Shown: positions 1-64,000 of the stretch, one piece after another | Numbering within the stretch: position 1 is the stretch's first letter | Layout of the letters: the number at the start of each line of letters is the position of its first letter | Assembly: GCF_003856835.1 (NCBI RefSeq) | Contig: NZ_CP034145.1 | Coordinates: 496,001 to 560,000 of the forward strand | Reading direction: 5' to 3' | From: Haloplanus aerogenes | Lineage (GTDB): Archaea; Halobacteriota; Halobacteria; Halobacteriales; Haloferacaceae | DNA length: 64,000 nt | Position numbers and translations under genes: made by a program | Notes under the pieces: generated by a model | Database searches by the model: none | Told to the model about the DNA's origin: nothing | The model's input: only the letters and a program-made list of their open reading frames with translations

Positions 1-95
1 GGTCGGCGACGACCGGGACACCGTTCCAACGATCCGTCTGACGCCCGGCGGACACCGACGGAACCCTTTTCCACCGCCGCACGGAATCCCGGCGT

Positions 96-770
96 ATGAG
101 CGACGACTCGACGGCTGACGGGCCTGCGGACGACGATGGCGCGGCCGCCGCCGCGGACGATGGCGCGGCCGCCGCCGCGGACGATGGCGCGGACGACGGC
201 GCGGCCGCCGCACCGTCCGCCCCATCGTCGGCGTCCGGGTCCGACGCCGATCCTGCGGGTACCGCCGCAACGATGACCGACGTGCCTCCCGACGTGCGCA
301 AGTACGAACGCTTCAAGAAGATGGACGGCGCCCAGTACGAACGGGTCAACGACTTCCTCCGCGACCGGACGTACATCACCGCCCGCGAGTGGGCCATCGC
401 CCGCCTCTGTGTCGACTTCCGCACCGAAACCGGCGTCGAGATGACCAAGATCGGGGAGAATCTGCCCGAACTCGTCCCCTTCATGACCGACACCTACTCG
501 CCGCAGGCGGTCAATCAGGCCCGCTCCGCCTTCGAGGACAAGGTCCAGAAAGCCGGCGCCACCTTCCTCTACGGCGCCATGTCGGGCTTCTTCACCGCCG
601 AAGAGCTAGACGAAATGATGTACGAGGTGACCGAAATCGCCAAGTTCCTGCTGGAAGTCGAGGGGGTCGACCTCGCCGTCGCGGAGGAACTCGACGCCGA
701 GGACCGCATCTCCGAGGTGATGCGCGAGGTGCGCGAGTCCAGCGAGAACCTCCGCGACGACCTCGAATAG
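96..770 (+). CDS. DUF5806-type conserved haloarchaeal protein
   Basis: 224 aa. Residues 1-60 are a low-complexity Asp/Ala/Gly tail encoded partly by 24-bp tandem repeats. From about residue 65 (DVRKYERFKKMDG) to the end is a compact, mostly helical domain that I recognise as the haloarchaeal DUF5806 family. The function is unknown. No membrane segment, signal peptide or metal motif is visible. The ATG at 96 starts the only long frame here, and the gene ends 1 nt before the convergent dihydroorotase stop. The domain looks intact; the tail is the variable part. Confidence 0.85.
   Translation: MSDDSTADGPADDDGAAAAADDGAAAAADDGADDGAAAAPSAPSSASGSDADPAGTAATMTDVPPDVRKYERFKKMDGAQYERVNDFLRDRTYITAREWAIARLCVDFRTETGVEMTKIGENLPELVPFMTDTYSPQAVNQARSAFEDKVQKAGATFLYGAMSGFFTAEELDEMMYEVTEIAKFLLEVEGVDLAVAEELDAEDRISEVMREVRESSENLRDDLE
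132..191 (+). repeat. 24-bp in-frame tandem repeats
   Basis: Two identical 24-bp units (132-155 and 156-179) are followed by a partial unit (180-191) and a degenerate one. Each unit encodes Asp-Asp-Gly-Ala plus further Ala. The repeats lie in the N-terminal tail of the DUF5806-type gene and keep its frame, so slippage would change tail length without breaking the protein. Confidence 0.85.
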
Positions 771-771
771 C

Positions 772-2070
772 TTATCCGCGCACGTTCTCGCCGTCGTCCA
801 CGTCGAAGGTATCCATCGCCCCGTCGTAGACGCGTTCTCCCCGAACGAGCGTCCACGCCGGGAAGACGCCCGGTCGTCCCTCGAACGGCGTCCACCCACA
901 CTTCGAGTGGAGCCGCCGCCCCTCGATGTCACGCGGCCGATCCAGATCGTACAGTGCCAGATCGGCGTCCATCCCCGCCTCGATCCGTCCCTTTCGCTCC
1001 AGGTCGAACGTCGCCGCCGGGGTCGCCGCCGTCAGGTCGCGGACGCGTTCGACCGTCAGCGGGCCGTCCAGCGTCTCGGCCAGCAAGAGGGGGACCATCG
1101 TCTCGACGCCGGGAACGCCGCTCGGGGCCTCCAGCAGCGTCGCTTCCTTCTCTGCCCGCGTATGCGGCGCGTGATCCGTGGCGATCACGTCCACCCGGCC
1201 GCCGACGACGCGTTCGTAGAGAGCTTCCCGACGCGCCTCGCTCCGGAGTGGCGGGTTCATCCGGCCGAAGGTTCCGAGGTCGTCGAGGTCGTCCCGCGAG
1301 AGCAGGCAGTGGTGGGGTGTCACTTCGCAGGTCACCGTCTCGGGCGCGTCGGCGACGATGTCGACCGCCTCGGGCGTGCTGGTGTGGGCGATGTGGAGAC
1401 GCGCGCCGGCGTCGGCGCCGAGTTCGACGGCGCGCTCGACGGCCGCAATCTCGGCGTCGGCGTCGCGGTAAGCGCTCCACGCGTCGGCGTTCGCCTCTTT
1501 CCCTGTTCCCTGCCCCGCGGCGTCACGCGCGCCCTCGTCGAATAGCGTCGCGTCCTCGGCGTGGACGGTCACCGGTACCCCCGCCTCGGCGGCGCGGTGG
1601 ACCGCGTCCTCGAACAGGTCGCCGTCGATACCCATCTCGCCCGTCGAATCCGCGAGAAACACCTCGCCCAGCGCGAAGATGGGGCGGTCGAACAGCGTCT
1701 CGGGATCCCAGTCGGGCGTGACGCCGCCGTTGATGCCGTAGTCGACCAGCGAGTGTCGGGCACAGAGTTCTTTCTGGTCGTAGGCGGCACCGGTCGTCGT
1801 CGGCGGGTCGGTGTTGGGCTGGTCGACGACGGTCGTGACGCCGCCCGCGGCGGCGCTTCGCGACCCGGTTCGCCACGTCTCCTTGTGCGGGGCGCCCGGT
1901 TCCCGGAAGTGGACGTGGACGTCGATGGCGCCGGGCAACAGGAGTCGTTCCCGAGCGTCGATCACCTCTCCCACCGCGTCGAGACCGGAGCCGACGGCGT
2001 CGATGCGCTCCCCCTCGATGCGAACGTCGCGCACGCGGCCGTCCGCGAGCGTCGCGTTCCTGACGAGCAT
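772..2070 (-). CDS. pyrC: Dihydroorotase
   Basis: 432 aa amidohydrolase, the usual length for type I dihydroorotase. It cyclises N-carbamoyl-aspartate to dihydroorotate in pyrimidine synthesis. Zinc-site motifs are visible in order: HVHFREP near residue 50, VHAED near 170, HIAHTST near 225 and TDHAPH near 295. The glycine-rich substrate segment ITN-like QPNTDPP is also present. A close relative such as allantoinase is possible, but HVHFREP plus TDHAPH and the overall alignment favour dihydroorotase. It starts with ATG at 2070 and appears to be monocistronic. Confidence 0.9.
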   Translation of the reverse strand: MLVRNATLADGRVRDVRIEGERIDAVGSGLDAVGEVIDARERLLLPGAIDVHVHFREPGAPHKETWRTGSRSAAAGGVTTVVDQPNTDPPTTTGAAYDQKELCARHSLVDYGINGGVTPDWDPETLFDRPIFALGEVFLADSTGEMGIDGDLFEDAVHRAAEAGVPVTVHAEDATLFDEGARDAAGQGTGKEANADAWSAYRDADAEIAAVERAVELGADAGARLHIAHTSTPEAVDIVADAPETVTCEVTPHHCLLSRDDLDDLGTFGRMNPPLRSEARREALYERVVGGRVDVIATDHAPHTRAEKEATLLEAPSGVPGVETMVPLLLAETLDGPLTVERVRDLTAATPAATFDLERKGRIEAGMDADLALYDLDRPRDIEGRRLHSKCGWTPFEGRPGVFPAWTLVRGERVYDGAMDTFDVDDGENVRG

Positions 2071-2184
2071 ATCCAGTCGTTCGCCCGTACCGTGGTAATA
2101 CTGCCGACTGTCCGTCGAGCGGGATTCGCCACTCCGGCTGGCGAATCTCCCGACCCAGTGACGGCCGGAAGCGAGCGTGTGCGG

Positions 2185-2859
2185 TCAGACTTCGTGGATC
2201 GTCGTCGCCGCGTCCCCCACCAGTTCCCGTTCGACAGCCTCGACGACGCGTGCCGGGTCGCTCGGCCCCCCCGCCGCCGCGACGCTCCCGACGCTCGCGG
2301 GGTCGAACGGCTGACCGAGCGCGTCGTACACCGCCGCGAGCACCGACGCGAACGCGTCGCGGTCCGCGACGACGACACAGCCAGCGACGAGGGCGGCGTC
2401 GGTGCGGACGCGCTGGGCGATGCCCACGAGTTTCCCCGCGCACTGCAGCGAGTGACTCCCCGGACAGAACGAATCGGTCGGTTCACCGGGTTCGGCGTCG
2501 ACACCGAGGCTCGCCAGCGCCCGCCGCAGGCGTGCCGCCGCCGCCGCGTAGCGGTCGTCGAGACCCGTCCGCGGCGACTCGACCGGGACGGCGTGGGCGA
2601 ACGCGACCGTCGATCCCGTGTAGGCGACGGCCCGGCCGCCCACCCGGCGCTCGACGGGTTCGAACCCTCGCTCGCGAGCGGCGGCGCGGGCGCGGTCGTA
2701 GCCCGGTTCCGCCGCGTCGCGCCGTCCGAAGGCCACCTGCCGGTGCGGCGTCCACACCCGGACCGCCGGCTCCCCCGTCTCGGCCGTCCGGTCGAGCATC
2801 GCGCCGGTCCGTTTCCGGTCGGCCGAAATCGTCGCTGCTCGGCCCCTGAGGACGCGCAT
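2185..2859 (-). CDS. Lipoate-protein ligase A-like protein
   Basis: 224 aa with the biotin/lipoate ligase fold. The signature CAGKLVGIAQRV carries the catalytic lysine in the same setting as GRKLxGSAQ of LplA. It is shorter than bacterial LplA (about 330 aa) and lacks the C-terminal accessory domain, as archaeal LplA-N proteins do. It would activate or transfer lipoate or octanoate to E2 or H proteins; which substrate is inference. I chose the ATG at 2859 because a TATA-like element (reverse strand of 2881-2890) lies about 26 nt upstream. An in-frame extension exists but would cross the divergent gene. Confidence 0.8.
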   Translation of the reverse strand: MRVLRGRAATISADRKRTGAMLDRTAETGEPAVRVWTPHRQVAFGRRDAAEPGYDRARAAARERGFEPVERRVGGRAVAYTGSTVAFAHAVPVESPRTGLDDRYAAAAARLRRALASLGVDAEPGEPTDSFCPGSHSLQCAGKLVGIAQRVRTDAALVAGCVVVADRDAFASVLAAVYDALGQPFDPASVGSVAAAGGPSDPARVVEAVERELVGDAATTIHEV

Positions 2860-2880
2860 GGTCGCCGAACGTGTCCGACA

Positions 2881-2916
2881 CATATAGCTCCGGCCGTCAT
2901 CCAGCGAGCGTATAAG
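2881..2916. promoter_or_regulatory. Divergent promoter pair
   Basis: A TATA-like element at 2881-2890 (reads ctatatg on the minus strand) is about 26 nt upstream of the lipoate-ligase-like ATG. tataag at 2911-2916 is about 25 nt upstream of the M23-like ATG at 2938. Both spacings fit haloarchaeal leaderless transcription and support the two chosen starts. Confidence 0.65.
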
Positions 2917-2937
2917 CCCCCTCGCCCAAGCCTCGCT

Positions 2938-3759
2938 ATGGTCACGGTCCCGGCGTCGACGCTCGCCCAGTATCGGCGGTTCTCGCTCTACAACTCCCCG
3001 TACGACGCCCACGACCACGGCTGCGCCATCGACTGCTACCCCGAGACCAACCGCGGTCTCTCGCCCGTCGCCGGCGAGGTGCTCGACACCCGGACCGTGC
3101 GCGCTCCTTCCCGATCCTACGCTGTCGACGAGGATCACCTGATCCTGATCGACACCGGCGAACACGTCGCCCGCATCCTCCACGTCGACCCGGCGGTCGA
3201 ACCCGGCGACGCCGTCGCCGTCGGCGACTCGCTCGGCGAGATGGTACGCTCGGGCTTTTTCGCACCGTGGGTCGACAACCACGTCCACCTCGGCTTCCGC
3301 GACCCGGACGTGAACCCATATCGCGCCGCCGGGTCGCTCACGGTCGAGGTGGCCGTCGACGTTCGTCCCCTCGACTGGGACGGTACCGGTCGCGTCCGCG
3401 AGGTCGGCGAGACGTACGTCGTCCTCGACGACCCGGCGCACCCGGAGCCCGGGACGTGGGCGGGGCTGGCCGGCGGGCCGGGCGTCGTCCTCGACGGCGG
3501 CTGTCCCCACTACGACGGGGGTGGCATCCTCCCGGCTGCCGACGGAACCGCGCCCGTCTCTGTCGCCGGATCGCGCGTCGGCCTCGCCGACGGCCGCGAC
3601 GTGACGTGGGACGACATCACGCTCGTCGCGAACGACCGCCGGATCGAGGGACTGTCACTCTTTATCGCCCGCGACGCCGACTTCGGGGCGAAACTCGTCT
3701 GCCCGGGACACGACTTCGACCCCGGCGACCAGGTCACGGTGACCGTGCGACGGGCGTGA
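2938..3759 (+). CDS. M23 (lysostaphin-type) peptidase-like protein
   Basis: 273 aa. The N-terminal half resembles the M23/LytM fold: H27 with D32 (HGCAID), a glycine-rich VEPGDAVAVGDSLG stretch typical of the family, and an HxH motif at H115-H117 (NHVHLGF). These could supply the His/Asp/His zinc ligands. The C-terminal 150 residues are unlike any domain I know. There is no signal peptide or membrane segment, so it would act in the cytoplasm, where no peptidoglycan exists; the substrate is unknown. The start is fixed by the TATA box 25 nt upstream. The family assignment rests on motif spacing. Confidence 0.6.
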   Translation: MVTVPASTLAQYRRFSLYNSPYDAHDHGCAIDCYPETNRGLSPVAGEVLDTRTVRAPSRSYAVDEDHLILIDTGEHVARILHVDPAVEPGDAVAVGDSLGEMVRSGFFAPWVDNHVHLGFRDPDVNPYRAAGSLTVEVAVDVRPLDWDGTGRVREVGETYVVLDDPAHPEPGTWAGLAGGPGVVLDGGCPHYDGGGILPAADGTAPVSVAGSRVGLADGRDVTWDDITLVANDRRIEGLSLFIARDADFGAKLVCPGHDFDPGDQVTVTVRRA

Positions 3760-3830
3760 CTTGCCAGTCCGGTGGCGACCGCACACGCCCACGGGAGACT
3801 TTTGACGCCCCTTCTCCAACGGACGGTACG

Positions 3831-4502
3831 ATGAGCGACGACCCCGACGCGTCGGATCGTCCCGTGGACCGGGAATCTCCGGTCGGTGAACCCGTCGTTC
3901 GCGCCGACCCCGCGGTGACGGGCGAGCGGGCGACCGAGGCCGTCGGTTTCGACCCCGACGACCCCGAGAGCGTCCAGCTCGCCGCCGACACCGTGCGCTC
4001 CTTCGCGGAGAACACCGTCGGCTCCGAGGATCACGTCTACATGCTCCGCGGGGCGGCGGCGTGTGCGGCGCTGGTTCGGGGCGTCGGCTCCTACAAGGCG
4101 GCCGCGGAACGCGCCGGCGGCGACGTATCAGTCGCCTTCATTCGGAAGTGGGCGCGGGTGCACGACCTGCCGCAGGCCATCCGCCGACACGTCGCCCGCG
4201 GGACTATCGCCCCCACCGCCGCGAAGCACATCGCGCGCGTCTCCGGCGACGACCGCTACGCGCTGGCGTGGGCGACGCTCGAACACGACCTCACTGTGCG
4301 CGAGATTCGTCGCCTCGCCAGCGAGGTTGGCAACGGTGCGTCCGTCGAGGCCGCCCTCGACGACCGCGACCTCACGCTCGGACACATGGACGTGACCCTC
4401 CCGCCCGACCAGTACATCGAACTCCGGCGGCGAGCGTCGGTCGAGAACCGCGACCCCGACGACCTGTTGGCGGCCGCGCTGGACGAGTTTCTGGAGTTGT
4501 GA
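3831..4502 (+). CDS. Conserved haloarchaeal protein with ParB/KorB-like HTH
   Basis: 223 aa. Residues about 70-150 contain a helix-turn-helix resembling the central ParB/KorB domain: GSYKAAAERAGGDVSVAFIR followed by a second helical block around PTAAKHIARV. The C-terminal segment (VTLPPDQYIELRRRA) looks like a short dimerisation or ribbon region. The ParB N-terminal CTPase motif is absent. It is therefore probably a DNA-binding protein of unknown target rather than a partition protein. Acidic N-terminal 30 residues are low-complexity. ATG at 3831. Confidence 0.65.
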   Translation: MSDDPDASDRPVDRESPVGEPVVRADPAVTGERATEAVGFDPDDPESVQLAADTVRSFAENTVGSEDHVYMLRGAAACAALVRGVGSYKAAAERAGGDVSVAFIRKWARVHDLPQAIRRHVARGTIAPTAAKHIARVSGDDRYALAWATLEHDLTVREIRRLASEVGNGASVEAALDDRDLTLGHMDVTLPPDQYIELRRRASVENRDPDDLLAAALDEFLEL

Positions 4503-4567
4503 GCGAAACTGAACTGCACCAATAAGTTTGTAGTCACGCTAGATTTTCATCGGTTGCAAGACTAATA

Positions 4568-5008
4568 TTGATAATTATGAGCGGAGCTACCCATCCAAAA
4601 ACGCGGGGACAACAGAGCGAAGCGGCTGTACTTCATGCATTTGTACGGCACGAGATTCCCGTTCTTCAGCCGTTTGGAGACAATGAGCGATACGATATCG
4701 TTGTCGAAATATCTGACACATTTTATAAAATACAGGTCAAGACAGGTCGCCTCGAAAACGGTCGTATTCAGTTTGAGACGAGGAGTACCGGTACGCTCAC
4801 TCGACAGATAGAGAAAGAGAGTTACGAAGGCCAAATTGACGCCTTCGCGGTCTACTCTCCAGATTCCGGTGACACGTATGTAGTTCCGATTTCGGATGCA
4901 CCTAGTACGAGCATGAGTCTCCGTATCACAGATCCCGAAAAAGCATCGCCAAATATCAACTGGGCGGATGATTTCGGGATCGACTCTTGGATATCGTCAC
5001 GCCGATGA
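4568..5008 (+). CDS. PD-(D/E)XK family endonuclease, low GC
   Basis: 146 aa. The core RYDIVVE, then FYKIQVKTGR, matches the active-site strand pair of the archaeal PD-(D/E)XK endonuclease family (PF11645-like; Asp and Gln-Val-Lys). The N-terminus TRGQQSEAAVLHAF is the usual first helix with Glu. The gene is clearly AT-richer than its neighbours and less acidic, which suggests recent acquisition. It ends just before tRNA-Lys, a typical integration target. It could be a solitary restriction- or resolvase-like nuclease or a mobile-element remnant. ATG at 4568 or the internal ATG at 4577 are both possible. Confidence 0.75.
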   Translation: MIIMSGATHPKTRGQQSEAAVLHAFVRHEIPVLQPFGDNERYDIVVEISDTFYKIQVKTGRLENGRIQFETRSTGTLTRQIEKESYEGQIDAFAVYSPDSGDTYVVPISDAPSTSMSLRITDPEKASPNINWADDFGIDSWISSRR

Positions 5009-5055
5009 ATCCAGCATCGTAAGTGTTTACACCCCCGCTGACATCCTTCAATTAG

Positions 5056-5166
5056 GGGCCGGTAGCTCAGTCAGGCAGAGCGTCTGGCTTTTAACGTGGC
5101 CGCCCGGTTGAACGGGAGGTTGCGGAAGTGACCAGACGGTCGGGGGTTCAACTCCCTCCCGGCCCG
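5056..5166 (+). tRNA. tRNA-Lys(TTT) with a 37-nt intron
   Basis: The acceptor stem 5056-5062 pairs perfectly with 5159-5165, with discriminator G at 5166 as usual for archaeal Lys. D stem gctc/gagc; anticodon stem tctgg (5083-5087) with ccaga (5132-5136); anticodon TTT at 5090-5092; T stem 5142-5146 with 5154-5158. The mature length without the intron is 74 nt. CCA is not encoded. The 3' end is repeated at 5249-5273. Confidence 0.93.
5094..5130 (+). other. Archaeal tRNA intron with canonical BHB motif
   Basis: The intron lies between positions 37 and 38 of tRNA-Lys. A bulge-helix-bulge can be drawn exactly: 3-nt bulge 5092-5094, 4-bp helix 5088-5091 (cttt) with 5125-5128 (gaag), 3-nt bulge 5129-5131, and an outer helix 5095-5098 with 5121-5124. 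Cleavage after 5093 and after 5130 gives a clean 7-nt anticodon loop. The intron also contains a cccg/cggg hairpin. It should be removed by the EndA splicing endonuclease. Confidence 0.85.
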
Positions 5167-5168
5167 TT
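5144..5168 (+). repeat. tRNA-Lys 3' end, att-like direct repeat copy 1
   Basis: 25 bp covering the T arm, acceptor 3' strand and two following T residues. It is identical to 5249-5273. Site-specific integrases of archaeal viruses and plasmids commonly use tRNA 3' ends as attachment cores. Confidence 0.8.
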
Positions 5169-5248
5169 TTCCTGCGAACGTCAGTGAGCAGTGAAAACGC
5201 CCGAGGGTGTTGAACCACGCGAGACGAGCGGTAGCGAGTCTCGCAATC

Positions 5249-5273
5249 GGGTTCAACTCCCTCCCGGCCCGTT
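5249..5273 (+). repeat. tRNA-Lys 3'-end duplicate, att-like direct repeat copy 2
   Basis: This is an exact 25-bp copy of 5144-5168, displaced by 105 bp. The rest of the tRNA is not repeated, so this is a 3' fragment of the kind left at the distal end of an integrated element. Only about 80 bp of non-coding sequence separates the copies; it contains an inverted repeat (gcgagac/gtctcgc, around 5219-5244). The stop codon of the next gene (5272-5274, minus) overlaps its end. Confidence 0.75.
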
Positions 5274-5940
5274 ATCCAACCACCACCAGCCGCGCCTCAG
5301 TCTGCCGCTCGCCGTCGACGACGACGCCCACCGTGTGCTGGCCGCCGTCGGGATTCTGCGTCACGCTGTACTCCAGAAACAGGGCGCCGTCGGTCGGTGG
5401 CTGGGCGAAAGTCACGACGAAGATGCCGTCGGCGCCGATCCGTGCCGTGTCGACGGTCACCGGCCGGTCGTCGTCGGTCCGGACCCGCACGCCGCGTTCG
5501 GGCACCACCGTCGCGTCGAGCGGGCGGTAGTCGAGTTCGACGCACGCCGTCGGCTCGTCCACTTCGAGGACGAGCGTGTGGGAGACGGGGTCGCTCGTCG
5601 TGCCCGGCAGCGCGGGTTCGGCGAGGAGCGTCGCCCGTGGCTCGCGTGGATCGGCTGTCGGTTCGGCCGCCGACGCGACCGGCGTCCAGCACGCCACGTC
5701 GAAGGTGGTCGGTTCTGGGGGGGTACTCGGCACTGACTCGGTTGCTTGGGCCGCCTGCGACACCTCGCTGGTTTCCCGAGGTGCTTGTAACACCTCGCTG
5801 TCGGCGGCGAGCGCGCGGTCCCGAAGCCGCGATGGGGGGTGGCTCACCAGCCGTCGGAGCGTCGCCTGCGGCAGCCGTCGTCGGTTTCGGGAAGACACGC
5901 CGAACGCATTGTCGTCGTCCTCCGTCAGTAACCGGACCAT
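5272..5940 (-). CDS. Hypothetical haloarchaeal protein
   Basis: 222 aa, not recognised. Residues 1-75 are basic and then Ser/Thr/Pro/Gln-rich, including a segment QAPRETSEVSQ encoded by a short palindrome (about 5757-5800). The C-terminal 140 residues look like a beta-sandwich (repeated short strands such as HTLVLEVDE, GIFVVTFAQ, LFLEYSVTQ). No transmembrane segment or signal is visible. I chose ATG 5940 because the longer frame would run into dcd. It lies downstream of dcd on the same strand with a 19-nt gap, so it may be cotranscribed with dcd. Confidence 0.6.
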   Translation of the reverse strand: MVRLLTEDDDNAFGVSSRNRRRLPQATLRRLVSHPPSRLRDRALAADSEVLQAPRETSEVSQAAQATESVPSTPPEPTTFDVACWTPVASAAEPTADPREPRATLLAEPALPGTTSDPVSHTLVLEVDEPTACVELDYRPLDATVVPERGVRVRTDDDRPVTVDTARIGADGIFVVTFAQPPTDGALFLEYSVTQNPDGGQHTVGVVVDGERQTEARLVVVG

Positions 5941-5959
5941 GTGGACGGCTAATCGGGGA

Positions 5960-6424
5960 TTAATCCAGCCGTTCGCCCTGATAGCTTCCGTCGTACGTAC
6001 CGTCGTGGTTCGCCTCGGCGAACACGAGCTGGGCGATGCGGGCGCCGGGTTCGATCTCCACGTCCCGGTGGACGGCGAGGAGTCCCTCGCCACGGCCCTC
6101 GTAGCCGGCGTCCCAGACGGCAGTGTGGAGCATACAGCCGTTGCGCATGAGTGACGAGCGGGGGTAGACGAAGCCAATATGCCCCTCCGGGATTCGGATC
6201 TGCTCGCCGTAGCGGGCGATGTAGCCGCCCGCAGGGAGGACGTACGCCCCGTCTTCGGGCTCGATCGGTTCGCGCTCGGCGACGTGTTTCCCGTCGCGGC
6301 CGATCCGTCCGCGCTCGGTCGGTTCGAGGACCGCGTCGACGGTCAGGTCGACGCCGTTGGGCTGGACCTGTTCGGGGGCGACGGGGTTGATATGGTCGGC
6401 GACGAAGGACCCGGCACGGAACAT
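5960..6424 (-). CDS. dcd: dCTP deaminase / dUTPase family protein
   Basis: 154 aa, short for bacterial Dcd (about 190 aa) and typical of the haloarchaeal form. It keeps the trimeric dUTPase/Dcd core: QPNGVDLTVD near residue 25, GFVYPRSSLMRNG (R-S-S substrate motif) near 85, and VWDAGYEGRGEG near 105. It makes or removes deoxyuridine nucleotides in thymidylate supply and keeps uracil out of DNA. Whether it deaminates dCTP or only hydrolyses dUTP cannot be settled here; the Glu of the deaminase site is hard to place. ATG at 6424. Confidence 0.85.
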   Translation of the reverse strand: MFRAGSFVADHINPVAPEQVQPNGVDLTVDAVLEPTERGRIGRDGKHVAEREPIEPEDGAYVLPAGGYIARYGEQIRIPEGHIGFVYPRSSLMRNGCMLHTAVWDAGYEGRGEGLLAVHRDVEIEPGARIAQLVFAEANHDGTYDGSYQGERLD

Positions 6425-6550
6425 ATCGGTGCCTCATCGAGGGCGGACAAAACCGTGGCGGTCCAGCCGGTGACCCACGAAAAACGCTCGCAATCGGTCT
6501 AACTCTTGCGGTAGAGGCCTCGGTCGGGTGGTTTAGAGCGGATCAACGCG

Positions 6551-6560
6551 GGATTTATAT
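6551..6560 (+). promoter_or_regulatory. TATA box of aconitase 1
   Basis: ggatttatat is centred about 30 nt before the ATG at 6587. It implies a leaderless or nearly leaderless transcript. Confidence 0.65.
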
Positions 6561-6586
6561 CCGTCGGCGGTCGATGGCCGGACGTT

Positions 6587-8563
6587 ATGGGACAGACGCT
6601 CACGGAGAAAATCCTCGACGACCACCTCGTCGAGGGTGACCTCGAACCCGGCGAGGAGATCGGGATCGAGATCGATCAGGTGCTCACACAGGACACGACC
6701 GGGACGATGGTCTGGCTGCAGTTCGAGGCGCTCGAACTCGACGAAGTGCAGACCGAACTCGCCGCTCAGTACTGTGACCACCAGACCTACCAGTTCGACT
6801 TCAAGAACACCGACGACCACCGCTTCCTCCGGTCGGCCGCCGGCACCTACGGCGCGTACTTCTCCCGCCCGGGCAACGGCATCTGCCACAACGTCCACAA
6901 GGAGAACTTCGCCGCCCCCGGGAAGACGATGCTCGGCTCCGACTCCCACACGCCGACGCCCGGTGGCCTCGGCGAACTCGCCATCGGCGCGGGTGGCCTC
7001 GACGTGGCGGTCGCCATGGGCGGCGGCCCCTACTTCGTCGAGATGCCCGAAGTCGTGAACGTCCGACTCGAGGGTGAACTCCCCGAGTGGGCGTCCGCGA
7101 AGGACCTCATCCTCGAGATGCTCCGGCGCCTGTCGGTCAAAGGCGGCGTCGGCAAGGTGTTCGAGTACACCGGCCCCGGCGTCGAGAGCCTCTCGGTGCC
7201 CGAACGGACCACGATCACGAACATGGGGACGGAACTCGGCGCGACCACGTCCATCTTCCCGACCGACGATCGGACGAAGGACTACCTCGAACGACAGGGC
7301 CGCGGCGACGAGTACGTCGAACTCTCGGCGGACGATGACGCGGAGTACGCCGACGAAATCGTCGTCGACCTCTCCGACCTCGAACCGCTCATCTCCACGC
7401 CGTCGATGCCGGACAACGTCGTGCCCGTGCGCGAGGTGGCTGGCGAAGACGTCGAACAGGTCATCGTCGGCTCCTGTACCAACGGCGGGTACGCGGACAT
7501 CCTCCCCGCCGCGAAGATGGTCGAGGGCCGCGAGATTCAGAAGGACCTCGAAATGATCGTCGCGCCGGGCTCGAAGCAGGCCGGCGAACTCCTCGCGCGA
7601 GAGGGCTGGACGGCCGAACTCATGGCCGCCGGCGTCAACGTCTCCGAGTCGACGTGTGGGCCGTGCATCGGCATCGGGCACGTCCCCGCCTCCGACTCCG
7701 TCTCCGTGCGGACGTTCAACCGCAACTTCGAGGGTCGCTCCGGCATCGAGAACGACTCGGTCTATCTCTGCTCGCCGCAGGTGGCCGCCGCCGCCGCGCT
7801 CAAGGGCGAAATCGTCGACCCGCGGGATCTGGCCGAGGAACTCGGTGACATGGAATCGCCGGGCGTCGAACTACCCGACAAGTACGACGGCTCGAAGGCC
7901 GACATCATCGAACCCGACGAGGCCGTCGACGACGAACTCATCAAGGGCCCGAACATCGGCGACGTGCCGCTGAAGGACCCGCTCGGCGCCGACATCGGCG
8001 GTGAGACCCTCCTCAAGATGGAGGACAACATCACCACCGACCACATCATCCCCGCCACCTCGGACATTCTCAAGTACCGCTCGAACATCGACAAGCTCTC
8101 CGAGTTCACGCTCTCCCGCGTCGACGAGACGTTCGCGGAGCGGGCCAAGGCGTCCGACCACGGCATCCTCGTCGCCGGCGAGAACTACGGGCAGGGCTCC
8201 TCCCGCGAACACGCCGCGATGTGTCCGATGTATCTCGGCGTCGAGGCCGTCCTCGCGCAGTCGTTCGCCCGCATCCACAAGGCGAACCTGTACAACTTCG
8301 GCCTCCTGCCGCTGACCATCGACGCGGAGACGTACGACCGGATCGAACAGGGCGACCACATCGAAGTCGTCGACGACGTGGCCGAAGCCGTCCGGTCCGG
8401 TGCGGAGGAGTTCACTATCCGCGTCAACGACGACTGGGAGGCGACGGCCGCCTTCGACGCCTCCGAGCGCGAACGCGAGATTCTCGCGGCCGGCGGCAAA
8501 CTCACGCTCACGAAACAGCAGTACGAAGAGGACTCCGGCGGCGCGACGCCCGCGGACGACTAA
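6587..8563 (+). CDS. acn: Aconitate hydratase, paralogue 1
   Basis: 658 aa monomeric aconitase interconverting citrate and isocitrate in the TCA and glyoxylate cycles. [4Fe-4S] ligands are visible in VGSCTNGGYAD (about residue 298) and TCGPCIGIGH (about 358-361). Substrate motifs GSDSHTPTPGG and, in the C-terminal swivel domain, GENYGQGSSREHA are present, and DNITTDHIIPA precedes the swivel domain. The order (three N-terminal domains then swivel) and length fit the mitochondrial-like/archaeal type. A second paralogue is at 15389-17356. It is preceded by its own promoter and followed 45 bp later by rimI. Confidence 0.92.
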   Translation: MGQTLTEKILDDHLVEGDLEPGEEIGIEIDQVLTQDTTGTMVWLQFEALELDEVQTELAAQYCDHQTYQFDFKNTDDHRFLRSAAGTYGAYFSRPGNGICHNVHKENFAAPGKTMLGSDSHTPTPGGLGELAIGAGGLDVAVAMGGGPYFVEMPEVVNVRLEGELPEWASAKDLILEMLRRLSVKGGVGKVFEYTGPGVESLSVPERTTITNMGTELGATTSIFPTDDRTKDYLERQGRGDEYVELSADDDAEYADEIVVDLSDLEPLISTPSMPDNVVPVREVAGEDVEQVIVGSCTNGGYADILPAAKMVEGREIQKDLEMIVAPGSKQAGELLAREGWTAELMAAGVNVSESTCGPCIGIGHVPASDSVSVRTFNRNFEGRSGIENDSVYLCSPQVAAAAALKGEIVDPRDLAEELGDMESPGVELPDKYDGSKADIIEPDEAVDDELIKGPNIGDVPLKDPLGADIGGETLLKMEDNITTDHIIPATSDILKYRSNIDKLSEFTLSRVDETFAERAKASDHGILVAGENYGQGSSREHAAMCPMYLGVEAVLAQSFARIHKANLYNFGLLPLTIDAETYDRIEQGDHIEVVDDVAEAVRSGAEEFTIRVNDDWEATAAFDASEREREILAAGGKLTLTKQQYEEDSGGATPADD

Positions 8564-8608
8564 CTGCGCCGCCCGAGCCCTTTTGCTCCCGTCGCTCGTA
8601 GTCGGCCC

Positions 8609-9103
8609 GTGGCCGTTCCCACGACCCCCGCCGACGTGACCATCCGCGGCGCCGAGGAGTCGGACCTGGGGTCGGTGGTTCGGATCGAACGCGACGCCTT
8701 CGACCAGCCGTGGCCCTACACCGCTTTCGAGCGCTTCGTTGGCGAACCCGGATTTCTGGTCGCCACCCGCGACGGCGCCGTGGTGGGCTACGTCGTCGGC
8801 GACGTGACGCCCAACTTCGGTCGTGACATCGGGCACGTGAAAGACCTCGCCGTCGCCACGGCGGCGCGGCGGCGCGGCATCGGTCGGTCGCTGCTCCGCC
8901 AGTCGCTCGTCTCTCTCGCCGTCGACGGCGCCGAGGTGGTGAAACTGGAGGTGCGCGAGAGCAACGAGGCCGCGCGGACGCTGTACTGCGACACCGGCTT
9001 CGAAACCGCCCGGCGCGTCCCCCGCTACTACCGCGACGGCGAGGACGCCCTCGTGATGGTGCTCGACGTGGCCGAGTGGCAGGACGACGAGGCCGAACCC
9101 TAA
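8609..9103 (+). CDS. rimI: RimI-type N-acetyltransferase
   Basis: 164 aa GNAT-fold protein, probably the N-terminal acetyltransferase of ribosomal and other proteins. The acetyl-CoA motif is VKDLAVATAARRRGIGRSLL (about residues 78-97), followed by the family segment ESNEAARTLYCDTGFE. It starts at GTG 8609; no ATG is available in frame before the conserved N-terminus. It directly follows acn1 and precedes a DUF5810-type gene. Confidence 0.87.
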   Translation: MAVPTTPADVTIRGAEESDLGSVVRIERDAFDQPWPYTAFERFVGEPGFLVATRDGAVVGYVVGDVTPNFGRDIGHVKDLAVATAARRRGIGRSLLRQSLVSLAVDGAEVVKLEVRESNEAARTLYCDTGFETARRVPRYYRDGEDALVMVLDVAEWQDDEAEP

Positions 9104-9129
9104 TACCGCTCACGCCCTCTGTATCGACT

Positions 9130-9525
9130 ATGGGATACGCCTGTCCGGTGTGCGAGACGCCCCAGCGCGACGCCGAACATCTCGCCAACCACCTCGCGTT
9201 CACCGCCATGCTCCACGGCGACGCCCACGAGGACTGGCTGGACGACCACGCACCGGACTGGGAGGAGGCTGGCGCCGACGAACTGGCGCCGGTCGTCGTC
9301 GAGTACGCTGACGAGGTGGCGTACGAGGAGGTGTTCGAGGATACGGTGGACGGGCAGGAGCACGCACACGACCACTCGCACGAGCAACCGCCAGCCACCG
9401 CCGCGTTCGACGCGGGCGACCTCGACGGCGACGCCCAGTGCGTCCTCGCGGAGGCCCGCGAGATGACGCGTGCGATGCTGGCGGACACGGACGACAGTGA
9501 GGACGACGAGGATAATAAGGCGTAA
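9130..9525 (+). CDS. DUF5810-type small zinc-finger protein
   Basis: 131 aa. It starts with a zinc-finger-like CPVCETPQRDAEHLANH (Cys2 with His2), resembling a C2H2 arrangement, then a long acidic region with a His-rich patch (HAHDHSHEH-like) around residue 80. It is recognised as the haloarchaeal DUF5810 family. The next gene is DUF5809-type; the two are usually neighbours in haloarchaea, which suggests a shared but unknown role. ATG at 9130 places the finger at residue 5. Confidence 0.8.
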   Translation: MGYACPVCETPQRDAEHLANHLAFTAMLHGDAHEDWLDDHAPDWEEAGADELAPVVVEYADEVAYEEVFEDTVDGQEHAHDHSHEQPPATAAFDAGDLDGDAQCVLAEAREMTRAMLADTDDSEDDEDNKA

Positions 9526-9549
9526 ACCGTCGCCGACGGGAGGGAGCGT

Positions 9550-9972
9550 ATGAACGAGGACGTAACGACCGAGGGCGTGTTCGACCCGGAGTCGCTCGCC
9601 GCCGCCCGCGACGCCTACGAGTCGGTCGGTCCGGCAGCGCAGACCGTCGTCCGCGAGACGGCCTCGGCCATGGAGTTCGACCGCGAGGAGTACCGCGACC
9701 GCGTGACGAGCGAGGTGGTAGAGACGGCCCGTGACGCCCTCTTTGCCTCCCTCCTCGTCGTCCACGTCGGCGACCGCGAAGCGTTCGAGTCGTGGCGCGC
9801 CGAGACGGACGCCGACGTGACGACCTTCGGCAGCGAGGACGTGGACAACGTCGTCTGGCACGCCGCCCCCTTCGGGGAAGCCGTCGCCGCGACGTTTCAG
9901 GACGAGCGCGACGCGGCCGTCGCCACCCTCCGCCGGCAGGCGTTCGGACGGCTGTACCGGGAGCGACTGTAG
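9550..9972 (+). CDS. DUF5809-type conserved haloarchaeal protein
   Basis: 140 aa, helical and acidic, with no membrane segment or metal site. It is recognised as DUF5809, usually adjacent to DUF5810 as here (24-bp gap). Function unknown. The C-terminus (AVATLRRQAFGRLYRERL) is basic, in contrast to the rest. ATG at 9550. Confidence 0.78.
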   Translation: MNEDVTTEGVFDPESLAAARDAYESVGPAAQTVVRETASAMEFDREEYRDRVTSEVVETARDALFASLLVVHVGDREAFESWRAETDADVTTFGSEDVDNVVWHAAPFGEAVAATFQDERDAAVATLRRQAFGRLYRERL

Positions 9973-10011
9973 CGGCGAAAGGCGTTTCCCCGCACCGCCC
10001 CAACCGCCGCC

Positions 10012-10389
10012 GTGCGACCGATCACCCGCCGTGCGCTCATCGGGTTCGCCCTCGTCTGTCTGGCCCTCCTCGCGCTCGGCGCCCTCCCCACCTATCTGGG
10101 CGCTGGCGAGCCGTACTACCTGACGGCGACGCCGACGGACGATTCGGGACCGGCAGTGAACGTCACGGACCTCTCCGAGCGACGCTACCCCTATCTCACC
10201 GGCGCCATCGAGTCGGGGCGCTCCGACCCCTACCGCCGCGGCCCGATCGGCCTCAAGGAGTCGTTCACCCACTCGCCGTTCGACGAGCGCGAGGGGCTGG
10301 TGGCCCGGAACCCCGACGCCCGGCGCGACGGGGGCGTCCTCGTGACGGACGGCGGCGAGCGGTATCTGGTGGCGGTGACACAAGCATGA
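10012..10389 (+). CDS. Small membrane-anchored exported protein
   Basis: 125 aa. One N-terminal hydrophobic segment (about residues 9-29) follows a basic start (RPITRRA), so it is either a signal anchor or a signal peptide. The remaining 95 residues are a soluble extracellular-type domain with no motif I recognise. It starts at GTG 10012. Its stop overlaps the NUDIX start (ATGA), so the two are translationally coupled. Confidence 0.7.
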   Translation: MRPITRRALIGFALVCLALLALGALPTYLGAGEPYYLTATPTDDSGPAVNVTDLSERRYPYLTGAIESGRSDPYRRGPIGLKESFTHSPFDEREGLVARNPDARRDGGVLVTDGGERYLVAVTQA

Positions 10390-10919
10390 CAGACCACGAC
10401 TGGCCCGTAATCGAGTCGGTGACCGAGTACGAAACCGGCTGGTACACCGGCGGCTACGACCTCGTCGAACAGCCCGACGGCTCGACCAAGCGCTACTACT
10501 GGGCGGAGCTCCCGCCGGCGGTGGTAGTGGTGGCGGTCGTCGACGACCAACTCCTCCTCGTCGAGCAGTTCCGGCCGACCATCCGGGAGACCCAGCTCGA
10601 ACTGCCAGCCGGCATCGTCGAGGACGGCGAGTCGTTCACGACGGCGGCGGCGCGCGAACTCCAGGAGGAGACGGGCTTTGCCCCCGACTCGACCGCCCTG
10701 CTGGACGAGTTCTGGACCTGTACCGGCGTCCTTCGCCATCGCCGCGGCATCGTCTACGCCGAGGGGCTGACGCCGGCCGACCCCGACCTCGACTCGAACG
10801 AGTTCCTCACGCCGCGGACCGTCCCCGTCGAGGAGGCGGTCGACGTGGCGCGCCGGCCCCCGACCAACGACGCCACCATCGAGGGCGTCCTGCTGGCGCG
10901 CGAGGAGGGCCTGCTGTAG
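10386..10919 (+). CDS. NUDIX hydrolase (ADP-ribose pyrophosphatase-like)
   Basis: 177 aa. The Nudix box begins at GIVEDGESFTTAAARELQEE (about residues 75-94) and ends with TG, giving the GX5EX7REUXEEXGU pattern with the metal-binding glutamates. The N-terminal strand region and the LPPAVVVVAVVDDQLLLVEQFRP segment resemble ADP-ribose pyrophosphatases that clear ADP-ribose. The substrate is inferred from overall resemblance only. It overlaps the preceding membrane-protein gene by 4 nt. Confidence 0.88.
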   Translation: MTDHDWPVIESVTEYETGWYTGGYDLVEQPDGSTKRYYWAELPPAVVVVAVVDDQLLLVEQFRPTIRETQLELPAGIVEDGESFTTAAARELQEETGFAPDSTALLDEFWTCTGVLRHRRGIVYAEGLTPADPDLDSNEFLTPRTVPVEEAVDVARRPPTNDATIEGVLLAREEGLL

Positions 10920-10974
10920 TGCAGGCATTACGAACCACTGACAACTTTTGTGTCCTCGGATCGCACGGTGGGAC

Positions 10975-11826
10975 ATGTCCGGCCCGGACCCCGGCGACCG
11001 CTCGCGACGGTTGGCGTCGACCGCCCGTGAGACTGGTGGTTCGCTCTACGATCACACTCAGCAGACGCTCCTGACGGGTATCGCAATCACGATTCCGCTC
11101 ATCGTGACGCTGTACGTCCTCACCGTCGCCCTCGATTTCATCTCCGGTGCGCTCGATCCGTTCATCGCCGTGTTGCGGTGGGTCGGGGTCATCGAGGAGT
11201 TCGAACGCGTTCAGTTCGTCAGCTTCCTGATCGAACTCGGCGTCTACCCCTACGTCGTCGACTTCTTCACCGAACTCGTCGCGCTGATCGTCCTCTTTCT
11301 GGTCGTCGCGACGGTGGGGACGGTGGGTCGCAACCGATACGGCGAGCGGATCATCGACTACGTCGACCTCCTCATCACGTCGATTCCCGGCGTCGGCACG
11401 GTCTACAAGAGCTTTCGCCGGATGGGCGACGTGATGCTCGACGAGGGCGGCGAGAACTTTCAGGAGATCAAACTCGTCCAGTGTTTCGAGGAGGATATGT
11501 ACGTCCTCGGGTTCGTGACCAGCGACTCCCCGCCGACCATCGAGGAGTCGACGGGTCACGAGGACATGGTATCGATGTTCCTCCCGCTGGCCCCCAACCC
11601 CGTGACGGGCGGCCTCCTCACCTACGTCCCCGAGAGTCAGGTCTACGACATCGACATGACCGTCGAGGAGGGCGTTCGGAGCATTCTCACCAGCGGCGTC
11701 GCCACCGGCGAGGACGTCCAGGAACCGTCCCAACTCACGATGGACGACCTCAAGCGCGTCACCGACCTCGACTGGCGGGCGTCCGGCCGCTCTGACGACG
11801 GCGACGAGACCGGGGACGACCGCTGA
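10975..11826 (+). CDS. DUF502 family membrane protein
   Basis: 283 aa. There are two clear hydrophobic blocks: about residues 33-58 (TGIAITIPLIVTLYVLTVAL) and about 95-120 (FFTELVALIVLFLVVATVGTV). They are followed by the DUF502 signature around DLLITSIPGVGTVYKSFRRM, then a soluble beta-rich domain. The function of DUF502 proteins is unknown. The C-terminus is charged and disordered. ATG 10975 is preceded by no close gene, so it probably has its own promoter. Confidence 0.87.
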   Translation: MSGPDPGDRSRRLASTARETGGSLYDHTQQTLLTGIAITIPLIVTLYVLTVALDFISGALDPFIAVLRWVGVIEEFERVQFVSFLIELGVYPYVVDFFTELVALIVLFLVVATVGTVGRNRYGERIIDYVDLLITSIPGVGTVYKSFRRMGDVMLDEGGENFQEIKLVQCFEEDMYVLGFVTSDSPPTIEESTGHEDMVSMFLPLAPNPVTGGLLTYVPESQVYDIDMTVEEGVRSILTSGVATGEDVQEPSQLTMDDLKRVTDLDWRASGRSDDGDETGDDR

Positions 11827-11840
11827 CGATCGACGGCCGA

Positions 11841-11850
11841 CAGTATAAGT
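11841..11850 (+). promoter_or_regulatory. TATA box upstream of the CARDB/ABC operon
   Basis: cagtataagt lies about 25-30 nt before 11870-11876. Transcription would start near an ATG at 11876 that opens a 30-codon frame ending inside the CARDB start (TGA at 11966-11968). The CARDB ATG itself is about 115 nt from the box. Confidence 0.55.
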
Positions 11851-11960
11851 TTGCCCGGCACACACGGTGTGGTAGATGGTCCCCGATCGCATCCCCTCCC
11901 TCCAGCGAGTCCGTTCAGTCCTCTCCAGCTCCCGACCGCGACCCGCCGTCCGGTGGTGTC

Positions 11961-13490
11961 ATGCCTGACGGTCCCCGATTCGCCGCCCTCATACTGGTGA
12001 TTGCCCTCACCGTCGGCGCGGTGGCCGTCAGCGGCAGCGGCGTGACGACCGCCGCGAGCAGTCAGGTCGTCGTCCAGTCGACGACCATCGACCCGACGAC
12101 GCCGCGAGTCGGTGAGGACGTGACGATCACCGCGTCGCTCCGGAACTTCGAGAGCAGTCCCGTGGCCGCGGAGATCACTCAGGTCACGCTCCGGCGGGGC
12201 AACCGTATCGTCGAGACCGTCGACGATCCGGGTACGCTCGGCCCGGGTGGGACGATGGAACTCCCGCTCACGACGACGTTCGAGTCGCCGGGCCAGAAGC
12301 GGCTAACCGTCTGGGTGTACGGCCAGAGCGAGGGCGGTGGCGTGTTCAACGTGAAGTATCCGGTCGCGGTGTCGGTCGAGGAGCGCGGACAGGACGTGCA
12401 GTTGTCGCTCTCCGCGCCGAGCGAACCGGCGACGGAGACACAGGTGAACGTCACGGTCGCCAACGGCGCTGACACCAACATCTCCAACCTCGAACTGCAG
12501 CTTGCGGGCCCCAACGCCACGGTCGAAGACGCCCGGCGCGTGAACGCGGCGCTCGGCGGCGGGAGCGAACGCGTCCTCACGTACGACGTGACCTTCGACA
12601 CGGCCGGCCGGCAGGCGCTCACGGCGACGCTCGACTACCGCGACAGCGACGGTGATGGCCAGACTGTCTCGACCTCGCGTACGTTTGCGGTCGAACGGGC
12701 CGACGTGGACGCCGAACTCGACGCCGAGGTGGTCCGCGAGAACGACACGGCCCGCATCGACGCCTCGGTGACCAACTTCGGGAACGTGCCGCTCGAACGC
12801 GTCCGCATCCGCGCCGAAGCGGACGGCGAGACGGTCGCGCGGAAACTCGTGTCCGACATGCCGACCGAGACGACGCGGACGGTGTCGATCAGCGAGTCGA
12901 GGCTCCCCGCCGGCCCGGTGCGCCTCTACGCCACCTACGAGGCTGACGGGGAACGCTACGAGCGGACGGCCACGGTCGACTTCGCGCCGACGACCCACGG
13001 AAACATCACGCTGACGGGCATCGAAGTCGTCCCGAGCGGATCGTCGATCCGGCTCGTCGGCAGCGCGTCGAACACCGGCGAGACCGACGTGACAGGCGCC
13101 GTCGTGGCTGTCGTCGGCACGGATCGCGTGACGCCGGTCGCCCCCGCGAAGAACTACTTCGTCGGCAACGTCCCCGCCGGCGAGTTCACGTCGTTCGAAC
13201 TGACGGCGCGACTGGCGGGCAACCGGACCGATGCGGTGCCCGTCCGGATCACCTACATCGCCGACGGCGAACAGCACCGGCGCGTGGTCGACGTATCGAT
13301 CACCGGTGGCTCGGCGCCGCCCGCCGGGCCGACTGGTCCCGGTGGCGCGGGCGGCCCGCCCGGTGGCGGCGGGTTCCTCGGCTTCGGCCGCATCGACGTG
13401 GTCGGTATCGTCCTCCGACTCGCCCTCGTCGTCGCCGTTGGCGGGGGCGTGGTCTACTGGTGGCAACGTCGCCGCCGCCCCGAGCGATGA
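11961..13490 (+). CDS. Secreted CARDB-domain protein with C-terminal anchor
   Basis: 509 aa. Signal peptide at residues 1-27 (hydrophobic LILVIALTVGAVAVSGSG). Three or four repeated beta-sandwich modules of the CARDB/COG1361 type follow (starts near residues 40, 155, 250 and 345; each has a VxVxN-like pattern and GNVP or NTGE turns). A Gly/Pro linker (about 450-475) leads to a C-terminal transmembrane helix and basic end RRRRPER. It probably sits on the outer face of the membrane. The stop overlaps the following ATPase start, so it likely serves the LolD/MacB-type transporter as its extracellular partner. Confidence 0.82.
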   Translation: MPDGPRFAALILVIALTVGAVAVSGSGVTTAASSQVVVQSTTIDPTTPRVGEDVTITASLRNFESSPVAAEITQVTLRRGNRIVETVDDPGTLGPGGTMELPLTTTFESPGQKRLTVWVYGQSEGGGVFNVKYPVAVSVEERGQDVQLSLSAPSEPATETQVNVTVANGADTNISNLELQLAGPNATVEDARRVNAALGGGSERVLTYDVTFDTAGRQALTATLDYRDSDGDGQTVSTSRTFAVERADVDAELDAEVVRENDTARIDASVTNFGNVPLERVRIRAEADGETVARKLVSDMPTETTRTVSISESRLPAGPVRLYATYEADGERYERTATVDFAPTTHGNITLTGIEVVPSGSSIRLVGSASNTGETDVTGAVVAVVGTDRVTPVAPAKNYFVGNVPAGEFTSFELTARLAGNRTDAVPVRITYIADGEQHRRVVDVSITGGSAPPAGPTGPGGAGGPPGGGGFLGFGRIDVVGIVLRLALVVAVGGGVVYWWQRRRRPER

Positions 13491-14200
13491 CCGAGCGCGA
13501 CGCCGCTCCGTCCGCCGATCCGTCCGTCCCCCCGAACTCGAACCCGGTCGCCGAACTCGACAGCGTCACCAAACAGTACCGGAGTGGTGACGAAGTTATC
13601 AACGCGCTCGACGACGTGGACTTCGCCGTCGAACCGGGCGAGATGGTGGCCGTCATGGGCCCCAGCGGCTCCGGGAAGAGCACGCTCCTCAACGTCCTCG
13701 GCCTCCTCGACGTGCCCACCTCCGGAACCGTCTATCTCGACGGCGACGACGTGACCGACTACGACGACGAGCGGCGCACGATGGCCCGCCGCCGGACCAT
13801 CGGCTTCGTCTTTCAGTCCTTCCACCTCGTGCCCATGCTGACCGCGACGGAGAACGTCCTCGTGCCGACGATGTTCGTCCGCGGCAACCACCGCGAGCGG
13901 GCGGAGGATCTCCTCCGGCGGATGGGGCTCGGTGACCGTCTCGACCACCGCCCCGATCAGCTGTCTGGCGGCCAGCGCCAGCGGGTCGCCATCGCGCGAG
14001 CGCTGGTCAACGAGCCCCGACTCGTCCTCGCGGACGAACCGACGGGCAACCTCGATCAGGACACCGGTCGGCAGATTCTGGAGGAGTTCGAACGCATCAG
14101 CACCGAACGCGACGTGGGCGTCGTCGCGGTGACCCACGACGACCTCGTGACGGAGTTCACCGACCGCACGGTCGAGTTGATCGACGGGGTGGTGCAATGA
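13487..14200 (+). CDS. LolD/MacB-type ABC transporter ATPase
   Basis: 237 aa. Walker A GPSGSGKS (about residue 58), Q-loop FVFQSFHLVPMLT, signature LSGGQRQRVAIARAL (about 158-172), Walker B LVLADEPTGNLD and switch H in AVTHD. It belongs to the class that powers FtsX/MacB permeases rather than solute uptake. It overlaps both neighbours by 4 nt (ATGA), so the three genes form one translational unit. The N-terminal 20 residues are disordered. Confidence 0.93.
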   Translation: MTERDAAPSADPSVPPNSNPVAELDSVTKQYRSGDEVINALDDVDFAVEPGEMVAVMGPSGSGKSTLLNVLGLLDVPTSGTVYLDGDDVTDYDDERRTMARRRTIGFVFQSFHLVPMLTATENVLVPTMFVRGNHRERAEDLLRRMGLGDRLDHRPDQLSGGQRQRVAIARALVNEPRLVLADEPTGNLDQDTGRQILEEFERISTERDVGVVAVTHDDLVTEFTDRTVELIDGVVQ

Positions 14201-15315
14201 TCGACGCGCCGGCGCTTCGGATGGCGTGGCTCAACCTCTGGCGCAACCGCCTCCGGACCGGGCTGGCGACGCTCGGCGTCGTCATCGGCGTCGTCGCCAT
14301 CGCCGCCATCGGCATCACCGGCACGGCGATCCAGGTCGGCGCCACCCAGCAACTCGGCGACCTCTCGAACACGGTGACGGTGTTTCCGGGCGAGGACAAC
14401 ACGGACGGCGTCATCACGGAGTCGAACGTGAACGCCATCGAGCGGGCGGCGGCGGGTGCGACGGTCGTCCCCCAGCGCTCGGAGCCGATGACCGTCTCCT
14501 CGCGCTCCGAGTCGCGGCGTGTCACCGTCGAGGCCACCTCGACCCCGGCGGCGCTCTACACCGCCGCGGAGGGCACGATCCCCTCCCCCATGCGCAGCGG
14601 CGTGTTGCTCAGCGAGGAGATGGCGACGGATCTCGGCGTCTCTCTCGGCCAGACCGTCTCGGTCGACGGCCGGTCGTACCGCGTCGTCGCCATCCTCGAA
14701 CCATCCGGCGGGTTCGGGCCGGGCGGCGTCTCCGTCGTCCTTCCGCTGGACGCCATCGACCGCGACGGCTACGATCAGGTGACGGTCGTCGCCGAAGACG
14801 GCGAGGACGCCCAGCGACTGGCCGAGGTCATTCCAGAGGAGGTGAACCAGCGCGAGGAGGTGGTCGACACCTTCACGCCCGCCGATATCCAGGAGAGCAT
14901 CAGCGGCTTCTTCGCTACGCTCAACGCCGCCCTGCTGGGGGTGGGCTCCATCTCGCTGATCGTCGCCGGCGTCAGCATCCTGAACGTCATGCTGATGAGC
15001 GTCGTCGAGCGCCGGGCCGAAATCGGCGTCTTTCGGGCCGTCGGCATCCGCCGGCGCGAGGTGATGCGGATGGTCGTCGCGGAGGCCGCACTGCTCGGTG
15101 TCGTCGGCGGCCTCGTCGGCGTCGCCCTCTCGCTCGTCATCGGCTACACCGTCAACGCCCAACTGCTGGGTGATCCCACGCTGGTCTTCGCGCCGCGGAA
15201 CATCCAGTTCCTCGCGCTCGGCTTCGGCTTCGCCGTCCTCGCGAGTACGCTCAGCGGTATCTATCCGGCGTGGAAGGCGTCGACCGCCAACCCCGTCGAA
15301 GTGTTGCGGGGGTGA
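14197..15315 (+). CDS. MacB/FtsX-family ABC permease
   Basis: 372 aa. The first transmembrane helix (about residues 17-42) is preceded by WLNLWRNRLRTGLATLG, the hallmark of MacB-type permeases. A large extracellular domain follows (about 45-245), then three C-terminal helices (about 250-275, 300-330 and 335-358). The final segment GIYPAWKASTANPVEVLR is the conserved family C-terminus. With LolD-type ATPase and CARDB partner it forms a mechanotransmission or lipoprotein/peptide exporter; substrate unknown. Confidence 0.92.
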   Translation: MIDAPALRMAWLNLWRNRLRTGLATLGVVIGVVAIAAIGITGTAIQVGATQQLGDLSNTVTVFPGEDNTDGVITESNVNAIERAAAGATVVPQRSEPMTVSSRSESRRVTVEATSTPAALYTAAEGTIPSPMRSGVLLSEEMATDLGVSLGQTVSVDGRSYRVVAILEPSGGFGPGGVSVVLPLDAIDRDGYDQVTVVAEDGEDAQRLAEVIPEEVNQREEVVDTFTPADIQESISGFFATLNAALLGVGSISLIVAGVSILNVMLMSVVERRAEIGVFRAVGIRRREVMRMVVAEAALLGVVGGLVGVALSLVIGYTVNAQLLGDPTLVFAPRNIQFLALGFGFAVLASTLSGIYPAWKASTANPVEVLRG

Positions 15316-15350
15316 TGGCGAATATCGCCGCGCTGGCCGGGTGGGAAACG

Positions 15351-15360
15351 GTTATATAAG
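15351..15360 (+). promoter_or_regulatory. TATA box of aconitase 2
   Basis: gttatataag lies about 33 nt before the ATG at 15389. It is a strong match to the haloarchaeal TATA consensus, separate from the upstream permease gene. Confidence 0.7.
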
Positions 15361-15388
15361 CCAGTCCGCAAAGACCCGTAGGTTACCT

Positions 15389-17356
15389 ATGGGACGCACA
15401 CTCACGGAGAAAATTCTGGAGGATCATCTCGTAGACGGCGACATCGAGACGGGCGAGGAGGTCGGCATCGAGGTCGATCAGACCATCGCCCACGACCTCA
15501 CCGGGACGATGGCGTGGCTGCAGTTCGAGGCACTCGGCCTCGACGAGGTGCAGGTCGAAGTCGCCGGCCAGCACTGCGACCACCAGACCTACCAGCCGGA
15601 CTACAAGGTCTCCGACGACCACCGCTTCCTGCGCTCCGCCGCCGGGACGTACGGCGCCTACTTCGCCCGTCCCGGTACTGGCATCCTCCATCAGGTCCAC
15701 AAGGAGAACTTCACCGCGCCGGGCAAGACGCTGCTCGGCGCCGACTCCCACACCCCGACCGCCGGCGGCCTCGGCTGTCTCGGCATCGGCACCGGTGGCC
15801 TCGACGTGGCGACGGCGATGGGCGGCGCGCCCTACTATCTCGACGTGCCCGAAATCGTCAACGTCCGACTGGAAGGTGAACTCCCCGAGTGGTCGACGGC
15901 GAAGGACGTGATCCTCGAACTCCTCCGCCGCTACTCGGTCAAGTTCGGCGTCGGCAAGGTGTTCGAGTACACCGGTCCCGGCGTCGAGACGCTCTCCGCC
16001 CACGAACGGACCGTCATCACGAACATGGGGACGGAACTCGGCGCGACCACGTCCATCTTCCCGTCCGACGAGCGGACGAAGGAGTTCTTCGAGCGACTCG
16101 GCCGGCCGGCGGACTACGTCGAACTCGTGCCCGACGAGGACGCCGACTACGACGAGGAAATCGTCGTCGACCTCTCCGACCTCGAACCGCTCATCTCCTG
16201 TCCGTCGATGCCCGACAACGTCGTGCCGGTCCGCGAGGTGGCGGGGACGGAGACCGATCAGGTGCTCGTCGGCTCCTGTACCAACGGCGCCTACGAGGAT
16301 ATCCTCCCGGTGGCGAAGATGCTCCGCGACCGCGAGGTGGCGAAGCAGACCGAGATGATCGTCGCGCCGGGGTCGAAACAGGCCTCCGAGATGCTGGCGC
16401 GCAACGGTCTCACCGCGGAACTGATGGCCGCCGGCGTCAACATCTCCGAGGCGACGTGTGGCGCCTGCATCGGCGCGGGCCACGTCCCCGCCTCCGACTC
16501 CGTGAGCGTCCGCACCTTCAACCGCAACTTCGAGGGACGGTCGGGAATGGAAGACGACGCGGTCTACCTCTGCTCGCCCGAGGTGGCGGCGGCGACGGCG
16601 CTCACCGGCGAGATCACCGATCCGCGTGACCTCGCGGACGAACTCGACGGCCTCGAAGCGCCCGGCTTCGAGTACCCCGAGCGCTACATCGGCGCCAGCG
16701 AGTCGGACATCATCATGCCCGACGAGGCGGTCGACGACGGCCTCGTCAAGGGGCCGAACATCGACGAAGTGCCGCTGAAGGACCCGCTGGGCAGCGACCT
16801 CGACGGCCCGGCGCTCCTGAAGATGCCGGACAACATCACCACCGACCACGTGATCCCGGCGACACAGGAGGTGTCGGTCTACCGCTCGAACGTCCCCAAA
16901 CTCTCGGAGTTCACGCTCAAGCGGGTGGACGAGACGTTCGCTAGCCGCGCCGCGGACGCCGACGGCGGCTTCCTCGTCGCCGGCGAGAACTACGGACAGG
17001 GCTCCTCCCGCGAACACGCCGCGCTCTGTCCCATGTATCTGGGTATCCACGCCGTCTTCGCGCAATCCTTCGCCCGCATCCACAAGTCCAACCTGATCAA
17101 CTTCGGCCTCCTGCCGCTGACCATCGACCAGGAAACCTACGACCGGATCGACCAGGGCGACGACATCGAAATCGTCGACGACGCGGTCACCGCGGTGGAG
17201 TCGGGACAGGAGACGTTCACGATCCGCGTCAACGACGACTGGGAAGCCGAGGCCCACCTCGACGCGAACGAGCGCGAACGCGAACTGCTCGCGGCGGGTG
17301 GCAAACTTCCGCACACTCGGCAGCAGTTCGGTGACGCCGTCGACGAGGAGGCCTGA
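15389..17356 (+). CDS. Aconitate hydratase, paralogue 2
   Basis: 655 aa, colinear with the protein at 6587-8563 over its whole length. Cluster cysteines are kept in VGSCTNGAYED and TCGACIGAGH; the second motif has Ala where paralogue 1 and mitochondrial aconitase have Pro. GADSHTPTAGG, DNITTDHVIPA and GENYGQGSSREHA are also present. It could be a second aconitase for different growth or oxidative conditions, or a 2-methyl(iso)citrate/homo-aconitase-like enzyme; the sequence does not decide. It has its own strong TATA box. Confidence 0.88.
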   Translation: MGRTLTEKILEDHLVDGDIETGEEVGIEVDQTIAHDLTGTMAWLQFEALGLDEVQVEVAGQHCDHQTYQPDYKVSDDHRFLRSAAGTYGAYFARPGTGILHQVHKENFTAPGKTLLGADSHTPTAGGLGCLGIGTGGLDVATAMGGAPYYLDVPEIVNVRLEGELPEWSTAKDVILELLRRYSVKFGVGKVFEYTGPGVETLSAHERTVITNMGTELGATTSIFPSDERTKEFFERLGRPADYVELVPDEDADYDEEIVVDLSDLEPLISCPSMPDNVVPVREVAGTETDQVLVGSCTNGAYEDILPVAKMLRDREVAKQTEMIVAPGSKQASEMLARNGLTAELMAAGVNISEATCGACIGAGHVPASDSVSVRTFNRNFEGRSGMEDDAVYLCSPEVAAATALTGEITDPRDLADELDGLEAPGFEYPERYIGASESDIIMPDEAVDDGLVKGPNIDEVPLKDPLGSDLDGPALLKMPDNITTDHVIPATQEVSVYRSNVPKLSEFTLKRVDETFASRAADADGGFLVAGENYGQGSSREHAALCPMYLGIHAVFAQSFARIHKSNLINFGLLPLTIDQETYDRIDQGDDIEIVDDAVTAVESGQETFTIRVNDDWEAEAHLDANERERELLAAGGKLPHTRQQFGDAVDEEA

Positions 17357-17395
17357 CGCCCCTAGTTTCAACACTCACCGGGCGGTTGGGGGCGC

Positions 17396-18235
17396 ATGAA
17401 CGTTCCGACCCGGACGCTCCCCAGCGGCGACGAACTGCCCCAACTCGGCTTCGGCACGTGGAACCTCGACGACGAGACCGTCACGGACGCGGTGCGGACG
17501 GCGCTCGACGCCGGCTACACCCACGTCGACACCGCCGAGGGCTACCACAACGAGGCCGCCATCGGCGACGCCCTCGCGGACTACGACCGCGACGACTACT
17601 TCCTCACCTCGAAGGTCCTCCCCAAACACCTCGATTACGAGTCGGTGATCGAATCCTGCGAGGCGTCACTCGACCGCCTCGGCGTCGACGCGCTCGATCT
17701 CTACCTGATCCACTGGCCGAATCCCGCCATCTCGGTGCGGGAGTCGCTGTCCGCGATGGCGACCCTGCACGACCGGGGCCTCGTCCGCAACGTCGGCGTC
17801 TCGAACTTCAGCGCGTACCAGCTCAGTTGTGCCCAGCACGTCGCGAACGTCCCCATCGCGGTCAACCAGATCGAGTTCCATCCGTGGTTCCAGCGCCCCG
17901 ACCTCGTCGACTACTGTCGGGAGACGGACGTGGTCGTCGAGGCGGCGGCGCCGCTCGCCCGGACGGAGGTACTGGACGACGAGGTGGTACAGGAACTGGC
18001 CGACGCTTCCGGCCGGTCGCCGGCGGCCGTCGTGTTGAAGTGGGCTATCGAGCGCGGGATCACCGTCCTCCCGAAGTCGTCGAACCCGGAGCACATCCGC
18101 GCGAACGCCGACCTGTTCGACTGGGAGCTAGACGAGGCGGAGCTGGCGCGCCTCGACGAGCGCGACCGGAACCGACCGGTGTACGACACGCTCACGCGGG
18201 ACTGGACCGACGACGTGTACGGCGTCGCGGAGTGA
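17396..18235 (+). CDS. Aldo/keto reductase
   Basis: 279 aa AKR with the full catalytic tetrad: Asp in HVDTAEGY, Tyr in the same motif, Lys in LTSKVLPKH and His in YLIHWPNP. NADPH-contact segments VGVSNFSAYQL and LPKSSNPEHIRAN are present. It resembles the 2,5-diketo-D-gluconate-reductase/AKR5 branch and reduces small aldehydes or ketones; the true substrate is unknown. It starts 39 bp after acn2 but with its own ATG context. Confidence 0.9.
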   Translation: MNVPTRTLPSGDELPQLGFGTWNLDDETVTDAVRTALDAGYTHVDTAEGYHNEAAIGDALADYDRDDYFLTSKVLPKHLDYESVIESCEASLDRLGVDALDLYLIHWPNPAISVRESLSAMATLHDRGLVRNVGVSNFSAYQLSCAQHVANVPIAVNQIEFHPWFQRPDLVDYCRETDVVVEAAAPLARTEVLDDEVVQELADASGRSPAAVVLKWAIERGITVLPKSSNPEHIRANADLFDWELDEAELARLDERDRNRPVYDTLTRDWTDDVYGVAE

Positions 18236-18244
18236 GGTCTCCCC

Positions 18245-18541
18245 TCACGCGAGCAGATCCTCGTCGCACTCGGCACAGACGGTCATCTCGTTGACGGTCT
18301 TGCTGGCGGGGTTCTCTCCACAGAGTTCACACAGTTCGACCCGTGCGCCGACCGCGCGCGTCGGCTCGGCGCGGGGGCGAGCGCCGCCCTCTCGGTTACG
18401 GTCGCGGTCACCGTCCGGCGTCCCTCCTTCCCCCTCCGCCATCGCCTCGTGAGGGAGCGACGGGCCTCGAATCCGCGTGAAATAGAGGACGACGCCGAGC
18501 AGTACGAGCGACCCGACGAGGAATCCCAGTTCGAAAGCCAT
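18245..18541 (-). CDS. Membrane-anchored zinc-ribbon protein
   Basis: 98 aa. One N-terminal transmembrane helix (about residues 4-24, ELGFLVGSLVLLGVVLYFT), a charged linker, and a C-terminal zinc ribbon with CELCG and CAECD (about 71-93). The ribbon would face the cytoplasm or bind a partner; function unknown. ATG 18541 is chosen because the helix follows directly; longer in-frame starts would add an implausible basic extension. Confidence 0.7.
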   Translation of the reverse strand: MAFELGFLVGSLVLLGVVLYFTRIRGPSLPHEAMAEGEGGTPDGDRDRNREGGARPRAEPTRAVGARVELCELCGENPASKTVNEMTVCAECDEDLLA

Positions 18542-18614
18542 CGTTCCCCCTACGTGCTCGACGTTCGTTAGCGTTTCCCACCGCACCTTTATCGGTGCGT
18601 GCTGAGGGACCGGT

Positions 18615-19577
18615 ATGGTCGACCCGGCACTCATCCTTCCACCGCACCCGGACGAACGCTGGCAACTCGCGAAACAGATGGGCGTCACGAGCGCCGTCGT
18701 CCATCCGCTCGAAATCGGTGACGGGCGCACGTCGTGGACGTACGACGACCTCCTGCGACTCACCAACTGGTTCGACGACGCCGGCCTCGACGTGCGCGTC
18801 CTCGAGGGGAGCGTCCCCATCTCCGAGCGCATCCGCCTCGGGCGCGAGGGTCGCGACGAGGACATCGAGACGTTCCAGCAGTTCCTCCGGGACTGCGGCC
18901 GGGTCGGCATCCCGGTCGTCTGCTACGACTGGATGGCCGGTATCCGGTGGGCGCGCACCGAGGCCCACGTCGAGTCTCGCGGTGGGTCGCTCGTGACCGG
19001 CTACACGCACGACCGGATGCAGGGGCCGTCGCCGTCGCTCGACGTGTCCCACGAGGACCTCTGGGAAGCGCTGGAGTATTTCCTCCGCGAGGTGACGCCC
19101 GTCGCCGAGGAGGCGGGCGTGAAACTCGCGCTCCACCCGGACGACCCGCCCCGCGAGTCCGTCCGGGGGATTCCGCGCATCGTCACCAGCCCCGAGGCCT
19201 ACGAACGCGTCCTCGACTGTTACGACAGTCCGTACAACGGCATCACGTTCTGTCAGGGGAACTTCGCGGCGATGGGCGTCGACGTTCCGAGAACGATCCG
19301 TCGCTTCGGCGACCGGATCAACTTCGTCCACTTCCGGGATGTCGAGGGCGACGCCGACGACTTCGTGGAGACGTGGCACGACGACGGCCCGACGGATATG
19401 TACGCCGCGATGCGAGCGTACCGGGAGGCCGTCGACGACGACGTGCCGATGCGCCCCGACCACGTGCCCACGATGGCGGGCGAGGACAACTCGAATCCGG
19501 GGTATCACACGAAGGGGCGCCTGTTCGCGGTCGGCTACATGCGGGGATTGCTGGAGGCCGCAGAATCCGGTCGATAG
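18615..19577 (+). CDS. Mannonate dehydratase (UxuA)-like protein
   Basis: 320 aa TIM barrel of the xylose-isomerase-like superfamily. UxuA landmarks: KLALHPDDPP (His/Asp metal ligands) near residue 175, FCQGNFAAMG, INFVHFRDVEG and RPDHVPTMAGE, then GYHTKGRLFAVGYMRGL. It would dehydrate D-mannonate to 2-keto-3-deoxygluconate in hexuronate use. No other uronate genes are nearby, and it is shorter than E. coli UxuA (394 aa), so the substrate may differ. ATG at 18615. Confidence 0.78.
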   Translation: MVDPALILPPHPDERWQLAKQMGVTSAVVHPLEIGDGRTSWTYDDLLRLTNWFDDAGLDVRVLEGSVPISERIRLGREGRDEDIETFQQFLRDCGRVGIPVVCYDWMAGIRWARTEAHVESRGGSLVTGYTHDRMQGPSPSLDVSHEDLWEALEYFLREVTPVAEEAGVKLALHPDDPPRESVRGIPRIVTSPEAYERVLDCYDSPYNGITFCQGNFAAMGVDVPRTIRRFGDRINFVHFRDVEGDADDFVETWHDDGPTDMYAAMRAYREAVDDDVPMRPDHVPTMAGEDNSNPGYHTKGRLFAVGYMRGLLEAAESGR

Positions 19578-19583
19578 CCGGCC

Positions 19584-19814
19584 TCAGCCCTCCAGTCCCC
19601 ACGCCACCCGATCCCAGAACCGCTCGTAGGCGTAGTACGTCCCCGTCTTGACGAGGTTGGCGACGAGGCCGATGCTCGCCGCCTCGCCGAGATCGCCGAC
19701 GACGGCCCACGCGACGACGACGGTGACGATCACCATCAACAGGCGGTAGCCGAGGGTCTTGACGAGGGCTCGCGACCGCGGCTGGCGAGGGCGGGCTGTG
19801 ACGCTCGGCACCAT
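19584..19814 (-). CDS. DUF2061 family small membrane protein
   Basis: 76 aa. A basic N-terminus then two hydrophobic segments (about residues 22-42 and 45-62), with the family pattern KTLGYRLLMVIVT ... TGTYYAYERFWDRV. Function unknown. It is convergent with the mannonate-dehydratase-like gene; the stops are about 6 bp apart. Confidence 0.85.
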   Translation of the reverse strand: MVPSVTARPRQPRSRALVKTLGYRLLMVIVTVVVAWAVVGDLGEAASIGLVANLVKTGTYYAYERFWDRVAWGLEG

Positions 19815-19926
19815 ACCACGCGCTACGGGCGCCCCCTCCCTAAATGTAACTGCTAGTAGTAACCTTCTGACCGAATAGTAAGCGGAAACGGTTATTTCGC
19901 GCTCGAAACAGCGGTGGCGGGACGCT

Positions 19927-21543
19927 CTATTCGAGGTCGGGCCGCGAGAGTTCCGTGTACTTGGCGGTCAGGAACTCGAGCAGGACCGGCGTGCCTTCCT
20001 CGTTCTTCTGGACGGCGCGCTCGATGGCGTCGGAGATCTCGCTCGGGTCCTCGACGCGTTCGCCGTAGCCACCCATGGACTCCGCGAAGTCGGCGTAGTG
20101 CCCCGAGAACGGCGTGTCGTAGCTCGCCATCTCGAAGTTGTTGAGCACGACCGCGATGATCGGAATGTCCTCGCGGACGGCCGTCTCGAAGTCCATGCCG
20201 ACCATGCCGATGGCACCGTCGCCCATGACGTGGACGCAGGTCTTCTCGGGCTTGGCGAGTTTCGCGCCCATCATGAGGCCGAGGCCGTAGCCGAGCTGGG
20301 TCGTCTTGCCCCAGCCGAGGTAGGAGAGCGGCTCGGTGACGTTGAAGAAGGGCGCCATGAAGTCACGCGCGTTGCCGGCGTCGGCGGTGGCGACGACCTC
20401 CTCTTTGTCGAGGGTCTGGTCGAGTTCGTAGACGACGCGGTAGGGGTTGATCGGCGCCTCGTCGGATTCAAGCACGTCCGACCAGTCGGCGAGCCACTCT
20501 TCCTCGATCGCCGCGATTTCGCTCGTCACGTCGTCGTAGCGGCCGAAGTCGGCGTCGTCGCCGACGCGGTCCGCGATTTCGTCCACGAGCGCTTCGAGGA
20601 CGAGTTTGGCGTCGCCGATGACCGCGAGGTCGGATTTGTAGTCCTTGTCGACGTCGCCGGGGTCGTTCGTCGAGTGGATGAGGGTGTTGTCCTCGGTGGG
20701 CGGCGTGATGCCGTACGCCGTCTTGGTAAAGCTGCAACCGATGCCGAAGAGCACGTCCGCCTCGTGGATGAAGTGGTTGAGCTGGCGGGGTTCGCTCTTC
20801 GAGCCGGCACCGAGCGAGAGCGGGTGGTCCTCGGGGAAGGCGCTCTTGCCGTTGAGCGTGGTGGCGACCGGCGCTTCGAGCAGTTCCGCGAGTTCCTTCA
20901 GCGGCTCCCACGCCTTCGCGTAGTGGACGCCCTGCCCGGCGTTGATGACCGGCAGGTCGGCGTCGACGAGGGCGTCGGCGGCCTTCTCGATGGCCTGCGG
21001 GTCGGGACCCGACCGCGTCGACGTGGTGGGCTCGTAGTCGATGTCACCGATCTCCTCTCGGAACACGTCTTTCGGAATCTCGACCAGCCCGGGGCGCTGG
21101 CGGCCGTTACGCGCCGCCTGGAACGCGCGCCGGATCGTCTCCCCGGTCGCGTCGGGGTCGGTCAACTGCTCCGTCGTCTTCGTGACCGCCTGATAGTTGA
21201 TGAGCGAACTGAACTTGGGGTCCGTGTTCGTCTTCGCGCGGGAGTAACCGGCCGGAAGCGCGACGATGGGCGCCGACTCGGCGTAGGCCTGCGCGATCCC
21301 GCCCACGGAGTTCTCCGTTCCCGGGCCGTGCTGGCAGGCGAACGCCTCGACCTGGTCACCGGAGGTGATCCGGGCGATGCCGTCGAGCATGTGTGCGCCC
21401 GTCCGCTCCTGTCGGACGACGATTGATCGGATGCCCGCTTCCTCCGCCGCGTTGTCGTCAAAGAGGGGGTTGCTCGGGAATCCGATCAGGTGTTCGACAC
21501 CTTCCTGTGCCAAGATATCCGCGATGGCATCTGTTACGTTCAT
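19927..21543 (-). CDS. Thiamine-diphosphate-dependent enzyme (acetolactate synthase-like fold)
   Basis: 538 aa. The N-terminal PYR domain carries the ThDP-activating Glu at residue 46 (VVRQERTGAHML). The central domain spans about 185-330. The C-terminal PP domain has the ThDP motif VMGDGAIGMVG followed by NNFEMASYD (GDG-x-NN). The family includes acetolactate synthase, sulfopyruvate decarboxylase, glyoxylate carboligase and benzaldehyde lyase; the substrate cannot be assigned. It is divergent from a D-2-hydroxyacid dehydrogenase with shared control DNA, suggesting a common 2-oxo/2-hydroxyacid pathway. I chose ATG 21543 over one 15 nt upstream. Confidence 0.85.
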   Translation of the reverse strand: MNVTDAIADILAQEGVEHLIGFPSNPLFDDNAAEEAGIRSIVVRQERTGAHMLDGIARITSGDQVEAFACQHGPGTENSVGGIAQAYAESAPIVALPAGYSRAKTNTDPKFSSLINYQAVTKTTEQLTDPDATGETIRRAFQAARNGRQRPGLVEIPKDVFREEIGDIDYEPTTSTRSGPDPQAIEKAADALVDADLPVINAGQGVHYAKAWEPLKELAELLEAPVATTLNGKSAFPEDHPLSLGAGSKSEPRQLNHFIHEADVLFGIGCSFTKTAYGITPPTEDNTLIHSTNDPGDVDKDYKSDLAVIGDAKLVLEALVDEIADRVGDDADFGRYDDVTSEIAAIEEEWLADWSDVLESDEAPINPYRVVYELDQTLDKEEVVATADAGNARDFMAPFFNVTEPLSYLGWGKTTQLGYGLGLMMGAKLAKPEKTCVHVMGDGAIGMVGMDFETAVREDIPIIAVVLNNFEMASYDTPFSGHYADFAESMGGYGERVEDPSEISDAIERAVQKNEEGTPVLLEFLTAKYTELSRPDLE

Positions 21544-21570
21544 CCTATATTCGAGCAACGACCCCCGGGG

Positions 21571-21594
21571 TTGTAAAGTTAATTTTTATTAAAG
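21571..21594. promoter_or_regulatory. AT-rich core of the divergent promoter region
   Basis: This short AT-rich island contains a perfect palindrome ttaat-tttt-attaa (about 21579-21592) and, on the minus strand, a TATA-like ctttacaa about 27 nt before the ThDP-enzyme ATG at 21543. Confidence 0.5.
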
Positions 21595-21617
21595 ATAAGG
21601 ACAGATACCTAAACGTT

Positions 21618-22789
<1,172 letters not shown>

Positions 22790-22870
22790 GCACCCAGATT
22801 CTGTCGGCTGTCGGATAGGTCTTGGGGCCGACCCACAATCTACTAACCGACGCCACCGCTACGTCGCCCG

Positions 22871-24286
22871 ATGGGTTCCGCCGCGTTCGACGCGCTCGCC
22901 GGCCTCCTCGACCGCGCCGGCGTCATCGACCGTCTCCGATTCCGGGAGACGTTCGACCTGTCGTGGCCCCGGATCGTCACGGGGCTCGCCATCATGTCGA
23001 AATCCACCGTCGATCTGGCGATGGTCGGGTGGGACGTGGGCACCGCGGCCGTCGCCGGCCTCGCCTTCGCCAACGCCTACTGGCAGGTGGGGAAGTTCCT
23101 CGGCATCGGCCTCGCCGGCGGGACGGTGTCGCTCGTCTCGCAGGCCTACGGCGCCGAGAACCCTGAGCGGGCGAGCGCCGCCGTCGCCGTCTCCCTCGTC
23201 GTCACGCTCCTGATCGCGGCGCCGCTCGCAACCGCTTACGCGCTCTTCGCGCCCGAACTCGTGGCCGTCCTCGGCTCCGAACCCGAACCGCTCCGCCACG
23301 CCGCCACCTACCTCGCCCTCGTCGCGCCCGCGCTCCTGTTCGAATTCCCGAACCTGATCGCCAGCCGAACCTACGCCGGCGTCGGCGACACCGTGACGCC
23401 CATGCTGATCCGGGCGGGCGGCGCGCTGATGAACATCGGCTTCTCGGCGGTCCTGATCTTCGGCTACGGCCTCGGCGTCGCCGGCGCCGCCATCGGCACC
23501 TCACTCGCGACGGGGGTCGTCGTCCTCGTCTTCGTGTGGGGGCTCGCCGGTCGCACCTACTTCGGCCGCGGGGCGTGCCCAATCGCCGTCTCGCGGGCGA
23601 CGCTCGCGTTCGACGGCTTCCTCCCGCTCACCCGCCGCCTCCTCGTCGTCTCCGCGCCACTGATGGCCCGCCGGACCGCCGAGATGCTCGTCGCCTTCCC
23701 CCTCGTCGCCATCGCCGCCACCTTCGGGCCGGCGGTCGTCGCCGCCTACGAGGTGGCCCGTCGGGTCCGCACCCTGATCGACAGTTTCTCGTGGGGCTTC
23801 TCCATCGCCGCGAGCACGCTCGTCGGGCAGCGTCTCGGTGCGGGCGACGAGGCCGACGCCGAGGCGTACGCCCGCGCCATCATCCGCCTCTCCGCGACGG
23901 TGTACGTCGTCGCCGCGGTGGTGGTGTTCGCCCTCTCGCCGTGGATCGCCGGCGTCTTCGTCGACGACCCCGCCGTCGTCGACATCGCCGCGCCCTTCGT
24001 CGCCGCCGCGGCCGTCAGTGTCGTCTTCCTCGGCATCGACGGCTCCGCCACCGGAACGCTCCGCGGCGCCGGCGACACCCAGTACCCCTTCTTCACCTCG
24101 CTTCTCGGCCGCTACGGCTGTGCGCTCCCCGTCGCAGCGCTCGGCCTCGTCACCACGCTCGGCGCTACCGCGCTCCTCGTCGCGCTGGTGGCCGAAACCG
24201 TCGTCCCGGCCATCCTGAACGTGCGACGCGTGCGCTCGAACCGCTGGAAGGCGGTGGGGCGCGCACACGTCGCGGCGGGTGACTAG
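22871..24286 (+). CDS. MATE family efflux transporter
   Basis: 471 aa with about 12 hydrophobic helices in two related halves, as in NorM/DinF proteins. The N-terminal half begins FRETFDLSWPRIVTGLAI, and the family patterns LAGGTVSLVSQAYGA and WGFSIAASTLVGQRLGAGD mark the equivalent positions of each half. It is probably a Na+- or H+-driven exporter of cationic drugs or metabolites. Its stop overlaps the convergent tenA stop. Confidence 0.9.
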   Translation: MGSAAFDALAGLLDRAGVIDRLRFRETFDLSWPRIVTGLAIMSKSTVDLAMVGWDVGTAAVAGLAFANAYWQVGKFLGIGLAGGTVSLVSQAYGAENPERASAAVAVSLVVTLLIAAPLATAYALFAPELVAVLGSEPEPLRHAATYLALVAPALLFEFPNLIASRTYAGVGDTVTPMLIRAGGALMNIGFSAVLIFGYGLGVAGAAIGTSLATGVVVLVFVWGLAGRTYFGRGACPIAVSRATLAFDGFLPLTRRLLVVSAPLMARRTAEMLVAFPLVAIAATFGPAVVAAYEVARRVRTLIDSFSWGFSIAASTLVGQRLGAGDEADAEAYARAIIRLSATVYVVAAVVVFALSPWIAGVFVDDPAVVDIAAPFVAAAAVSVVFLGIDGSATGTLRGAGDTQYPFFTSLLGRYGCALPVAALGLVTTLGATALLVALVAETVVPAILNVRRVRSNRWKAVGRAHVAAGD

Positions 24287-24966
24287 TCGTACGCCGCCGC
24301 GAAGAACGCCCGCTCCAGTTCGACCGTCCGCCGAAACAGCCGGTCCAGCCGTCGCTGTCGCCGCGGCGACGCCGCCGCCCCCTCGCGGTCGAGTTCTGCC
24401 CGGAGCCACCCCACGAAGTCGACGAACGCGGAGTTTGCGTGCAACTCGATCCACTCGTCGAGGTAGAACCGCTCGGGTCGCGGGTCGTCGATTCCGGTCG
24501 CCCACGTCTCGTACACCCACTCGGCGGGCACGAGGACGGCGAGCGTCTCGGCGTAGCCGCCCTCGCGTCCGGCGCGTTCGAGCAGGTCGATAAAGGCCCG
24601 CGTCGTGGCGTCGGGGTCCGCCTCCGGGTTGCCATCGAGCGCCCCGAACGACCGCTCGAAATAGTCGTTCTCCTCGCTCGTGAGGGTGCCGAGAAAGTCC
24701 GCGAGGCGACCCTTCGCGGCCATCGACGGCGCCTCGCCGAGCGCGTGGCCGAACGTCCCGGTCAGCGTCTCGACGAACGCGTAATCTTGCTCCAGATACC
24801 GGCGGAACACGTCGGCGTCCATCGTATCCTCGCCGAGTTCGCGGACGAACCGGCCGTCGACCGCCGCGGTCCAGTCGGGTTCGGACCGGGCGCGAAGCCA
24901 GTCGGTGAAGCGGGCGCCGTCGCGGCCGTCGGCGTACGCCGCGAACGTGTCGGCTACGTCGGGCAT
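24283..24966 (-). CDS. tenA: TenA family protein (thiaminase II / PqqC-like)
   Basis: 227 aa all-helical TenA fold: DAFRRYLEQDYAFVETL-like motif near residue 55, VLVPAEWVYETWA near 145, and a C-terminal VELERAFFAAAY with a conserved Glu. The protein contains no cysteine, so it belongs to the TenA-E rather than the TenA-C type. TenA enzymes salvage thiamin breakdown products such as aminopyrimidines. A ThDP enzyme lies 3 kb away, but a link is inference. ATG at 24966. Confidence 0.85.
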   Translation of the reverse strand: MPDVADTFAAYADGRDGARFTDWLRARSEPDWTAAVDGRFVRELGEDTMDADVFRRYLEQDYAFVETLTGTFGHALGEAPSMAAKGRLADFLGTLTSEENDYFERSFGALDGNPEADPDATTRAFIDLLERAGREGGYAETLAVLVPAEWVYETWATGIDDPRPERFYLDEWIELHANSAFVDFVGWLRAELDREGAAASPRRQRRLDRLFRRTVELERAFFAAAYD

Positions 24967-25040
24967 ACCTCCCGTTCGTCGAGCCACGGACAAATGGATT
25001 CCCGTCCGTGGGGTTTTGTCGCTCCGGCCGTAGAGTGGGT

Positions 25041-26075
25041 ATGACCGAACTCGGCATCGTGGGCGCCGGCGCCGCGGCGGCTGCGGCCTGTTACGTCGTC
25101 GACGGCGCGCTTCCGGACGCCTCGATCACCGTTCTGGAGAAGTCGGGCGGGGTCTGTGGTCGCGCGGCGACGCGCCGCCGCGGCGACGTGACCTACGACT
25201 ACGGCGCGAACTACCTGAAAGACGACGACCAGCGCGTCCTCGATGTGGTCCACGAGTTCGACGACGGCCTCGTCGAAGTCGACGGCGACGTTCACGTCTT
25301 CGACCGGACGGAGACGGTGAGCGGGGGTCGGGACGATCAGGAGCGCAAGTTCACGTACCGCACGGGACTGACCCGCCTCGCCAAACACCTGTTCGGCGCG
25401 ACCGACGCGACCGTCAACCGACGGACGCGGGTCGAAGGCGTCGCGCGCACGCACGACGACCGGTGGACGGTCACGGACGCCGACGGCGAGCGCTGGGGGC
25501 CTTTCGACGCCCTCCTGCTCAACCCGCCGGCGCCGCAGACGGCGACGTTGCTGGAGACGGCCGACTGGGACGCCGAGGCCCGCGACGATCTCCTGACCGC
25601 CGTCCGCGACGTGGACTACCGAACCATCTGGACCGCGGTACTCGGCTACCCGTTCGAACTCGACCGCCCCTACTACGCGCTGGTGAACACGGACAAGGAC
25701 CACGAAGTCGGCTGGATCGCCCGCGAGGAGTGTAAGCCGGGTCACGTCCCCGACGGCGAATCCGTGTTGGTCGTGCAGGCGAACCACGAGTGGTCCGTCG
25801 AGCACTACGGCGCGGACACCGCGGAGAACGTCGCCGCCCTCGCCGACCACGCGGCGTCGATTCTGGACGACGACCGGCTGGCCGACCCCGCGTGGACGGA
25901 CCACCAGGGCTGGCGCTACGCCCTCCCGGAGTCCGGACTGCGACGTGGCGTCCGCGACGCCGCCGAAGACGCCGGCTGCTACGTCGTCGGCGACTGGGTC
26001 GACGGCGAGGCCCGACTCCACGCCGCCGTTCGGTGCGGGCTGGAGACGGGCGAGCGACTCGTCTACGCGCTGTAG
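25041..26075 (+). CDS. FAD-dependent amine oxidase/renalase-like oxidoreductase
   Basis: 344 aa. N-terminal Rossmann dinucleotide motif LGIVGAGAAAAAACYVV, then the FAD-contact VLEKSGGVCGRAATRR and DYGANYL segments of the renalase/monoamine-oxidase group. The C-terminal CYVVGDWVDGEARLHAAVRCGLETG is the second FAD motif. Substrate unknown; haloarchaeal relatives are annotated only as NAD(P)/FAD-dependent. It is divergent from tenA, about 75 bp apart. Confidence 0.85.
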   Translation: MTELGIVGAGAAAAAACYVVDGALPDASITVLEKSGGVCGRAATRRRGDVTYDYGANYLKDDDQRVLDVVHEFDDGLVEVDGDVHVFDRTETVSGGRDDQERKFTYRTGLTRLAKHLFGATDATVNRRTRVEGVARTHDDRWTVTDADGERWGPFDALLLNPPAPQTATLLETADWDAEARDDLLTAVRDVDYRTIWTAVLGYPFELDRPYYALVNTDKDHEVGWIAREECKPGHVPDGESVLVVQANHEWSVEHYGADTAENVAALADHAASILDDDRLADPAWTDHQGWRYALPESGLRRGVRDAAEDAGCYVVGDWVDGEARLHAAVRCGLETGERLVYAL

Positions 26076-26100
26076 GGTCGCGGATCGTCGTTCTCGAGGA

Positions 26101-26110
26101 TACGTTTATG
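26101..26110 (+). promoter_or_regulatory. TATA box of the PGF-CTERM surface-protein gene
   Basis: tacgtttatg lies about 28 nt before ATG 26136, which supports that start and a leaderless transcript. Confidence 0.55.
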
Positions 26111-26135
26111 TCCGAAAGTCAACTATTTCGCCGAA

Positions 26136-28676
26136 ATGAACGTCGGTACGATTTCGGTTGTCGTGGTAACGGTGTTCGTCGTCTCGTCGGCCGCTGGCGT
26201 CGGCGTCGTCGTCGGAGGCACGGACGCGACGGCGGACGTGTCGGGGGCGGCCGCACAGTTCGCACAGGACGGCGACGTGAGCGCGCTCGCGCCGCGCGGC
26301 CGGTGGAACCCGGCGACGAGTCGCGGTGAACTCGTCCTCGACGGGGAGAGCTACTACCGGGTGTATCGGGGCGAGGCGGATATCGACCGGTGGCGACGCG
26401 CCAGCGACGACGCCGACGTGACCGGGCGGACGCTGTCCGGGCAGGGTGGCGCGGCCGACGGCGACGTGCTCGACCTCTCGGCGTCGATTCCGCGCGACCA
26501 GACGGTGGGTCGGTACGCCGACGGCGACCTGACGGCACAGGTCGTCGAGCCGCGAATCACGTCGCTCCGGCTGGTCGATTCGCGGGGCGTCGAACTCGGG
26601 AGCGACGTGACGGTGCGTCGGAGTCAGCGCCTCCTGCTCCGTGTCGACTGGAACTTCGTCGAGGCCGAAGACCTCCAGGTCGACGTGCGCCGGGACGGCG
26701 TCGGCTACGAGAACGAGGCGCTGTCGACGGCGGCGACGAGCGAGCAACTCGCGACACTCCCGAGCGGGTTCGACCGTGCCGACCTCGCCCGCGAGATGCA
26801 GGGCGCTGGCACGACGGGCCGATCGACTGCCGCGTGGCTGTTCGACTTCACCGACCTCGATCCCGGCGTCTACACCCTCCGCGTCGAGGGCGTCGACGAC
26901 CTCACGACCGGGGACGCCACCCGGACGGTCACGGTCCGGGCCGGCACCGAATCCCGACCGACGCTCGGCTTCGACGACCGGACCGTCTCTCGCGGCGACT
27001 GGGCACGCTTCACGATCACGGGGAGCGATTCCGGAACCTACCACGCCGTCTCGATTCCGCGGAGCCGCCTCCGGAGTTCGACGACCGATCCGGCGCGGGT
27101 GTTTCGCGCCGTCGGGGACGTGGCGGCGACCGGGAGTACCGACCAGCGGGCCTACGGGATCGTCGAAATCCCCGACAGCGGCGAGGGCGTTGGGTCCGTC
27201 GACACCGGCCTCCTCGATACGGGGCGGACGACGGTCACGCTCCACGGTGCCCGGTCGACGCGGGCCGACGCGGTGTCGAGCGTCACCGATCAGCCCGGTG
27301 GCGTGTCGACAGTCGCTCTCGACGTCGACCGTGCCGGTCTCTCGACGAACCTCGGTGATCTCACCTACACCACCGGCACTGCGGTCGACGTGCGCGGCAC
27401 CGGATCGGGTGCGGATCGCGTGGCGCTCTACATCCGCGACGGCGGTGACTGGTACCTCCTGACACTCGACGGCCGCCGGACCGTCCGCGTCGGCGCCGAC
27501 GGCGTCTGGGAAGTCCGCAACGTCGTCCTCTCGGACGGTGGCGACGGGGGATACATCCTCCGCGTTCCCGGCACGTACCGCCTCGGTGTCGTCGACGCCG
27601 ACCAGTTCGACGACCCCACGGACCCGCCGGACCGCATCTTCCGTGAGGAGTTCGCGGATCTCCGGAGCGAGCAGAAGAACATCCGAACGGTCGCACCCGG
27701 TCTCACCGGCCGCGTCACCACCTACGACGGGGAGGTGGCCGACACCGACGCCGTGGCCGTCCGCGGCGTCGCCGCCGGTGCGGTCGAGGTCGGTCTCGTC
27801 GTCGTCGACCAGCGGGGCGGAATCCGGGCCGCGTCGATCCGCGTCGACCGCGACACCACGTTCGAGGCGTCGGTCCGCCTCGCGGATCTGGCGCGGGGTC
27901 GCGTCACCGCCTTGATCGTCGCGCCCGGCCGCGACGGCGAGTTCGGGAGCGGGAGCGTCCGAACACCCGACGGGACGACCATCCGACTCGACTCCGTGGG
28001 CGCGTTCCTGCGGTACGTCGAGACGCAGCGGGATCGCGGACACACCGGCGAGCAGACTCTCGCGCGGATAGAGGGAGAGGTGCTCACCGCCGCCGGGAGC
28101 GACGACCTCGCGGTTCGCCAGACGCTCCAACTGGCCGCCCCGCGAACGACGGTCCGCGACGTGGTGCCGGCGGACCGCCCGGACGCGACCGGGATGCTGG
28201 CCGTTCCGCCCGGCGGGACGATGCTCGTCCGCGGGACGACCAACCGGAATCCCGACGATGCGCTCGTCGTCGTCGAGGTGATCGAGGGTCCATCGGCGGC
28301 GTCGTTCCCGTCCGTGACGACGGCGGCCTGGGGATCGGATGGGATCTGGTCGGCCCAGCTCGCGGTGCCGGCCGGTGCCGATCCCGGGACGTACACCCTC
28401 CGGATCGAGGACGGGGAGACGGCGGTGACGCGGCAGGTGGTGATCGGCCGCGAGCGGACGCCGACGGAGCGCCCACCCCCGCCGACCGAGCGCCCGACAG
28501 TGACGGCGATGCCGACGGAGCACCCATCCACGCCGACCGACCGCCCCACCGCGACGCCGACGCCGACCGCTCCACCGTCGCCAACGAACGGCGGCGGACC
28601 CGGGTTCGGCCCACTGGTGGCGACCCTCGCGCTCTGCGCGTTCGTCGTGGTGACACTGACCCGGCGTCGACGCTGA
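26136..28676 (+). CDS. S-layer-like surface protein with PGF-CTERM anchor
   Basis: 846 aa. A cleavable signal peptide (about residues 1-28) is followed by a long ectodomain built of beta-rich modules similar to haloarchaeal S-layer/BGTF-type proteins. Next comes a Thr/Pro-rich stalk (about 785-820, TERP/TPTP repeats, likely O-glycosylated), then GPGFGPLVATLALCAF and a basic RRRR end. The PGF motif plus helix plus basic end is the archaeosortase A (ArtA) recognition tail, so the mature protein is predicted to be lipid-anchored to the outside of the cell. It may be the major S-layer protein or a minor paralogue. Confidence 0.88.
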   Translation: MNVGTISVVVVTVFVVSSAAGVGVVVGGTDATADVSGAAAQFAQDGDVSALAPRGRWNPATSRGELVLDGESYYRVYRGEADIDRWRRASDDADVTGRTLSGQGGAADGDVLDLSASIPRDQTVGRYADGDLTAQVVEPRITSLRLVDSRGVELGSDVTVRRSQRLLLRVDWNFVEAEDLQVDVRRDGVGYENEALSTAATSEQLATLPSGFDRADLAREMQGAGTTGRSTAAWLFDFTDLDPGVYTLRVEGVDDLTTGDATRTVTVRAGTESRPTLGFDDRTVSRGDWARFTITGSDSGTYHAVSIPRSRLRSSTTDPARVFRAVGDVAATGSTDQRAYGIVEIPDSGEGVGSVDTGLLDTGRTTVTLHGARSTRADAVSSVTDQPGGVSTVALDVDRAGLSTNLGDLTYTTGTAVDVRGTGSGADRVALYIRDGGDWYLLTLDGRRTVRVGADGVWEVRNVVLSDGGDGGYILRVPGTYRLGVVDADQFDDPTDPPDRIFREEFADLRSEQKNIRTVAPGLTGRVTTYDGEVADTDAVAVRGVAAGAVEVGLVVVDQRGGIRAASIRVDRDTTFEASVRLADLARGRVTALIVAPGRDGEFGSGSVRTPDGTTIRLDSVGAFLRYVETQRDRGHTGEQTLARIEGEVLTAAGSDDLAVRQTLQLAAPRTTVRDVVPADRPDATGMLAVPPGGTMLVRGTTNRNPDDALVVVEVIEGPSAASFPSVTTAAWGSDGIWSAQLAVPAGADPGTYTLRIEDGETAVTRQVVIGRERTPTERPPPPTERPTVTAMPTEHPSTPTDRPTATPTPTAPPSPTNGGGPGFGPLVATLALCAFVVVTLTRRRR

Positions 28677-28699
28677 TCGGTGGTCGGTCGACCACGCCG

Positions 28700-29878
28700 C
28701 TACGCGCCCTCCGGCCGTTCGCCGCCGGGATCGAGCCGTACGAACGCTGGCAACGTCACTGCCGCGAGCGCGAGTTCGAGGCCACCGACGAGCAGGAAGG
28801 CGGTGCCGTAGCCGTAGGCGTCGGCCGCGAACCCGCCGACGAGGATCCCGGCGAGGAAGCCGAGGCTGCCGGCGATGTTGAACCCGGCCATGGCGACGCC
28901 GCGCTCCGTCCGCGCGGCCAGATCCGTCACCAGCGCCAGCGTCGCCGGCGCCATGAGCGCGCCGAGGACGCCCACGAGCACCATCCCCGCCTGTGCGGCC
29001 CGGAGGCTCGACACGGCGCCGACGAGGATCACCGCCACGCCGTAACACGCCGACCCCGCGACGATGGGGATGGTCCGGCCGATCCGATCCGAGACGACGC
29101 CGAACGGGTACTGCAGGAGCGCGAAAGGGGCGAAAAAGAGCGCGAGCGTCAGCCCAGTCGCGCCGGGACTCAGGTCGAAAACGGTACGGAAGTAGAGCGT
29201 CCCGACCAGCGAGAAGAAGCCGGCGGTCAGGCGGTCGACGAAGCCGAAGGCGTAGGGGAGCGCGAGCGTCGGCGTCCGCCGGAGACCGTCGAACGGGGAG
29301 CGTCGTTCTCCATCGGGCGCCCGGTCGACGACGAACGGGACGCAGACGGCGATGGCGAGGAAGACGGCGCTCGCGGCGTACAGCGGGACGAGCGGGCCGA
29401 GTTCGTACAGCAGGCCACCGAGCGGCGCGCCCGTCGCCGTCCCGAGGCCGATGGCGATGCCCGTCGCGCCCATGTTGCGCCCGTGTGACCCCTCCAGATC
29501 CATGAGCATCGTCATCGAGAGCGAGAAGGCGCCGACGGTCGCCGCACCCTGGAAGATCCGGAGCAGGAGGGCGACGCCGAATGACCCGGTCGCGGCCGGG
29601 ACGACGGCGAGGAGGACGTAGCCGATGGCGCCGAGGAGGGCGCCCGCAGCGACGAAGGGGACCCGCTTGCCGGCGGCGTCGCTCGCCAGCCCCCACGGGA
29701 CGGCGAAGACGACGAACGCGCCGAACTCGGCGGCGAGAAACCACATGCTCGCGTTCAGCGCCGTGCCGGCGCCGAGCGCCGCGACGAGCGTGTCGATGCC
29801 GGGATAGAGCAACACCTGCGCGAGCAACACGGCGTAGACGACGGCGGCCAGCGCGACGCGACTCCGGGTCCGGGTCAC
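28700..29878 (-). CDS. MFS transporter
   Basis: 392 aa with about 12 transmembrane helices. The first loop motif is present as GLASDAAGKRVPFVA, and the second-half equivalent as GVVSDRIGRTIPIVA. Basic residues at the loop 2-3 positions fit the drug-H+ antiporter group. Substrate unknown. It starts at GTG 29878. It is convergent with the surface-protein gene (24-bp gap) and divergent from the molybdopterin oxidoreductase gene. Confidence 0.88.
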   Translation of the reverse strand: MTRTRSRVALAAVVYAVLLAQVLLYPGIDTLVAALGAGTALNASMWFLAAEFGAFVVFAVPWGLASDAAGKRVPFVAAGALLGAIGYVLLAVVPAATGSFGVALLLRIFQGAATVGAFSLSMTMLMDLEGSHGRNMGATGIAIGLGTATGAPLGGLLYELGPLVPLYAASAVFLAIAVCVPFVVDRAPDGERRSPFDGLRRTPTLALPYAFGFVDRLTAGFFSLVGTLYFRTVFDLSPGATGLTLALFFAPFALLQYPFGVVSDRIGRTIPIVAGSACYGVAVILVGAVSSLRAAQAGMVLVGVLGALMAPATLALVTDLAARTERGVAMAGFNIAGSLGFLAGILVGGFAADAYGYGTAFLLVGGLELALAAVTLPAFVRLDPGGERPEGA

Positions 29879-29990
29879 CGTGCGTCCGTACGGACGGCTC
29901 CCGTCTACTGTCTTTCGACCGGCGAATTCTAGACGGAGTTCGGACGAATCTTGAGAAATCCCTTACCCCTTGCGACGTCTCCAGTTCACT

Positions 29991-31451
29991 ATGGATCGAC
30001 AGCAGCGGTTCGTCCCGGCGCTCGTCGCCCTCGCGGGCGGCGTCGCGGCCGTCGCCGGGTCGTACGCGACCGTTGGCGACTCGCCGGCGTTCGTGGCGGC
30101 CCCCATCGCCAACGCGACGGTCACGCTCGCGCCGAGCGTCCTCGTCACCTTCGCCATCACCGTCCTCGGCGACCTCGGGATCAAACTGGCGTACGTCTTG
30201 GGGCTGGGACTTACAGCCGTCGCCCTCGGTATCGTCGCCGGCGCGGCACGGGTCGCCGCGACGCGGGCCGGGCGGCCCCTCGCCGGTCCGGTCGTCGCCA
30301 CCGTGGCGGTCGGCCTCGTCGCCGCCGCCCTCTCCGGATCGGCCGCCTCCGCGGTCGGCGCGGCCGTCGGCACGGCGCTGGTGGCGACCGTCGTCACCCT
30401 CGGAACGGCGCCGGACGGTGAGTCGGCCGCCGACTCGCGGCGCGCCGTCCTCGCGGGTGTCGCCGCGCTCTCCGTGGGCGTCCTCGCCGTCGGCGGGCGA
30501 CGGGTGTTCCGGACGCCACCCGACGACGACGACCTGCCGCCCATCCCCGACGACGTGGCGGCCATGCTCGACGACGCCGAGTCGAAGTCGCTCGCCGTCG
30601 AGGGACTCGAACCGCTCGTGAGCGACCACTTCTACACGGTCGACATCGCGAACGTCGACCCCCGTCCCGCCCGCGAGGACTGGTCGCTCCGCATCCACGG
30701 CGCGGTGGGGCAGGAGACGACGTACACCGCCGCGGACATCGACGCGATGGAGCACGAACACCGGTTCGAGACGCTCCGTTGCGTGGGCGAGACGCTCAAC
30801 GGCCGGAAACTCGACACCGCCGTCTGGACGGGCGTCCCGCTGATGGACTTGCTCGCTGCCGCCGACCTGCAGGGCGACTACGTCATGCTCCGCGCGGCCG
30901 ACGGCTTCTACGAGGAGTTCCCGGTCGACGCGCTGGAGACGGGCTTTCTCGCCGTCGGGATGAACGGTCGACCGCTCCCCCGACCACACGGCGCACCGGC
31001 GCGGGCGCTGATTCCGGGCCACTGGGGCGAGATCAACGTCAAGTGGCTGACGGAGGTCGAGATCCTCGACGAACCGGCGACGGGCTACTGGGAAAAGCGG
31101 GGCTGGCACGGCACCGGTCCCGTGAATACGGTGGCGAAACTCTGGGCGGAGAACCGCCTTGATGACGGCCGGATGGAGGTGGCCGGGCCGGCCTACGCCG
31201 GGACGCGCGGCATCGAGCGAGTCGAGGTGTCGACCGACGGCGGGGCGACGTGGAACGACGCCGACCTCTCCGACCCCCTCCCCGCCGACGACGTGTGGCG
31301 GCAGTGGGTGTATCGCTACGACCCGCCGGACGGGGCACACGAGGTGGTCGTCCGCGCGACGGACGGCCTCGGTACCCTCCAGCCCCGGGACGAGCGGCGG
31401 GCCTACCCCAGCGGGCCGAGTGGGTGGGTGTCGACGACGATAGAGCCGTAA
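29991..31451 (+). CDS. Membrane-anchored sulfite-oxidase-family molybdopterin oxidoreductase
   Basis: 486 aa. The N-terminal third holds four to five hydrophobic segments (about residues 10-185), unusual for the soluble family. The Mo-cofactor domain spans about 205-390 with the Mo-ligating Cys in ETLRCVGETLNG and GFYEEFPVDAL; a dimerisation/Ig-like domain follows (about 395-480, GIERVEVSTDGGATW). The membrane part may localise the enzyme or accept electrons. Substrate (sulfite, sulfoxide or other) unknown. I chose ATG 29991 over an upstream TTG. Confidence 0.87.
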   Translation: MDRQQRFVPALVALAGGVAAVAGSYATVGDSPAFVAAPIANATVTLAPSVLVTFAITVLGDLGIKLAYVLGLGLTAVALGIVAGAARVAATRAGRPLAGPVVATVAVGLVAAALSGSAASAVGAAVGTALVATVVTLGTAPDGESAADSRRAVLAGVAALSVGVLAVGGRRVFRTPPDDDDLPPIPDDVAAMLDDAESKSLAVEGLEPLVSDHFYTVDIANVDPRPAREDWSLRIHGAVGQETTYTAADIDAMEHEHRFETLRCVGETLNGRKLDTAVWTGVPLMDLLAAADLQGDYVMLRAADGFYEEFPVDALETGFLAVGMNGRPLPRPHGAPARALIPGHWGEINVKWLTEVEILDEPATGYWEKRGWHGTGPVNTVAKLWAENRLDDGRMEVAGPAYAGTRGIERVEVSTDGGATWNDADLSDPLPADDVWRQWVYRYDPPDGAHEVVVRATDGLGTLQPRDERRAYPSGPSGWVSTTIEP

Positions 31452-31499
31452 TTGGGGCGAAGCGTTTTGTCCGCGCCGCCCACCCTAACACATCGTTCG

Positions 31500-31772
31500 A
31501 TGGAGAAGGCACTCTGGTATCTGCTCGCCGGGACGCGCGGCGGGAAGAACCGCGCGCGCATCATTCGCCTGCTCGACGAGCGACCGCGCAACGCCAACCA
31601 GCTCCACGAGGCGCTGGATATCGACTACAACTCCGTTCGCCACCATCTCGACATGCTGGAGGACCACGACGTGATCGAGAGCGGCGATCAGGAGTACGGT
31701 CGGCTCTACTTCCTCACCGACCGGTTCGACCGCCACCGCGAGCAGTTCGAGGAGATCACGGAGCACGTCTGA
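31500..31772 (+). CDS. ArsR-like winged-helix regulator
   Basis: 90 aa: a compact winged helix with recognition-helix region NANQLHEALDIDYNSVRHHL (about residues 33-52) and a wing (GDQEYGRLYFLT). No cysteine metal site is visible, so it may sense by coupling rather than metal binding. It is followed after 1 nt by a small membrane-protein gene, probably its partner. Other haloarchaea keep such regulator/membrane-protein pairs. Confidence 0.8.
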   Translation: MEKALWYLLAGTRGGKNRARIIRLLDERPRNANQLHEALDIDYNSVRHHLDMLEDHDVIESGDQEYGRLYFLTDRFDRHREQFEEITEHV

Positions 31773-31773
31773 C

Positions 31774-32073
31774 ATGGCACCAATGACCCCCACCCTCACG
31801 ATCGCGAGCGCCCTCTCGGGCTTGAACATCGTCCTGCTGGCCGCCCTGCTGGTCGTCTGGTGGCGGAACTATCAGGCGTTCGGCACGCCGCTCACGCTCG
31901 GTCTCGTCGCCTTCGCGCTCGTCCTCGCCGTCGAGAACGTCGTCGCTATCGGCTTCTTCTTCAGTTCGCAGATGCTGTACGCGGCGGACGCGAGCGCGCA
32001 GACGGCCGTCCTCGCCATGCGCGCCCTCCAGTTCGTCGCGCTCGCTTTCCTCACCTACGTCACGATGCGCTGA
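31774..32073 (+). CDS. Small three-helix membrane protein
   Basis: 99 aa. Three hydrophobic segments: about residues 10-30, 42-65 and 78-98. No motif is recognised. The start codon sits 1 nt after the stop of the winged-helix gene, so the two are almost certainly cotranscribed. The function is unknown. Confidence 0.7.
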   Translation: MAPMTPTLTIASALSGLNIVLLAALLVVWWRNYQAFGTPLTLGLVAFALVLAVENVVAIGFFFSSQMLYAADASAQTAVLAMRALQFVALAFLTYVTMR

Positions 32074-32122
32074 GACGGCGTCCGAGGCGCCACGCCCAAG
32101 TCACGGTGCCGCGTCCGTCGCG

Positions 32123-32299
32123 TTGACCCTCCTCCAGACCGAGACGAAGATCATCGTCCTGTTCATGTTCCCCGGCCTCACCGGCTGGTATCTGGTCCAG
32201 CCCGTGACGACGAACGACGCCGTCGGGTTTGCCGTCCTGATCGGTGTCGGCGTCGTCGTCCCGACGCTGATCAACGAGTGGCGGCGGCGGAGCGACTAG
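32123..32299 (+). CDS. Small membrane protein, 58 aa
   Basis: A frame opening at TTG 32123 encodes 58 residues: TLLQTETKIIVLFMFPGLTG is a hydrophobic helix, and AVGFAVLIGVGVVVPTLI is a second helix, ending in NEWRRRSD. An internal ATG at 32165 would remove the first helix. It follows the preceding membrane protein by about 50 bp and its stop overlaps that of the convergent Mo-binding-domain gene. Hydrophobic periodicity and the basic end make a real protein likely, but the start is uncertain. Confidence 0.5.
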   Translation: MTLLQTETKIIVLFMFPGLTGWYLVQPVTTNDAVGFAVLIGVGVVVPTLINEWRRRSD

Positions 32300-32778
32300 T
32301 CGACGTTCGCGAGCGCCTCGTACGCCTCCGCGTCCTCGTCGGGCGCGAGTTCGATCAGTTCCAGCCGCCGGACTGCCTTCACCGTCCGCGCGGCGACGAC
32401 GCCCGGCGCGACGAATCGCGGCCGGTCGGCGGGCGGCAGGCGGTCGTCACCCCGTTCGACCGCGAGGACGCCGCCGAGGGCATCCGCGAGCGATACGCAG
32501 GCGACGTGGTCGCCGGCGCCGTGAATCCGCAGGTGGGTGGCCGCGTCGTCGCCGGGTGCTCGCTCCAGTAGCCACGCGACGGGAACGCCGCGCCACTCGC
32601 CACCCCAGCGCTCCCCGCTCGCACACAGAAACGAGTCGGTCACCGTCCGCCACGGCGCGTCCGCCGGATCGACGACGCGACGGTCGTCGCCAGCGACGAG
32701 CGTCACGTGCGGGCTATCGCTGGGTGACTGGGTGGGCACCGCCCGCGACGACTCGTCCGCGCTGTCGGGGTGGTCCAT
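32296..32778 (-). CDS. Stand-alone sulfite-oxidase-type Mo-binding domain
   Basis: 160 aa. It aligns with the molybdopterin-binding domain of the sulfite oxidase superfamily: TDSFLCASGERWGGEWRGV holds the putative Mo-ligand Cys, and LRIHGAGDHVACVSLADAL resembles the usual dG-Y-x-x-ph-shape loop. No dimerisation domain, heme domain or membrane anchor is present. It may need a partner or have lost activity. ATG at 32778 is chosen. Confidence 0.65.
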   Translation of the reverse strand: MDHPDSADESSRAVPTQSPSDSPHVTLVAGDDRRVVDPADAPWRTVTDSFLCASGERWGGEWRGVPVAWLLERAPGDDAATHLRIHGAGDHVACVSLADALGGVLAVERGDDRLPPADRPRFVAPGVVAARTVKAVRRLELIELAPDEDAEAYEALANVD

Positions 32779-32837
32779 ACGCTGCACGGGGACGCGAGCG
32801 GTCAAAAGACCCGCGCGAACTTTCAGCAGATGAGAAT

Positions 32838-33005
32838 CTATCGCGTCGGTTCGACCGTCAGGTCGCTCGCGATCCAGCCGTCCGTGTTGCCGGATTCGAT
32901 GAAGACCGTCCGCCCGGGACAGCTTTCACAGACCGACACCGTCGGCGTCTCGGGCAGCGAGGGCTCCCCCTCGTCGTCCGCTCCCGACTGCGTACCAGTT
33001 GGCAT
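32838..33005 (-). CDS. Small conserved protein, 55 aa, with CxxC
   Basis: Reading from ATG 33005 gives 55 residues: a polar, acidic N-terminus, then CESCPGRTVFIESGNTDGWI and a basic end LTVEPTR. A single CxxC could bind half a zinc site in a dimer. The strong AT-rich promoter element 25 nt upstream (reverse of 33020-33035) supports expression. Function unknown. Confidence 0.7.
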   Translation of the reverse strand: MPTGTQSGADDEGEPSLPETPTVSVCESCPGRTVFIESGNTDGWIASDLTVEPTR

Positions 33006-33013
33006 TGACAGCC

Positions 33014-33036
33014 TTTAGGGGGACCTAAAATAAAAA
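33014..33036 (-). promoter_or_regulatory. TATA region with overlapping inverted repeat
   Basis: The sequence contains tttagg (33014-33019) and cctaaa (33024-33029) as an inverted repeat. On the minus strand ttttattttagg forms a TATA box about 25 nt upstream of ATG 33005. The inverted repeat could be a regulator site on this promoter. Confidence 0.55.
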
Positions 33037-33048
33037 GGGTGCGGTTCG

Positions 33049-33402
33049 TCACGCACCTGACTCGTGGCAGATGTCGGCCACTCGTTCCAGATTCACGTCG
33101 GCGCCGGTGTCGACGGAGACGAACACCCCCGAATACTCCCCATTTGCGGCGTGGAGACAGATGGCCTGTTCGAAGCGATGCATCGTGCAGTGCCACCGGC
33201 CGACCCGAAACAGGTTCTCCAGATACTCGCGGCCGATCTCCTGTAACACCAGTTCCTCGTGGATACGGTCGATGGCCGTCTCCTTCTGCACCACGTCGTC
33301 ACGTTCGAAGACGACTTCGATCCCGTCGCGGTCGTACGCGGCGACCGCCCGGAGCGACCCGTTCGTCGCCATCTTGAGCGTCTCCACAGGGACTGTAGAC
33401 AT
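33049..33402 (-). CDS. Conserved haloarchaeal protein (DUF7522-like)
   Basis: 117 aa, predicted to be alpha/beta. Conserved features are VVFERDDVVQ, a hydrophobic GRWHCTMHRFEQAICLH block and a C-terminal GVFVSVDTG. It is recognised as a widespread haloarchaeal family (DUF7522 from memory) of unknown function. No DNA-binding or metal motif is clear, although one Cys and several His cluster around residues 70-82. ATG at 33402. Confidence 0.65.
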   Translation of the reverse strand: MSTVPVETLKMATNGSLRAVAAYDRDGIEVVFERDDVVQKETAIDRIHEELVLQEIGREYLENLFRVGRWHCTMHRFEQAICLHAANGEYSGVFVSVDTGADVNLERVADICHESGA

Positions 33403-33514
33403 TCGCGCGGAGTTAACAGCCGGTGAACATGAATGTGGTGGCCGGCAGGTGCCGACGTGGGCGGTTGCGGTCGAGTTCCCCGGGCATCTTTACCCCCGGT
33501 GTCGTTGTGCCACT

Positions 33515-33808
33515 ATGTACCGTGACGTACTCGGATGGCTCGGTGCCATGCTCGGTGTGGCCATACTCGCTCCGATCTTTCTGTATCTGATTACCGGTGC
33601 GGTCGTCGGCTTCCTCGTCGCCTGTCCCGGCGGCCCCTCGGGGACGATGGTCGTCGGCGCGTCCGGCGCCGAGAGTCTGGAACTCTCGTGTTCGGCCGTT
33701 CGGACGCTGGTGAAGACGGCGGTCACGGTGGGTGGGAGCGCCGCAGCCACCCTCGGTGTCGCTATCCTCGCCGTGGCGGACATCCTGCGTGGCTCCGGCG
33801 TTCGGTAG
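33515..33808 (+). CDS. Small two-helix membrane protein
   Basis: 97 aa. Hydrophobic segments at about residues 9-37 and 69-92 flank a short loop containing Cys residues (VACPGGPSG and LSCSAV). It may be a membrane protein with a loop disulfide. No family is recognised. ATG at 33515. Confidence 0.6.
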   Translation: MYRDVLGWLGAMLGVAILAPIFLYLITGAVVGFLVACPGGPSGTMVVGASGAESLELSCSAVRTLVKTAVTVGGSAAATLGVAILAVADILRGSGVR

Positions 33809-33872
33809 CCGCAACCGCCGGCATGACGTTTTTCCGTCAGGATGCCGTCACGTACGCGCGGGGTGATGGCAG

Positions 33873-33992
33873 ATGCCCCTCGTACCACACGTGCCAGCGG
33901 ACGAACCGACACGTGACCGCACGCCGCCGGATCTCGACGAAATCGTCGAGCGAATCATTCACGGCGATTCGTCGGCGGCGCGTGGGTACTAA
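33873..33992 (+). CDS. Possible 39-aa small protein
   Basis: A frame from ATG 33873 encodes 39 residues: a polar N-terminus, then an amphipathic DLDEIVERIIHGDSSAARGY. Third positions are GC-rich, as in real genes of this genome, but the length is too short to be certain. It is followed by the hairpin at 34009-34030, which could end the transcript. Confidence 0.3.
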   Translation: MPLVPHVPADEPTRDRTPPDLDEIVERIIHGDSSAARGY

Positions 33993-34008
33993 GGAACTGC
34001 TCGCGCAT

Positions 34009-34030
34009 CTGATCGCAAGACTGCGATCAG
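34009..34030. terminator. 9-bp perfect hairpin, possible terminator
   Basis: ctgatcgca and tgcgatcag pair perfectly around a 4-nt loop. There is no T-run afterwards, so termination is only a possibility; a protein-binding palindrome is the alternative. Confidence 0.3.
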
Positions 34031-34134
34031 GTGTGCGACAATGTCCGAACACAACTGCATCGTGACCCTAGACTGTGGCCGACGACAGGCGTGCCCCTTC
34101 CATGACCGCCACTCCGTGCGTGTCGGGCCGCCGC

Positions 34135-34269
34135 TTACGCGCGCGGCGGCACCGACACCGGATGCACTTCCCAGCAGTCGGGACATTCCGCGTACGACCG
34201 GATGTCGCCGTCGCGGTCGACGATCCGCTCACGAGGGATCGCCGTTCCGCAGTTCGGACAGAGTGACAT
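34135..34269 (-). CDS. 44-aa zinc-ribbon microprotein
   Basis: The minus strand from ATG 34269 encodes 44 residues with CPNCG at residues 4-8 and CPDCW near residue 31, i.e. one complete four-Cys zinc ribbon. It is closely similar in layout (CPxC - 20-25 residues - AECPxC) to the protein at 53393-53533. Function unknown; the related DUF7837-type family is annotated as putative zinc-binding. It is too short to be seen by size-filtered gene calling. Confidence 0.75.
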   Translation of the reverse strand: MSLCPNCGTAIPRERIVDRDGDIRSYAECPDCWEVHPVSVPPRA

Positions 34270-34349
34270 GAGGGGGATGGGGAGCGTGTGACGCGGTCCC
34301 CACTGAGGCCTGTGCGTTCCGACTAGTTAGTTAATCCGCGGTTAAGCGG

Positions 34350-34793
34350 TCACAGCAGCACGCCGCCGATGAGGAGGAGTCCCACGGCGGCGACTGCCGC
34401 CGCGGTGAACAGCGGCGTCGCCGACCGCGCGGGTTCCCGAACTTTCCGCTCGTCGAGGCCGTCGACGAGGCGGCCCGACCCCATCTCGACGAGGCCGGTC
34501 AGCACGAACCACAGCACCACCATCGCGACGACGAGGTAGCCGCGGGTCGACCCGAGGAGCGTCTCGGCCGTGTAGCGCGTCCCGGCGAGGTGGCCGCCGG
34601 TGAGAAAGAGGAGGAGCGAGGAGACCCGCGACGACGTCCGGAACTTCCCGATCAGCCGACGCAACGGCGTCGCGTCGAGGTTGCCGTCGCGGGCCGCGGG
34701 GATCACGCCCCGCGTGACGAAGATGACGCTTCCCGCCCACAACCCGGCAAACAGCAGGTGTATCGCGTTTACCGCCGTATCGACAGTCGCCAT
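34350..34793 (-). CDS. CopD/DUF4149-like four-helix membrane protein
   Basis: 147 aa with four transmembrane helices: about residues 5-28, 50-68, 82-103 and 125-145. The arrangement AVNAIHLLFAGLWAGSVIF, then FRTSSRVSSLLLFLTGGHLA, resembles CopD-type proteins. The histidine at residue 12 and H68 could bind metal or heme. Copper handling is only a guess from the family name. ATG at 34793 sits next to the long palindrome at 34821-34900. Confidence 0.75.
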   Translation of the reverse strand: MATVDTAVNAIHLLFAGLWAGSVIFVTRGVIPAARDGNLDATPLRRLIGKFRTSSRVSSLLLFLTGGHLAGTRYTAETLLGSTRGYLVVAMVVLWFVLTGLVEMGSGRLVDGLDERKVREPARSATPLFTAAAVAAVGLLLIGGVLL

Positions 34794-34820
34794 GCCCGTG
34801 GCTGGGACGCCGCCGACTTG

Positions 34821-34900
34821 ATAGTGTTGTTGTAACTGTTTGCTGGCGTGTTGCCGCCGCAGCCGGCAACACGCCAGCAATGACTTACAACGATCACTAT
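34821..34900. repeat. 80-bp near-palindrome with 17-bp perfect core stem
   Basis: The core arms 34840-34856 and 34864-34880 are perfect 17-bp complements around a 7-nt loop. The flanks continue as an imperfect match outward to atagtg (34821-34826) and cactat (34895-34900). It lies between the divergent CopD-like gene and the tRNA-Ser promoter. It is AT-richer at its ends than the surroundings. It may be a non-autonomous element (MITE-like), a terminator or a cruciform regulator site. Confidence 0.7.
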
Positions 34901-34937
34901 GAATCCGAGGATCGCCGGCCGGCGTCGAACCGAAACC

Positions 34938-34946
34938 GATTAAACG
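34938..34946 (+). promoter_or_regulatory. TATA box of tRNA-Ser
   Basis: gattaaacg lies 28 nt before the first nucleotide of tRNA-Ser at 34970. Confidence 0.55.
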
Positions 34947-34969
34947 CCCGCTCTCCCAACCTTTGGTGA

Positions 34970-35054
34970 GCCGAGGTAGCCTAGCCCGGCCAAGGCGGTT
35001 GCTTCGAGAGCAACTGTCCGTCAGGACTCGTGAGTTCAAATCTCACCCTCGGCG
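34970..35054 (+). tRNA. tRNA-Ser(CGA)
   Basis: 85 nt, a class II tRNA with a long variable arm. Acceptor stem gccgagg (34970-34976) pairs with cctcggc (35047-35053); discriminator G as usual for Ser. Anticodon stem gttgc/gcaac encloses ttcgaga, giving anticodon CGA. T arm gtgag/ctcac around ttcaaat. No intron, no encoded CCA. Confidence 0.95.
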
Positions 35055-35092
35055 CTTCTTCACTTTCACGCCTCGAGCCGTCGCTGTACGCG

Positions 35093-35590
35093 CTATTCGA
35101 ACGTCCACTCGGTCGTCACGTCCGGCGACTCGACCAGCGTCTGATACACCACGCAGAAGCGCTCGGTCGCGTCCCGGATCGACGCCGCCGTCTCCGGGTC
35201 GAGATCACCAGACAGCGTCACGTCGAGCCGAATATTCTGGAAGCCGACGGGCACGTCCGCGACGCCCATCGTCCCCCGGAGGTCGAGATCTCCCTCGACC
35301 GCGACCGACACGTCGGCGTCGGCGCCGAAGTTCTCGATCACCGCTTGCGCGGTCAGCTGTGAACAGGCGGCGAGCGCGCCGAGCAGGAGGTCGCCCGAAC
35401 AGGCTGCCGTCCCCGACCCGCCCGCCCCCTCGTGGAGTTCCGCCTCGTAGATGGCCTCGCCCACCTTGACGCTACAGGTCGTCGCGTCCACCTCGTCGCC
35501 CGTCGCGGTGAGGGTCAGTTGGGCTGCCTCCGGGTCCGATTCGTACGTCTCTTTCAGCGGTTTCTGTGTCTCGCGGAGATCGTCCGTCAT
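35093..35590 (-). CDS. OsmC/Ohr family peroxidase-like protein
   Basis: 165 aa. The two redox cysteines of the family are present: ALAACSQLTAQ and ERFCVVYQTL. It would reduce organic hydroperoxides in the cytoplasm. The N-terminal 30 residues are a helical arm (LRETQKPLKETY) seen in the OsmC-type COG1765 group. ATG at 35590. Its neighbours are tRNA-Ser and the haloperoxidase operon, which also handles peroxide, but a link is inference. Confidence 0.88.
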   Translation of the reverse strand: MTDDLRETQKPLKETYESDPEAAQLTLTATGDEVDATTCSVKVGEAIYEAELHEGAGGSGTAACSGDLLLGALAACSQLTAQAVIENFGADADVSVAVEGDLDLRGTMGVADVPVGFQNIRLDVTLSGDLDPETAASIRDATERFCVVYQTLVESPDVTTEWTFE

Positions 35591-35745
35591 GTGATAACAT
35601 GGTCGGATGGACGGAAAAAGCGTTCCGGGGGTGGGAGTCGTCGGTGCGCGACCGCGACGGATCGCCAGCCCTGACTCCAGTTAACCGCCGATTCAGTCGG
35701 TGAATGGTGTGATTAACGAAGTAGTTCCTCCACGATGTGGAGACG

Positions 35746-36513
35746 ATGGATGGCGACGGCTTCAGGCTGACACGGCGGCGGGCGTTGAGCGCCCTCGCCG
35801 CGACGGGTGCCGTCTCCGCCGGCGTCGGCGTCGGGACCGACGCCTTCTTCAGCGACGCCGAATCGTTCGACGGCAACCGCGTCGTCGCTGGTGAACTCGA
35901 CCTCGCAGTGGCGTGGCACAAGGTCGTCGAGACGGCGACGACGCGCGTGGCGACGAGCGACGGGTGGCCGACGCCCCGAAGCGACGCCACGGCGCCGGGC
36001 TGTGACCTCGCGGACCTGAAACCCGGCGATAGCGCCACGCTCACCCTCGCGCTCCGCATCGATGGCCTCCCCGGCTACCTGTCGCTGGTCGGGCACGAGC
36101 GAACCGACGCCGAACGCGGCCAGTCGGAAGCCGAAGCCGGCTACTTCCGGGAGGCAGCGCCGAACGCCGAGGGCGAACTCGACGAGTTGACGACGGCGAC
36201 CCTCTCGTATCTCACGCCCGACGACCCTACCGCGCCGGAGGCCGGGGGGACAGCGACGCCCGCTTACACCGGGTCGCTCGCGTCGCTCGTCGGCCTCTGT
36301 GACCTCGGGACGGGCGTCCCCCTCGACGGCGACGAGGCCGCGGGCGTCTACGACTGCCTCGTCGGCGGCGCACCGCTCGGGACGTACGGCGGCGGCCAGA
36401 CCCACTACCTCCGTATGGAGTGGACGGTGCCGCCGTGGGTCGGGTCGGGAATCGCCAGCGACGCCTTCGCCTTCGACGTGGGGCTGTACGGCGTGCAGGA
36501 GGGTGGCGGATGA
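35746..36513 (+). CDS. Tat-exported SipW-type (TasA-like) protein
   Basis: About 255 aa. N-terminal LTRRRALSALAATGAVSAG is a twin-arginine-type signal, followed immediately by DAFFSDAESFDGNRVVAGELDL, the SipW-dependent (camelysin/TasA-like) start of a beta-sandwich. The mature domain ends with YLRMEWTVPPW and an amphipathic end. GTG 35737 is an alternative start three codons upstream. Its stop overlaps the haloperoxidase ATG (ATGA), so the two are translationally coupled. It is probably a cell-surface or extracellular protein. Confidence 0.72.
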   Translation: MDGDGFRLTRRRALSALAATGAVSAGVGVGTDAFFSDAESFDGNRVVAGELDLAVAWHKVVETATTRVATSDGWPTPRSDATAPGCDLADLKPGDSATLTLALRIDGLPGYLSLVGHERTDAERGQSEAEAGYFREAAPNAEGELDELTTATLSYLTPDDPTAPEAGGTATPAYTGSLASLVGLCDLGTGVPLDGDEAAGVYDCLVGGAPLGTYGGGQTHYLRMEWTVPPWVGSGIASDAFAFDVGLYGVQEGGG

Positions 36514-38360
36514 CCCACGACCCGCACCGCCGCCTGCAGGAGGCGTTCCTCCGGCGAGAGCGTGCGGCGCGCCAGCAACTGCTCGAATCGACCTACCGGA
36601 CCGACGAGAGCGACGGCGCCGACGACCCGGTGGCCTGCTACGGGAAGGCGCTGCGCCACCGCGACGACGGCGTCCCCACGGCGTCGGCGTACGACAGCCT
36701 CGTCGGTGCGCTCGAAACGGGGACGGTCGAGGCGTACAACGCCATCGAACTCGACGAGTCCCCGGAGATGCGCCCGCTCGCCGAACCCCACGGCGCCCAC
36801 GGGTTCGAGGGGATGGGCGCCGACCCGTGGGCGATCCACATGGCGGCGCCGCCCGCCTTTTCGTCGTCCGAGATGGGTGCGGAACTGATCGAACTCTACT
36901 GCCGTTCGCTCTGTCGCGACGTGCCCTTCGGTGCCTACGGCGACGACGGTGCGATTGCCGACGCGATCGACGATTTGAACGGTGCGACGGACTACGCCGG
37001 TCCCGCCGGCACCACGGACCCCCACGGTGGAATGCTCGACGCCAACACCGTCTTCCGGGGTCTCCTCCCCGGTACCCAGACCGGCCCTCACGTCTCGCAA
37101 CTCCTCTGGAAGGACGTGCCCCGCGGGGCGGTCCCACAGAGCCAGCGGATTCGTGTCCTCGCCGGGGAGGCGGCCGACGGCACCGGCGACGCCGACGTGG
37201 TCGGGACCGGCCCGGACTACCTCACCGACTGGGACACGTGGCTCCGCGTCCAGCGTGGCGTCCCCGTCGGCCGGACGAACCCGCCGCCGACGCTGGTCGA
37301 CGCCGGCGGCGACCCCGACGCGGCGGCCACCCGTCACATCGTTACGGGCCGCGATCTGGCGAACAAGGTCCGCCGGCAGGTACCCTACCTTGCCATCCGC
37401 GACGCCGCCGAGATACTTCTGGGGATGGGTGTCCCCTTCGACCGTCGGATTCCGTACCGGCAGGGCAGTCGGGAGAGTGCGACGGACGGAACGTCCGGCA
37501 TTCGGACCGCCACCCCGGTAATCAACTTCGGCTCCCACGACGTGCTCGAATCGGTCGTGAGTGTCTTCGACCTCGCTCAGACCGCCGCCTGGTATCGGAA
37601 GTGGCTCGTCCACCGCCGCCTCCGGCCGGAGGAGTACGCCGGGCGACTGGAATCCGAGCGCCGGGGTGCGGGCGGGCCGTTCGACCTTCCCGACACCCTC
37701 CGCGAGTCGACGGCCCCATCGCGAGTCGTCGACGCCTACGGAACCTCTCTCCTTCCACAGGCTTACACCGAGGGCTGTCCCACTCACCCCTCCTACCCCG
37801 CGGGCCACAGCGTCGTCGCCGGGGCGACGGTGACTCTCCTGAAGGCGATGTTCGACGGCAGACATCCGTTTCCGGTCGCGGAGATGGTCGTCCCGGTCGC
37901 CGACGGGACGGTCGAGGGGACGATGGCCGGCGGCGGGACGACGACGGTCCAATCGACCCGTCTCGCGCCCGTGACCGAGGTGTCGACGGCGCTCGGCGCG
38001 ACGGCCGACTCGCTGGCCGAGGTGCGCACGGCGACGATCACCGTCAACGACGAACTCAACAAACTCGCGACGAACGTCGCCCTCGGGCGCAACTGGGCCG
38101 GCATCCACTACCGCTCCGACGGCATCGAGGGCCTCCTGCTCGGCGAACAGGTGGCCGTCCGCTACCTGCAGGATCACCTTCGCTCGACCGACCTCCCCTT
38201 CGACGGCTACCGCCTCGAACCCTTCTTCGACGCCTACCCCGGCACGCAGGACGGCGCCGCGCCCAACCTCGACCGGGACGCCATCCTGATCACGCCCGAC
38301 CGGATCACGACGCCCGACGACGAGTCGAGTTCGATCAGTGTGGACGATCCGGCACGATAG
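36510..38360 (+). CDS. Vanadium-dependent haloperoxidase (bromoperoxidase type)
   Basis: 616 aa. All vanadate-binding positions can be read: K364 and R372 (KWLVHRRLRP), H433 (PAGH), R527 and H533 (RNWAGIH). H426 matches the extra active-site His of algal/cyanobacterial bromoperoxidases (PTHPSYP). The usual Ser in P-S-G-H is Ala (A431). It oxidises halide with H2O2 to form hypohalite. No signal peptide is visible, although the upstream coupled gene has one. The phosphatase relatives of the fold are excluded by the K-x7-R-P plus R-x5-H spacing. Confidence 0.88.
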   Translation: MTHDPHRRLQEAFLRRERAARQQLLESTYRTDESDGADDPVACYGKALRHRDDGVPTASAYDSLVGALETGTVEAYNAIELDESPEMRPLAEPHGAHGFEGMGADPWAIHMAAPPAFSSSEMGAELIELYCRSLCRDVPFGAYGDDGAIADAIDDLNGATDYAGPAGTTDPHGGMLDANTVFRGLLPGTQTGPHVSQLLWKDVPRGAVPQSQRIRVLAGEAADGTGDADVVGTGPDYLTDWDTWLRVQRGVPVGRTNPPPTLVDAGGDPDAAATRHIVTGRDLANKVRRQVPYLAIRDAAEILLGMGVPFDRRIPYRQGSRESATDGTSGIRTATPVINFGSHDVLESVVSVFDLAQTAAWYRKWLVHRRLRPEEYAGRLESERRGAGGPFDLPDTLRESTAPSRVVDAYGTSLLPQAYTEGCPTHPSYPAGHSVVAGATVTLLKAMFDGRHPFPVAEMVVPVADGTVEGTMAGGGTTTVQSTRLAPVTEVSTALGATADSLAEVRTATITVNDELNKLATNVALGRNWAGIHYRSDGIEGLLLGEQVAVRYLQDHLRSTDLPFDGYRLEPFFDAYPGTQDGAAPNLDRDAILITPDRITTPDDESSSISVDDPAR

Positions 38361-38375
38361 CGGTCGCGTGGCCGC

Positions 38376-40136
38376 TCAGGCCTCGTGAATCGCCTCCCCC
38401 CGATTCAGCCGTTCGGCGATCCGGAAGGTCTGTTCCCCTTCGCGGCGCGTCGGCGTGTGCGCGGCGAGATAGCGCGCGGTGGCGACGAGGTGGAGGCGCC
38501 CCCGTTCCTCCTCGTCGGCCGCGTCGTACCGGCTGAACGCGGCTTCGACGTTCTGTCGCGGGTGGAACCCGGCGTCCTCGCGGAGCAGGACCTCCCCGAG
38601 TGCCCGCTTCAGACGCGCGGGGTCGCCGCCGCTTGCGAGATACTCGGCGGTGTGTCGTCCGGCCGCGCCGACCGTCTCGTCGGCCTCCACCTCGAACGTC
38701 TCCAGCAAGTCGTCGAGGACGGTGTCGGGGTCCCGATCACCGTCGGGATCGGGCAACGGAATCGGCGGTGTGTTGAGAAAGCGGTCGAGGTAGACGCTCA
38801 CGGCGCCGTCGAAGACGGCGCGGTAGATTTCTGGGGCGTCCGTCCGTTTCGCCAGCCCACAGACCGCGTTGGCGTACGTGTAGGTGTGATGCACCGTGTT
38901 CCAGTCGCGGAACTCGTTGGCGGTGCCGAACTGCGCGATTCGGCGCGCGGCGGCGTCGGCGACGGCGCCCGCGAGTTGCGCCCCCGTCGCTCCCGCCTCG
39001 ATGGCGTCGGTCAGGGCGTCCATGATGGCGTGTGGATCGTCGTCCAGCAGCCGATCCACGAAGTCGTCCGGTTCGGTCCACGTCGCTTCCGCGCCCGCAT
39101 GGGTCGGCAGGTCGTCGCTCGCCTCCTCGACCAGTGCAGCCACGTCGATTGGCTGGCGCCACGAGGAGCGCTCCTCCGCTCGGTCGGCGTCGGCGAGGGC
39201 GGGGACGAGGCTGGGGAGGACGGTGTCGGCGTGGTCCCAGCCGATCCGGTCCAGCAGTTCGACGGCCTTGTTGACGAAGTCGAGGCGATGGCCAGTGTCG
39301 AGATAGCGGTGATCGGTGGCGGCGGCGACGAACATGCGGACGAGCGCCGCCTCGTCGAGGTCGGCATCTTCGCCGGCTTCGCGAGGCGTCTGCGACGCCT
39401 CGATTGCCGCGCGGAGCACCCGCTCCGCTCCGTCGGCGTCTCGCACCTCGATGGTGTCGCGGAACCACTCGATCAGGCGGTCGGCGGCCACCCTGTCGGT
39501 CGAGAGCGGGTCCTGCACGAAGAAAGGGGGTTCGCCCGCGCAGTCGTCGGCGACGGCGCCGAGGCCGACGGCCAGCGCTCGGCGGCGGTCCGCGGGTCGC
39601 AGGTCGGGGAGCAGGTTCGCCATCGCGCTCATGGTCGTCAGCCCGCTCCCCCACCCCATCCGCCGGTACTGGGTTCCGAAGGTGGCACCGGTCGTCAGCG
39701 GCACTGTCGGCTCGACGCCCGCGTCGTCGAGGCCGATGATGGCCTTGTCAATGACGAGGCGCAGCGACTCCTGCAGGCCGTGTTCGAGGCGCTCCCGCCA
39801 GTGCTCCTCGGGCGCCGTCTCCCGCTCCGGATCGGGGTCGACGTACACGTCGCCGTCGCGCACCTCGACCGGGAACGTCCGTACGTCGTCCGCGAAAGGG
39901 TCGAACGTGTCGCCGCCGGAGAGTTCGAACCGGGCGTGGTGCCACGGGCAGGTGAGGATGCCGTCGTCGACGGAGCCATCCGTGAGTGGAAAGCCCATGT
40001 GTGGGCAGCGGTTGTCGACGGCGTAGAACTCGCCCTCGTGGTGGAACAGGCCGAGCGTCCGGCCGCCGACGCTGACGACCTGCGGACTCGCCTCGCGGGC
40101 CTCGGCGGCGGACGCCACGCGCTCGAAACTGGGCAT
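38376..40136 (-). CDS. Rieske [2Fe-2S] domain fused to a large helical domain
   Basis: 586 aa. Residues about 4-105 are a Rieske ferredoxin-like domain with C44-x-H46 (CPHMGF) and C63-x2-H66 (CPWHH). The remaining 480 residues are mostly helical with conserved His-rich patches (NTVHHTYTYANAV near 425) and no recognisable oxygenase motif. It resembles a poorly described haloarchaeal/actinobacterial protein class with an N-terminal Rieske domain. It is an electron-transfer protein with an unknown partner activity. ATG 40136 has a TATA-like box about 26 nt upstream (reverse of 40160-40170). Confidence 0.75.
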   Translation of the reverse strand: MPSFERVASAAEAREASPQVVSVGGRTLGLFHHEGEFYAVDNRCPHMGFPLTDGSVDDGILTCPWHHARFELSGGDTFDPFADDVRTFPVEVRDGDVYVDPDPERETAPEEHWRERLEHGLQESLRLVIDKAIIGLDDAGVEPTVPLTTGATFGTQYRRMGWGSGLTTMSAMANLLPDLRPADRRRALAVGLGAVADDCAGEPPFFVQDPLSTDRVAADRLIEWFRDTIEVRDADGAERVLRAAIEASQTPREAGEDADLDEAALVRMFVAAATDHRYLDTGHRLDFVNKAVELLDRIGWDHADTVLPSLVPALADADRAEERSSWRQPIDVAALVEEASDDLPTHAGAEATWTEPDDFVDRLLDDDPHAIMDALTDAIEAGATGAQLAGAVADAAARRIAQFGTANEFRDWNTVHHTYTYANAVCGLAKRTDAPEIYRAVFDGAVSVYLDRFLNTPPIPLPDPDGDRDPDTVLDDLLETFEVEADETVGAAGRHTAEYLASGGDPARLKRALGEVLLREDAGFHPRQNVEAAFSRYDAADEEERGRLHLVATARYLAAHTPTRREGEQTFRIAERLNRGEAIHEA

Positions 40137-40180
40137 GGTGAACGGTAGCACGCCGAACGGAATAAGCGTGCGCTCAGGAC

Positions 40181-40190
40181 GGGGATATAT
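40181..40190 (+). promoter_or_regulatory. TATA box of the LLM oxidoreductase gene
   Basis: ggggatatat lies about 28 nt before ATG 40215; divergent from the Rieske-fusion gene. Confidence 0.6.
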
Positions 40191-40214
40191 GCCCCGTCCG
40201 CCCGCACCACCGGT

Positions 40215-41186
40215 ATGTCACGTGGAGTGGTGTTACCGCGCGGTGACGTGGCCGACGCCCGGGCCGTCGCCGTCCGGTGTGAGAACTTCGGGTACGACGC
40301 CTGCTGGACCGGCGAACTCTGGGGGCGGGACGCCTTCGTCGCGCTGACCGCCGTCGCGGACGCCGTCGAGCGGATCGACCTCGGCACCGCCATCGTCAAC
40401 GTGTTCTCCCGCTCCCCGGCGACGCTCGCGGCGGCCGCGGCGACGCTCACGGAAGTCGCCCCGGCCGGCGTTCGCCTCGGCATCGGGCCGAGTACCGCGA
40501 AGGCCATCGAGGACCTGCACGGCCGCGACTACGACCGCCCCGTGCGCCGCCTCCACGAGACGGCGGAGTTGATCGCCGCGTTCACCCGCGGCGAGGGCCG
40601 CGTCGACTACGACGGCGAGACCGTCTCAGTCGCGGACTTCCCCGCCCTCGACGCCGACGTGCCGGTCTACACGGCGGCGCTCGGCCCGGCCGCCCGGCGC
40701 GCGACGGGGCGGGTCGCGGACGGGTGGCTCCCGCACAACGTCCCCTTCCCGGAGCTATCGAGCGCGTTCGAGACGGTGGCCGAGACGGCGCGCGAGAGCG
40801 ACCGCGACCCTGACGATATCACCGTCGCGCCGTACGTCCCGGCGGCCGTCGCGGACGACCCCGACGAGGCCCGGGCGGCGATCCGTGGTCACCTCGCCTA
40901 CTACGTCGGGAGCGGGGAGGGGTATCGTCGCGCCGTGGCGACGGCATTTCCCGACGAAGCCAACCGGATCGCCGAGGCGTGGGTGGACGGCGACCGCGAC
41001 GCCGCCCGGGCGGCCGTTACCGAGGAGATGGTCGACGCGCTCGGCGTGGCTGGAACGCCCGAGGGGGCCCGGGAGCGATTCGCGGCAGTCGCGTCGCTCG
41101 ACGTGGTAGATCACCCCATCGTCGTCGTGCCTGACGGCGCGGACGAGGCGACCGTCGGGCGGACGATCGAGGCACTCGCGCCGTGA
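40215..41186 (+). CDS. LLM-class F420/flavin-dependent oxidoreductase
   Basis: 323 aa TIM barrel of the luciferase-like monooxygenase class. Landmarks: RCENFGYDACWTGE near residue 25, IDLGTAIVNVFSRSPATLA near 55-75, RLGIGPSTAKAIEDLHGR near 90 and GRVADGWLPHN near 160. In haloarchaea this group normally uses F420, because F420 is abundant; FMN is the alternative. Substrate unknown. ATG at 40215. Confidence 0.87.
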   Translation: MSRGVVLPRGDVADARAVAVRCENFGYDACWTGELWGRDAFVALTAVADAVERIDLGTAIVNVFSRSPATLAAAAATLTEVAPAGVRLGIGPSTAKAIEDLHGRDYDRPVRRLHETAELIAAFTRGEGRVDYDGETVSVADFPALDADVPVYTAALGPAARRATGRVADGWLPHNVPFPELSSAFETVAETARESDRDPDDITVAPYVPAAVADDPDEARAAIRGHLAYYVGSGEGYRRAVATAFPDEANRIAEAWVDGDRDAARAAVTEEMVDALGVAGTPEGARERFAAVASLDVVDHPIVVVPDGADEATVGRTIEALAP

Positions 41187-41213
41187 GATGCCGGCGCCGC
41201 GTTCGGACGCCGA

Positions 41214-41672
41214 TCAGGCCGGGTTCTTCCGCGACAGATCGCTCCCGCAGATGGGGCAGCGGTCGCGGTGTTCGTCGAACTCGCGGCCACAGCCCTGACA
41301 CTGGAAGCGCCAGTCGCGCTGTTCCGTGATGCCGTCGCGTGCGATGGCTTCGACGACGACGCCCAGATGCTCGGCGACGTTCTGCATCGCGTAGTCGTCG
41401 GTGACGAGCGTCCCGTCGAGTTCGAACGCGGCGGCGATCAGGCGAACGTCGGTGTCGGAGAGTTCCTCTCCGTCACCCGTCTCGACGGCCGCGCGCTCGA
41501 TGGTCTCGACGGTGTTGTCGGCGGGGATGTGGATGTGCATCCCGGCGCCCTCCATCGCGTCGAAGCGGTAGGCGCTCTCGTCTTCGAGTTCTTCCTCCAC
41601 CGCGGGCACGGAGGCCATCTTGTCGGAGGTGTGGTACTCGTGGATGAACGCAGAAGAGTCGAGGACGTGCAT
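41214..41672 (-). CDS. nob1: rRNA maturation endonuclease Nob1
   Basis: 152 aa. The N-terminal PIN domain has acidic residues at VLDSSAFIHE (D5), SDTDVRLIAAA and VTDDYAM. The C-terminal zinc ribbon is CQGCGREFDEHRDRCPICG. Nob1 cuts the 3' end of 16S rRNA in late small-subunit maturation. The start of Nob1 lies directly at the end of the PRC-barrel gene, so the two are likely one operon. Length and domain order are normal for archaea. Confidence 0.9.
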   Translation of the reverse strand: MHVLDSSAFIHEYHTSDKMASVPAVEEELEDESAYRFDAMEGAGMHIHIPADNTVETIERAAVETGDGEELSDTDVRLIAAAFELDGTLVTDDYAMQNVAEHLGVVVEAIARDGITEQRDWRFQCQGCGREFDEHRDRCPICGSDLSRKNPA

Positions 41673-41918
41673 CTACCGGTCGATAACGATGTAGTCTTTC
41701 ACAGCCTGCACGTGGGAGACTGGGACGTGGAGTCGACCCTGTTCGTCCTGCTCGAAGCCGGACTCGGCGGCCGGGAACTCCTCGTTGGGGGAGACGAGCA
41801 GGTCGTTCAGCGATCCCGTCTTCAGGTTCATCGTGATGTTGTACAGCATACCGAGTTCCGTCCCGTCCGAGCCCATGACGGACTTTCCGGAGAGGTTCTC
41901 GGCGAGTACGTCGGTCAT
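41673..41918 (-). CDS. PRC-barrel domain protein
   Basis: 81 aa: a single PRC-barrel fold, seven short strands (VLAENLSGKSVMGSDG, ELGMLYNITMN, RLHVPVSHVQAVKDYIVI). PRC-barrel proteins bind RNA or form regulatory assemblies; in archaea several short ones are tied to ribosome or cell-division functions. The stop abuts the nob1 ATG, which supports a ribosome-related role, by inference. ATG at 41918. Confidence 0.87.
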   Translation of the reverse strand: MTDVLAENLSGKSVMGSDGTELGMLYNITMNLKTGSLNDLLVSPNEEFPAAESGFEQDEQGRLHVPVSHVQAVKDYIVIDR

Positions 41919-42042
41919 GAGTGGCACATTCGCGGGGAATACCTTAAACGCCACGGGGTTCGCGTCGGTCCGACCCATGTTGAAAGACTTAACTTCGGTC
42001 CACGGCTCTTTCGCCACAAGGAAGCTTCTGCCGGGGGAAACT

Positions 42043-43845
42043 ATGTCAGATTCGGACACACGCGACCGATCCGAGGCGCTTCGCACCCCCATCGTCGCCG
42101 TGCTGGGGCACGTCGACCACGGGAAGACCAGCCTGCTCGATAAGATTCGTGGCTCGGCGGTCAGCGAGGGCGAAGCCGGCGCCATCACCCAACACATCGG
42201 CGCGACGGCCGTCCCGCTCGACACCATCTCGGGCATCGCGGGGAGTCTCGTCGACCCGGACGACTTCGACCTGCCCGGCCTGCTGTTTATCGACACGCCC
42301 GGCCACCACTCGTTCTCGACGCTCCGTTCGCGCGGCGGCGCTCTCGCCGACATCGCCGTCCTCGTCGTCGACGTGAACGACGGATTCCAGCCCCAGACCG
42401 AGGAAGCCATCGACATCCTCAAACGCACGGGCACGCCCTTCATCGTCGCCGCAAACAAGATCGACACGACGCCCGGCTGGAACCCCCAAGATGGGGAACC
42501 TATTCAGGTCACCTACGACTCCCAGAGCGACCGCGCCCGCTCCCGTCTCGACGAGAATCTCTACGAGATCATCGGACAGCTCTCGGATTCGGGTTTCTCC
42601 GCCGATCTCTACTGGCGCGTCCAGGATTTCCAGGCCAACGTCGGCGTCGTCCCCGTCTCTGCCGTGACCGGCGAGGGCGTCCCCGACCTCCTGACCGTCC
42701 TCATGGGCCTCTCCCAGCGGTACATGAAAGACCAGATGGCCATCGACGTGGAGGGGCCCGGCGCCGGGACGGTGCTGGAGGTGAAAGAGGAGAAAGGCTT
42801 CGGCACCACCCTCGACGTGGTGATGTACGACGGGACGATCCGCGAGGGCGACGAAATCGTCGTCGGCGGGATGCACGAACCCATCGTGACCGAGGTTCGG
42901 GCGCTGCTCCAGCCGAAACCGCTCGCGGAAATTCGGACCGAAAAACGGTTCGACCGCGTGGATTCCGTCGCCGCCGCGGCCGGGGTGAAGATCGCCGCGC
43001 CAGATCTGGAGGACGCGATGGCCGGCGCGCCCGTCCGCGTGATCCGCGACCGCGACCGCGAGGCCGTCATCGCCGATGTGGAGTCCGAACTCGCGGAGAT
43101 TCAGGTCGACACCGAGGAGGAGGGCGTCGTCGTCAAGGCCGACACGCTCGGGAGTCTGGAGGCGATGGCGAACGCACTGAAGGAAGCCGAAATCCCCATC
43201 CTTCGCGCCGAAGTCGGTGACGTGGCCCCGCGGGACGTGGCCGTCGCCAGCACCGCCGCCGAAGCCGAACACCAGATCATCCTCGGGTTCAACGTCGACG
43301 TACTCCCGAACGCCGAACGGGAGTTGGAGGAGAGCGACGTGCGCCTATTCGACGACGACGTGATCTACCAACTCGTCGAGGACTACGAGACGTTCGTCGA
43401 GGAGCGCAAGCGCGCCCAGCAGGAGACGGTCCTCGACAAGATCGTCCGCCCCGCTCGCTTCCAGATCCTCCCCGATCACGTCTTCCGCCAGAACAACCCC
43501 GCCGTCGTCGGCGTCGAAGTGCTCTCGGGCACGCTGAAGAACAACACCTACGTCGGCCGGTTCGAGGGCAACGAGTTCGAGCGGGTCGGCCAACTCAGTG
43601 GGATTCAGAAGCAAGGCGACGACGTTTCGGAGGCCCGCGCCGGCGAACGCGTCAGCATCGCCATCGACGGCCCGACCGTCGGCCGACAGATCGACGAGGG
43701 CGACGAACTCTGGGTGGATCTGCCGGAGAAGCACGCGAAGATCCTCGAACAGGAACTCACCGACGAGATTCCGGCCGACGAGCTAGAGGCGCTGCAGGGC
43801 TTTCTCGACAACCACCGGCGGCGGGACCCGTTCTGGGGCAAGTAG
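42043..43845 (+). CDS. infB: Translation initiation factor IF-2 (aIF5B)
   Basis: 600 aa. GTPase motifs GHVDHGKTS (about residue 22), DTPGHHSF (about 85) and NKID (about 139), followed by domain II (GTVLEVKEEKGFG), an alpha/beta domain III and domain IV (VLSGTLKNNTYVGRF). The length is normal for archaeal aIF5B without the eukaryotic N-terminal extension. It promotes subunit joining. ATG at 42043 is used; a longer frame would read through the divergent PRC-barrel gene. Confidence 0.95.
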   Translation: MSDSDTRDRSEALRTPIVAVLGHVDHGKTSLLDKIRGSAVSEGEAGAITQHIGATAVPLDTISGIAGSLVDPDDFDLPGLLFIDTPGHHSFSTLRSRGGALADIAVLVVDVNDGFQPQTEEAIDILKRTGTPFIVAANKIDTTPGWNPQDGEPIQVTYDSQSDRARSRLDENLYEIIGQLSDSGFSADLYWRVQDFQANVGVVPVSAVTGEGVPDLLTVLMGLSQRYMKDQMAIDVEGPGAGTVLEVKEEKGFGTTLDVVMYDGTIREGDEIVVGGMHEPIVTEVRALLQPKPLAEIRTEKRFDRVDSVAAAAGVKIAAPDLEDAMAGAPVRVIRDRDREAVIADVESELAEIQVDTEEEGVVVKADTLGSLEAMANALKEAEIPILRAEVGDVAPRDVAVASTAAEAEHQIILGFNVDVLPNAERELEESDVRLFDDDVIYQLVEDYETFVEERKRAQQETVLDKIVRPARFQILPDHVFRQNNPAVVGVEVLSGTLKNNTYVGRFEGNEFERVGQLSGIQKQGDDVSEARAGERVSIAIDGPTVGRQIDEGDELWVDLPEKHAKILEQELTDEIPADELEALQGFLDNHRRRDPFWGK

Positions 43846-44002
43846 GCCGTCGCACGGCCGGACCTGTCACCGACAGTCCCTCGGCTCATATTATTCACAG
43901 CGGTTTCGAACGGGTTTCATAGACGTTGCCTCGACGTGGTCACGACGCTCGGAGAAACTTTTTAGTCCAAAAATAGACAAGTAACAAACGAGGTGAGTAC
44001 CG

Positions 44003-44233
44003 ATGAGTGTTCGAACGACCCGTAGCGACAGTATCGGCCTGCCGACGGCGACCCGGTACGACCTGTTGCTCGCCCTCCTCCCGGTGTCGTTGCTCTGCGG
44101 GGCGTTCGTGTCGGTCGTCACATCGCTCCCAGTGACGATTGCGATGGGTCTCGGGAGCCTTCCCTCCGCGTTCCTGTTCTGCTATGCGATCACGGTGGCG
44201 GCGCCGACGACCGCTACCGAGCGGTCGGCTTGA
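44003..44233 (+). CDS. Small two-helix membrane protein
   Basis: 76 aa. Two hydrophobic segments (about residues 22-43 and 47-69) follow a polar N-terminus. No family is recognised with certainty. An AT-rich promoter-like stretch (tttttagtcc, about 43959-43968) lies about 40 nt before ATG 44003. Its last 20 nt overlap the end of the convergent DUF5811-type gene. Confidence 0.65.
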   Translation: MSVRTTRSDSIGLPTATRYDLLLALLPVSLLCGAFVSVVTSLPVTIAMGLGSLPSAFLFCYAITVAAPTTATERSA

Positions 44234-44597
44234 CGCCGTCGCCGACGGCGTCCATCACCTGGAGGGCCGCACTCGCGGCCAGTCCGCGTGCGACTTCGTC
44301 GCGTTCGTCGGCGGCCAGTCCGGTCTCGATATCGTCGAGATCGGGCGTGAAGCCCGCGCTGACGGGGTGGCCCGCTGGCGGTCGGACGGCGACGGTCGCG
44401 GTCGGCCCGTTGGAGCCGTAGGATAGCTCCGATCCGACGGTGTAGCTGTCGGGCAGGTAGGATCGGGTTCGAGAAACGATCCCCGCCACGGCCTGTCGGA
44501 GGGCCCGGCGCTGATCCTGCGTAAGTTCGACATCCGTCGACGGCTGTCCCGCTTCGGTTACTCCGGGTGCGCCTCCGTACGGCGTGTTTCCATTCAT
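44214..44597 (-). CDS. DUF5811-type conserved haloarchaeal protein
   Basis: 127 aa. The order NGNTPYGGAPGVTEAG (N-terminus), QRRALRQAVAGI, YTVGSELSYGSNGPTATVAV and PPAGHPVSAGFTPDL is the DUF5811 layout. Function unknown. It is divergent from none and sits 49 bp downstream of the PAN gene on the same strand; possibly cotranscribed with PAN. ATG at 44597. Confidence 0.82.
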   Translation of the reverse strand: MNGNTPYGGAPGVTEAGQPSTDVELTQDQRRALRQAVAGIVSRTRSYLPDSYTVGSELSYGSNGPTATVAVRPPAGHPVSAGFTPDLDDIETGLAADERDEVARGLAASAALQVMDAVGDGVKPTAR

Positions 44598-44646
44598 CCG
44601 AGTCGGTATCGATACGCGGACCGCGCGTAAAAACCCGTCGGAGGCC

Positions 44647-45876
44647 CTAATATTGGTAGTCGGTGAAGGCCATCACCGGGCCGGAGTCCTCGTTGTCCTC
44701 GATCTTCTGCTTTGCGTCGCGGAAGTCCTGCATTCCCACTTCGGTGCGGCCGTCGCGGATGGCGAACATCCCGGCTTCCGTCGCCAGCGAGGCGAGGTCC
44801 GCCCCGCTGTAGCCGTCGAGATCCGTCGCCAGTTCCACGAAGTCTACGTCGTCGTCGACGTTCATATCCCGGGTGTGGATGCGGAGGATCTGTGCCCGGC
44901 CCTCGCCGTCGGGTTTGGGCACCTCGATGAGGCGGTCGAACCGGCCGGGACGCAGGATCGCCTCGTCCAGCATGTCGAAGCGGTTGGTCGCGGCCATGAT
45001 CCGGATCTCGCCGCGGTCGTCGAAGCCGTCCATCTCCGAGAGCAGTTGCATCATCGTCCGCTGGACCTCGGCGTCGCCGGAAGTCTTCGAGTCCGTCCGC
45101 TTGGCGGCGACGGCGTCGATTTCGTCGATGAAGATGACCGCTGGCTGGCGCTCCGAGGCGAGTTCGAACAGGTCGCGTACGAGCCGCGACCCCTCGCCGA
45201 TGAACTTCCGAACCAACTCGGAGCCGGCCATCTTGATGAAGGTGGCGTCGGTCTCGTTGGCGACGGCTTTCGCGAGCATCGTCTTCCCGGTCCCCGGCGG
45301 GCCGTGCAGGAGGACGCCGGACGGGGGTTCGACGCCCACCTCCTCGAACAGTTCGGGGGTCAGGAGCGGGTCCTCGACCGCCTCGCGCACCTCGCGCACC
45401 TGTTCGTCGATGCCCCCGATGTCGTCGTACGTGACCGACGGGGACTCCTCGACCTCCATCGCCTGCGCCCGGGAGTCGGTCTCGTCGTCGAGGATGGTCT
45501 GGACGCCGAAGGAGTCGTTGACGGCGACGCGGTCGCCCGCCGAGAGTTCCTTGCGGATACGCGGCGACGGCTCGGTCAGCACTTCCTGATTGTTGCCGTG
45601 CTGTTTGATGATCGTGCCTTCCTCGGTGACTTCCTCGACGGTAGCGACGTACAGCGACGAGGTTTTGAGGACTTCGTTGCGGCGCTTGAGGTGGTCGACC
45701 TCCTCCATGAGTTCCTCGCGACGCTCGTCGGTTTCGTCGAGGCGTTCGGCGAGTTCTTCGTTGACGCGGACCATGCGCTCGTAATGCTGGCGGATGGCGT
45801 CGAGACGCTCCGCCTCTGACATCTCAGGATCGAGATCGAGTCGCGGGCGGTCCGGAAGCGACGGACTCCGTGACAT
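44647..45876 (-). CDS. pan: Proteasome-activating nucleotidase (PAN)
   Basis: 409 aa AAA+ ATPase that unfolds substrates for the 20S proteasome. N-terminal coiled coil (about residues 20-70, RLDETDERREELMEEVDHL), OB domain (about 75-130), Walker A GPPGTGKT, Walker B VIFIDEID and the AAA second region of homology TNRFDMLDEAILRPGRFDR. The C-terminus is DYQY; the Tyr is not in the penultimate place of the classical HbYX motif. Length is typical. ATG at 45876. Confidence 0.95.
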   Translation of the reverse strand: MSRSPSLPDRPRLDLDPEMSEAERLDAIRQHYERMVRVNEELAERLDETDERREELMEEVDHLKRRNEVLKTSSLYVATVEEVTEEGTIIKQHGNNQEVLTEPSPRIRKELSAGDRVAVNDSFGVQTILDDETDSRAQAMEVEESPSVTYDDIGGIDEQVREVREAVEDPLLTPELFEEVGVEPPSGVLLHGPPGTGKTMLAKAVANETDATFIKMAGSELVRKFIGEGSRLVRDLFELASERQPAVIFIDEIDAVAAKRTDSKTSGDAEVQRTMMQLLSEMDGFDDRGEIRIMAATNRFDMLDEAILRPGRFDRLIEVPKPDGEGRAQILRIHTRDMNVDDDVDFVELATDLDGYSGADLASLATEAGMFAIRDGRTEVGMQDFRDAKQKIEDNEDSGPVMAFTDYQY

Positions 45877-46012
45877 TGGTTGTGCCTGCTAAGATGCGGG
45901 CATAAATGTGCCTTTGGGTCGCACCCTCTCCCGACGGCCCTTTCCGTCGTGACCGTCCCGACGCAGTGAGTCCTACCCGCGGTGTCTGACGCCGACTCCG
46001 GCCACCTCCGTC

Positions 46013-47803
46013 TCAGAGCAACGCCGCCATCTCGTCCAGATACGTCCCGTACACGTCGAGGGCGTCCTCGACGGGGCCGGCGGTCGTCATGTCGACGCCC
46101 GCCGTCCTGAGTACGTCCATGGGATACTCGCTCCCGCCCAGTTGCAGGGCCTCGCGGTAGTCCGCCGCCGCCGACTCGCCCTCCTCGCGGATGCGCTCGA
46201 CGATGGCCGTCGCCGCGCTGATGCCCGTGCTGTACTGGTAGACGTAGTAGCCGTAGTAGAAGTGTGGAATCCGCATCCACTCCCGGGCGATGCGGTCGTC
46301 GACGACCGCCGGTTCGTAGTACTGCTCTTTCAGGCCACCGTAAATGTCGTCGAAGCGGTCTGGTGTGAGCGCGCCGCCGTCCTCCACGATTTCGTGGATC
46401 TGCAACTCGAAGTCCGCGAACATGGTCTGCCGGTAGAGCGTCGAGCGGAAGCGTTCGAGATACTCGTCGAGGACGTGCCGACGGAGCCGTTCGTCCTCGA
46501 CCGTCTCCAGCAGGTGATGGGTCAACAGCGTCTCGTTGACCGTACTCGCCACCTCCGCGACGAAGATGTCGTAACTGCTGTACTGCCACGGCTGGGCCTC
46601 GTTGGTCAACTCCGAGTGCATCGAGTGCCCGAGTTCGTGCGCCAGCGTGAACATCGACGCCACGTCGTCCTGGTAGTTCATCAGGATGAACGGCTGGGTG
46701 TCGTAGGTGCCCGCGGAGAACGCGCCCGAGCGCTTGCCGCGGTTCTCGTACACGTCGACCCACCGCGAATCCAGCCCCTCGGCCATCCGTTCCTGATACT
46801 CCGTACCGAGCGGTTCGACCGCCTCGACGACGTAGTCGACCGCCTGCTCGTAGCTGATCTCTGGTGGCTCCCCCGCCGCCATCGAGGCGTAGAGGTCCCA
46901 CATCTGCAGGTCGTCGACACCGAGGGCCGTGGCCTTGAGGTCGGCGTGGCGGTGGAGGTAGTCGAGGTTGTCCTCGACCGTCTCGATCAGGGTGTCGTAC
47001 ACCTCGACCGGCACGTTCGGGCCGTCCAGCGCCGCCTCGCGGGCGGTGTCGTAGTTGCGAGCCCGGGCGAGTTTCACGTCCGCCGTCACGCTCTTTTTCA
47101 GCGACGTGCCGACACTGTTGCGCACGTCCGCCCACCGGTCGTAGAATGCCTCGTGGACTTCGCGCCGGAACTCGCGGTTCGGCCGCTTCTGGAGTTTCGT
47201 GAAGTTGCCGAGCGAGATTTCGACCGGCTCGCCCTCGGCGTCCTCGACGGTCGGGAACTCCATGTCCGCGTTCGAGAGCATGTTGTACACGTCGCTCGCG
47301 GCGTCGGTCACGTCCGAGAGGTCCGCCAGCAGTTCCTCCACCTCCTTCGAGCGCGTGTGGGGTTTCTGGCGCAACACGTCGTCGAAGTAGTGTTCGTACT
47401 CCGCGAGGCCGGGTTCGGCGTCGACGAACGCGTCCAGTTCCGACTCGTCGAGTTCCTGCAGTTCGGGTTCGACGTAGCTCGCGGCGCTCCGGGCGTCGGC
47501 CGCGAGCGACTCCGCCCGCGCCGACATGGCCTGATACTCCTGATCGCGGGTGTCCTCGCTACTCCGCAGGTTGGCGTACGTCGACACGACCGCCACGTCG
47601 CGCAACAGGTCCTCGCGGAGTTCGAGCAGTTCGAGCAGCGTCTCGGGGCTCTCCGTCACCCGCCCCTCGTAGGCTTCGAGGTCGTCGACGCGCTCGCGCA
47701 CGTCTTCGAAGGCCTGCTCCCAGTCCTCGTCACTGGTGAAGATGCTCTCCAGATCCCACTTGTCCTCGGCGTCGATGTCGCTCCGTTCGGGAACCGAACT
47801 CAT
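46013..47803 (-). CDS. pepF: Oligoendopeptidase F
   Basis: 596 aa M3B zinc peptidase. Catalytic motif HELGHSMHSE (His and Glu of HExxH) near residue 385 and a downstream Glu ligand in YDIFVAEVASTVNETLL. The C-terminal part (HFYYGYYVYQYSTGISAA) is the conserved substrate groove. It cleaves short peptides in the cytoplasm, such as products of the proteasome driven by the neighbouring PAN. ATG at 47803. Confidence 0.94.
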   Translation of the reverse strand: MSSVPERSDIDAEDKWDLESIFTSDEDWEQAFEDVRERVDDLEAYEGRVTESPETLLELLELREDLLRDVAVVSTYANLRSSEDTRDQEYQAMSARAESLAADARSAASYVEPELQELDESELDAFVDAEPGLAEYEHYFDDVLRQKPHTRSKEVEELLADLSDVTDAASDVYNMLSNADMEFPTVEDAEGEPVEISLGNFTKLQKRPNREFRREVHEAFYDRWADVRNSVGTSLKKSVTADVKLARARNYDTAREAALDGPNVPVEVYDTLIETVEDNLDYLHRHADLKATALGVDDLQMWDLYASMAAGEPPEISYEQAVDYVVEAVEPLGTEYQERMAEGLDSRWVDVYENRGKRSGAFSAGTYDTQPFILMNYQDDVASMFTLAHELGHSMHSELTNEAQPWQYSSYDIFVAEVASTVNETLLTHHLLETVEDERLRRHVLDEYLERFRSTLYRQTMFADFELQIHEIVEDGGALTPDRFDDIYGGLKEQYYEPAVVDDRIAREWMRIPHFYYGYYVYQYSTGISAATAIVERIREEGESAAADYREALQLGGSEYPMDVLRTAGVDMTTAGPVEDALDVYGTYLDEMAALL

Positions 47804-47929
47804 CGGCGGGCGTTGGATGGCGGTCGCCGTAAGGGTTCGTACTCCGCTCCGCGAACGGTGTCGGGACGGTCTTTCGCCATGTGATCACCAAACTACTTAC
47901 CGCTCCCCCGGAACGGCGTACGTACCGAG

Positions 47930-49801
47930 ATGGCCGGACCGAACTCCGACCCCACGGCTACCGACGAGTCCGGTCCCGACGAGGGGCACCACGACGACGT
48001 ACTCGCCGACCAGTTCTCCACCGACGAGGTGTACCAGCGGGTGGTCGCCGACGCCGACCACGAGGTCACCTCCGGGACGCGCGAACTGTTCTTCAGCGCG
48101 CTGGCCGCTGGCTTCGCCATCACCGTCACCTTCCTGCTGTACGCCTCGGTGACGGCGACGACCGAAACCAAGTTCGTCGGCGTCCTGCTCTACCCGCTGG
48201 GGTTCATCTACATCATCATCGGCGGCTACCAACTGTACACGGAGAACACGCTGCCGCCGGTGGCGCTGACGCTGGAGCGGCTGGTCTCGGTTCCCACCCT
48301 CTTTCGACACTGGCTGATCGTGCTCGCGGGCAACTTCCTGGGCGGCGGGCTCGGGGCGCTGGCGCTGGCTTACGGCGGCGTGTTCGACGACGCCACCGCG
48401 CAGGTGGCCATCGGCTTCGCGGAGAAGGGCATCGCCACCCCCGCCTCCGCCCTGTTCGTCAAGGCCGCCTTCGCCGGGCTGATCGTCGCCGGCGTCGTCT
48501 GGATCAACTTCGCCGCCAGAGACACCATCTCCCGGCTGATCGTCGTCTATCTGGCCTTCCTCGCCATCCCCATGGGCAACCTGTTCCACGTCGTCGTCTC
48601 CTTCACCGAGGTGGTCTATCTGGCGCTGGTCACCGGCGCCAACCCGTTGCCTGCGCTGGGTGGGTTCGTATTGCCGGTGCTGCTGGGCAACACGCTCGGC
48701 GGGATCGTGCTGGTGACGATCGTCAACTACTACCAGACCTCCGACCGGCGCCTGGAGATCGACCGCTTCCAGAACGTCCGTCGGCTCTCGCTCCGGGAGT
48801 GGTTGGTGGGTTCGCTGGCTGGTCGCTCGTACGTCCCGGTGATCGACACTGTCGAGGAGATCGTTCGCGATCCGGAAACCTACCGAATCCTGGTGCCCAT
48901 CGCCAACCCCCGGATGGAGACCGGCGTGATTCGGCTGGCCTGCCAACTGGCTAGCAGCCGTGAGAAAGGAACGGTTCACGTCGTCCACGTCGTTCAGGCT
49001 CCACGGTGGTGGTCCACGGACGACGAGAGCGGCCAGCAGGACCGGATCAGACACGAGTCCGAGCGACTTCTGGAGGACGCCCGCCGGATCGGCAGCAACT
49101 ACGATATCACGCTGGACACGTCGACCGTGGTCACGCCGCGCTCCTTCGAGGAGATTTTCACGCTCGCCCGGCGGACGAGCCCCGATCTGGTCGTGATGGA
49201 CTGGGAGCGGGAAGGGCTGTGGAGTTCGGCTCGTGCCGAGCGCCCGCTGGCTGAGCTGACCAACCGGCTGCCCTGTGATTTCCTGGTCGCCAACGACAGC
49301 GAACTCGATCCCTCGCGGATCCTGCTCCCGACCGCCGGCGGCCCCGACTCCGACCTGAACGCGGAGGTCGCCCGTGCGCTTCGGCAGGTCGCCAATGCGG
49401 AGATCGAGTTACTCCACGTCGTCGCCGACGAGGCCGACGAAGGTGCGGGCGAGGCGTTCCTCCGGGACTGGGCGGCCGAGCGCGACTTGGCGGACGCGAC
49501 GATCACCGTCGACTCCGGTGACCTCGAACCGGCAATCGCCCGCGCGGCCACCGACAGCACGATGCTCATGCTCGGGGCGACCGAACAGGGCCTGCTCTCC
49601 CGACTGGTCCAGAATTCGTTGCACCTCGACGTGATCCACGATGTGGACTGCTCGGTGTTGCTGGCGGAACGGCCGTCCGAACGGTCGATCCGCCAGCGGC
49701 TGTTCGGCTCCCCGACCCGCGAACGGCATCCCGCACGGGCGTTTCGGGACCGCGCCGAGGCGGCCGACGGCCACGAGGTCGCCGAGGCGACCGACGAGTG
49801 A
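47930..49801 (+). CDS. Formate/nitrite-transporter-type channel fused to two UspA domains
   Basis: 623 aa. Residues about 45-270 form a six-helix FNT channel of the YfdC/FocA type (VPTLFRHWLIVLAGNFLGGGLG; MGNLFHVVVSFTEVVYL with a pore-type His at 220). Residues about 318-455 and 462-580 are two universal-stress-protein domains (YRILVPIAN and SRILLPTAGG starts; MLMLGATEQG). The soluble part could regulate the channel by nucleotide or stress binding. The transported anion (formate, acetate, nitrite or similar) is unknown. ATG at 47930. Confidence 0.85.
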   Translation: MAGPNSDPTATDESGPDEGHHDDVLADQFSTDEVYQRVVADADHEVTSGTRELFFSALAAGFAITVTFLLYASVTATTETKFVGVLLYPLGFIYIIIGGYQLYTENTLPPVALTLERLVSVPTLFRHWLIVLAGNFLGGGLGALALAYGGVFDDATAQVAIGFAEKGIATPASALFVKAAFAGLIVAGVVWINFAARDTISRLIVVYLAFLAIPMGNLFHVVVSFTEVVYLALVTGANPLPALGGFVLPVLLGNTLGGIVLVTIVNYYQTSDRRLEIDRFQNVRRLSLREWLVGSLAGRSYVPVIDTVEEIVRDPETYRILVPIANPRMETGVIRLACQLASSREKGTVHVVHVVQAPRWWSTDDESGQQDRIRHESERLLEDARRIGSNYDITLDTSTVVTPRSFEEIFTLARRTSPDLVVMDWEREGLWSSARAERPLAELTNRLPCDFLVANDSELDPSRILLPTAGGPDSDLNAEVARALRQVANAEIELLHVVADEADEGAGEAFLRDWAAERDLADATITVDSGDLEPAIARAATDSTMLMLGATEQGLLSRLVQNSLHLDVIHDVDCSVLLAERPSERSIRQRLFGSPTRERHPARAFRDRAEAADGHEVAEATDE

Positions 49802-49867
49802 CTCACGTTCGGGACGATTCCCGAACGCGGAGGGAAGCTTTTCGGCCTTCCCGTCCCACGACTCGGT

Positions 49868-50704
49868 ATGGTTCGGTCCTCGCTCCCCACCGACGACTCG
49901 ACGCTCGCTCACCTCTGGGCGCTCGTGGTCGTCCTCGTCGTCGCCGGCATCGGCCTCGGTGCCGGCGTCGTCCTCGTCCTCGGTCTCTCACTCTCGTTGA
50001 CCATCGCCGGCTTCGATCCCTCGCCGTTGACCCTCCTCGTCGTCTCGCTCGTGTCGATTCAGGGGCTCGCCTTCGGCGGCGTCGCTCTCGTCTATCTCCG
50101 CCTGCGCGGGCGGTCCATCGGGAGCGTCGGCCTCCGTGTCCCCTCGGTGCGCGAGTTGCTGATCGCCGTGGGTGGGTACGCGGCCGCGTTCGTCGCCGCC
50201 ATCACCGGGGCGATCATCATCAGCGTCACCGGCGCGCCAGCCGGCGAGAATCAGGTTTCGGAGTTCGCCAGCGCCGACCCGTCCGTCCTGCTCTGGCTCG
50301 TCCCCGCCTCCTTCCTCCTCATCGGTCCCGGCGAGGAACTGCTCTTCCGGGGGATCGTGCAGGACCGGTTGCGCGAGACGTTCGACCGCGTCCCCGGCGT
50401 CGTCCTCGCCAGCGCGCTCTTCGCCGCCGTCCACTACGTCGCCCTGACCGGCGGCGCCGGCGGCCGCCTCGTCACCGTCACCATCCTCTTTTTCCCGGCA
50501 CTCGTCTTCGGCGCCGTCTACGAGTTCACCGACAACCTCGTCGTCCCCGCGCTGGTCCACGGCGCGTACAACGCGACGCTCTTTGCCCTCGCGTACCTCG
50601 CCATCCGACTCTCGGAGTCGGGAGGGTTCCCCGAAGGTGGACCGGGGGCGGGGGCCGAAACCCTCGCGCTTCTCGTCGACGGCCTCGCCGCCCTCCCCGT
50701 CTGA
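49868..50704 (+). CDS. CPBP family intramembrane metalloprotease
   Basis: 278 aa with about seven transmembrane helices. Abi/CPBP motifs: [17 protein letters not shown] (EExxxR, about residues 153-169), FAAVHYVAL and [11 protein letters not shown], supplying the Glu/His catalytic set. It cleaves or processes membrane or prenylated proteins; substrate unknown. An N-terminal 30-residue cytoplasmic extension is acidic. ATG at 49868. Confidence 0.88.
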
Positions 50705-50747
50705 GCCGGAGCGGAACCCTTACCGCCGCGGCCCCGAAAGCGGGGCT

Positions 50748-52241
50748 ATGCGCGACTGTTTCGAGGTACGGGACGACGACGCCCTCGGTCGGATCGGCGC
50801 ACTGACCGTCCCCCGTGCCGACCGGACCGTCGAGACGCCGGCCCTCCTCCCGGTCATCAACCCCAACATCCGGACGGTGTCGCCCGCCCGCCTCGAAGCC
50901 GAGTTCGGTGCCGAGATCCTCATCACCAACTCCTACATCATCCGTAGCACCGACGACCTCCGGGAGCGAGCACTCGCCGAGGGCCTGCACGAGATGCTCG
51001 ATTTCTCCGGCGCCATCGTCACCGACTCCGGCTCCTTCCAGTTGGCCGAGTACGGCGAGATCGACGTGACGACCCGCGAGATTCTGGAGTTCCAACACGC
51101 CATCGGCTCGGACGTTGGGACGCCGGTCGACGTGCCGACGCCGCCCGACGCCACCCGCGAGACGGCCGAAGCGGATCTGGCGACCACGGAGCAGGCGCTC
51201 GCGGACGCCGAGGCCGTCGACACCGGCGAGATGCTCGTCAACGCGCCGGTGCAGGGGTCGACCCACCTCGATCTCCGGGAGGACGCCGCCCGCCACGCCG
51301 ACGCCACGGATCTGGACGTGTTCCCCGTCGGCGCCGTCGTCCCCCTGATGAACGACTACCGCTACGCCGACGTGGTGGACGTGGTCGCCGCCGCGAAGCG
51401 TGGCCTCGGCGCCGACTGCCCCGTCCACCTGTTCGGCGCCGGCCACCCCATGATGTTCGCGCTCGCCGTCGCGATGGGGTGTGATCTGTTCGACTCCGCC
51501 GCCTACGCCATCTACGCCCGCGACGACCGCTACCTGACCGTCCGCGGGACGAAACACCTCGACGACCTCGACTACTTCCCCTGCGAGTGTCCGATCTGTA
51601 CGTCCCACACCCCCGACGACATCCGCGCGGCGGGAGACGAGGAACGCGAACGCCTCCTCGCCGAACACAACCTCCACGTCTCCTACGGCGAGTTGCGCCG
51701 GATCAAGGGGGCGATCCGCGAGGGCAACCTGCTCGAACTCGTGGAGACGCGCGCCCGGAGCCACCCCGCGATGCTCGACGGCTACCGCGCCCTGCTGGAT
51801 CATGCCCGCCAACTGGAGCGTCACGACCCCGCCACCAAAGGGTCGTTTTTCTACACCTCGACCGAGAGCGCGCGCCGGCCCGAGGTGGTTCGTCACCACG
51901 ACCGAATCGGCCGCCTCGACGCCCCCGACCGCCTGCTTCTGACGGAGGGCAACGCTCCTTCCGGCGACCGCTTCGACGCCGCGTGGCGGCTCCTTCCCCC
52001 CTTCGGCCCCGTTCCCCGCGCGCTCTCGGAGACGTACCCGTTCACCGCGGAACTCCCCGACCGAACCGACGCGGCCGCCTGCGAGGCCGCCGCTCGCGGC
52101 GTCGCCGCCCTCGTCGACGCCAACCCCGACACCGACGTGACCATCGCGCACGACGACTGGCCCGACTCGGCGCTCGCGCTGGTGCCCGACTCGGTCACCG
52201 TCGAACGACTCGGCGCCCGGCCGGATCGCGACGGAGCATGA
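50748..52241 (+). CDS. tgtA: tRNA-guanine(15) transglycosylase, archaeosine type
   Basis: 497 aa. It exchanges guanine-15 in the tRNA D-loop for preQ0, the first tRNA-borne step of archaeosine. Catalytic Asp in [14 protein letters not shown] (about residue 90); zinc site [10 protein letters not shown] with a following His in the HNLHVSYGE region (about 280-310). A C-terminal ~130-residue extension follows the catalytic domain but the full PUA region seen in other archaea is not obvious here. ATG 50748 is supported by the adjacent conserved sequence [13 protein letters not shown]. arcS is 1.7 kb downstream. Confidence 0.93.
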
Positions 52242-52271
52242 TTTTTTGGTGTGTGGTACCAACTATCACAC

Positions 52272-52439
52272 ATGAATCGCCGATACTTCGTGACGGCGAC
52301 TGCGACCGCTGTGGCGATGCCCCTCGCTGGCTGTACCGGGCCGGAGGACGGTGAGGACGGCGGCGACGAGGGGGAGAACGGCGGTGGCAGCGGGCCGTAC
52401 GGGAAGGTCGACGGCCACACTCGGCCGCCGATCCCGTGA
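52272..52439 (+). CDS. Small exported lipoprotein, 55 aa
   Basis: The signal peptide MNRRYFVTATATAVAMPLAGC has Arg pairs at the start and a lipobox LAGC at residues 18-21, so it is a likely Tat- or Sec-exported lipoprotein. The mature part is only about 34 acidic Gly-rich residues. No function can be inferred. ATG 52272 follows the tgtA stop by 30 nt. Confidence 0.65.
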   Translation: MNRRYFVTATATAVAMPLAGCTGPEDGEDGGDEGENGGGSGPYGKVDGHTRPPIP

Positions 52440-52473
52440 CTCGCCACCGTCGTGGTACCACGACCCTCGGAAG

Positions 52474-52482
52474 GGTTATCCG
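52474..52482 (+). promoter_or_regulatory. TATA-like box of cspA
   Basis: ggttatccg lies about 28 nt before the cspA ATG at 52508, consistent with a leaderless transcript. Confidence 0.5.
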
Positions 52483-52507
52483 TGACCGGGGTGTACATTT
52501 GTTTGCA

Positions 52508-52702
52508 ATGGCAAACGGTAAGGTTGACTTCTTCAACGACACTGGCGGCTACGGTTTCATCTCGACTGACGACGCGGACGACGACGTGTTCTTCCACATG
52601 GAGGACGTTGGCGGTCCGGACCTCGAAGAGGGGCAGGACGTCGACTTCGAAATCGAGGACTCCCCCAAGGGTCCGCGCGCGACGAACCTCGTTCGTAACT
52701 AA
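52508..52702 (+). CDS. cspA: Cold-shock domain protein
   Basis: 64 aa, a single OB-fold cold-shock domain. RNP1-like GGYGFISTDD and RNP2-like DVFFHMEDV carry the aromatic RNA/ssDNA-binding residues. It acts as an RNA chaperone. It starts with MANGKVDFFND and is acidic at its C-terminal half. The gene has its own TATA box. Confidence 0.92.
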   Translation: MANGKVDFFNDTGGYGFISTDDADDDVFFHMEDVGGPDLEEGQDVDFEIEDSPKGPRATNLVRN

Positions 52703-52807
52703 TACTCGCGTTCCGTCCCCGCGTTGCGGTGACGGTCGGCGAGAACTTCGTTTTGTGTACTCACGCTCTCAGCGCCCGCTTCACGCCACGCGTTGGCCAC
52801 CGGTCGC

Positions 52808-53269
52808 TCAGACGTCGCTCACTTCTCGCATGCGCTCCGTGAAATCCCACGAGTACAGTCGGGCGGGGTCGATCCGAATCGCCACCTCGTCGCGTTCGGG
52901 GGCGAGCAGTCGTCGGGCGAGTGCGGAGTCGGTCCCGCCGAGGTAGCGTTCGAGCAGACTCCGCAGGACCGCCTTGTCGTCGTCGGGCGTGATGGTCGCC
53001 TGCCCGTTCCCGCGGACGCCGCGGTAGGGCGGGTCGTTGGTCGACACTTCGAACGTGACCTCGTCGTCGGCGCGGAGATACTCGACTACGTCCGCCTCGG
53101 CGGCGGTGGCACAGACCAGTCGCTCGGCGTCGGCGTCGAAGCGATACCACAGCGAGAGCATCCAGAGGCCGCCGGCGGGGGTCCGGCAGGCTAGCCGAAC
53201 GGGCACCGTCGCGTCGGCCAGGAACGCCGCCACCTCTGTGCGGTCCCACTCGCCGGTGTACGTGGGCAT
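52808..53269 (-). CDS. Pyridoxamine 5'-phosphate oxidase family protein
   Basis: 153 aa split-barrel flavin-binding protein. Typical positions: RTPAGGLWMLSLWYRFDADAERLVCAT (flavin phosphate region), DDEVTFEVSTNDPPYRGVRGNGQATI, and IDPARLYSWDFTE at the end. The cofactor may be FMN or F420; substrate unknown. ATG at 53269. Confidence 0.82.
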   Translation of the reverse strand: MPTYTGEWDRTEVAAFLADATVPVRLACRTPAGGLWMLSLWYRFDADAERLVCATAAEADVVEYLRADDEVTFEVSTNDPPYRGVRGNGQATITPDDDKAVLRSLLERYLGGTDSALARRLLAPERDEVAIRIDPARLYSWDFTERMREVSDV

Positions 53270-53392
53270 GGGACGCGTTGGGGCGCGGGTGAGTAAAAGC
53301 CGCGGACCGGTTATACGGATCGTTGTAAGTCGTCTCCGGTGTCGCCGACTACGGGGACGGCGACAGCCGGTATACAGTTACAACCGTCCGTC

Positions 53393-53533
53393 TCACGCGG
53401 GGTGAACAACGTCCCGGCAGCCGGGACACTCCGCGTACGCCGCCGGTCCGTCTGACGTATCGTATTCGATCAGCAGCCGTGCCGTCGAAATTCGGGCATC
53501 GCAGCGCGGACAGTCGCCGAGCGTCGATGACAT
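53393..53533 (-). CDS. 46-aa zinc-ribbon microprotein
   Basis: The minus strand from ATG 53533 encodes 46 residues with CPRCDARI near residue 8 and AECPGCRDVV near 35-40, a four-Cys zinc ribbon. I recognise the DUF7837-like haloarchaeal layout (LLIEYDTSDG between the knuckles). It is a paralogue of the 44-aa protein at 34135-34269. Function unknown. Confidence 0.8.
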   Translation of the reverse strand: MSSTLGDCPRCDARISTARLLIEYDTSDGPAAYAECPGCRDVVHPA

Positions 53534-53678
53534 GGGGGATCGGAGCGTGTCTTCGAAGCGTGTGACCCACGCTCCACCCGCTCCTACCGCGGCCAGACAC
53601 ATATACCACCGCCAACCGGAGTGAAAGTGAAACTGACGGCCGTGAACGTTTTTGTCAGTCGCTTCGGAACACGGAGGT

Positions 53679-53918
53679 ATGCCCGTACCCGTCCTGCAGG
53701 TCGGCGTGCCCGGTGGCGCCGAGATTCTGATCATGCTGTTCGTCTTCGCCCTCTCCGTCGTCGTCCCACTCGTCGTTTCGTTCCTCATCTACCGGGACGC
53801 GAAGGGGAGGGGGAGTCGACACGCCCTCGCGTGGGCGCTCGGCGCCTTCTTCGGCAGCCTCGTCGTCTGGATCCTCTACTACGTCGTCCGCGACGAGGTC
53901 GGATCGCGCAGTATGTAG
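53679..53918 (+). CDS. Small two-helix membrane protein
   Basis: 79 aa. Two hydrophobic helices (about residues 14-39 and 49-70) are separated by a basic loop (YRDAKGRGSRHALAW), as in PLDc_N-type small membrane proteins. Function unknown. ATG at 53679 is 48 nt before arcS at its end. Confidence 0.7.
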   Translation: MPVPVLQVGVPGGAEILIMLFVFALSVVVPLVVSFLIYRDAKGRGSRHALAWALGAFFGSLVVWILYYVVRDEVGSRSM

Positions 53919-53966
53919 TCGCCGCCGGAACGAAACGTAGTTCCGCGCCCCCCGCCACGTCCACGC

Positions 53967-55718
53967 ATGACCGAGTACTTCGAGGTCCACGCGCGGGACG
54001 GGGCCGCCCGCGTGGGCGAACTTCGCCTGCGCGACCCCGTCATCACGCCCGCCGTCGCCGACGACTTCGTCGTCGACACCGGAAGCCTGTGGGCCGCCGA
54101 CTGCGACCTCCCCGAGGGGAGCGAGGCCGAACTGACGGTCCTCCCGCACCGCTCCTTCCCCACCGGAACCGACCCGGCCGTCCAGGAGTCATTCGCCGTC
54201 GACTACCCCAATGTGGACTACCCTAGCGCCGGCGTCGTCACCGGCCAGACCGCCGGCAACTACGGCTGTGACGCCTACGTCCTCGCCACCGCCACGGGTG
54301 TCGTCGGTCACGGCGAGTCCTTCCGCGACGAGGTGATCGCCGTCCGCGAGGCGGTTCCGCCGGACACCGCGCTCTATCTCGCCGGCGTCGCCACGCCCGC
54401 CAACGTCGCCACCCTCGTCGCCGCCGGGGTGGATCTGGTCGACACCAAACTCGCTCGCGTGAAGGGCCGACAGGGCATCTATCTCACTACCGAGGGCGAG
54501 TACCACCTCGACGAACTCCACGAACTCCCCGAGGCGTTCCCCTCCGACCCACCGCTTTCCGAGTTCACGCGCGAAGACTGCGTGTCCCACAACGTCGCGG
54601 CCCTCGAATCGGCGCTCGGGACGGTCCGGACCCGCATCCGTCGGGGTCGCCTCCGCGACTATCTGGAGGGGCAGGCCCGTCACGAGAACTGGCTGACCGC
54701 GACGTTCCGCGAGTTCGATGGGGAGTACCGGTATCTGGAGCAGCGGACACCCGTCGTCCGCGATACGGAACTCAGCGCCGCGAGCGAGGACACCCTCCGC
54801 CGGGTGGAGATTCAGCGCTTCACGGACCGCGTGACCTCCCGCTACCGCAACCGCTTTTCGAATCCGCTCGTCCTCGTCCCGTGTTCGGCTCGCAAGCCCT
54901 ACAGCGACTCCCAGAGCCACGCGCAGTTCCACCGCGCCATCAACTACCGGGGCCACCTCGCCTCCATCACGTCGCCTATCGGTGTCGTCCCGCAGGAACT
55001 GGAGTGTACCTACCCCGCCCAGCACTACGACGCCGTCGTCACCGGTCACTGGACGGAAGGCGAGAAGGACTTCGTCGCGCGCGTCCTCCAGCGGTATCTG
55101 GAGCGCAACGACTACCCGCGGGTGATCGCACACGTCCCCGGCGAGGGCTACCGCGACATCTGCGAGCGTGTGGCCGAGAACGTCGACGTCCCCTTCGAGT
55201 TCACCGTCGAGGACCACCCCACCACCTCCGAGTCGCTGTCGAACCTCTCCGACGCCCTCGCGGGCGAACTCAAGTATTCGAAGCGGGAGCGCCAGCACAA
55301 CACGGTCCGCGCCATCGCGGACTACCAGTTCGGCCCCGGCGCGGGCGACGACCTCTTTCCCGACTTGCAGACGACGAGTCGCCACCCCAAGTTGCAGGTG
55401 CGGGACGGTTCGGGGACGCAACTCGCGGCGCAGGTGCCCCAGTACGGCGTCCTCTCCTTTACGCTCGCGGGCGCCCGCCACTGGGCGGAGAGCGACGCCC
55501 CGACCAAGCGGGTCGAGATCGATTCGTTCGTCCCCCACGGGAGCGTCCTCGCCCCGGGCGTCGTCGACGCGAGTGCGGACATCCGCGCCGGCGACGAGGT
55601 GGTCGTCGAGGGACCGGTCGCCTTCGGCGTCGGCCGCGCCGAGATGAGCGGCCCGGAGATGCGCGACAGTACGCGTGGCGTCGCCGTCGAGGTGCGTCAC
55701 GTGGAGGACAACGCTTAA
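53967..55718 (+). CDS. arcS: Archaeosine synthase subunit ArcS
   Basis: 583 aa. ArcS adds the amidine group (lysine-dependent, with a radical-SAM partner in some archaea) that turns preQ0-15 into archaeosine. The N-terminal half is TGT-like; the central part holds a LVLVPCSARKPYSDSQSH motif with the proposed catalytic Cys/Lys; the C-terminus (about 500-583) is a PUA RNA-binding domain (RVEIDSFVPHGSVLAPGV, EVVVEGPVAFGVGRAEMSG). Length is typical. It pairs functionally with tgtA upstream. ATG at 53967. Confidence 0.93.
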   Translation: MTEYFEVHARDGAARVGELRLRDPVITPAVADDFVVDTGSLWAADCDLPEGSEAELTVLPHRSFPTGTDPAVQESFAVDYPNVDYPSAGVVTGQTAGNYGCDAYVLATATGVVGHGESFRDEVIAVREAVPPDTALYLAGVATPANVATLVAAGVDLVDTKLARVKGRQGIYLTTEGEYHLDELHELPEAFPSDPPLSEFTREDCVSHNVAALESALGTVRTRIRRGRLRDYLEGQARHENWLTATFREFDGEYRYLEQRTPVVRDTELSAASEDTLRRVEIQRFTDRVTSRYRNRFSNPLVLVPCSARKPYSDSQSHAQFHRAINYRGHLASITSPIGVVPQELECTYPAQHYDAVVTGHWTEGEKDFVARVLQRYLERNDYPRVIAHVPGEGYRDICERVAENVDVPFEFTVEDHPTTSESLSNLSDALAGELKYSKRERQHNTVRAIADYQFGPGAGDDLFPDLQTTSRHPKLQVRDGSGTQLAAQVPQYGVLSFTLAGARHWAESDAPTKRVEIDSFVPHGSVLAPGVVDASADIRAGDEVVVEGPVAFGVGRAEMSGPEMRDSTRGVAVEVRHVEDNA

Positions 55719-55743
55719 CACCGTTTCCCAACTACGTGTGTCG

Positions 55744-57579
55744 ATGCCATCGCCCGGCCGGCGCGACGTGATTCGGGTCGACCTCTCGGCAGGGACTGTC
55801 GCCCGCGAGCGCGTCCCCGCGGACTGGCGACACGACTTCCTCGGCGGCAAGGGCCTCGGCGCCCGCTATCTCTACGAGGAACTCGACGCGGGGACCGACC
55901 CGCTCGGCCCGGCCAACCGCCTCGCTTTCTTCATCGGCCCGCTCTCGGGCTACCTGCCCGCCGAGTCGCGCTACGCCGCCGTCACCAAGTCGCCGCTGAC
56001 GGGCGCCTTCCTCGACTCCTACAGCGGCGGCTCCTTCGCCGACGCCCTCGCCGGCGCCCTCCCCGACGCCTTCGGCCTGTTGATCGAGGGGGCGGCCGAC
56101 GACCCCGTTCGCCTCACTGTCGCCGACGGCGAGGCACGACTCCACGACGCGACCGACCTCTGGGGCGCCGACGCCGCCGAGGTCGACGCCGCCCTCGACG
56201 GCGCCGTCGCCTGTATCGGGCCGGCCGGCGAGAACGAAGTAGCGTACGCCACCATCGCCTCCGACGGCGGCGACCACCACGCCGGTCGCGGCGGCGCCGG
56301 CGCGGTGATGGGTGCGAAACGGCTGAAGGCCGTCGCCGTCCGCGGCGACCCGCCGGAACCGACCGGGGAACTCGCCGCCCTCCGCGACCGGTACGACGAC
56401 GCCTACCGCGACGACGACACCGGCCGCTGGCAGGCCGCCGGCGAGACGGTCGAGAGCGTCGACTTCGCCAACGAGGTGGGCGTCCTCTCCACTCGGGGCT
56501 GGCAGGGCGGCCAGTTCGACGACGCCGGCGACATCGGCGTCGAGGCGGTGCGCGAGGCCGCCACCGGTCGGGAGAACGAGGACGACGCCGTCCCCGGCGG
56601 TTTCCGCGTCGACACCGAAGACGGCGAGTCCGTCCCTCGTGGCGGCACGCTGATGTCGCTCGGCGCCGGCCTCGGCATCGACGACTTCGACGACGTGGCG
56701 CGTCTCGGCGCGACCTGTGATCTGCTCGGGATGGACGCGATCAGCGCCGGCAACGCCGTCGCGTGGGCGATGCGGGCGACCGACGTGGCCGCCATCGACG
56801 CCGACCTCGAGTTCGGCGACGCCGACGCAGCCGAGCGGTTACTGGCGGCCATCGCCGCCCGGTCCTCCGACCTCGGTGACACGCTGGCCGACGGCGTCGA
56901 CGCGGCGCAGGACCGGTACGGCGCGGGGGCGGTCCCGACGGTGAAGTCGATGGAACTCCCCGCCTACGACCCCCGAGGCGCCGCGGGGATGGCACTGGCG
57001 TACGCCACGAGCGACCGCGGTGGGTGTCACCGCCGCGCTCGGCCGGTCGAGCGCGAGGCGTTCGCCCGCGACGAGTGGACCGACGCCGACCGCGTCACGA
57101 CGGTCATCGGCGCCCAGAACGTCCGGTCGACGCTCTGGAGCCTCGTCGTCGACGATTTCGCTGGCGAGACCATGTGGGAGGATCTCGGCGCCGAGTGGTT
57201 GCAGGCGGTGGGGCTGGACCACGACCGCGAGTCGCTGGCGACGCTCGGCGAACGCGTCTGGACGCTCGTCCGCCTGTTCAACGTCCGCGAGGGCTTCGAC
57301 CGGTCGGACGACTCGCTGCCGGACGTGTTCGAGGAACCGATGCCCGACGGCCCGGCCGCCGGCCGCACCGTCGACCGCGAGGCGTTCGAGACGATGCTCG
57401 ACGCCTACTACGCGGCGCGGGGCTGGGCGGCCGACGGCCGTCCCACGCCAGCGACGGTCGACCGCCTCGGTCTCGCCGCCCTGATCGACGACGAGACGCC
57501 GCTCGGCGCGTCGCCGGCCGTCGACCCCGTCGAACACGACGGCTGTGAGCAGGAGTACGGCCACGGACACGGCTCGTGA
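55744..57579 (+). CDS. Aldehyde ferredoxin oxidoreductase homologue without cluster ligands
   Basis: 611 aa, aligning over the full length with tungsten AORs: FLGGKGLGARYLYEEL, RLAFFIGPLSG, TKSPLTGAFLDSYSGG, LGMDAISAGNAVAWAM and NVREGFDR. The usual Cys-x2-Cys-x3-Cys that binds the [4Fe-4S] cluster is replaced by a polar/Gly stretch around residues 278-290, and the fourth Cys (near LWSLVVDDF, about 465) is also missing. Only four Cys occur in the protein (157, 325, 428 and 601). Pterin-binding positions look kept. Activity, if any, must work without the cluster. ATG at 55744. Confidence 0.85.
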   Translation: MPSPGRRDVIRVDLSAGTVARERVPADWRHDFLGGKGLGARYLYEELDAGTDPLGPANRLAFFIGPLSGYLPAESRYAAVTKSPLTGAFLDSYSGGSFADALAGALPDAFGLLIEGAADDPVRLTVADGEARLHDATDLWGADAAEVDAALDGAVACIGPAGENEVAYATIASDGGDHHAGRGGAGAVMGAKRLKAVAVRGDPPEPTGELAALRDRYDDAYRDDDTGRWQAAGETVESVDFANEVGVLSTRGWQGGQFDDAGDIGVEAVREAATGRENEDDAVPGGFRVDTEDGESVPRGGTLMSLGAGLGIDDFDDVARLGATCDLLGMDAISAGNAVAWAMRATDVAAIDADLEFGDADAAERLLAAIAARSSDLGDTLADGVDAAQDRYGAGAVPTVKSMELPAYDPRGAAGMALAYATSDRGGCHRRARPVEREAFARDEWTDADRVTTVIGAQNVRSTLWSLVVDDFAGETMWEDLGAEWLQAVGLDHDRESLATLGERVWTLVRLFNVREGFDRSDDSLPDVFEEPMPDGPAAGRTVDREAFETMLDAYYAARGWAADGRPTPATVDRLGLAALIDDETPLGASPAVDPVEHDGCEQEYGHGHGS

Positions 57580-57761
57580 CCGAGGACCATCCGACCGGCA
57601 CCGGATCGAACCCGTCGCGCCCCCACGACTGTTACCGGTGTGGCGCGACTATCGCCCCCGGCCACGTCTACGGTGCGCTCGATCTGCTCGACGCCGACGG
57701 CGACCTCCGGGTGCTGCTCTGTCGGTCCTGTTCGGCGGAGTTGCGCGAGTTTCTGGGGTGA
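57576..57761 (+). CDS. 61-aa zinc-binding protein coupled to the AOR homologue
   Basis: Starts at GTG 57576, overlapping the AOR stop (GTGA). Two knuckles CYRCGATIAPG (about residue 19) and CRSCSAEL (about 49) form one zinc ribbon; the middle VYGALDLLDADGDLRVLL is beta-rich. The tight coupling suggests a role with the AOR homologue, for example an adaptor, but this is inference. Confidence 0.7.
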   Translation: MTEDHPTGTGSNPSRPHDCYRCGATIAPGHVYGALDLLDADGDLRVLLCRSCSAELREFLG

Positions 57762-57800
57762 GTGGCTCGCCGTATTCCGGTGGTCTCGCGGAGCGGGCGC

Positions 57801-59276
57801 TCACGCACGCTGGAGTTGCACCTTGAAGATCGCTCCCTTTGGATCGTTATCTTCGATCCAGACGTCGCCGCCGAACTCGTCGACGAGTCGCTTCACGAGA
57901 TACAGGCCGATACCCGTGCCTGCGCTGTCGAGGTTCTTCTCGCCTTTCCCGAACACGGTCTCTTTCTGCGAGTCCGGAATTCCCGGACCGTCGTCGGCGA
58001 CGCTGATGATCACGGACTCCTCGGTTCGGTCGGCGTCGATCGTGACTGTCGGCGTCTCCCCGTCGTTGTGTTGGACTGCGTTGTTCAACAGGTTCCGGAT
58101 CACGGAGGAGAGGAGTTCGTTCGCTCGCACCTCGATCTCCGAAAGGTCTGCTTCCAGGCGAAACTCCGCTTCGGGATACGTCTCCCGTCGCGTGACGAGT
58201 TCGTTGCGAACGGCGTCGGAGAGCGAAACGGCGTGGAGTTCAGCCGAACTACTGCCGGAGATGATCTCGACGTAGTCCCGGGAAATCTCCGTGAGTTCGG
58301 TCACGTGGTGACTGGTCTCCTGTATTCGATCGAGAATCTCCTCGCTGTCCTCGTCTACGTGTTCGGGAAGCGTCTCCACCCATCCCGTGATGACGTTCAT
58401 GTCGTTGCGGATATCGTGACGAATGACGCGGTTGAGAACTTCCAGTTGTTCGGTTCGTTTACGCAACTCTTGCTCTCGAACCCGTCGATCCGAGATGTCG
58501 CGGAAAACGCCGATGAATCGAGGATCGTCCCGGTACGCGAACCGACTGGCGTTGATTTCGACCGGGACGTGCTCCCCCTCGGCGGTGACGACGTGGATAT
58601 CCGAGCCGTCGGGCAGTTTCGTCTCGACCGCCTCGTCAGCGGCCACGTGCCCCTCAAACAGTTCGGCGTATTGATCGCGATTTTCGTCCGGATGGAGGCT
58701 CGTCTGATCCCTGCCGAGGATATCCTCTCTGGGACGATCGAGCAACTGTTCGGCGGTTCTGTTCGCATCGATGATCTCGCCCGTCGCGATCCGCGCGACG
58801 AAGATTGCGTCGGGGACGGCGTCGAGGAGGGAACGGTATCGCTGTCGATCCTGCTCGGTGAGCCGTTGCTGCTGGCGTTGGAATCCATCGTAGATGCCGA
58901 TGAGCACGCCACCGAGACCGCCCGTCGTCAACAGGTTCAGCAACACGAACGGGAGGTGTGTCGTGATTATTCGAGAACCCTCCGCGAACTGGTAGGCGAG
59001 CATCGCGGCGGTGACGATCGCCATGGCCACGATGCCACTCACGGTCCACGCAGTGACGCGAGGCAGAAATTCGCCGTTCAGGTCGCTTCGATACACCCAG
59101 TACCCGGCCGTGGTGAGTCCGCTCGCCAACACCATCGGAAAGAACACACCCAGCGCGTACGCGAGCGGTCCCTCCTCTCTGAGGAGGTGTGGCACGTTCG
59201 CGAGCAACAGGACGAGTCCGATCGCACAGATCGTCCCTGCCCACACGAGGCGCTGACTGGCGCTTTCAGATCGCAT
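57801..59276 (-). CDS. Membrane PAS-domain histidine kinase
   Basis: 491 aa. Four transmembrane helices (about residues 9-120), a short linker, a PAS domain (about 145-265, LLDAVPDAIFVARIATGEIIDANRTA), the phosphoacceptor box VIRHDIRNDMNVI (about 290) and an ATPase domain with N box LNNAVQHND, GPGIP and GTGIGLYLVKRLV. No receiver domain is present. It shares the stop/start junction with the MEDS kinase (1-nt overlap), so the pair is cotranscribed. Confidence 0.88.
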   Translation of the reverse strand: MRSESASQRLVWAGTICAIGLVLLLANVPHLLREEGPLAYALGVFFPMVLASGLTTAGYWVYRSDLNGEFLPRVTAWTVSGIVAMAIVTAAMLAYQFAEGSRIITTHLPFVLLNLLTTGGLGGVLIGIYDGFQRQQQRLTEQDRQRYRSLLDAVPDAIFVARIATGEIIDANRTAEQLLDRPREDILGRDQTSLHPDENRDQYAELFEGHVAADEAVETKLPDGSDIHVVTAEGEHVPVEINASRFAYRDDPRFIGVFRDISDRRVREQELRKRTEQLEVLNRVIRHDIRNDMNVITGWVETLPEHVDEDSEEILDRIQETSHHVTELTEISRDYVEIISGSSSAELHAVSLSDAVRNELVTRRETYPEAEFRLEADLSEIEVRANELLSSVIRNLLNNAVQHNDGETPTVTIDADRTEESVIISVADDGPGIPDSQKETVFGKGEKNLDSAGTGIGLYLVKRLVDEFGGDVWIEDNDPKGAIFKVQLQRA

Positions 59277-60670
59277 TAGACTGAGTCCACCGCTGATTCG
59301 GCCTGTGGGAGACGGATCGTCACGATCGGTCCGTGGGGGTCGTTTTCGCGGAACCGGAGTTCGCCGCGAGAGCGCGTCACCAGCCAGTGGGCGATCCAGA
59401 GGTCGACGCGACTCCCGTGGTACAGCGGATCGATCTCTCGCTCTCCCGTGAGCGTCTTCACGTCCATCTCCGAAATTCCCTGCCCGTTGTCGGCAATATC
59501 GAGGTCGACGGCTCCTGGCTCCCTGCGCGTCACCGTGACTTCGACCTCACAGGTTTCTTTCCGATTGAGTTTCACCGTGTTCTCGATGAGTTCGTCCAGC
59601 GCCGTTCCGAACTGATCGGCACACAGCGCACACACGTCTTCGACCTCGGTTTCGAACCGAAAGGTCGAGTCGGGGTACCGACTTCGGAACGCGTCGAGGT
59701 GTGTCTCGACCAGTCGCGGTAAATCCGTCGGCGTGACGGACGACTGGGCCTGGATGATTTGCTCGGCTGTCCCGGCCTTTTCGCACAGGTCGATCAGCTC
59801 GTTGCCGACGTCGACGATCTTCGCTGCCCGCTCTCGTTCTTCGCCAGAGAGCGTTTCCTCTAGCTCTTCGGCCAGTCCCTGGATCAGGTTCGTGTCGTTC
59901 CGGAGCCGGTGTCGGAGCACCGTCGTGAGGATGTCGAGCTGGTCCTCCCGATTTTGCAGGTCACGCTTCATCCGCTCGCGTTCTGCGATGTTCGTCAGCC
60001 ACCGCTCGAGATCTGCCTCCGCGTCCGGATCCAGGTACTCGTCCGGAGGAACGTAATAGAAGTTCTCCGCCACGGTGTACCCGTACACCAGATCGGGGTG
60101 TGTCCTGATCACCTCGCGGAGAACCTCCGGACTGAACCGCTCGTAGTTGTACTGGCAGATGGCGAGACAATCGTGCGCATCGAGGAAGTCGTTCAATCTG
60201 GCTTCGTACTCGAGCAGGGCGTCGGTTCCTGGATCGCCGCCCAGTTGCCACGTCATTTCGCCGGTCGCCCGTAATGCGGAATAGCCTGCCGCTTTGGCCT
60301 TCTCGACCGCCTCGTGCAGGAACTCGACCATCTCGTCAGGGTCGAAATAGCCGCCCTGAAGGTAGGTTTCGGACGGGTCCGCGATTTCGAGGTCGCCCGT
60401 CGCTAGCGCATCCTGAACGTCGATCCCGTACGTGGATGCGGCTTCGATCACGTCCTCTGCCGCGTTGTCGTCGGTGATGTAGATACACTTCTCGTTGTGT
60501 GCGAGTCCAGTGGCGATGAAGGGAATCGCAGCGTCGAACTGTTCTTCCCGTGTCTTGTAGATCAGGGCGAGGTGATCGTGTGTTTCGAGTGATCGCAACG
60601 CCTCGATGAGAGCGAGTTTGTCTTGTCGTCGGAGGAATTCGATATCCTCCCTGTCCGACGCCGTATCCAT
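59276..60670 (-). CDS. MEDS-domain histidine kinase
   Basis: 464 aa, soluble. Residues about 30-205 are a MEDS/DcmR-like sensor (HDHLALIYKTREEQFDAAIPFI; CIYITDDN; GYFDPDEMVEFLHE), a domain linked to C1 or redox sensing in methanogens and methylotrophs. Phosphoacceptor box VLRHRLRNDTNLI (about 250) and ATPase domain follow. The G2 box is unusual (HGSRVDLWIAHWLV instead of the expected G-x-G-L-G-L), so ATP binding may be weakened. Its start is ATG 60670 with an AT-rich upstream region. Confidence 0.87.
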   Translation of the reverse strand: MDTASDREDIEFLRRQDKLALIEALRSLETHDHLALIYKTREEQFDAAIPFIATGLAHNEKCIYITDDNAAEDVIEAASTYGIDVQDALATGDLEIADPSETYLQGGYFDPDEMVEFLHEAVEKAKAAGYSALRATGEMTWQLGGDPGTDALLEYEARLNDFLDAHDCLAICQYNYERFSPEVLREVIRTHPDLVYGYTVAENFYYVPPDEYLDPDAEADLERWLTNIAERERMKRDLQNREDQLDILTTVLRHRLRNDTNLIQGLAEELEETLSGEERERAAKIVDVGNELIDLCEKAGTAEQIIQAQSSVTPTDLPRLVETHLDAFRSRYPDSTFRFETEVEDVCALCADQFGTALDELIENTVKLNRKETCEVEVTVTRREPGAVDLDIADNGQGISEMDVKTLTGEREIDPLYHGSRVDLWIAHWLVTRSRGELRFRENDPHGPIVTIRLPQAESAVDSV

Positions 60671-61063
60671 ACGCCCCTCCCTCTCACTACTGTCTTGAGT
60701 GTTTTACGCAAATAATCACTAGCCGAGGGAAATTCGGCGCTGATCAGAGTGGCTCGTAGGACATGGAGAGTCCGTATATGGCGTGATTTTCGATCACATC
60801 TCCAAATACAGTATTGGTGGAGGTGTACACGTAACGGCGTTCTGGACGTCTCTGCACATATCGACCTAGCCGATACATACCGGACTCCTTTCAGAGATCG
60901 TGTTGGTAGGTTGGACAGCGTTTAGCGGGGCTTCGTCGAGGAGTTGCGCCGGACACGCTACCGTCGCGACGCGCTGCCCCGATCCGTTTCGCGAACACCG
61001 GCTTCCGACCGTCGGTTCGTACGAGTGCGGGACGCTTTTACCCCTCGCGGGCCACCCGTTCGT
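60671..61063. other. 393-bp gap, no gene seen
   Basis: This AT-richer stretch separates the MEDS kinase and the coiled-coil gene. No convincing ORF, tRNA or long repeat was found. A short inverted repeat gtgat-tttcg-atcac (about 60784-60798) is visible. It probably holds the MEDS kinase promoter and the 61064 gene promoter, and may include degraded sequence. Confidence 0.5.
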
Positions 61064-61450
61064 ATGGACGAGTTCGATCTCGGCGTGCCGAAGCAGATTC
61101 TCGAATCGCTCCCCGACGAGGACCAGGCAGCCAAGCAGGACATGCAGCGGGCGGTCGCCGGCCTCGAAGCCCGGCTGAACGAGGCAGTGTCGGCGGCCGA
61201 GGACGAACGTGAGGCCGCACAGGCCGTCGTCAGTGTACTCGAACGGCTGGAGGATCAACTCGAACAGTACGACGAGTTCGTCCCCGAACTCCGGGCGTGG
61301 GGGCAGTCGCCCATCTACGCTATCTCGTGGCGAAACCTGCAGGCCGACCTGATCATGCAGATTCAGGAGGTCGGCTGGGTCGCCGAGCGCATCGATCAGG
61401 AGCGCAACTACCGGACCGTCGAGGACGGTATCCGCCTGCGCGATCGGTAG
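61064..61450 (+). CDS. Coiled-coil conserved protein
   Basis: 128 aa. Long helices with heptad-like pattern (RAVAGLEARLNEAVSAAEDE; VVSVLERLEDQLEQYD), no membrane segment, no cofactor motif. The function is unknown. It is probably the first gene of a short cluster with the MoaD-like gene, 58 bp downstream. ATG at 61064. Confidence 0.65.
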   Translation: MDEFDLGVPKQILESLPDEDQAAKQDMQRAVAGLEARLNEAVSAAEDEREAAQAVVSVLERLEDQLEQYDEFVPELRAWGQSPIYAISWRNLQADLIMQIQEVGWVAERIDQERNYRTVEDGIRLRDR

Positions 61451-61508
61451 GGTAGCCGTTCCGCACGCTGTCGCGTCCCTTTTTACGCTGGCGCACTTGA
61501 CGACTGAC

Positions 61509-61793
61509 ATGGATCTGCAACTGCGATTTTTCGCGACGTTCCGCGAGGCGGTCGGGCAGAAGACCCTCGAACACGGGTTCGAGGACGGTGCGACCGTCGG
61601 GGACGTTCTCCTGACCCTCGAGTCCGAGTACAACGGCCTCGAGGGCCAACTGCTGGACGATCAGGGAGAACTGCAGCCGAATCTCAATATCCTGAAAAAC
61701 GGGCGGGAAGTGCTCCACATGGAGGGGCCGGAGACGGTGATGGAAGACGGCGATACGCTGTCGATATTCCCACCGGTGGCAGGCGGCGCATGA
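61509..61793 (+). CDS. SAMP/MoaD ubiquitin-like sulfur carrier
   Basis: 94 aa ubiquitin-fold protein: MDLQLRFFATFREAVGQK start, GATVGDVLLTLESEY and DGDTLSIFPPVAGGA end. It would carry sulfur for molybdopterin synthesis or be attached to proteins as an archaeal modifier (SAMP3-like). The diglycine is followed by one extra Ala (GGA then stop), so the active GG end must be trimmed or this member is altered. Its stop overlaps the next start (ATGA). Confidence 0.82.
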   Translation: MDLQLRFFATFREAVGQKTLEHGFEDGATVGDVLLTLESEYNGLEGQLLDDQGELQPNLNILKNGREVLHMEGPETVMEDGDTLSIFPPVAGGA

Positions 61794-62059
61794 GCGAGGA
61801 TTGGGTCCGCCGGGAGCGCTCCTTCCGGGGCATCTCGAAGCGACTCGCGATCCAGTATCTCGAGAACCTCGGCGCCGAACAGGTCGACGACGACCGGGTC
61901 GAAGCCGACGACTGGGCGGCCGACCTCTCGGAGCAGACCGTCGGCATCGGGCCGTCGGTGTCGCTGACGCAGGTCGACCTCACCTTCGAAGGTGATCCGG
62001 AGATGCTCGACTCGCTCATCGAACGCTTCGCACAGAAGGCGATGCGCGCGGGAGGCTGA
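61790..62059 (+). CDS. DUF1952-like MoaD-associated protein
   Basis: 89 aa. It resembles the C-terminal domain (DUF1952-like) that is fused to MoaD in some bacteria such as Thermus: RGISKRLAIQYLENLGAE, then SLTQVDLTFEGDPEMLDSLIERF and an end RAGG. Here it is a separate gene translationally coupled to MoaD. Interestingly, it too ends with Gly-Gly. Function unknown; probably helps MoaD in cofactor or thiolation chemistry. ATG at 61790. Confidence 0.65.
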   Translation: MSEDWVRRERSFRGISKRLAIQYLENLGAEQVDDDRVEADDWAADLSEQTVGIGPSVSLTQVDLTFEGDPEMLDSLIERFAQKAMRAGG

Positions 62060-62061
62060 CC

Positions 62062-62427
62062 GTGTCCGGTGCGTCGAACTCGCCAATCGACGGGCAGGTG
62101 TTCATGCTCGCCTCGGCGAAAGCCAGCGTCGACCCCGGAACCCTGTCGGACCTGCTGTCGCGCGTGCAGGCCCACCTCGCCGACCGGGTCGACACGTACC
62201 GCCGCGAGTTCGAGCGCGTCGCCGAGAGCGACGAACGGGAGGTGTTTCTCGTCCCGACCGGTCACTGGGAGACGATCGGTGACCGTCTCGACCTGACCGA
62301 CCGAGAGCGGAAGGCAGTCGCCCGGACGCACGCGGAACAGCTCCGCCGTATCGGCTCCGACACCGACCGTGACGAGGAGTTCGAGACGGCGCTGGAGATT
62401 CGCGAGGCAGTCGTCGTCGGTCGGTGA
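62062..62427 (+). CDS. Conserved haloarchaeal protein
   Basis: 121 aa, mostly helical, with no membrane segment, metal site or recognised domain (FMLASAKASVDPGTLSDLL; FLVPTGHWETIGDRLDL). It starts at GTG 62062, 2 nt after the DUF1952-like stop, and overlaps azlC by GTGA. So it belongs to the same transcription unit, but its job is unknown. Confidence 0.55.
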   Translation: MSGASNSPIDGQVFMLASAKASVDPGTLSDLLSRVQAHLADRVDTYRREFERVAESDEREVFLVPTGHWETIGDRLDLTDRERKAVARTHAEQLRRIGSDTDRDEEFETALEIREAVVVGR

Positions 62428-63161
62428 GTGACGGCGACCGGGAAACCGAAAGGTCGTTACTGGACGCTCGCGCACGGGCATCCATGTTCCCCGACGATTT
62501 CCGCGCCGGCGTCCGGGCGGCGCTCCCCTCCCTCCTCGGTCTCGTCCCGTTCGGCCTCGTCGCGGGTATCGCCGCGGTGAACGCCGGCCTTTCGCCCCTG
62601 CAGGCGATCGGTCTGTCGTTCGTCGTCTTCGCTGGCGCGTCCCAACTCGCCGCGGTCGACCTCCTCGCGCAGGACGCCTCTCTCGCCGTCGTCGTCGTCA
62701 CCGCCGTCGTGATCAACCTCCGGATGGCGATGTACTCGGCCTCCATCGCGCCCTACTTCGAGTCGCTCCGGCGGCGCTGGGAGCTGGTGTGTTCCTACCT
62801 GCTGACCGACGTTGGCTACGCGCTGTCGATCACCGAGTTCGCCGACGACGAGGGGACGAGTCGGCTGTGGTACTACCTCGGCGCCGCGGGCGCCGTCTGG
62901 GCCATCTGGCAGCTCGCCACCATCGCCGGCGTCTTCCTCGGGACGGGCATTCCCGAGCAGTGGAACATTGGCTTCGCCGTCCCCCTCGTGTTCCTGACGC
63001 TTCTCGTCTCCGAGGTGTCGGATCGGCCGCGACTCGTCGCCGCCCTGATCGGGGGGAGCGTCGCCGTCGTCGGTGTGAACTGGCCGCTGAATCTCGGCCT
63101 CATCGGCGGGGCACTCGCGGGCGTCGGTTCCGGCGTCCTCGTCGATCGGAGGGACGGATGA
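62424..63161 (+). CDS. azlC: AzlC family branched-chain amino acid exporter
   Basis: 245 aa. Helical membrane protein with the AzlC pattern GLVPFGLVAGIAAVNAGLSPLQA, FVVFAGASQLAAVDLLAQ and NLRMAMYSASIAPYF. The partner AzlD follows immediately (overlap ATG/stop). Together they export branched-chain or related amino acids. Start GTG 62424 or ATG 62484 (nearer the family N-terminus) are both possible. Confidence 0.9.
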   Translation: MSDGDRETERSLLDARARASMFPDDFRAGVRAALPSLLGLVPFGLVAGIAAVNAGLSPLQAIGLSFVVFAGASQLAAVDLLAQDASLAVVVVTAVVINLRMAMYSASIAPYFESLRRRWELVCSYLLTDVGYALSITEFADDEGTSRLWYYLGAAGAVWAIWQLATIAGVFLGTGIPEQWNIGFAVPLVFLTLLVSEVSDRPRLVAALIGGSVAVVGVNWPLNLGLIGGALAGVGSGVLVDRRDG

Positions 63162-63496
63162 CGACGGACTACGGCCCGCTCGCTATCTGGGCGGTCGTCC
63201 TCGCCGTCGGCGTCGCCACCTTCGCCATCCGCTACTCCTTCATCTACCTCTTCGGACGGATCGACGGCGTGCCGCCGCGGGTCGAGGAAGGCCTCCGGTT
63301 CGTCCCCGCGGCGGTGCTGGCGGCGCTCGTGGCGCCCTCGATCGTCGACCCCGGACCGACGGTCGTCGCGACGGTCGTCGACGGCCGCTTTCTCGCCGGC
63401 GTCGTCGCGGCGCTGGTGGCGTGGTACACCGACAACATGTTCGCCACCATCGCCGTGGGGCTGTTCGCGCTCTGGACGTTCGGGGCGGTGCTGTAG
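63158..63496 (+). CDS. azlD: AzlD family exporter subunit
   Basis: 112 aa with four hydrophobic helices. Family pattern IRYSFIYLFGRIDGVPPRVEEGLRFVPAAVLAALVAP and the C-terminal ADNMFATIAVGLF-like segment. It overlaps the azlC stop by 4 nt, so the two are coupled as in other genomes. Partner of AzlC. Confidence 0.9.
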   Translation: MTTDYGPLAIWAVVLAVGVATFAIRYSFIYLFGRIDGVPPRVEEGLRFVPAAVLAALVAPSIVDPGPTVVATVVDGRFLAGVVAALVAWYTDNMFATIAVGLFALWTFGAVL

Positions 63497-63533
63497 CGTC
63501 GCCGCGAAGCGCGAAAAATGAGTGACGATTCGG

Positions 63534-64000
63534 TCAGTCGTCGTCGTTCGTCGGCGCCGTCTCCTCCCGTTCCTCCGAGGAGATGGGGTCGCTGGCCTCC
63601 TCGCTGAAGCCCTTCGAGGACTCCATCCGCCGACGAGCCTCGGGGTCGAACTGCGCCTCGATGTCCTGGTACTTGCTGACGAAGGAGAGTTCGTGGTGGC
63701 TCTCCGTCGGGTGGCCCAGGTAGCGGTCTTCGAGGTCGAACTGCGCTTCTTCGTCGTCCTCCGCGAGGCGCTTGAAGTCCTCGTAGACGGCGTGGGCGCC
63801 GGAGTGGAGGCCGAAGAGGGTGATGAAGATGTACTTGTAGCCGAGGTCACCCAGTTCCGCGAACGTCAGCGGGTCCTCCTCCTCGGACCACGCGAACGAG
63901 GAGGAGTAGTTGAAGGCGAGATCCAGATCCGGGTGGGTCTCGTGGATGGTCTCGGCGTAGTTGATCGCGTCCTCGCGGGACGGGTCGGGCATCTCCGGCC
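63534..64000 (-). CDS. aceA: Isocitrate lyase, C-terminal part (runs off the window)
   Basis: About 155 residues of the C-terminal region; the frame continues past the window's end (EMPDPSRED at the edge). Landmarks: LDLAFNYSSSFAWSE and FITLFGLHSGAHAVYEDF, typical of haloarchaeal isocitrate lyase. It splits isocitrate into glyoxylate and succinate. Methylisocitrate lyase is an alternative. The N-terminal catalytic loop and KKCGH are not in the window. The acidic end after SSKGF is disordered. With the two aconitases in this window this supports a glyoxylate or methylcitrate route. Confidence 0.82.
   Translation of the reverse strand, partial: PEMPDPSREDAINYAETIHETHPDLDLAFNYSSSFAWSEEEDPLTFAELGDLGYKYIFITLFGLHSGAHAVYEDFKRLAEDDEEAQFDLEDRYLGHPTESHHELSFVSKYQDIEAQFDPEARRRMESSKGFSEEASDPISSEEREETAPTNDDD

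Follow-up and report, generated by a model that had tools for sequence, protein, structure and literature searches.

The window, a stretch of 64,000 nucleotides of Haloplanus aerogenes DNA, encodes at positions 55744-57579 of the forward strand a 611-residue, full-length homologue of aldehyde ferredoxin oxidoreductase (AOR). As both the iron-sulfur cluster and the catalytic acid have been lost and the gene travels with formate dehydrogenase (FDH) genes, the protein is more likely a helper of FDH than an aldehyde-oxidising enzyme. The reading that we favour, tentatively and at slightly below even chances, is that of a redox-dead haloarchaeal AOR paralogue, repurposed as an FDH-linked factor that would handle the tungsten or molybdenum (W/Mo) cofactor in trans.

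An AOR homologue lacking every cluster ligand

The Pfam scan of the window protein returned the AFOR domains only, AFOR_N (6.6e-65) and AFOR_C (3.9e-90), both far over their cut-offs and together covering residues 9-577, with no FdhD domain (PF02634). The top sequence matches in the PDB, 9mqx (2e-86) and 1aor (1.4e-85), ran from end to end, thus confirming an alignment with the tungsten AORs over the whole length that had first been noticed from the letters alone (the sequence-only reading). An AlphaFold2 model of the protein without cofactor, calculated from an input alignment of the window protein and the proteins from the retrieved loci, reached a pLDDT of 92.5 and a pTM of 0.93. VIA-align superimposed this model on 1b25 with a Z score of 49.5 (580 aligned residues, rmsd 2.1) and on 1aor with a Z score of 48.9 (571 aligned residues, rmsd 2.0), and Foldseek and VIA found nothing above noise except members of the AOR/WOR family. 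By both domains and by its fold the window protein therefore belongs to the AOR/WOR family by descent, and in the model the AOR fold is intact.

Alignment with 1aor placed D280, V283, F287 and D470 of the window protein at the cluster ligands Cys288, Cys291, Cys295 and Cys494. The Cys-x2-Cys-x3-Cys segment is replaced by DDAVPGGF (residues 280-287; 56581-56604, forward strand), a replacement conserved in 116 orthologues; in the AlphaFold2 model the ex-cluster region is a beta hairpin, with DDAVPGGF at its start. None of the four [4Fe-4S] ligands (CxxCx3C and the distal Cys) is kept in the window protein or in the 116 full-length orthologues, and because every ligand is missing in all of these a sequencing error whose correction would restore the motif was ruled out.

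The window protein contains exactly four cysteines, C157, C325, C428 and C601. Since C601 lies in a tail with pLDDT below 50, C325 and C428 occupy sites that are also Cys in many cluster-bearing AORs, and the C-x2-C-x3-C motif is absent from the protein, the cluster has not simply been moved; an arrangement of displaced cysteines still gathered in space was ruled out, as three of the four are conserved positions, the last is in the disordered tail and no motif is left. These results bear out the sequence-only reading, according to which all cluster cysteines had been replaced, three of them within a DDAVPGGF-like stretch, the fourth was gone, and the only four cysteines present stood at none of the required places. 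Several orthologues (L049, L052, L061, L062, L063 and L128) carry acidic low-complexity inserts exactly at the ex-cluster loop, which is thus a permissive one now.

The pterin contacts and the catalytic pocket

The AOR/WOR enzymes bind W/Mo-bis-pterin together with a bridging Mg, and the DxxGL(C/D) motif of the 1aor structure is one that we take to be a pterin contact. The first pterin motif, DxxG(L/M)D, is kept in the window protein as D326, G329 and D331 within CDLLGMD (residues 325-331; 56716-56736, forward strand), whereas the second, DxxGLC, has become WSLVVD within LWSLVVDDF (residues 464-472; 57133-57159, forward strand), where W465 and D470 replace the motif and the fourth Cys. In P. 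furiosus AOR (PfAOR) numbering, as used in PMC13328260 and PMC12096430, the equivalents of Arg76 (R76), Thr243 (T235), Tyr427 (Y408) and His448 (H429) are retained, the last two in a segment from Y408 to R431 (56965-57036, forward strand) that also holds the clade-specific R430. The equivalent of Tyr452 is lost, and Glu311, Tyr312 and Glu313 align with R299, G300 and G301, the Pro310-Glu311-Tyr312-Glu313 block being replaced by PRGG (residues 298-301; 56635-56646, forward strand). The earlier impression of intact pterin contacts thus holds for the first motif and for R76, T235, Y408 and H429, and fails for the second motif and the Glu311/Tyr312/Glu313 block.

Across the window protein and the 116 orthologues the second-shell Thr, Tyr and His are kept and Glu313 is replaced by Gly, Ala or Ser; among the orthologues the equivalents of Thr243, Tyr427 and His448 and the first pterin motif are nearly invariant. 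D470, W465 and G300 are invariant in the cluster-less orthologues and R299 is found in 99% of them. In the cysteine-bearing relatives Cys stands at the site of D470, either an aromatic residue or Asp at that of W465, Tyr or Phe at that of G300, and Glu at that of R299. Judging from these alignments, the new invariant residues appear to rebuild the pocket. The proposed AOR mechanisms make use of Glu313 (PMC12727526, PMC12096430), and proton exchange in them relies on a conserved Glu and His (PMC12727526); with Glu313 lost, ordinary aldehyde oxidation by the window protein would be unlikely.

A single clade under purifying selection

Clear orthologues were found in 205 of 392 genomes of the haloarchaeal order, weak matches and matches to the cysteine-bearing sister clade being set aside, and a scan of named genomes gave 80 loci, nearly all of them haloarchaeal. 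When the motif columns were removed before tree building, the cluster-less proteins, examined through the 116 full-length orthologues, were monophyletic with an SH-aLRT of 100. The question of common origin raised by the sequence-only reading was thus answered by one clade and a single change, the loss of the cluster. All cluster ligands and Glu313 are kept in the haloarchaeal sister clade, at 42-44% identity, as well as in one Hadesarchaea protein and one Thermoproteota protein. Position 489 is Trp even in the cluster-bearing Hadesarchaea protein, so the alteration of the second pterin motif probably began ahead of the cluster loss.

The dN/dS of the window gene against its congeners was 0.19-0.22, demonstrating purifying selection on the AOR-like gene. 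Decay of the gene, or a sequencing artefact, might be suspected from a few orthologues that are split into two open frames, and is refuted by the occurrence of orthologues in roughly every second genome sampled from the order, by the dN/dS of about 0.2, by the invariance of the clade-specific residues and by the high-confidence fold, so that we grant it next to no probability. The earlier statement that frame and coding quality are intact and that this is no decayed pseudogene agrees with the selection values, the orthologues and the modelled fold. The split genes, at loci L133 and L137, are interrupted near locus position 10001, by either a frameshift error or recent decay.

Linkage to formate dehydrogenase genes

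Gene neighbourhoods were compared at 81 loci, 76 of them cluster-less and 5 cysteine-bearing, using gene maps filtered by composition against reverse-strand shadow ORFs. An FDH alpha gene lies within 10 kb of the AOR-like gene at 52 of the 76 cluster-less loci, and none was found near the cysteine-bearing relatives (0/5 loci); the cysteine-bearing copy of Haloferax marinum stands beside ABC-transport and aldehyde dehydrogenase-like genes. Other neighbours within 10 kb of the cluster-less genes were YqeC (35 loci), DUF7124 (25), MobA-like (21), TorD-like (21) and NuoF-like (14) genes, and 66 of the 76 loci had at least one FDH or Mo/W-cofactor gene within this distance. Neighbours were identified with NCBIfam and Pfam: a 704-residue FDH scored over the TIGR01591 cut-off and YqeC over that of TIGR03172, and an exported FDH-like protein of 1077 residues had TIGR01591 as its best match, under its cut-off.

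The linked FDH alphas have three architectures (exported, NuoG-fused and FdhF-like), which argues against the AOR-like protein being a subunit of one enzyme, and the linked FDHs also work at different cellular locations and with different electron acceptors. Some FDH loci contain a Zn-dependent formaldehyde-dehydrogenase-like gene as well. At many loci a DUF7124 protein whose N-terminal part holds a DWFW block (L071:11752-12570, L156:2978-3724) and two small proteins are encoded between the AOR-like and FDH genes.

The window genome has YqeC and three FDHs, one of the exported type and two FdhF-like, all of them unlinked to the AOR-like gene. Its exported-type operon remains intact and consists of DUF7124, two small proteins, a TorD-like protein, an HdrA-like protein, FDH alpha and FDH beta; the AOR-like gene, which precedes DUF7124 in relatives, is not part of it. 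As this operon lies 2.1 Mb away, the AOR-like product must act in trans. Directly upstream of the AOR-like gene, ending 25 nt before its start, is an arcS/TgtA2-like gene with DUF5591 and PUA domains by Pfam (53967-55718, forward strand). The adjacency survey found arcS in this place only within the genus and a few relatives; the adjacency is therefore treated as incidental, and a functional tie to archaeosine was rejected. At locus L133 arcS, the AOR-like gene, DUF7124 and FDH genes stand together; most simply, the FDH part would have been relocated in the window genome and the AOR-like gene would have kept its place beside arcS. Downstream, two histidine kinases are encoded on the reverse strand (57801-60670), of which, by Pfam, one contains a PAS domain and the other a MEDS sensory domain; they are followed by a small forward-strand ORF (61497-61793) for what looks by eye like a putative MoaD/SAMP ubiquitin-fold protein.

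Co-occurrence across genomes and absence of FdhD

The distribution of the AOR-like gene was compared with that of FDH in the 392 genomes, as raw counts that ignore kinship. The gene occurs in 106 of the 109 genomes with an exported-type FDH; of the other three, one is incomplete, one is fragmented and the last has the cysteine-bearing sister. YqeC is present in 203 of the 205 AOR-like genomes, likewise as raw counts regardless of kinship, and the two exceptions are incomplete. Taking exported-type and FdhF-like FDHs together, again ignoring kinship, 177 genomes have both FDH and the AOR-like gene, 28 the AOR-like gene only, 26 FDH only and 161 neither. Most of the 99 AOR-like genomes without an exported-type FDH have another FDH type, and only 2 of the 106 genomes without an FDH-like match in the searches carry the AOR-like gene. 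The mid-scoring matches to the FdhF-like query mix NuoG-fused FDHs with other enzymes of the DMSO-reductase family, probably nitrate reductases. Within one genus, the AOR-like-positive G126 has a NuoG-fused FDH 6 kb from the gene, and its AOR-like-negative congeners G284 and G379 are without that FDH. In G155 (locus L039) an FDH-like alpha is accompanied by the cysteine-bearing sister in place of a cluster-less gene. Neighbourhood and co-occurrence together link the AOR-like gene strongly to FDH.

FdhD, characterised as a conserved chaperone and sulfurtransferase dedicated to FDH, is indispensable to the FDH of Methylorubrum (PMC13197769). FdhD (PF02634) was found in none of the 392 genomes of the order, although many encode FDH and the control bacteria and other archaea were positive; a second model, TIGR00129, gave insignificant matches only, in four of ten FDH-bearing genomes. 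As no FdhD is recognisable, the haloarchaeal FDHs must mature either in its absence or by means of a factor too divergent for detection. Linkage and distribution make YqeC and the AOR-like protein candidates for this maturation, and the YqeC linked to haloarchaeal FDH loci (TIGR03172; L076:17277-18008 and orthologues) is a candidate substitute for FdhD in sulfurating the cofactor. A role of the AOR-like protein as the sole replacement of FdhD was weakened by 24 genomes that have an FdhF-like FDH and lack both the AOR-like gene and FdhD. The protein is therefore not needed for every FDH, and these genomes set a real limit to the accessory model.

Proposed role and alternative explanations

The sequence-only reading had left a choice between a cluster-free pterin enzyme with a different electron acceptor and a non-enzymatic descendant. 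The second is favoured, as a conserved and repurposed protein, because of the purifying selection, the single clade with a single loss, the intact fold, the loss of Glu313 and the linkage to FDH and Mo/W-cofactor genes. We infer a carrier mechanism, in which the protein would bind the cofactor, pass it to FDH and act as a partner of YqeC, from its descent from AOR, from a pterin pocket of which half is kept, from the invariant residues that have been remodelled and from the cofactor genes nearby. The half-kept pocket would bind the W/Mo-pterin cofactor or a precursor, which the protein may hold or hand to FDH during maturation, with YqeC and MobA-like proteins at its side, in archaea where no FdhD is recognisable. 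The specific proposal that the redox-dead AOR fold is a carrier or insertion factor loading W/Mo bis-pterin into haloarchaeal FDHs, with YqeC perhaps in charge of sulfuration, and thus an independent solution to FDH maturation, is doubtful.

A cluster-free enzyme would bind W/Mo-bis-pterin and convert a one-carbon or other substrate with the Thr, Tyr and His that remain; its electrons would go straight to a partner (the FDH complex, DUF7124 or a NuoF-like protein), or the reaction would be a non-redox one. The near-invariance of these residues and of the first pterin motif, the formaldehyde-dehydrogenase-like gene in some FDH loci and the capacity of W-pterin enzymes to change chemistry, as in acetylene hydratase and benzoyl-CoA reductase (PMC12096430), all speak for it. 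However, Glu311, Tyr312, Glu313, Tyr452 and the second pterin motif are lost, no electron route is left inside the protein, and the linked FDHs vary in location and acceptor, and we regard such an enzyme as unlikely. With half of the pterin contacts gone the protein may also bind no pterin, and its AOR fold could persist only as the binding surface of a protein that serves FDH as a scaffold, in assembly or in sensing. The acidic inserts at the ex-cluster loop and the FDH linkage are consistent with this, but a pure scaffold would not require the constancy of the kept motif and pocket residues, which renders it rather unlikely. A general store or quality-control protein for the W/Mo cofactor, serving several Mo/W enzymes together with YqeC, would account for the MobA-like neighbours and for a nesting with YqeC (203/205) that is nearly perfect, as compared with that with exported-type FDH (106/205). 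It is the more improbable in view of the near absence of the gene from genomes without an FDH-like match (2/106) and its covariation with FDH within a genus, and we give it a low probability.

Because a widespread, conserved, FDH-tied clade has lost both the entire cluster and its catalytic acid, the name aldehyde ferredoxin oxidoreductase is probably wrong for many of the proteins that bear it, and the clade exposes a gap, namely FDH maturation without FdhD in a large archaeal order.

Comparison with known systems

Reviews of AOR/WOR enzymes describe the residues for the W-pterin and the [4Fe-4S] cluster as highly conserved, with single-ligand variants at most (PMC13328260, PMC12096430). In the open literature that was searched we found no description of a cluster-less AOR clade or of haloarchaeal FDH maturation. 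The closest departures from a full cluster found there, which is not to say that no closer one exists, are two P. furiosus members of the AOR family that both keep a cluster: WOR4, with one ligand altered (Cys to Gly, Fe3S4), and WOR5, with three Cys and one Asp (PMC12096430).

With the AOR/WOR enzymes (P. furiosus AOR, 1aor, and FOR, 1b25; 9mqx; C. autoethanogenum, 9g7j; H. volcanii WOR83, 9q1t) the window protein shares both AFOR domains and the whole fold (Z 48-49.5), together with the first pterin motif, Arg76, Thr243, Tyr427 and His448. It differs from them in lacking the cluster ligands, Glu311, Tyr312, Glu313 and Tyr452 and in the replaced second pterin motif, and its clade is tied to FDH rather than to aldehyde metabolism. 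The closest haloarchaeal relatives, the cysteine-bearing sister clade (L135, L136, L139, L039, L041-L045; 42-44% identity), have LDSYSGG-like and TSDRG(G/A)CH blocks in common with the cluster-less proteins but retain CxxCx3C, the fourth Cys and Glu313 and have no FDH alpha nearby. YqeC, which recurs beside the AOR-like gene and accompanies it phyletically, is an unrelated protein named for selenium-dependent molybdenum hydroxylases. The likeness to FdhD, the cofactor chaperone and sulfurtransferase of FDH, lies only in the proposed accessory role through the cofactor, the two proteins being unrelated in sequence and fold.
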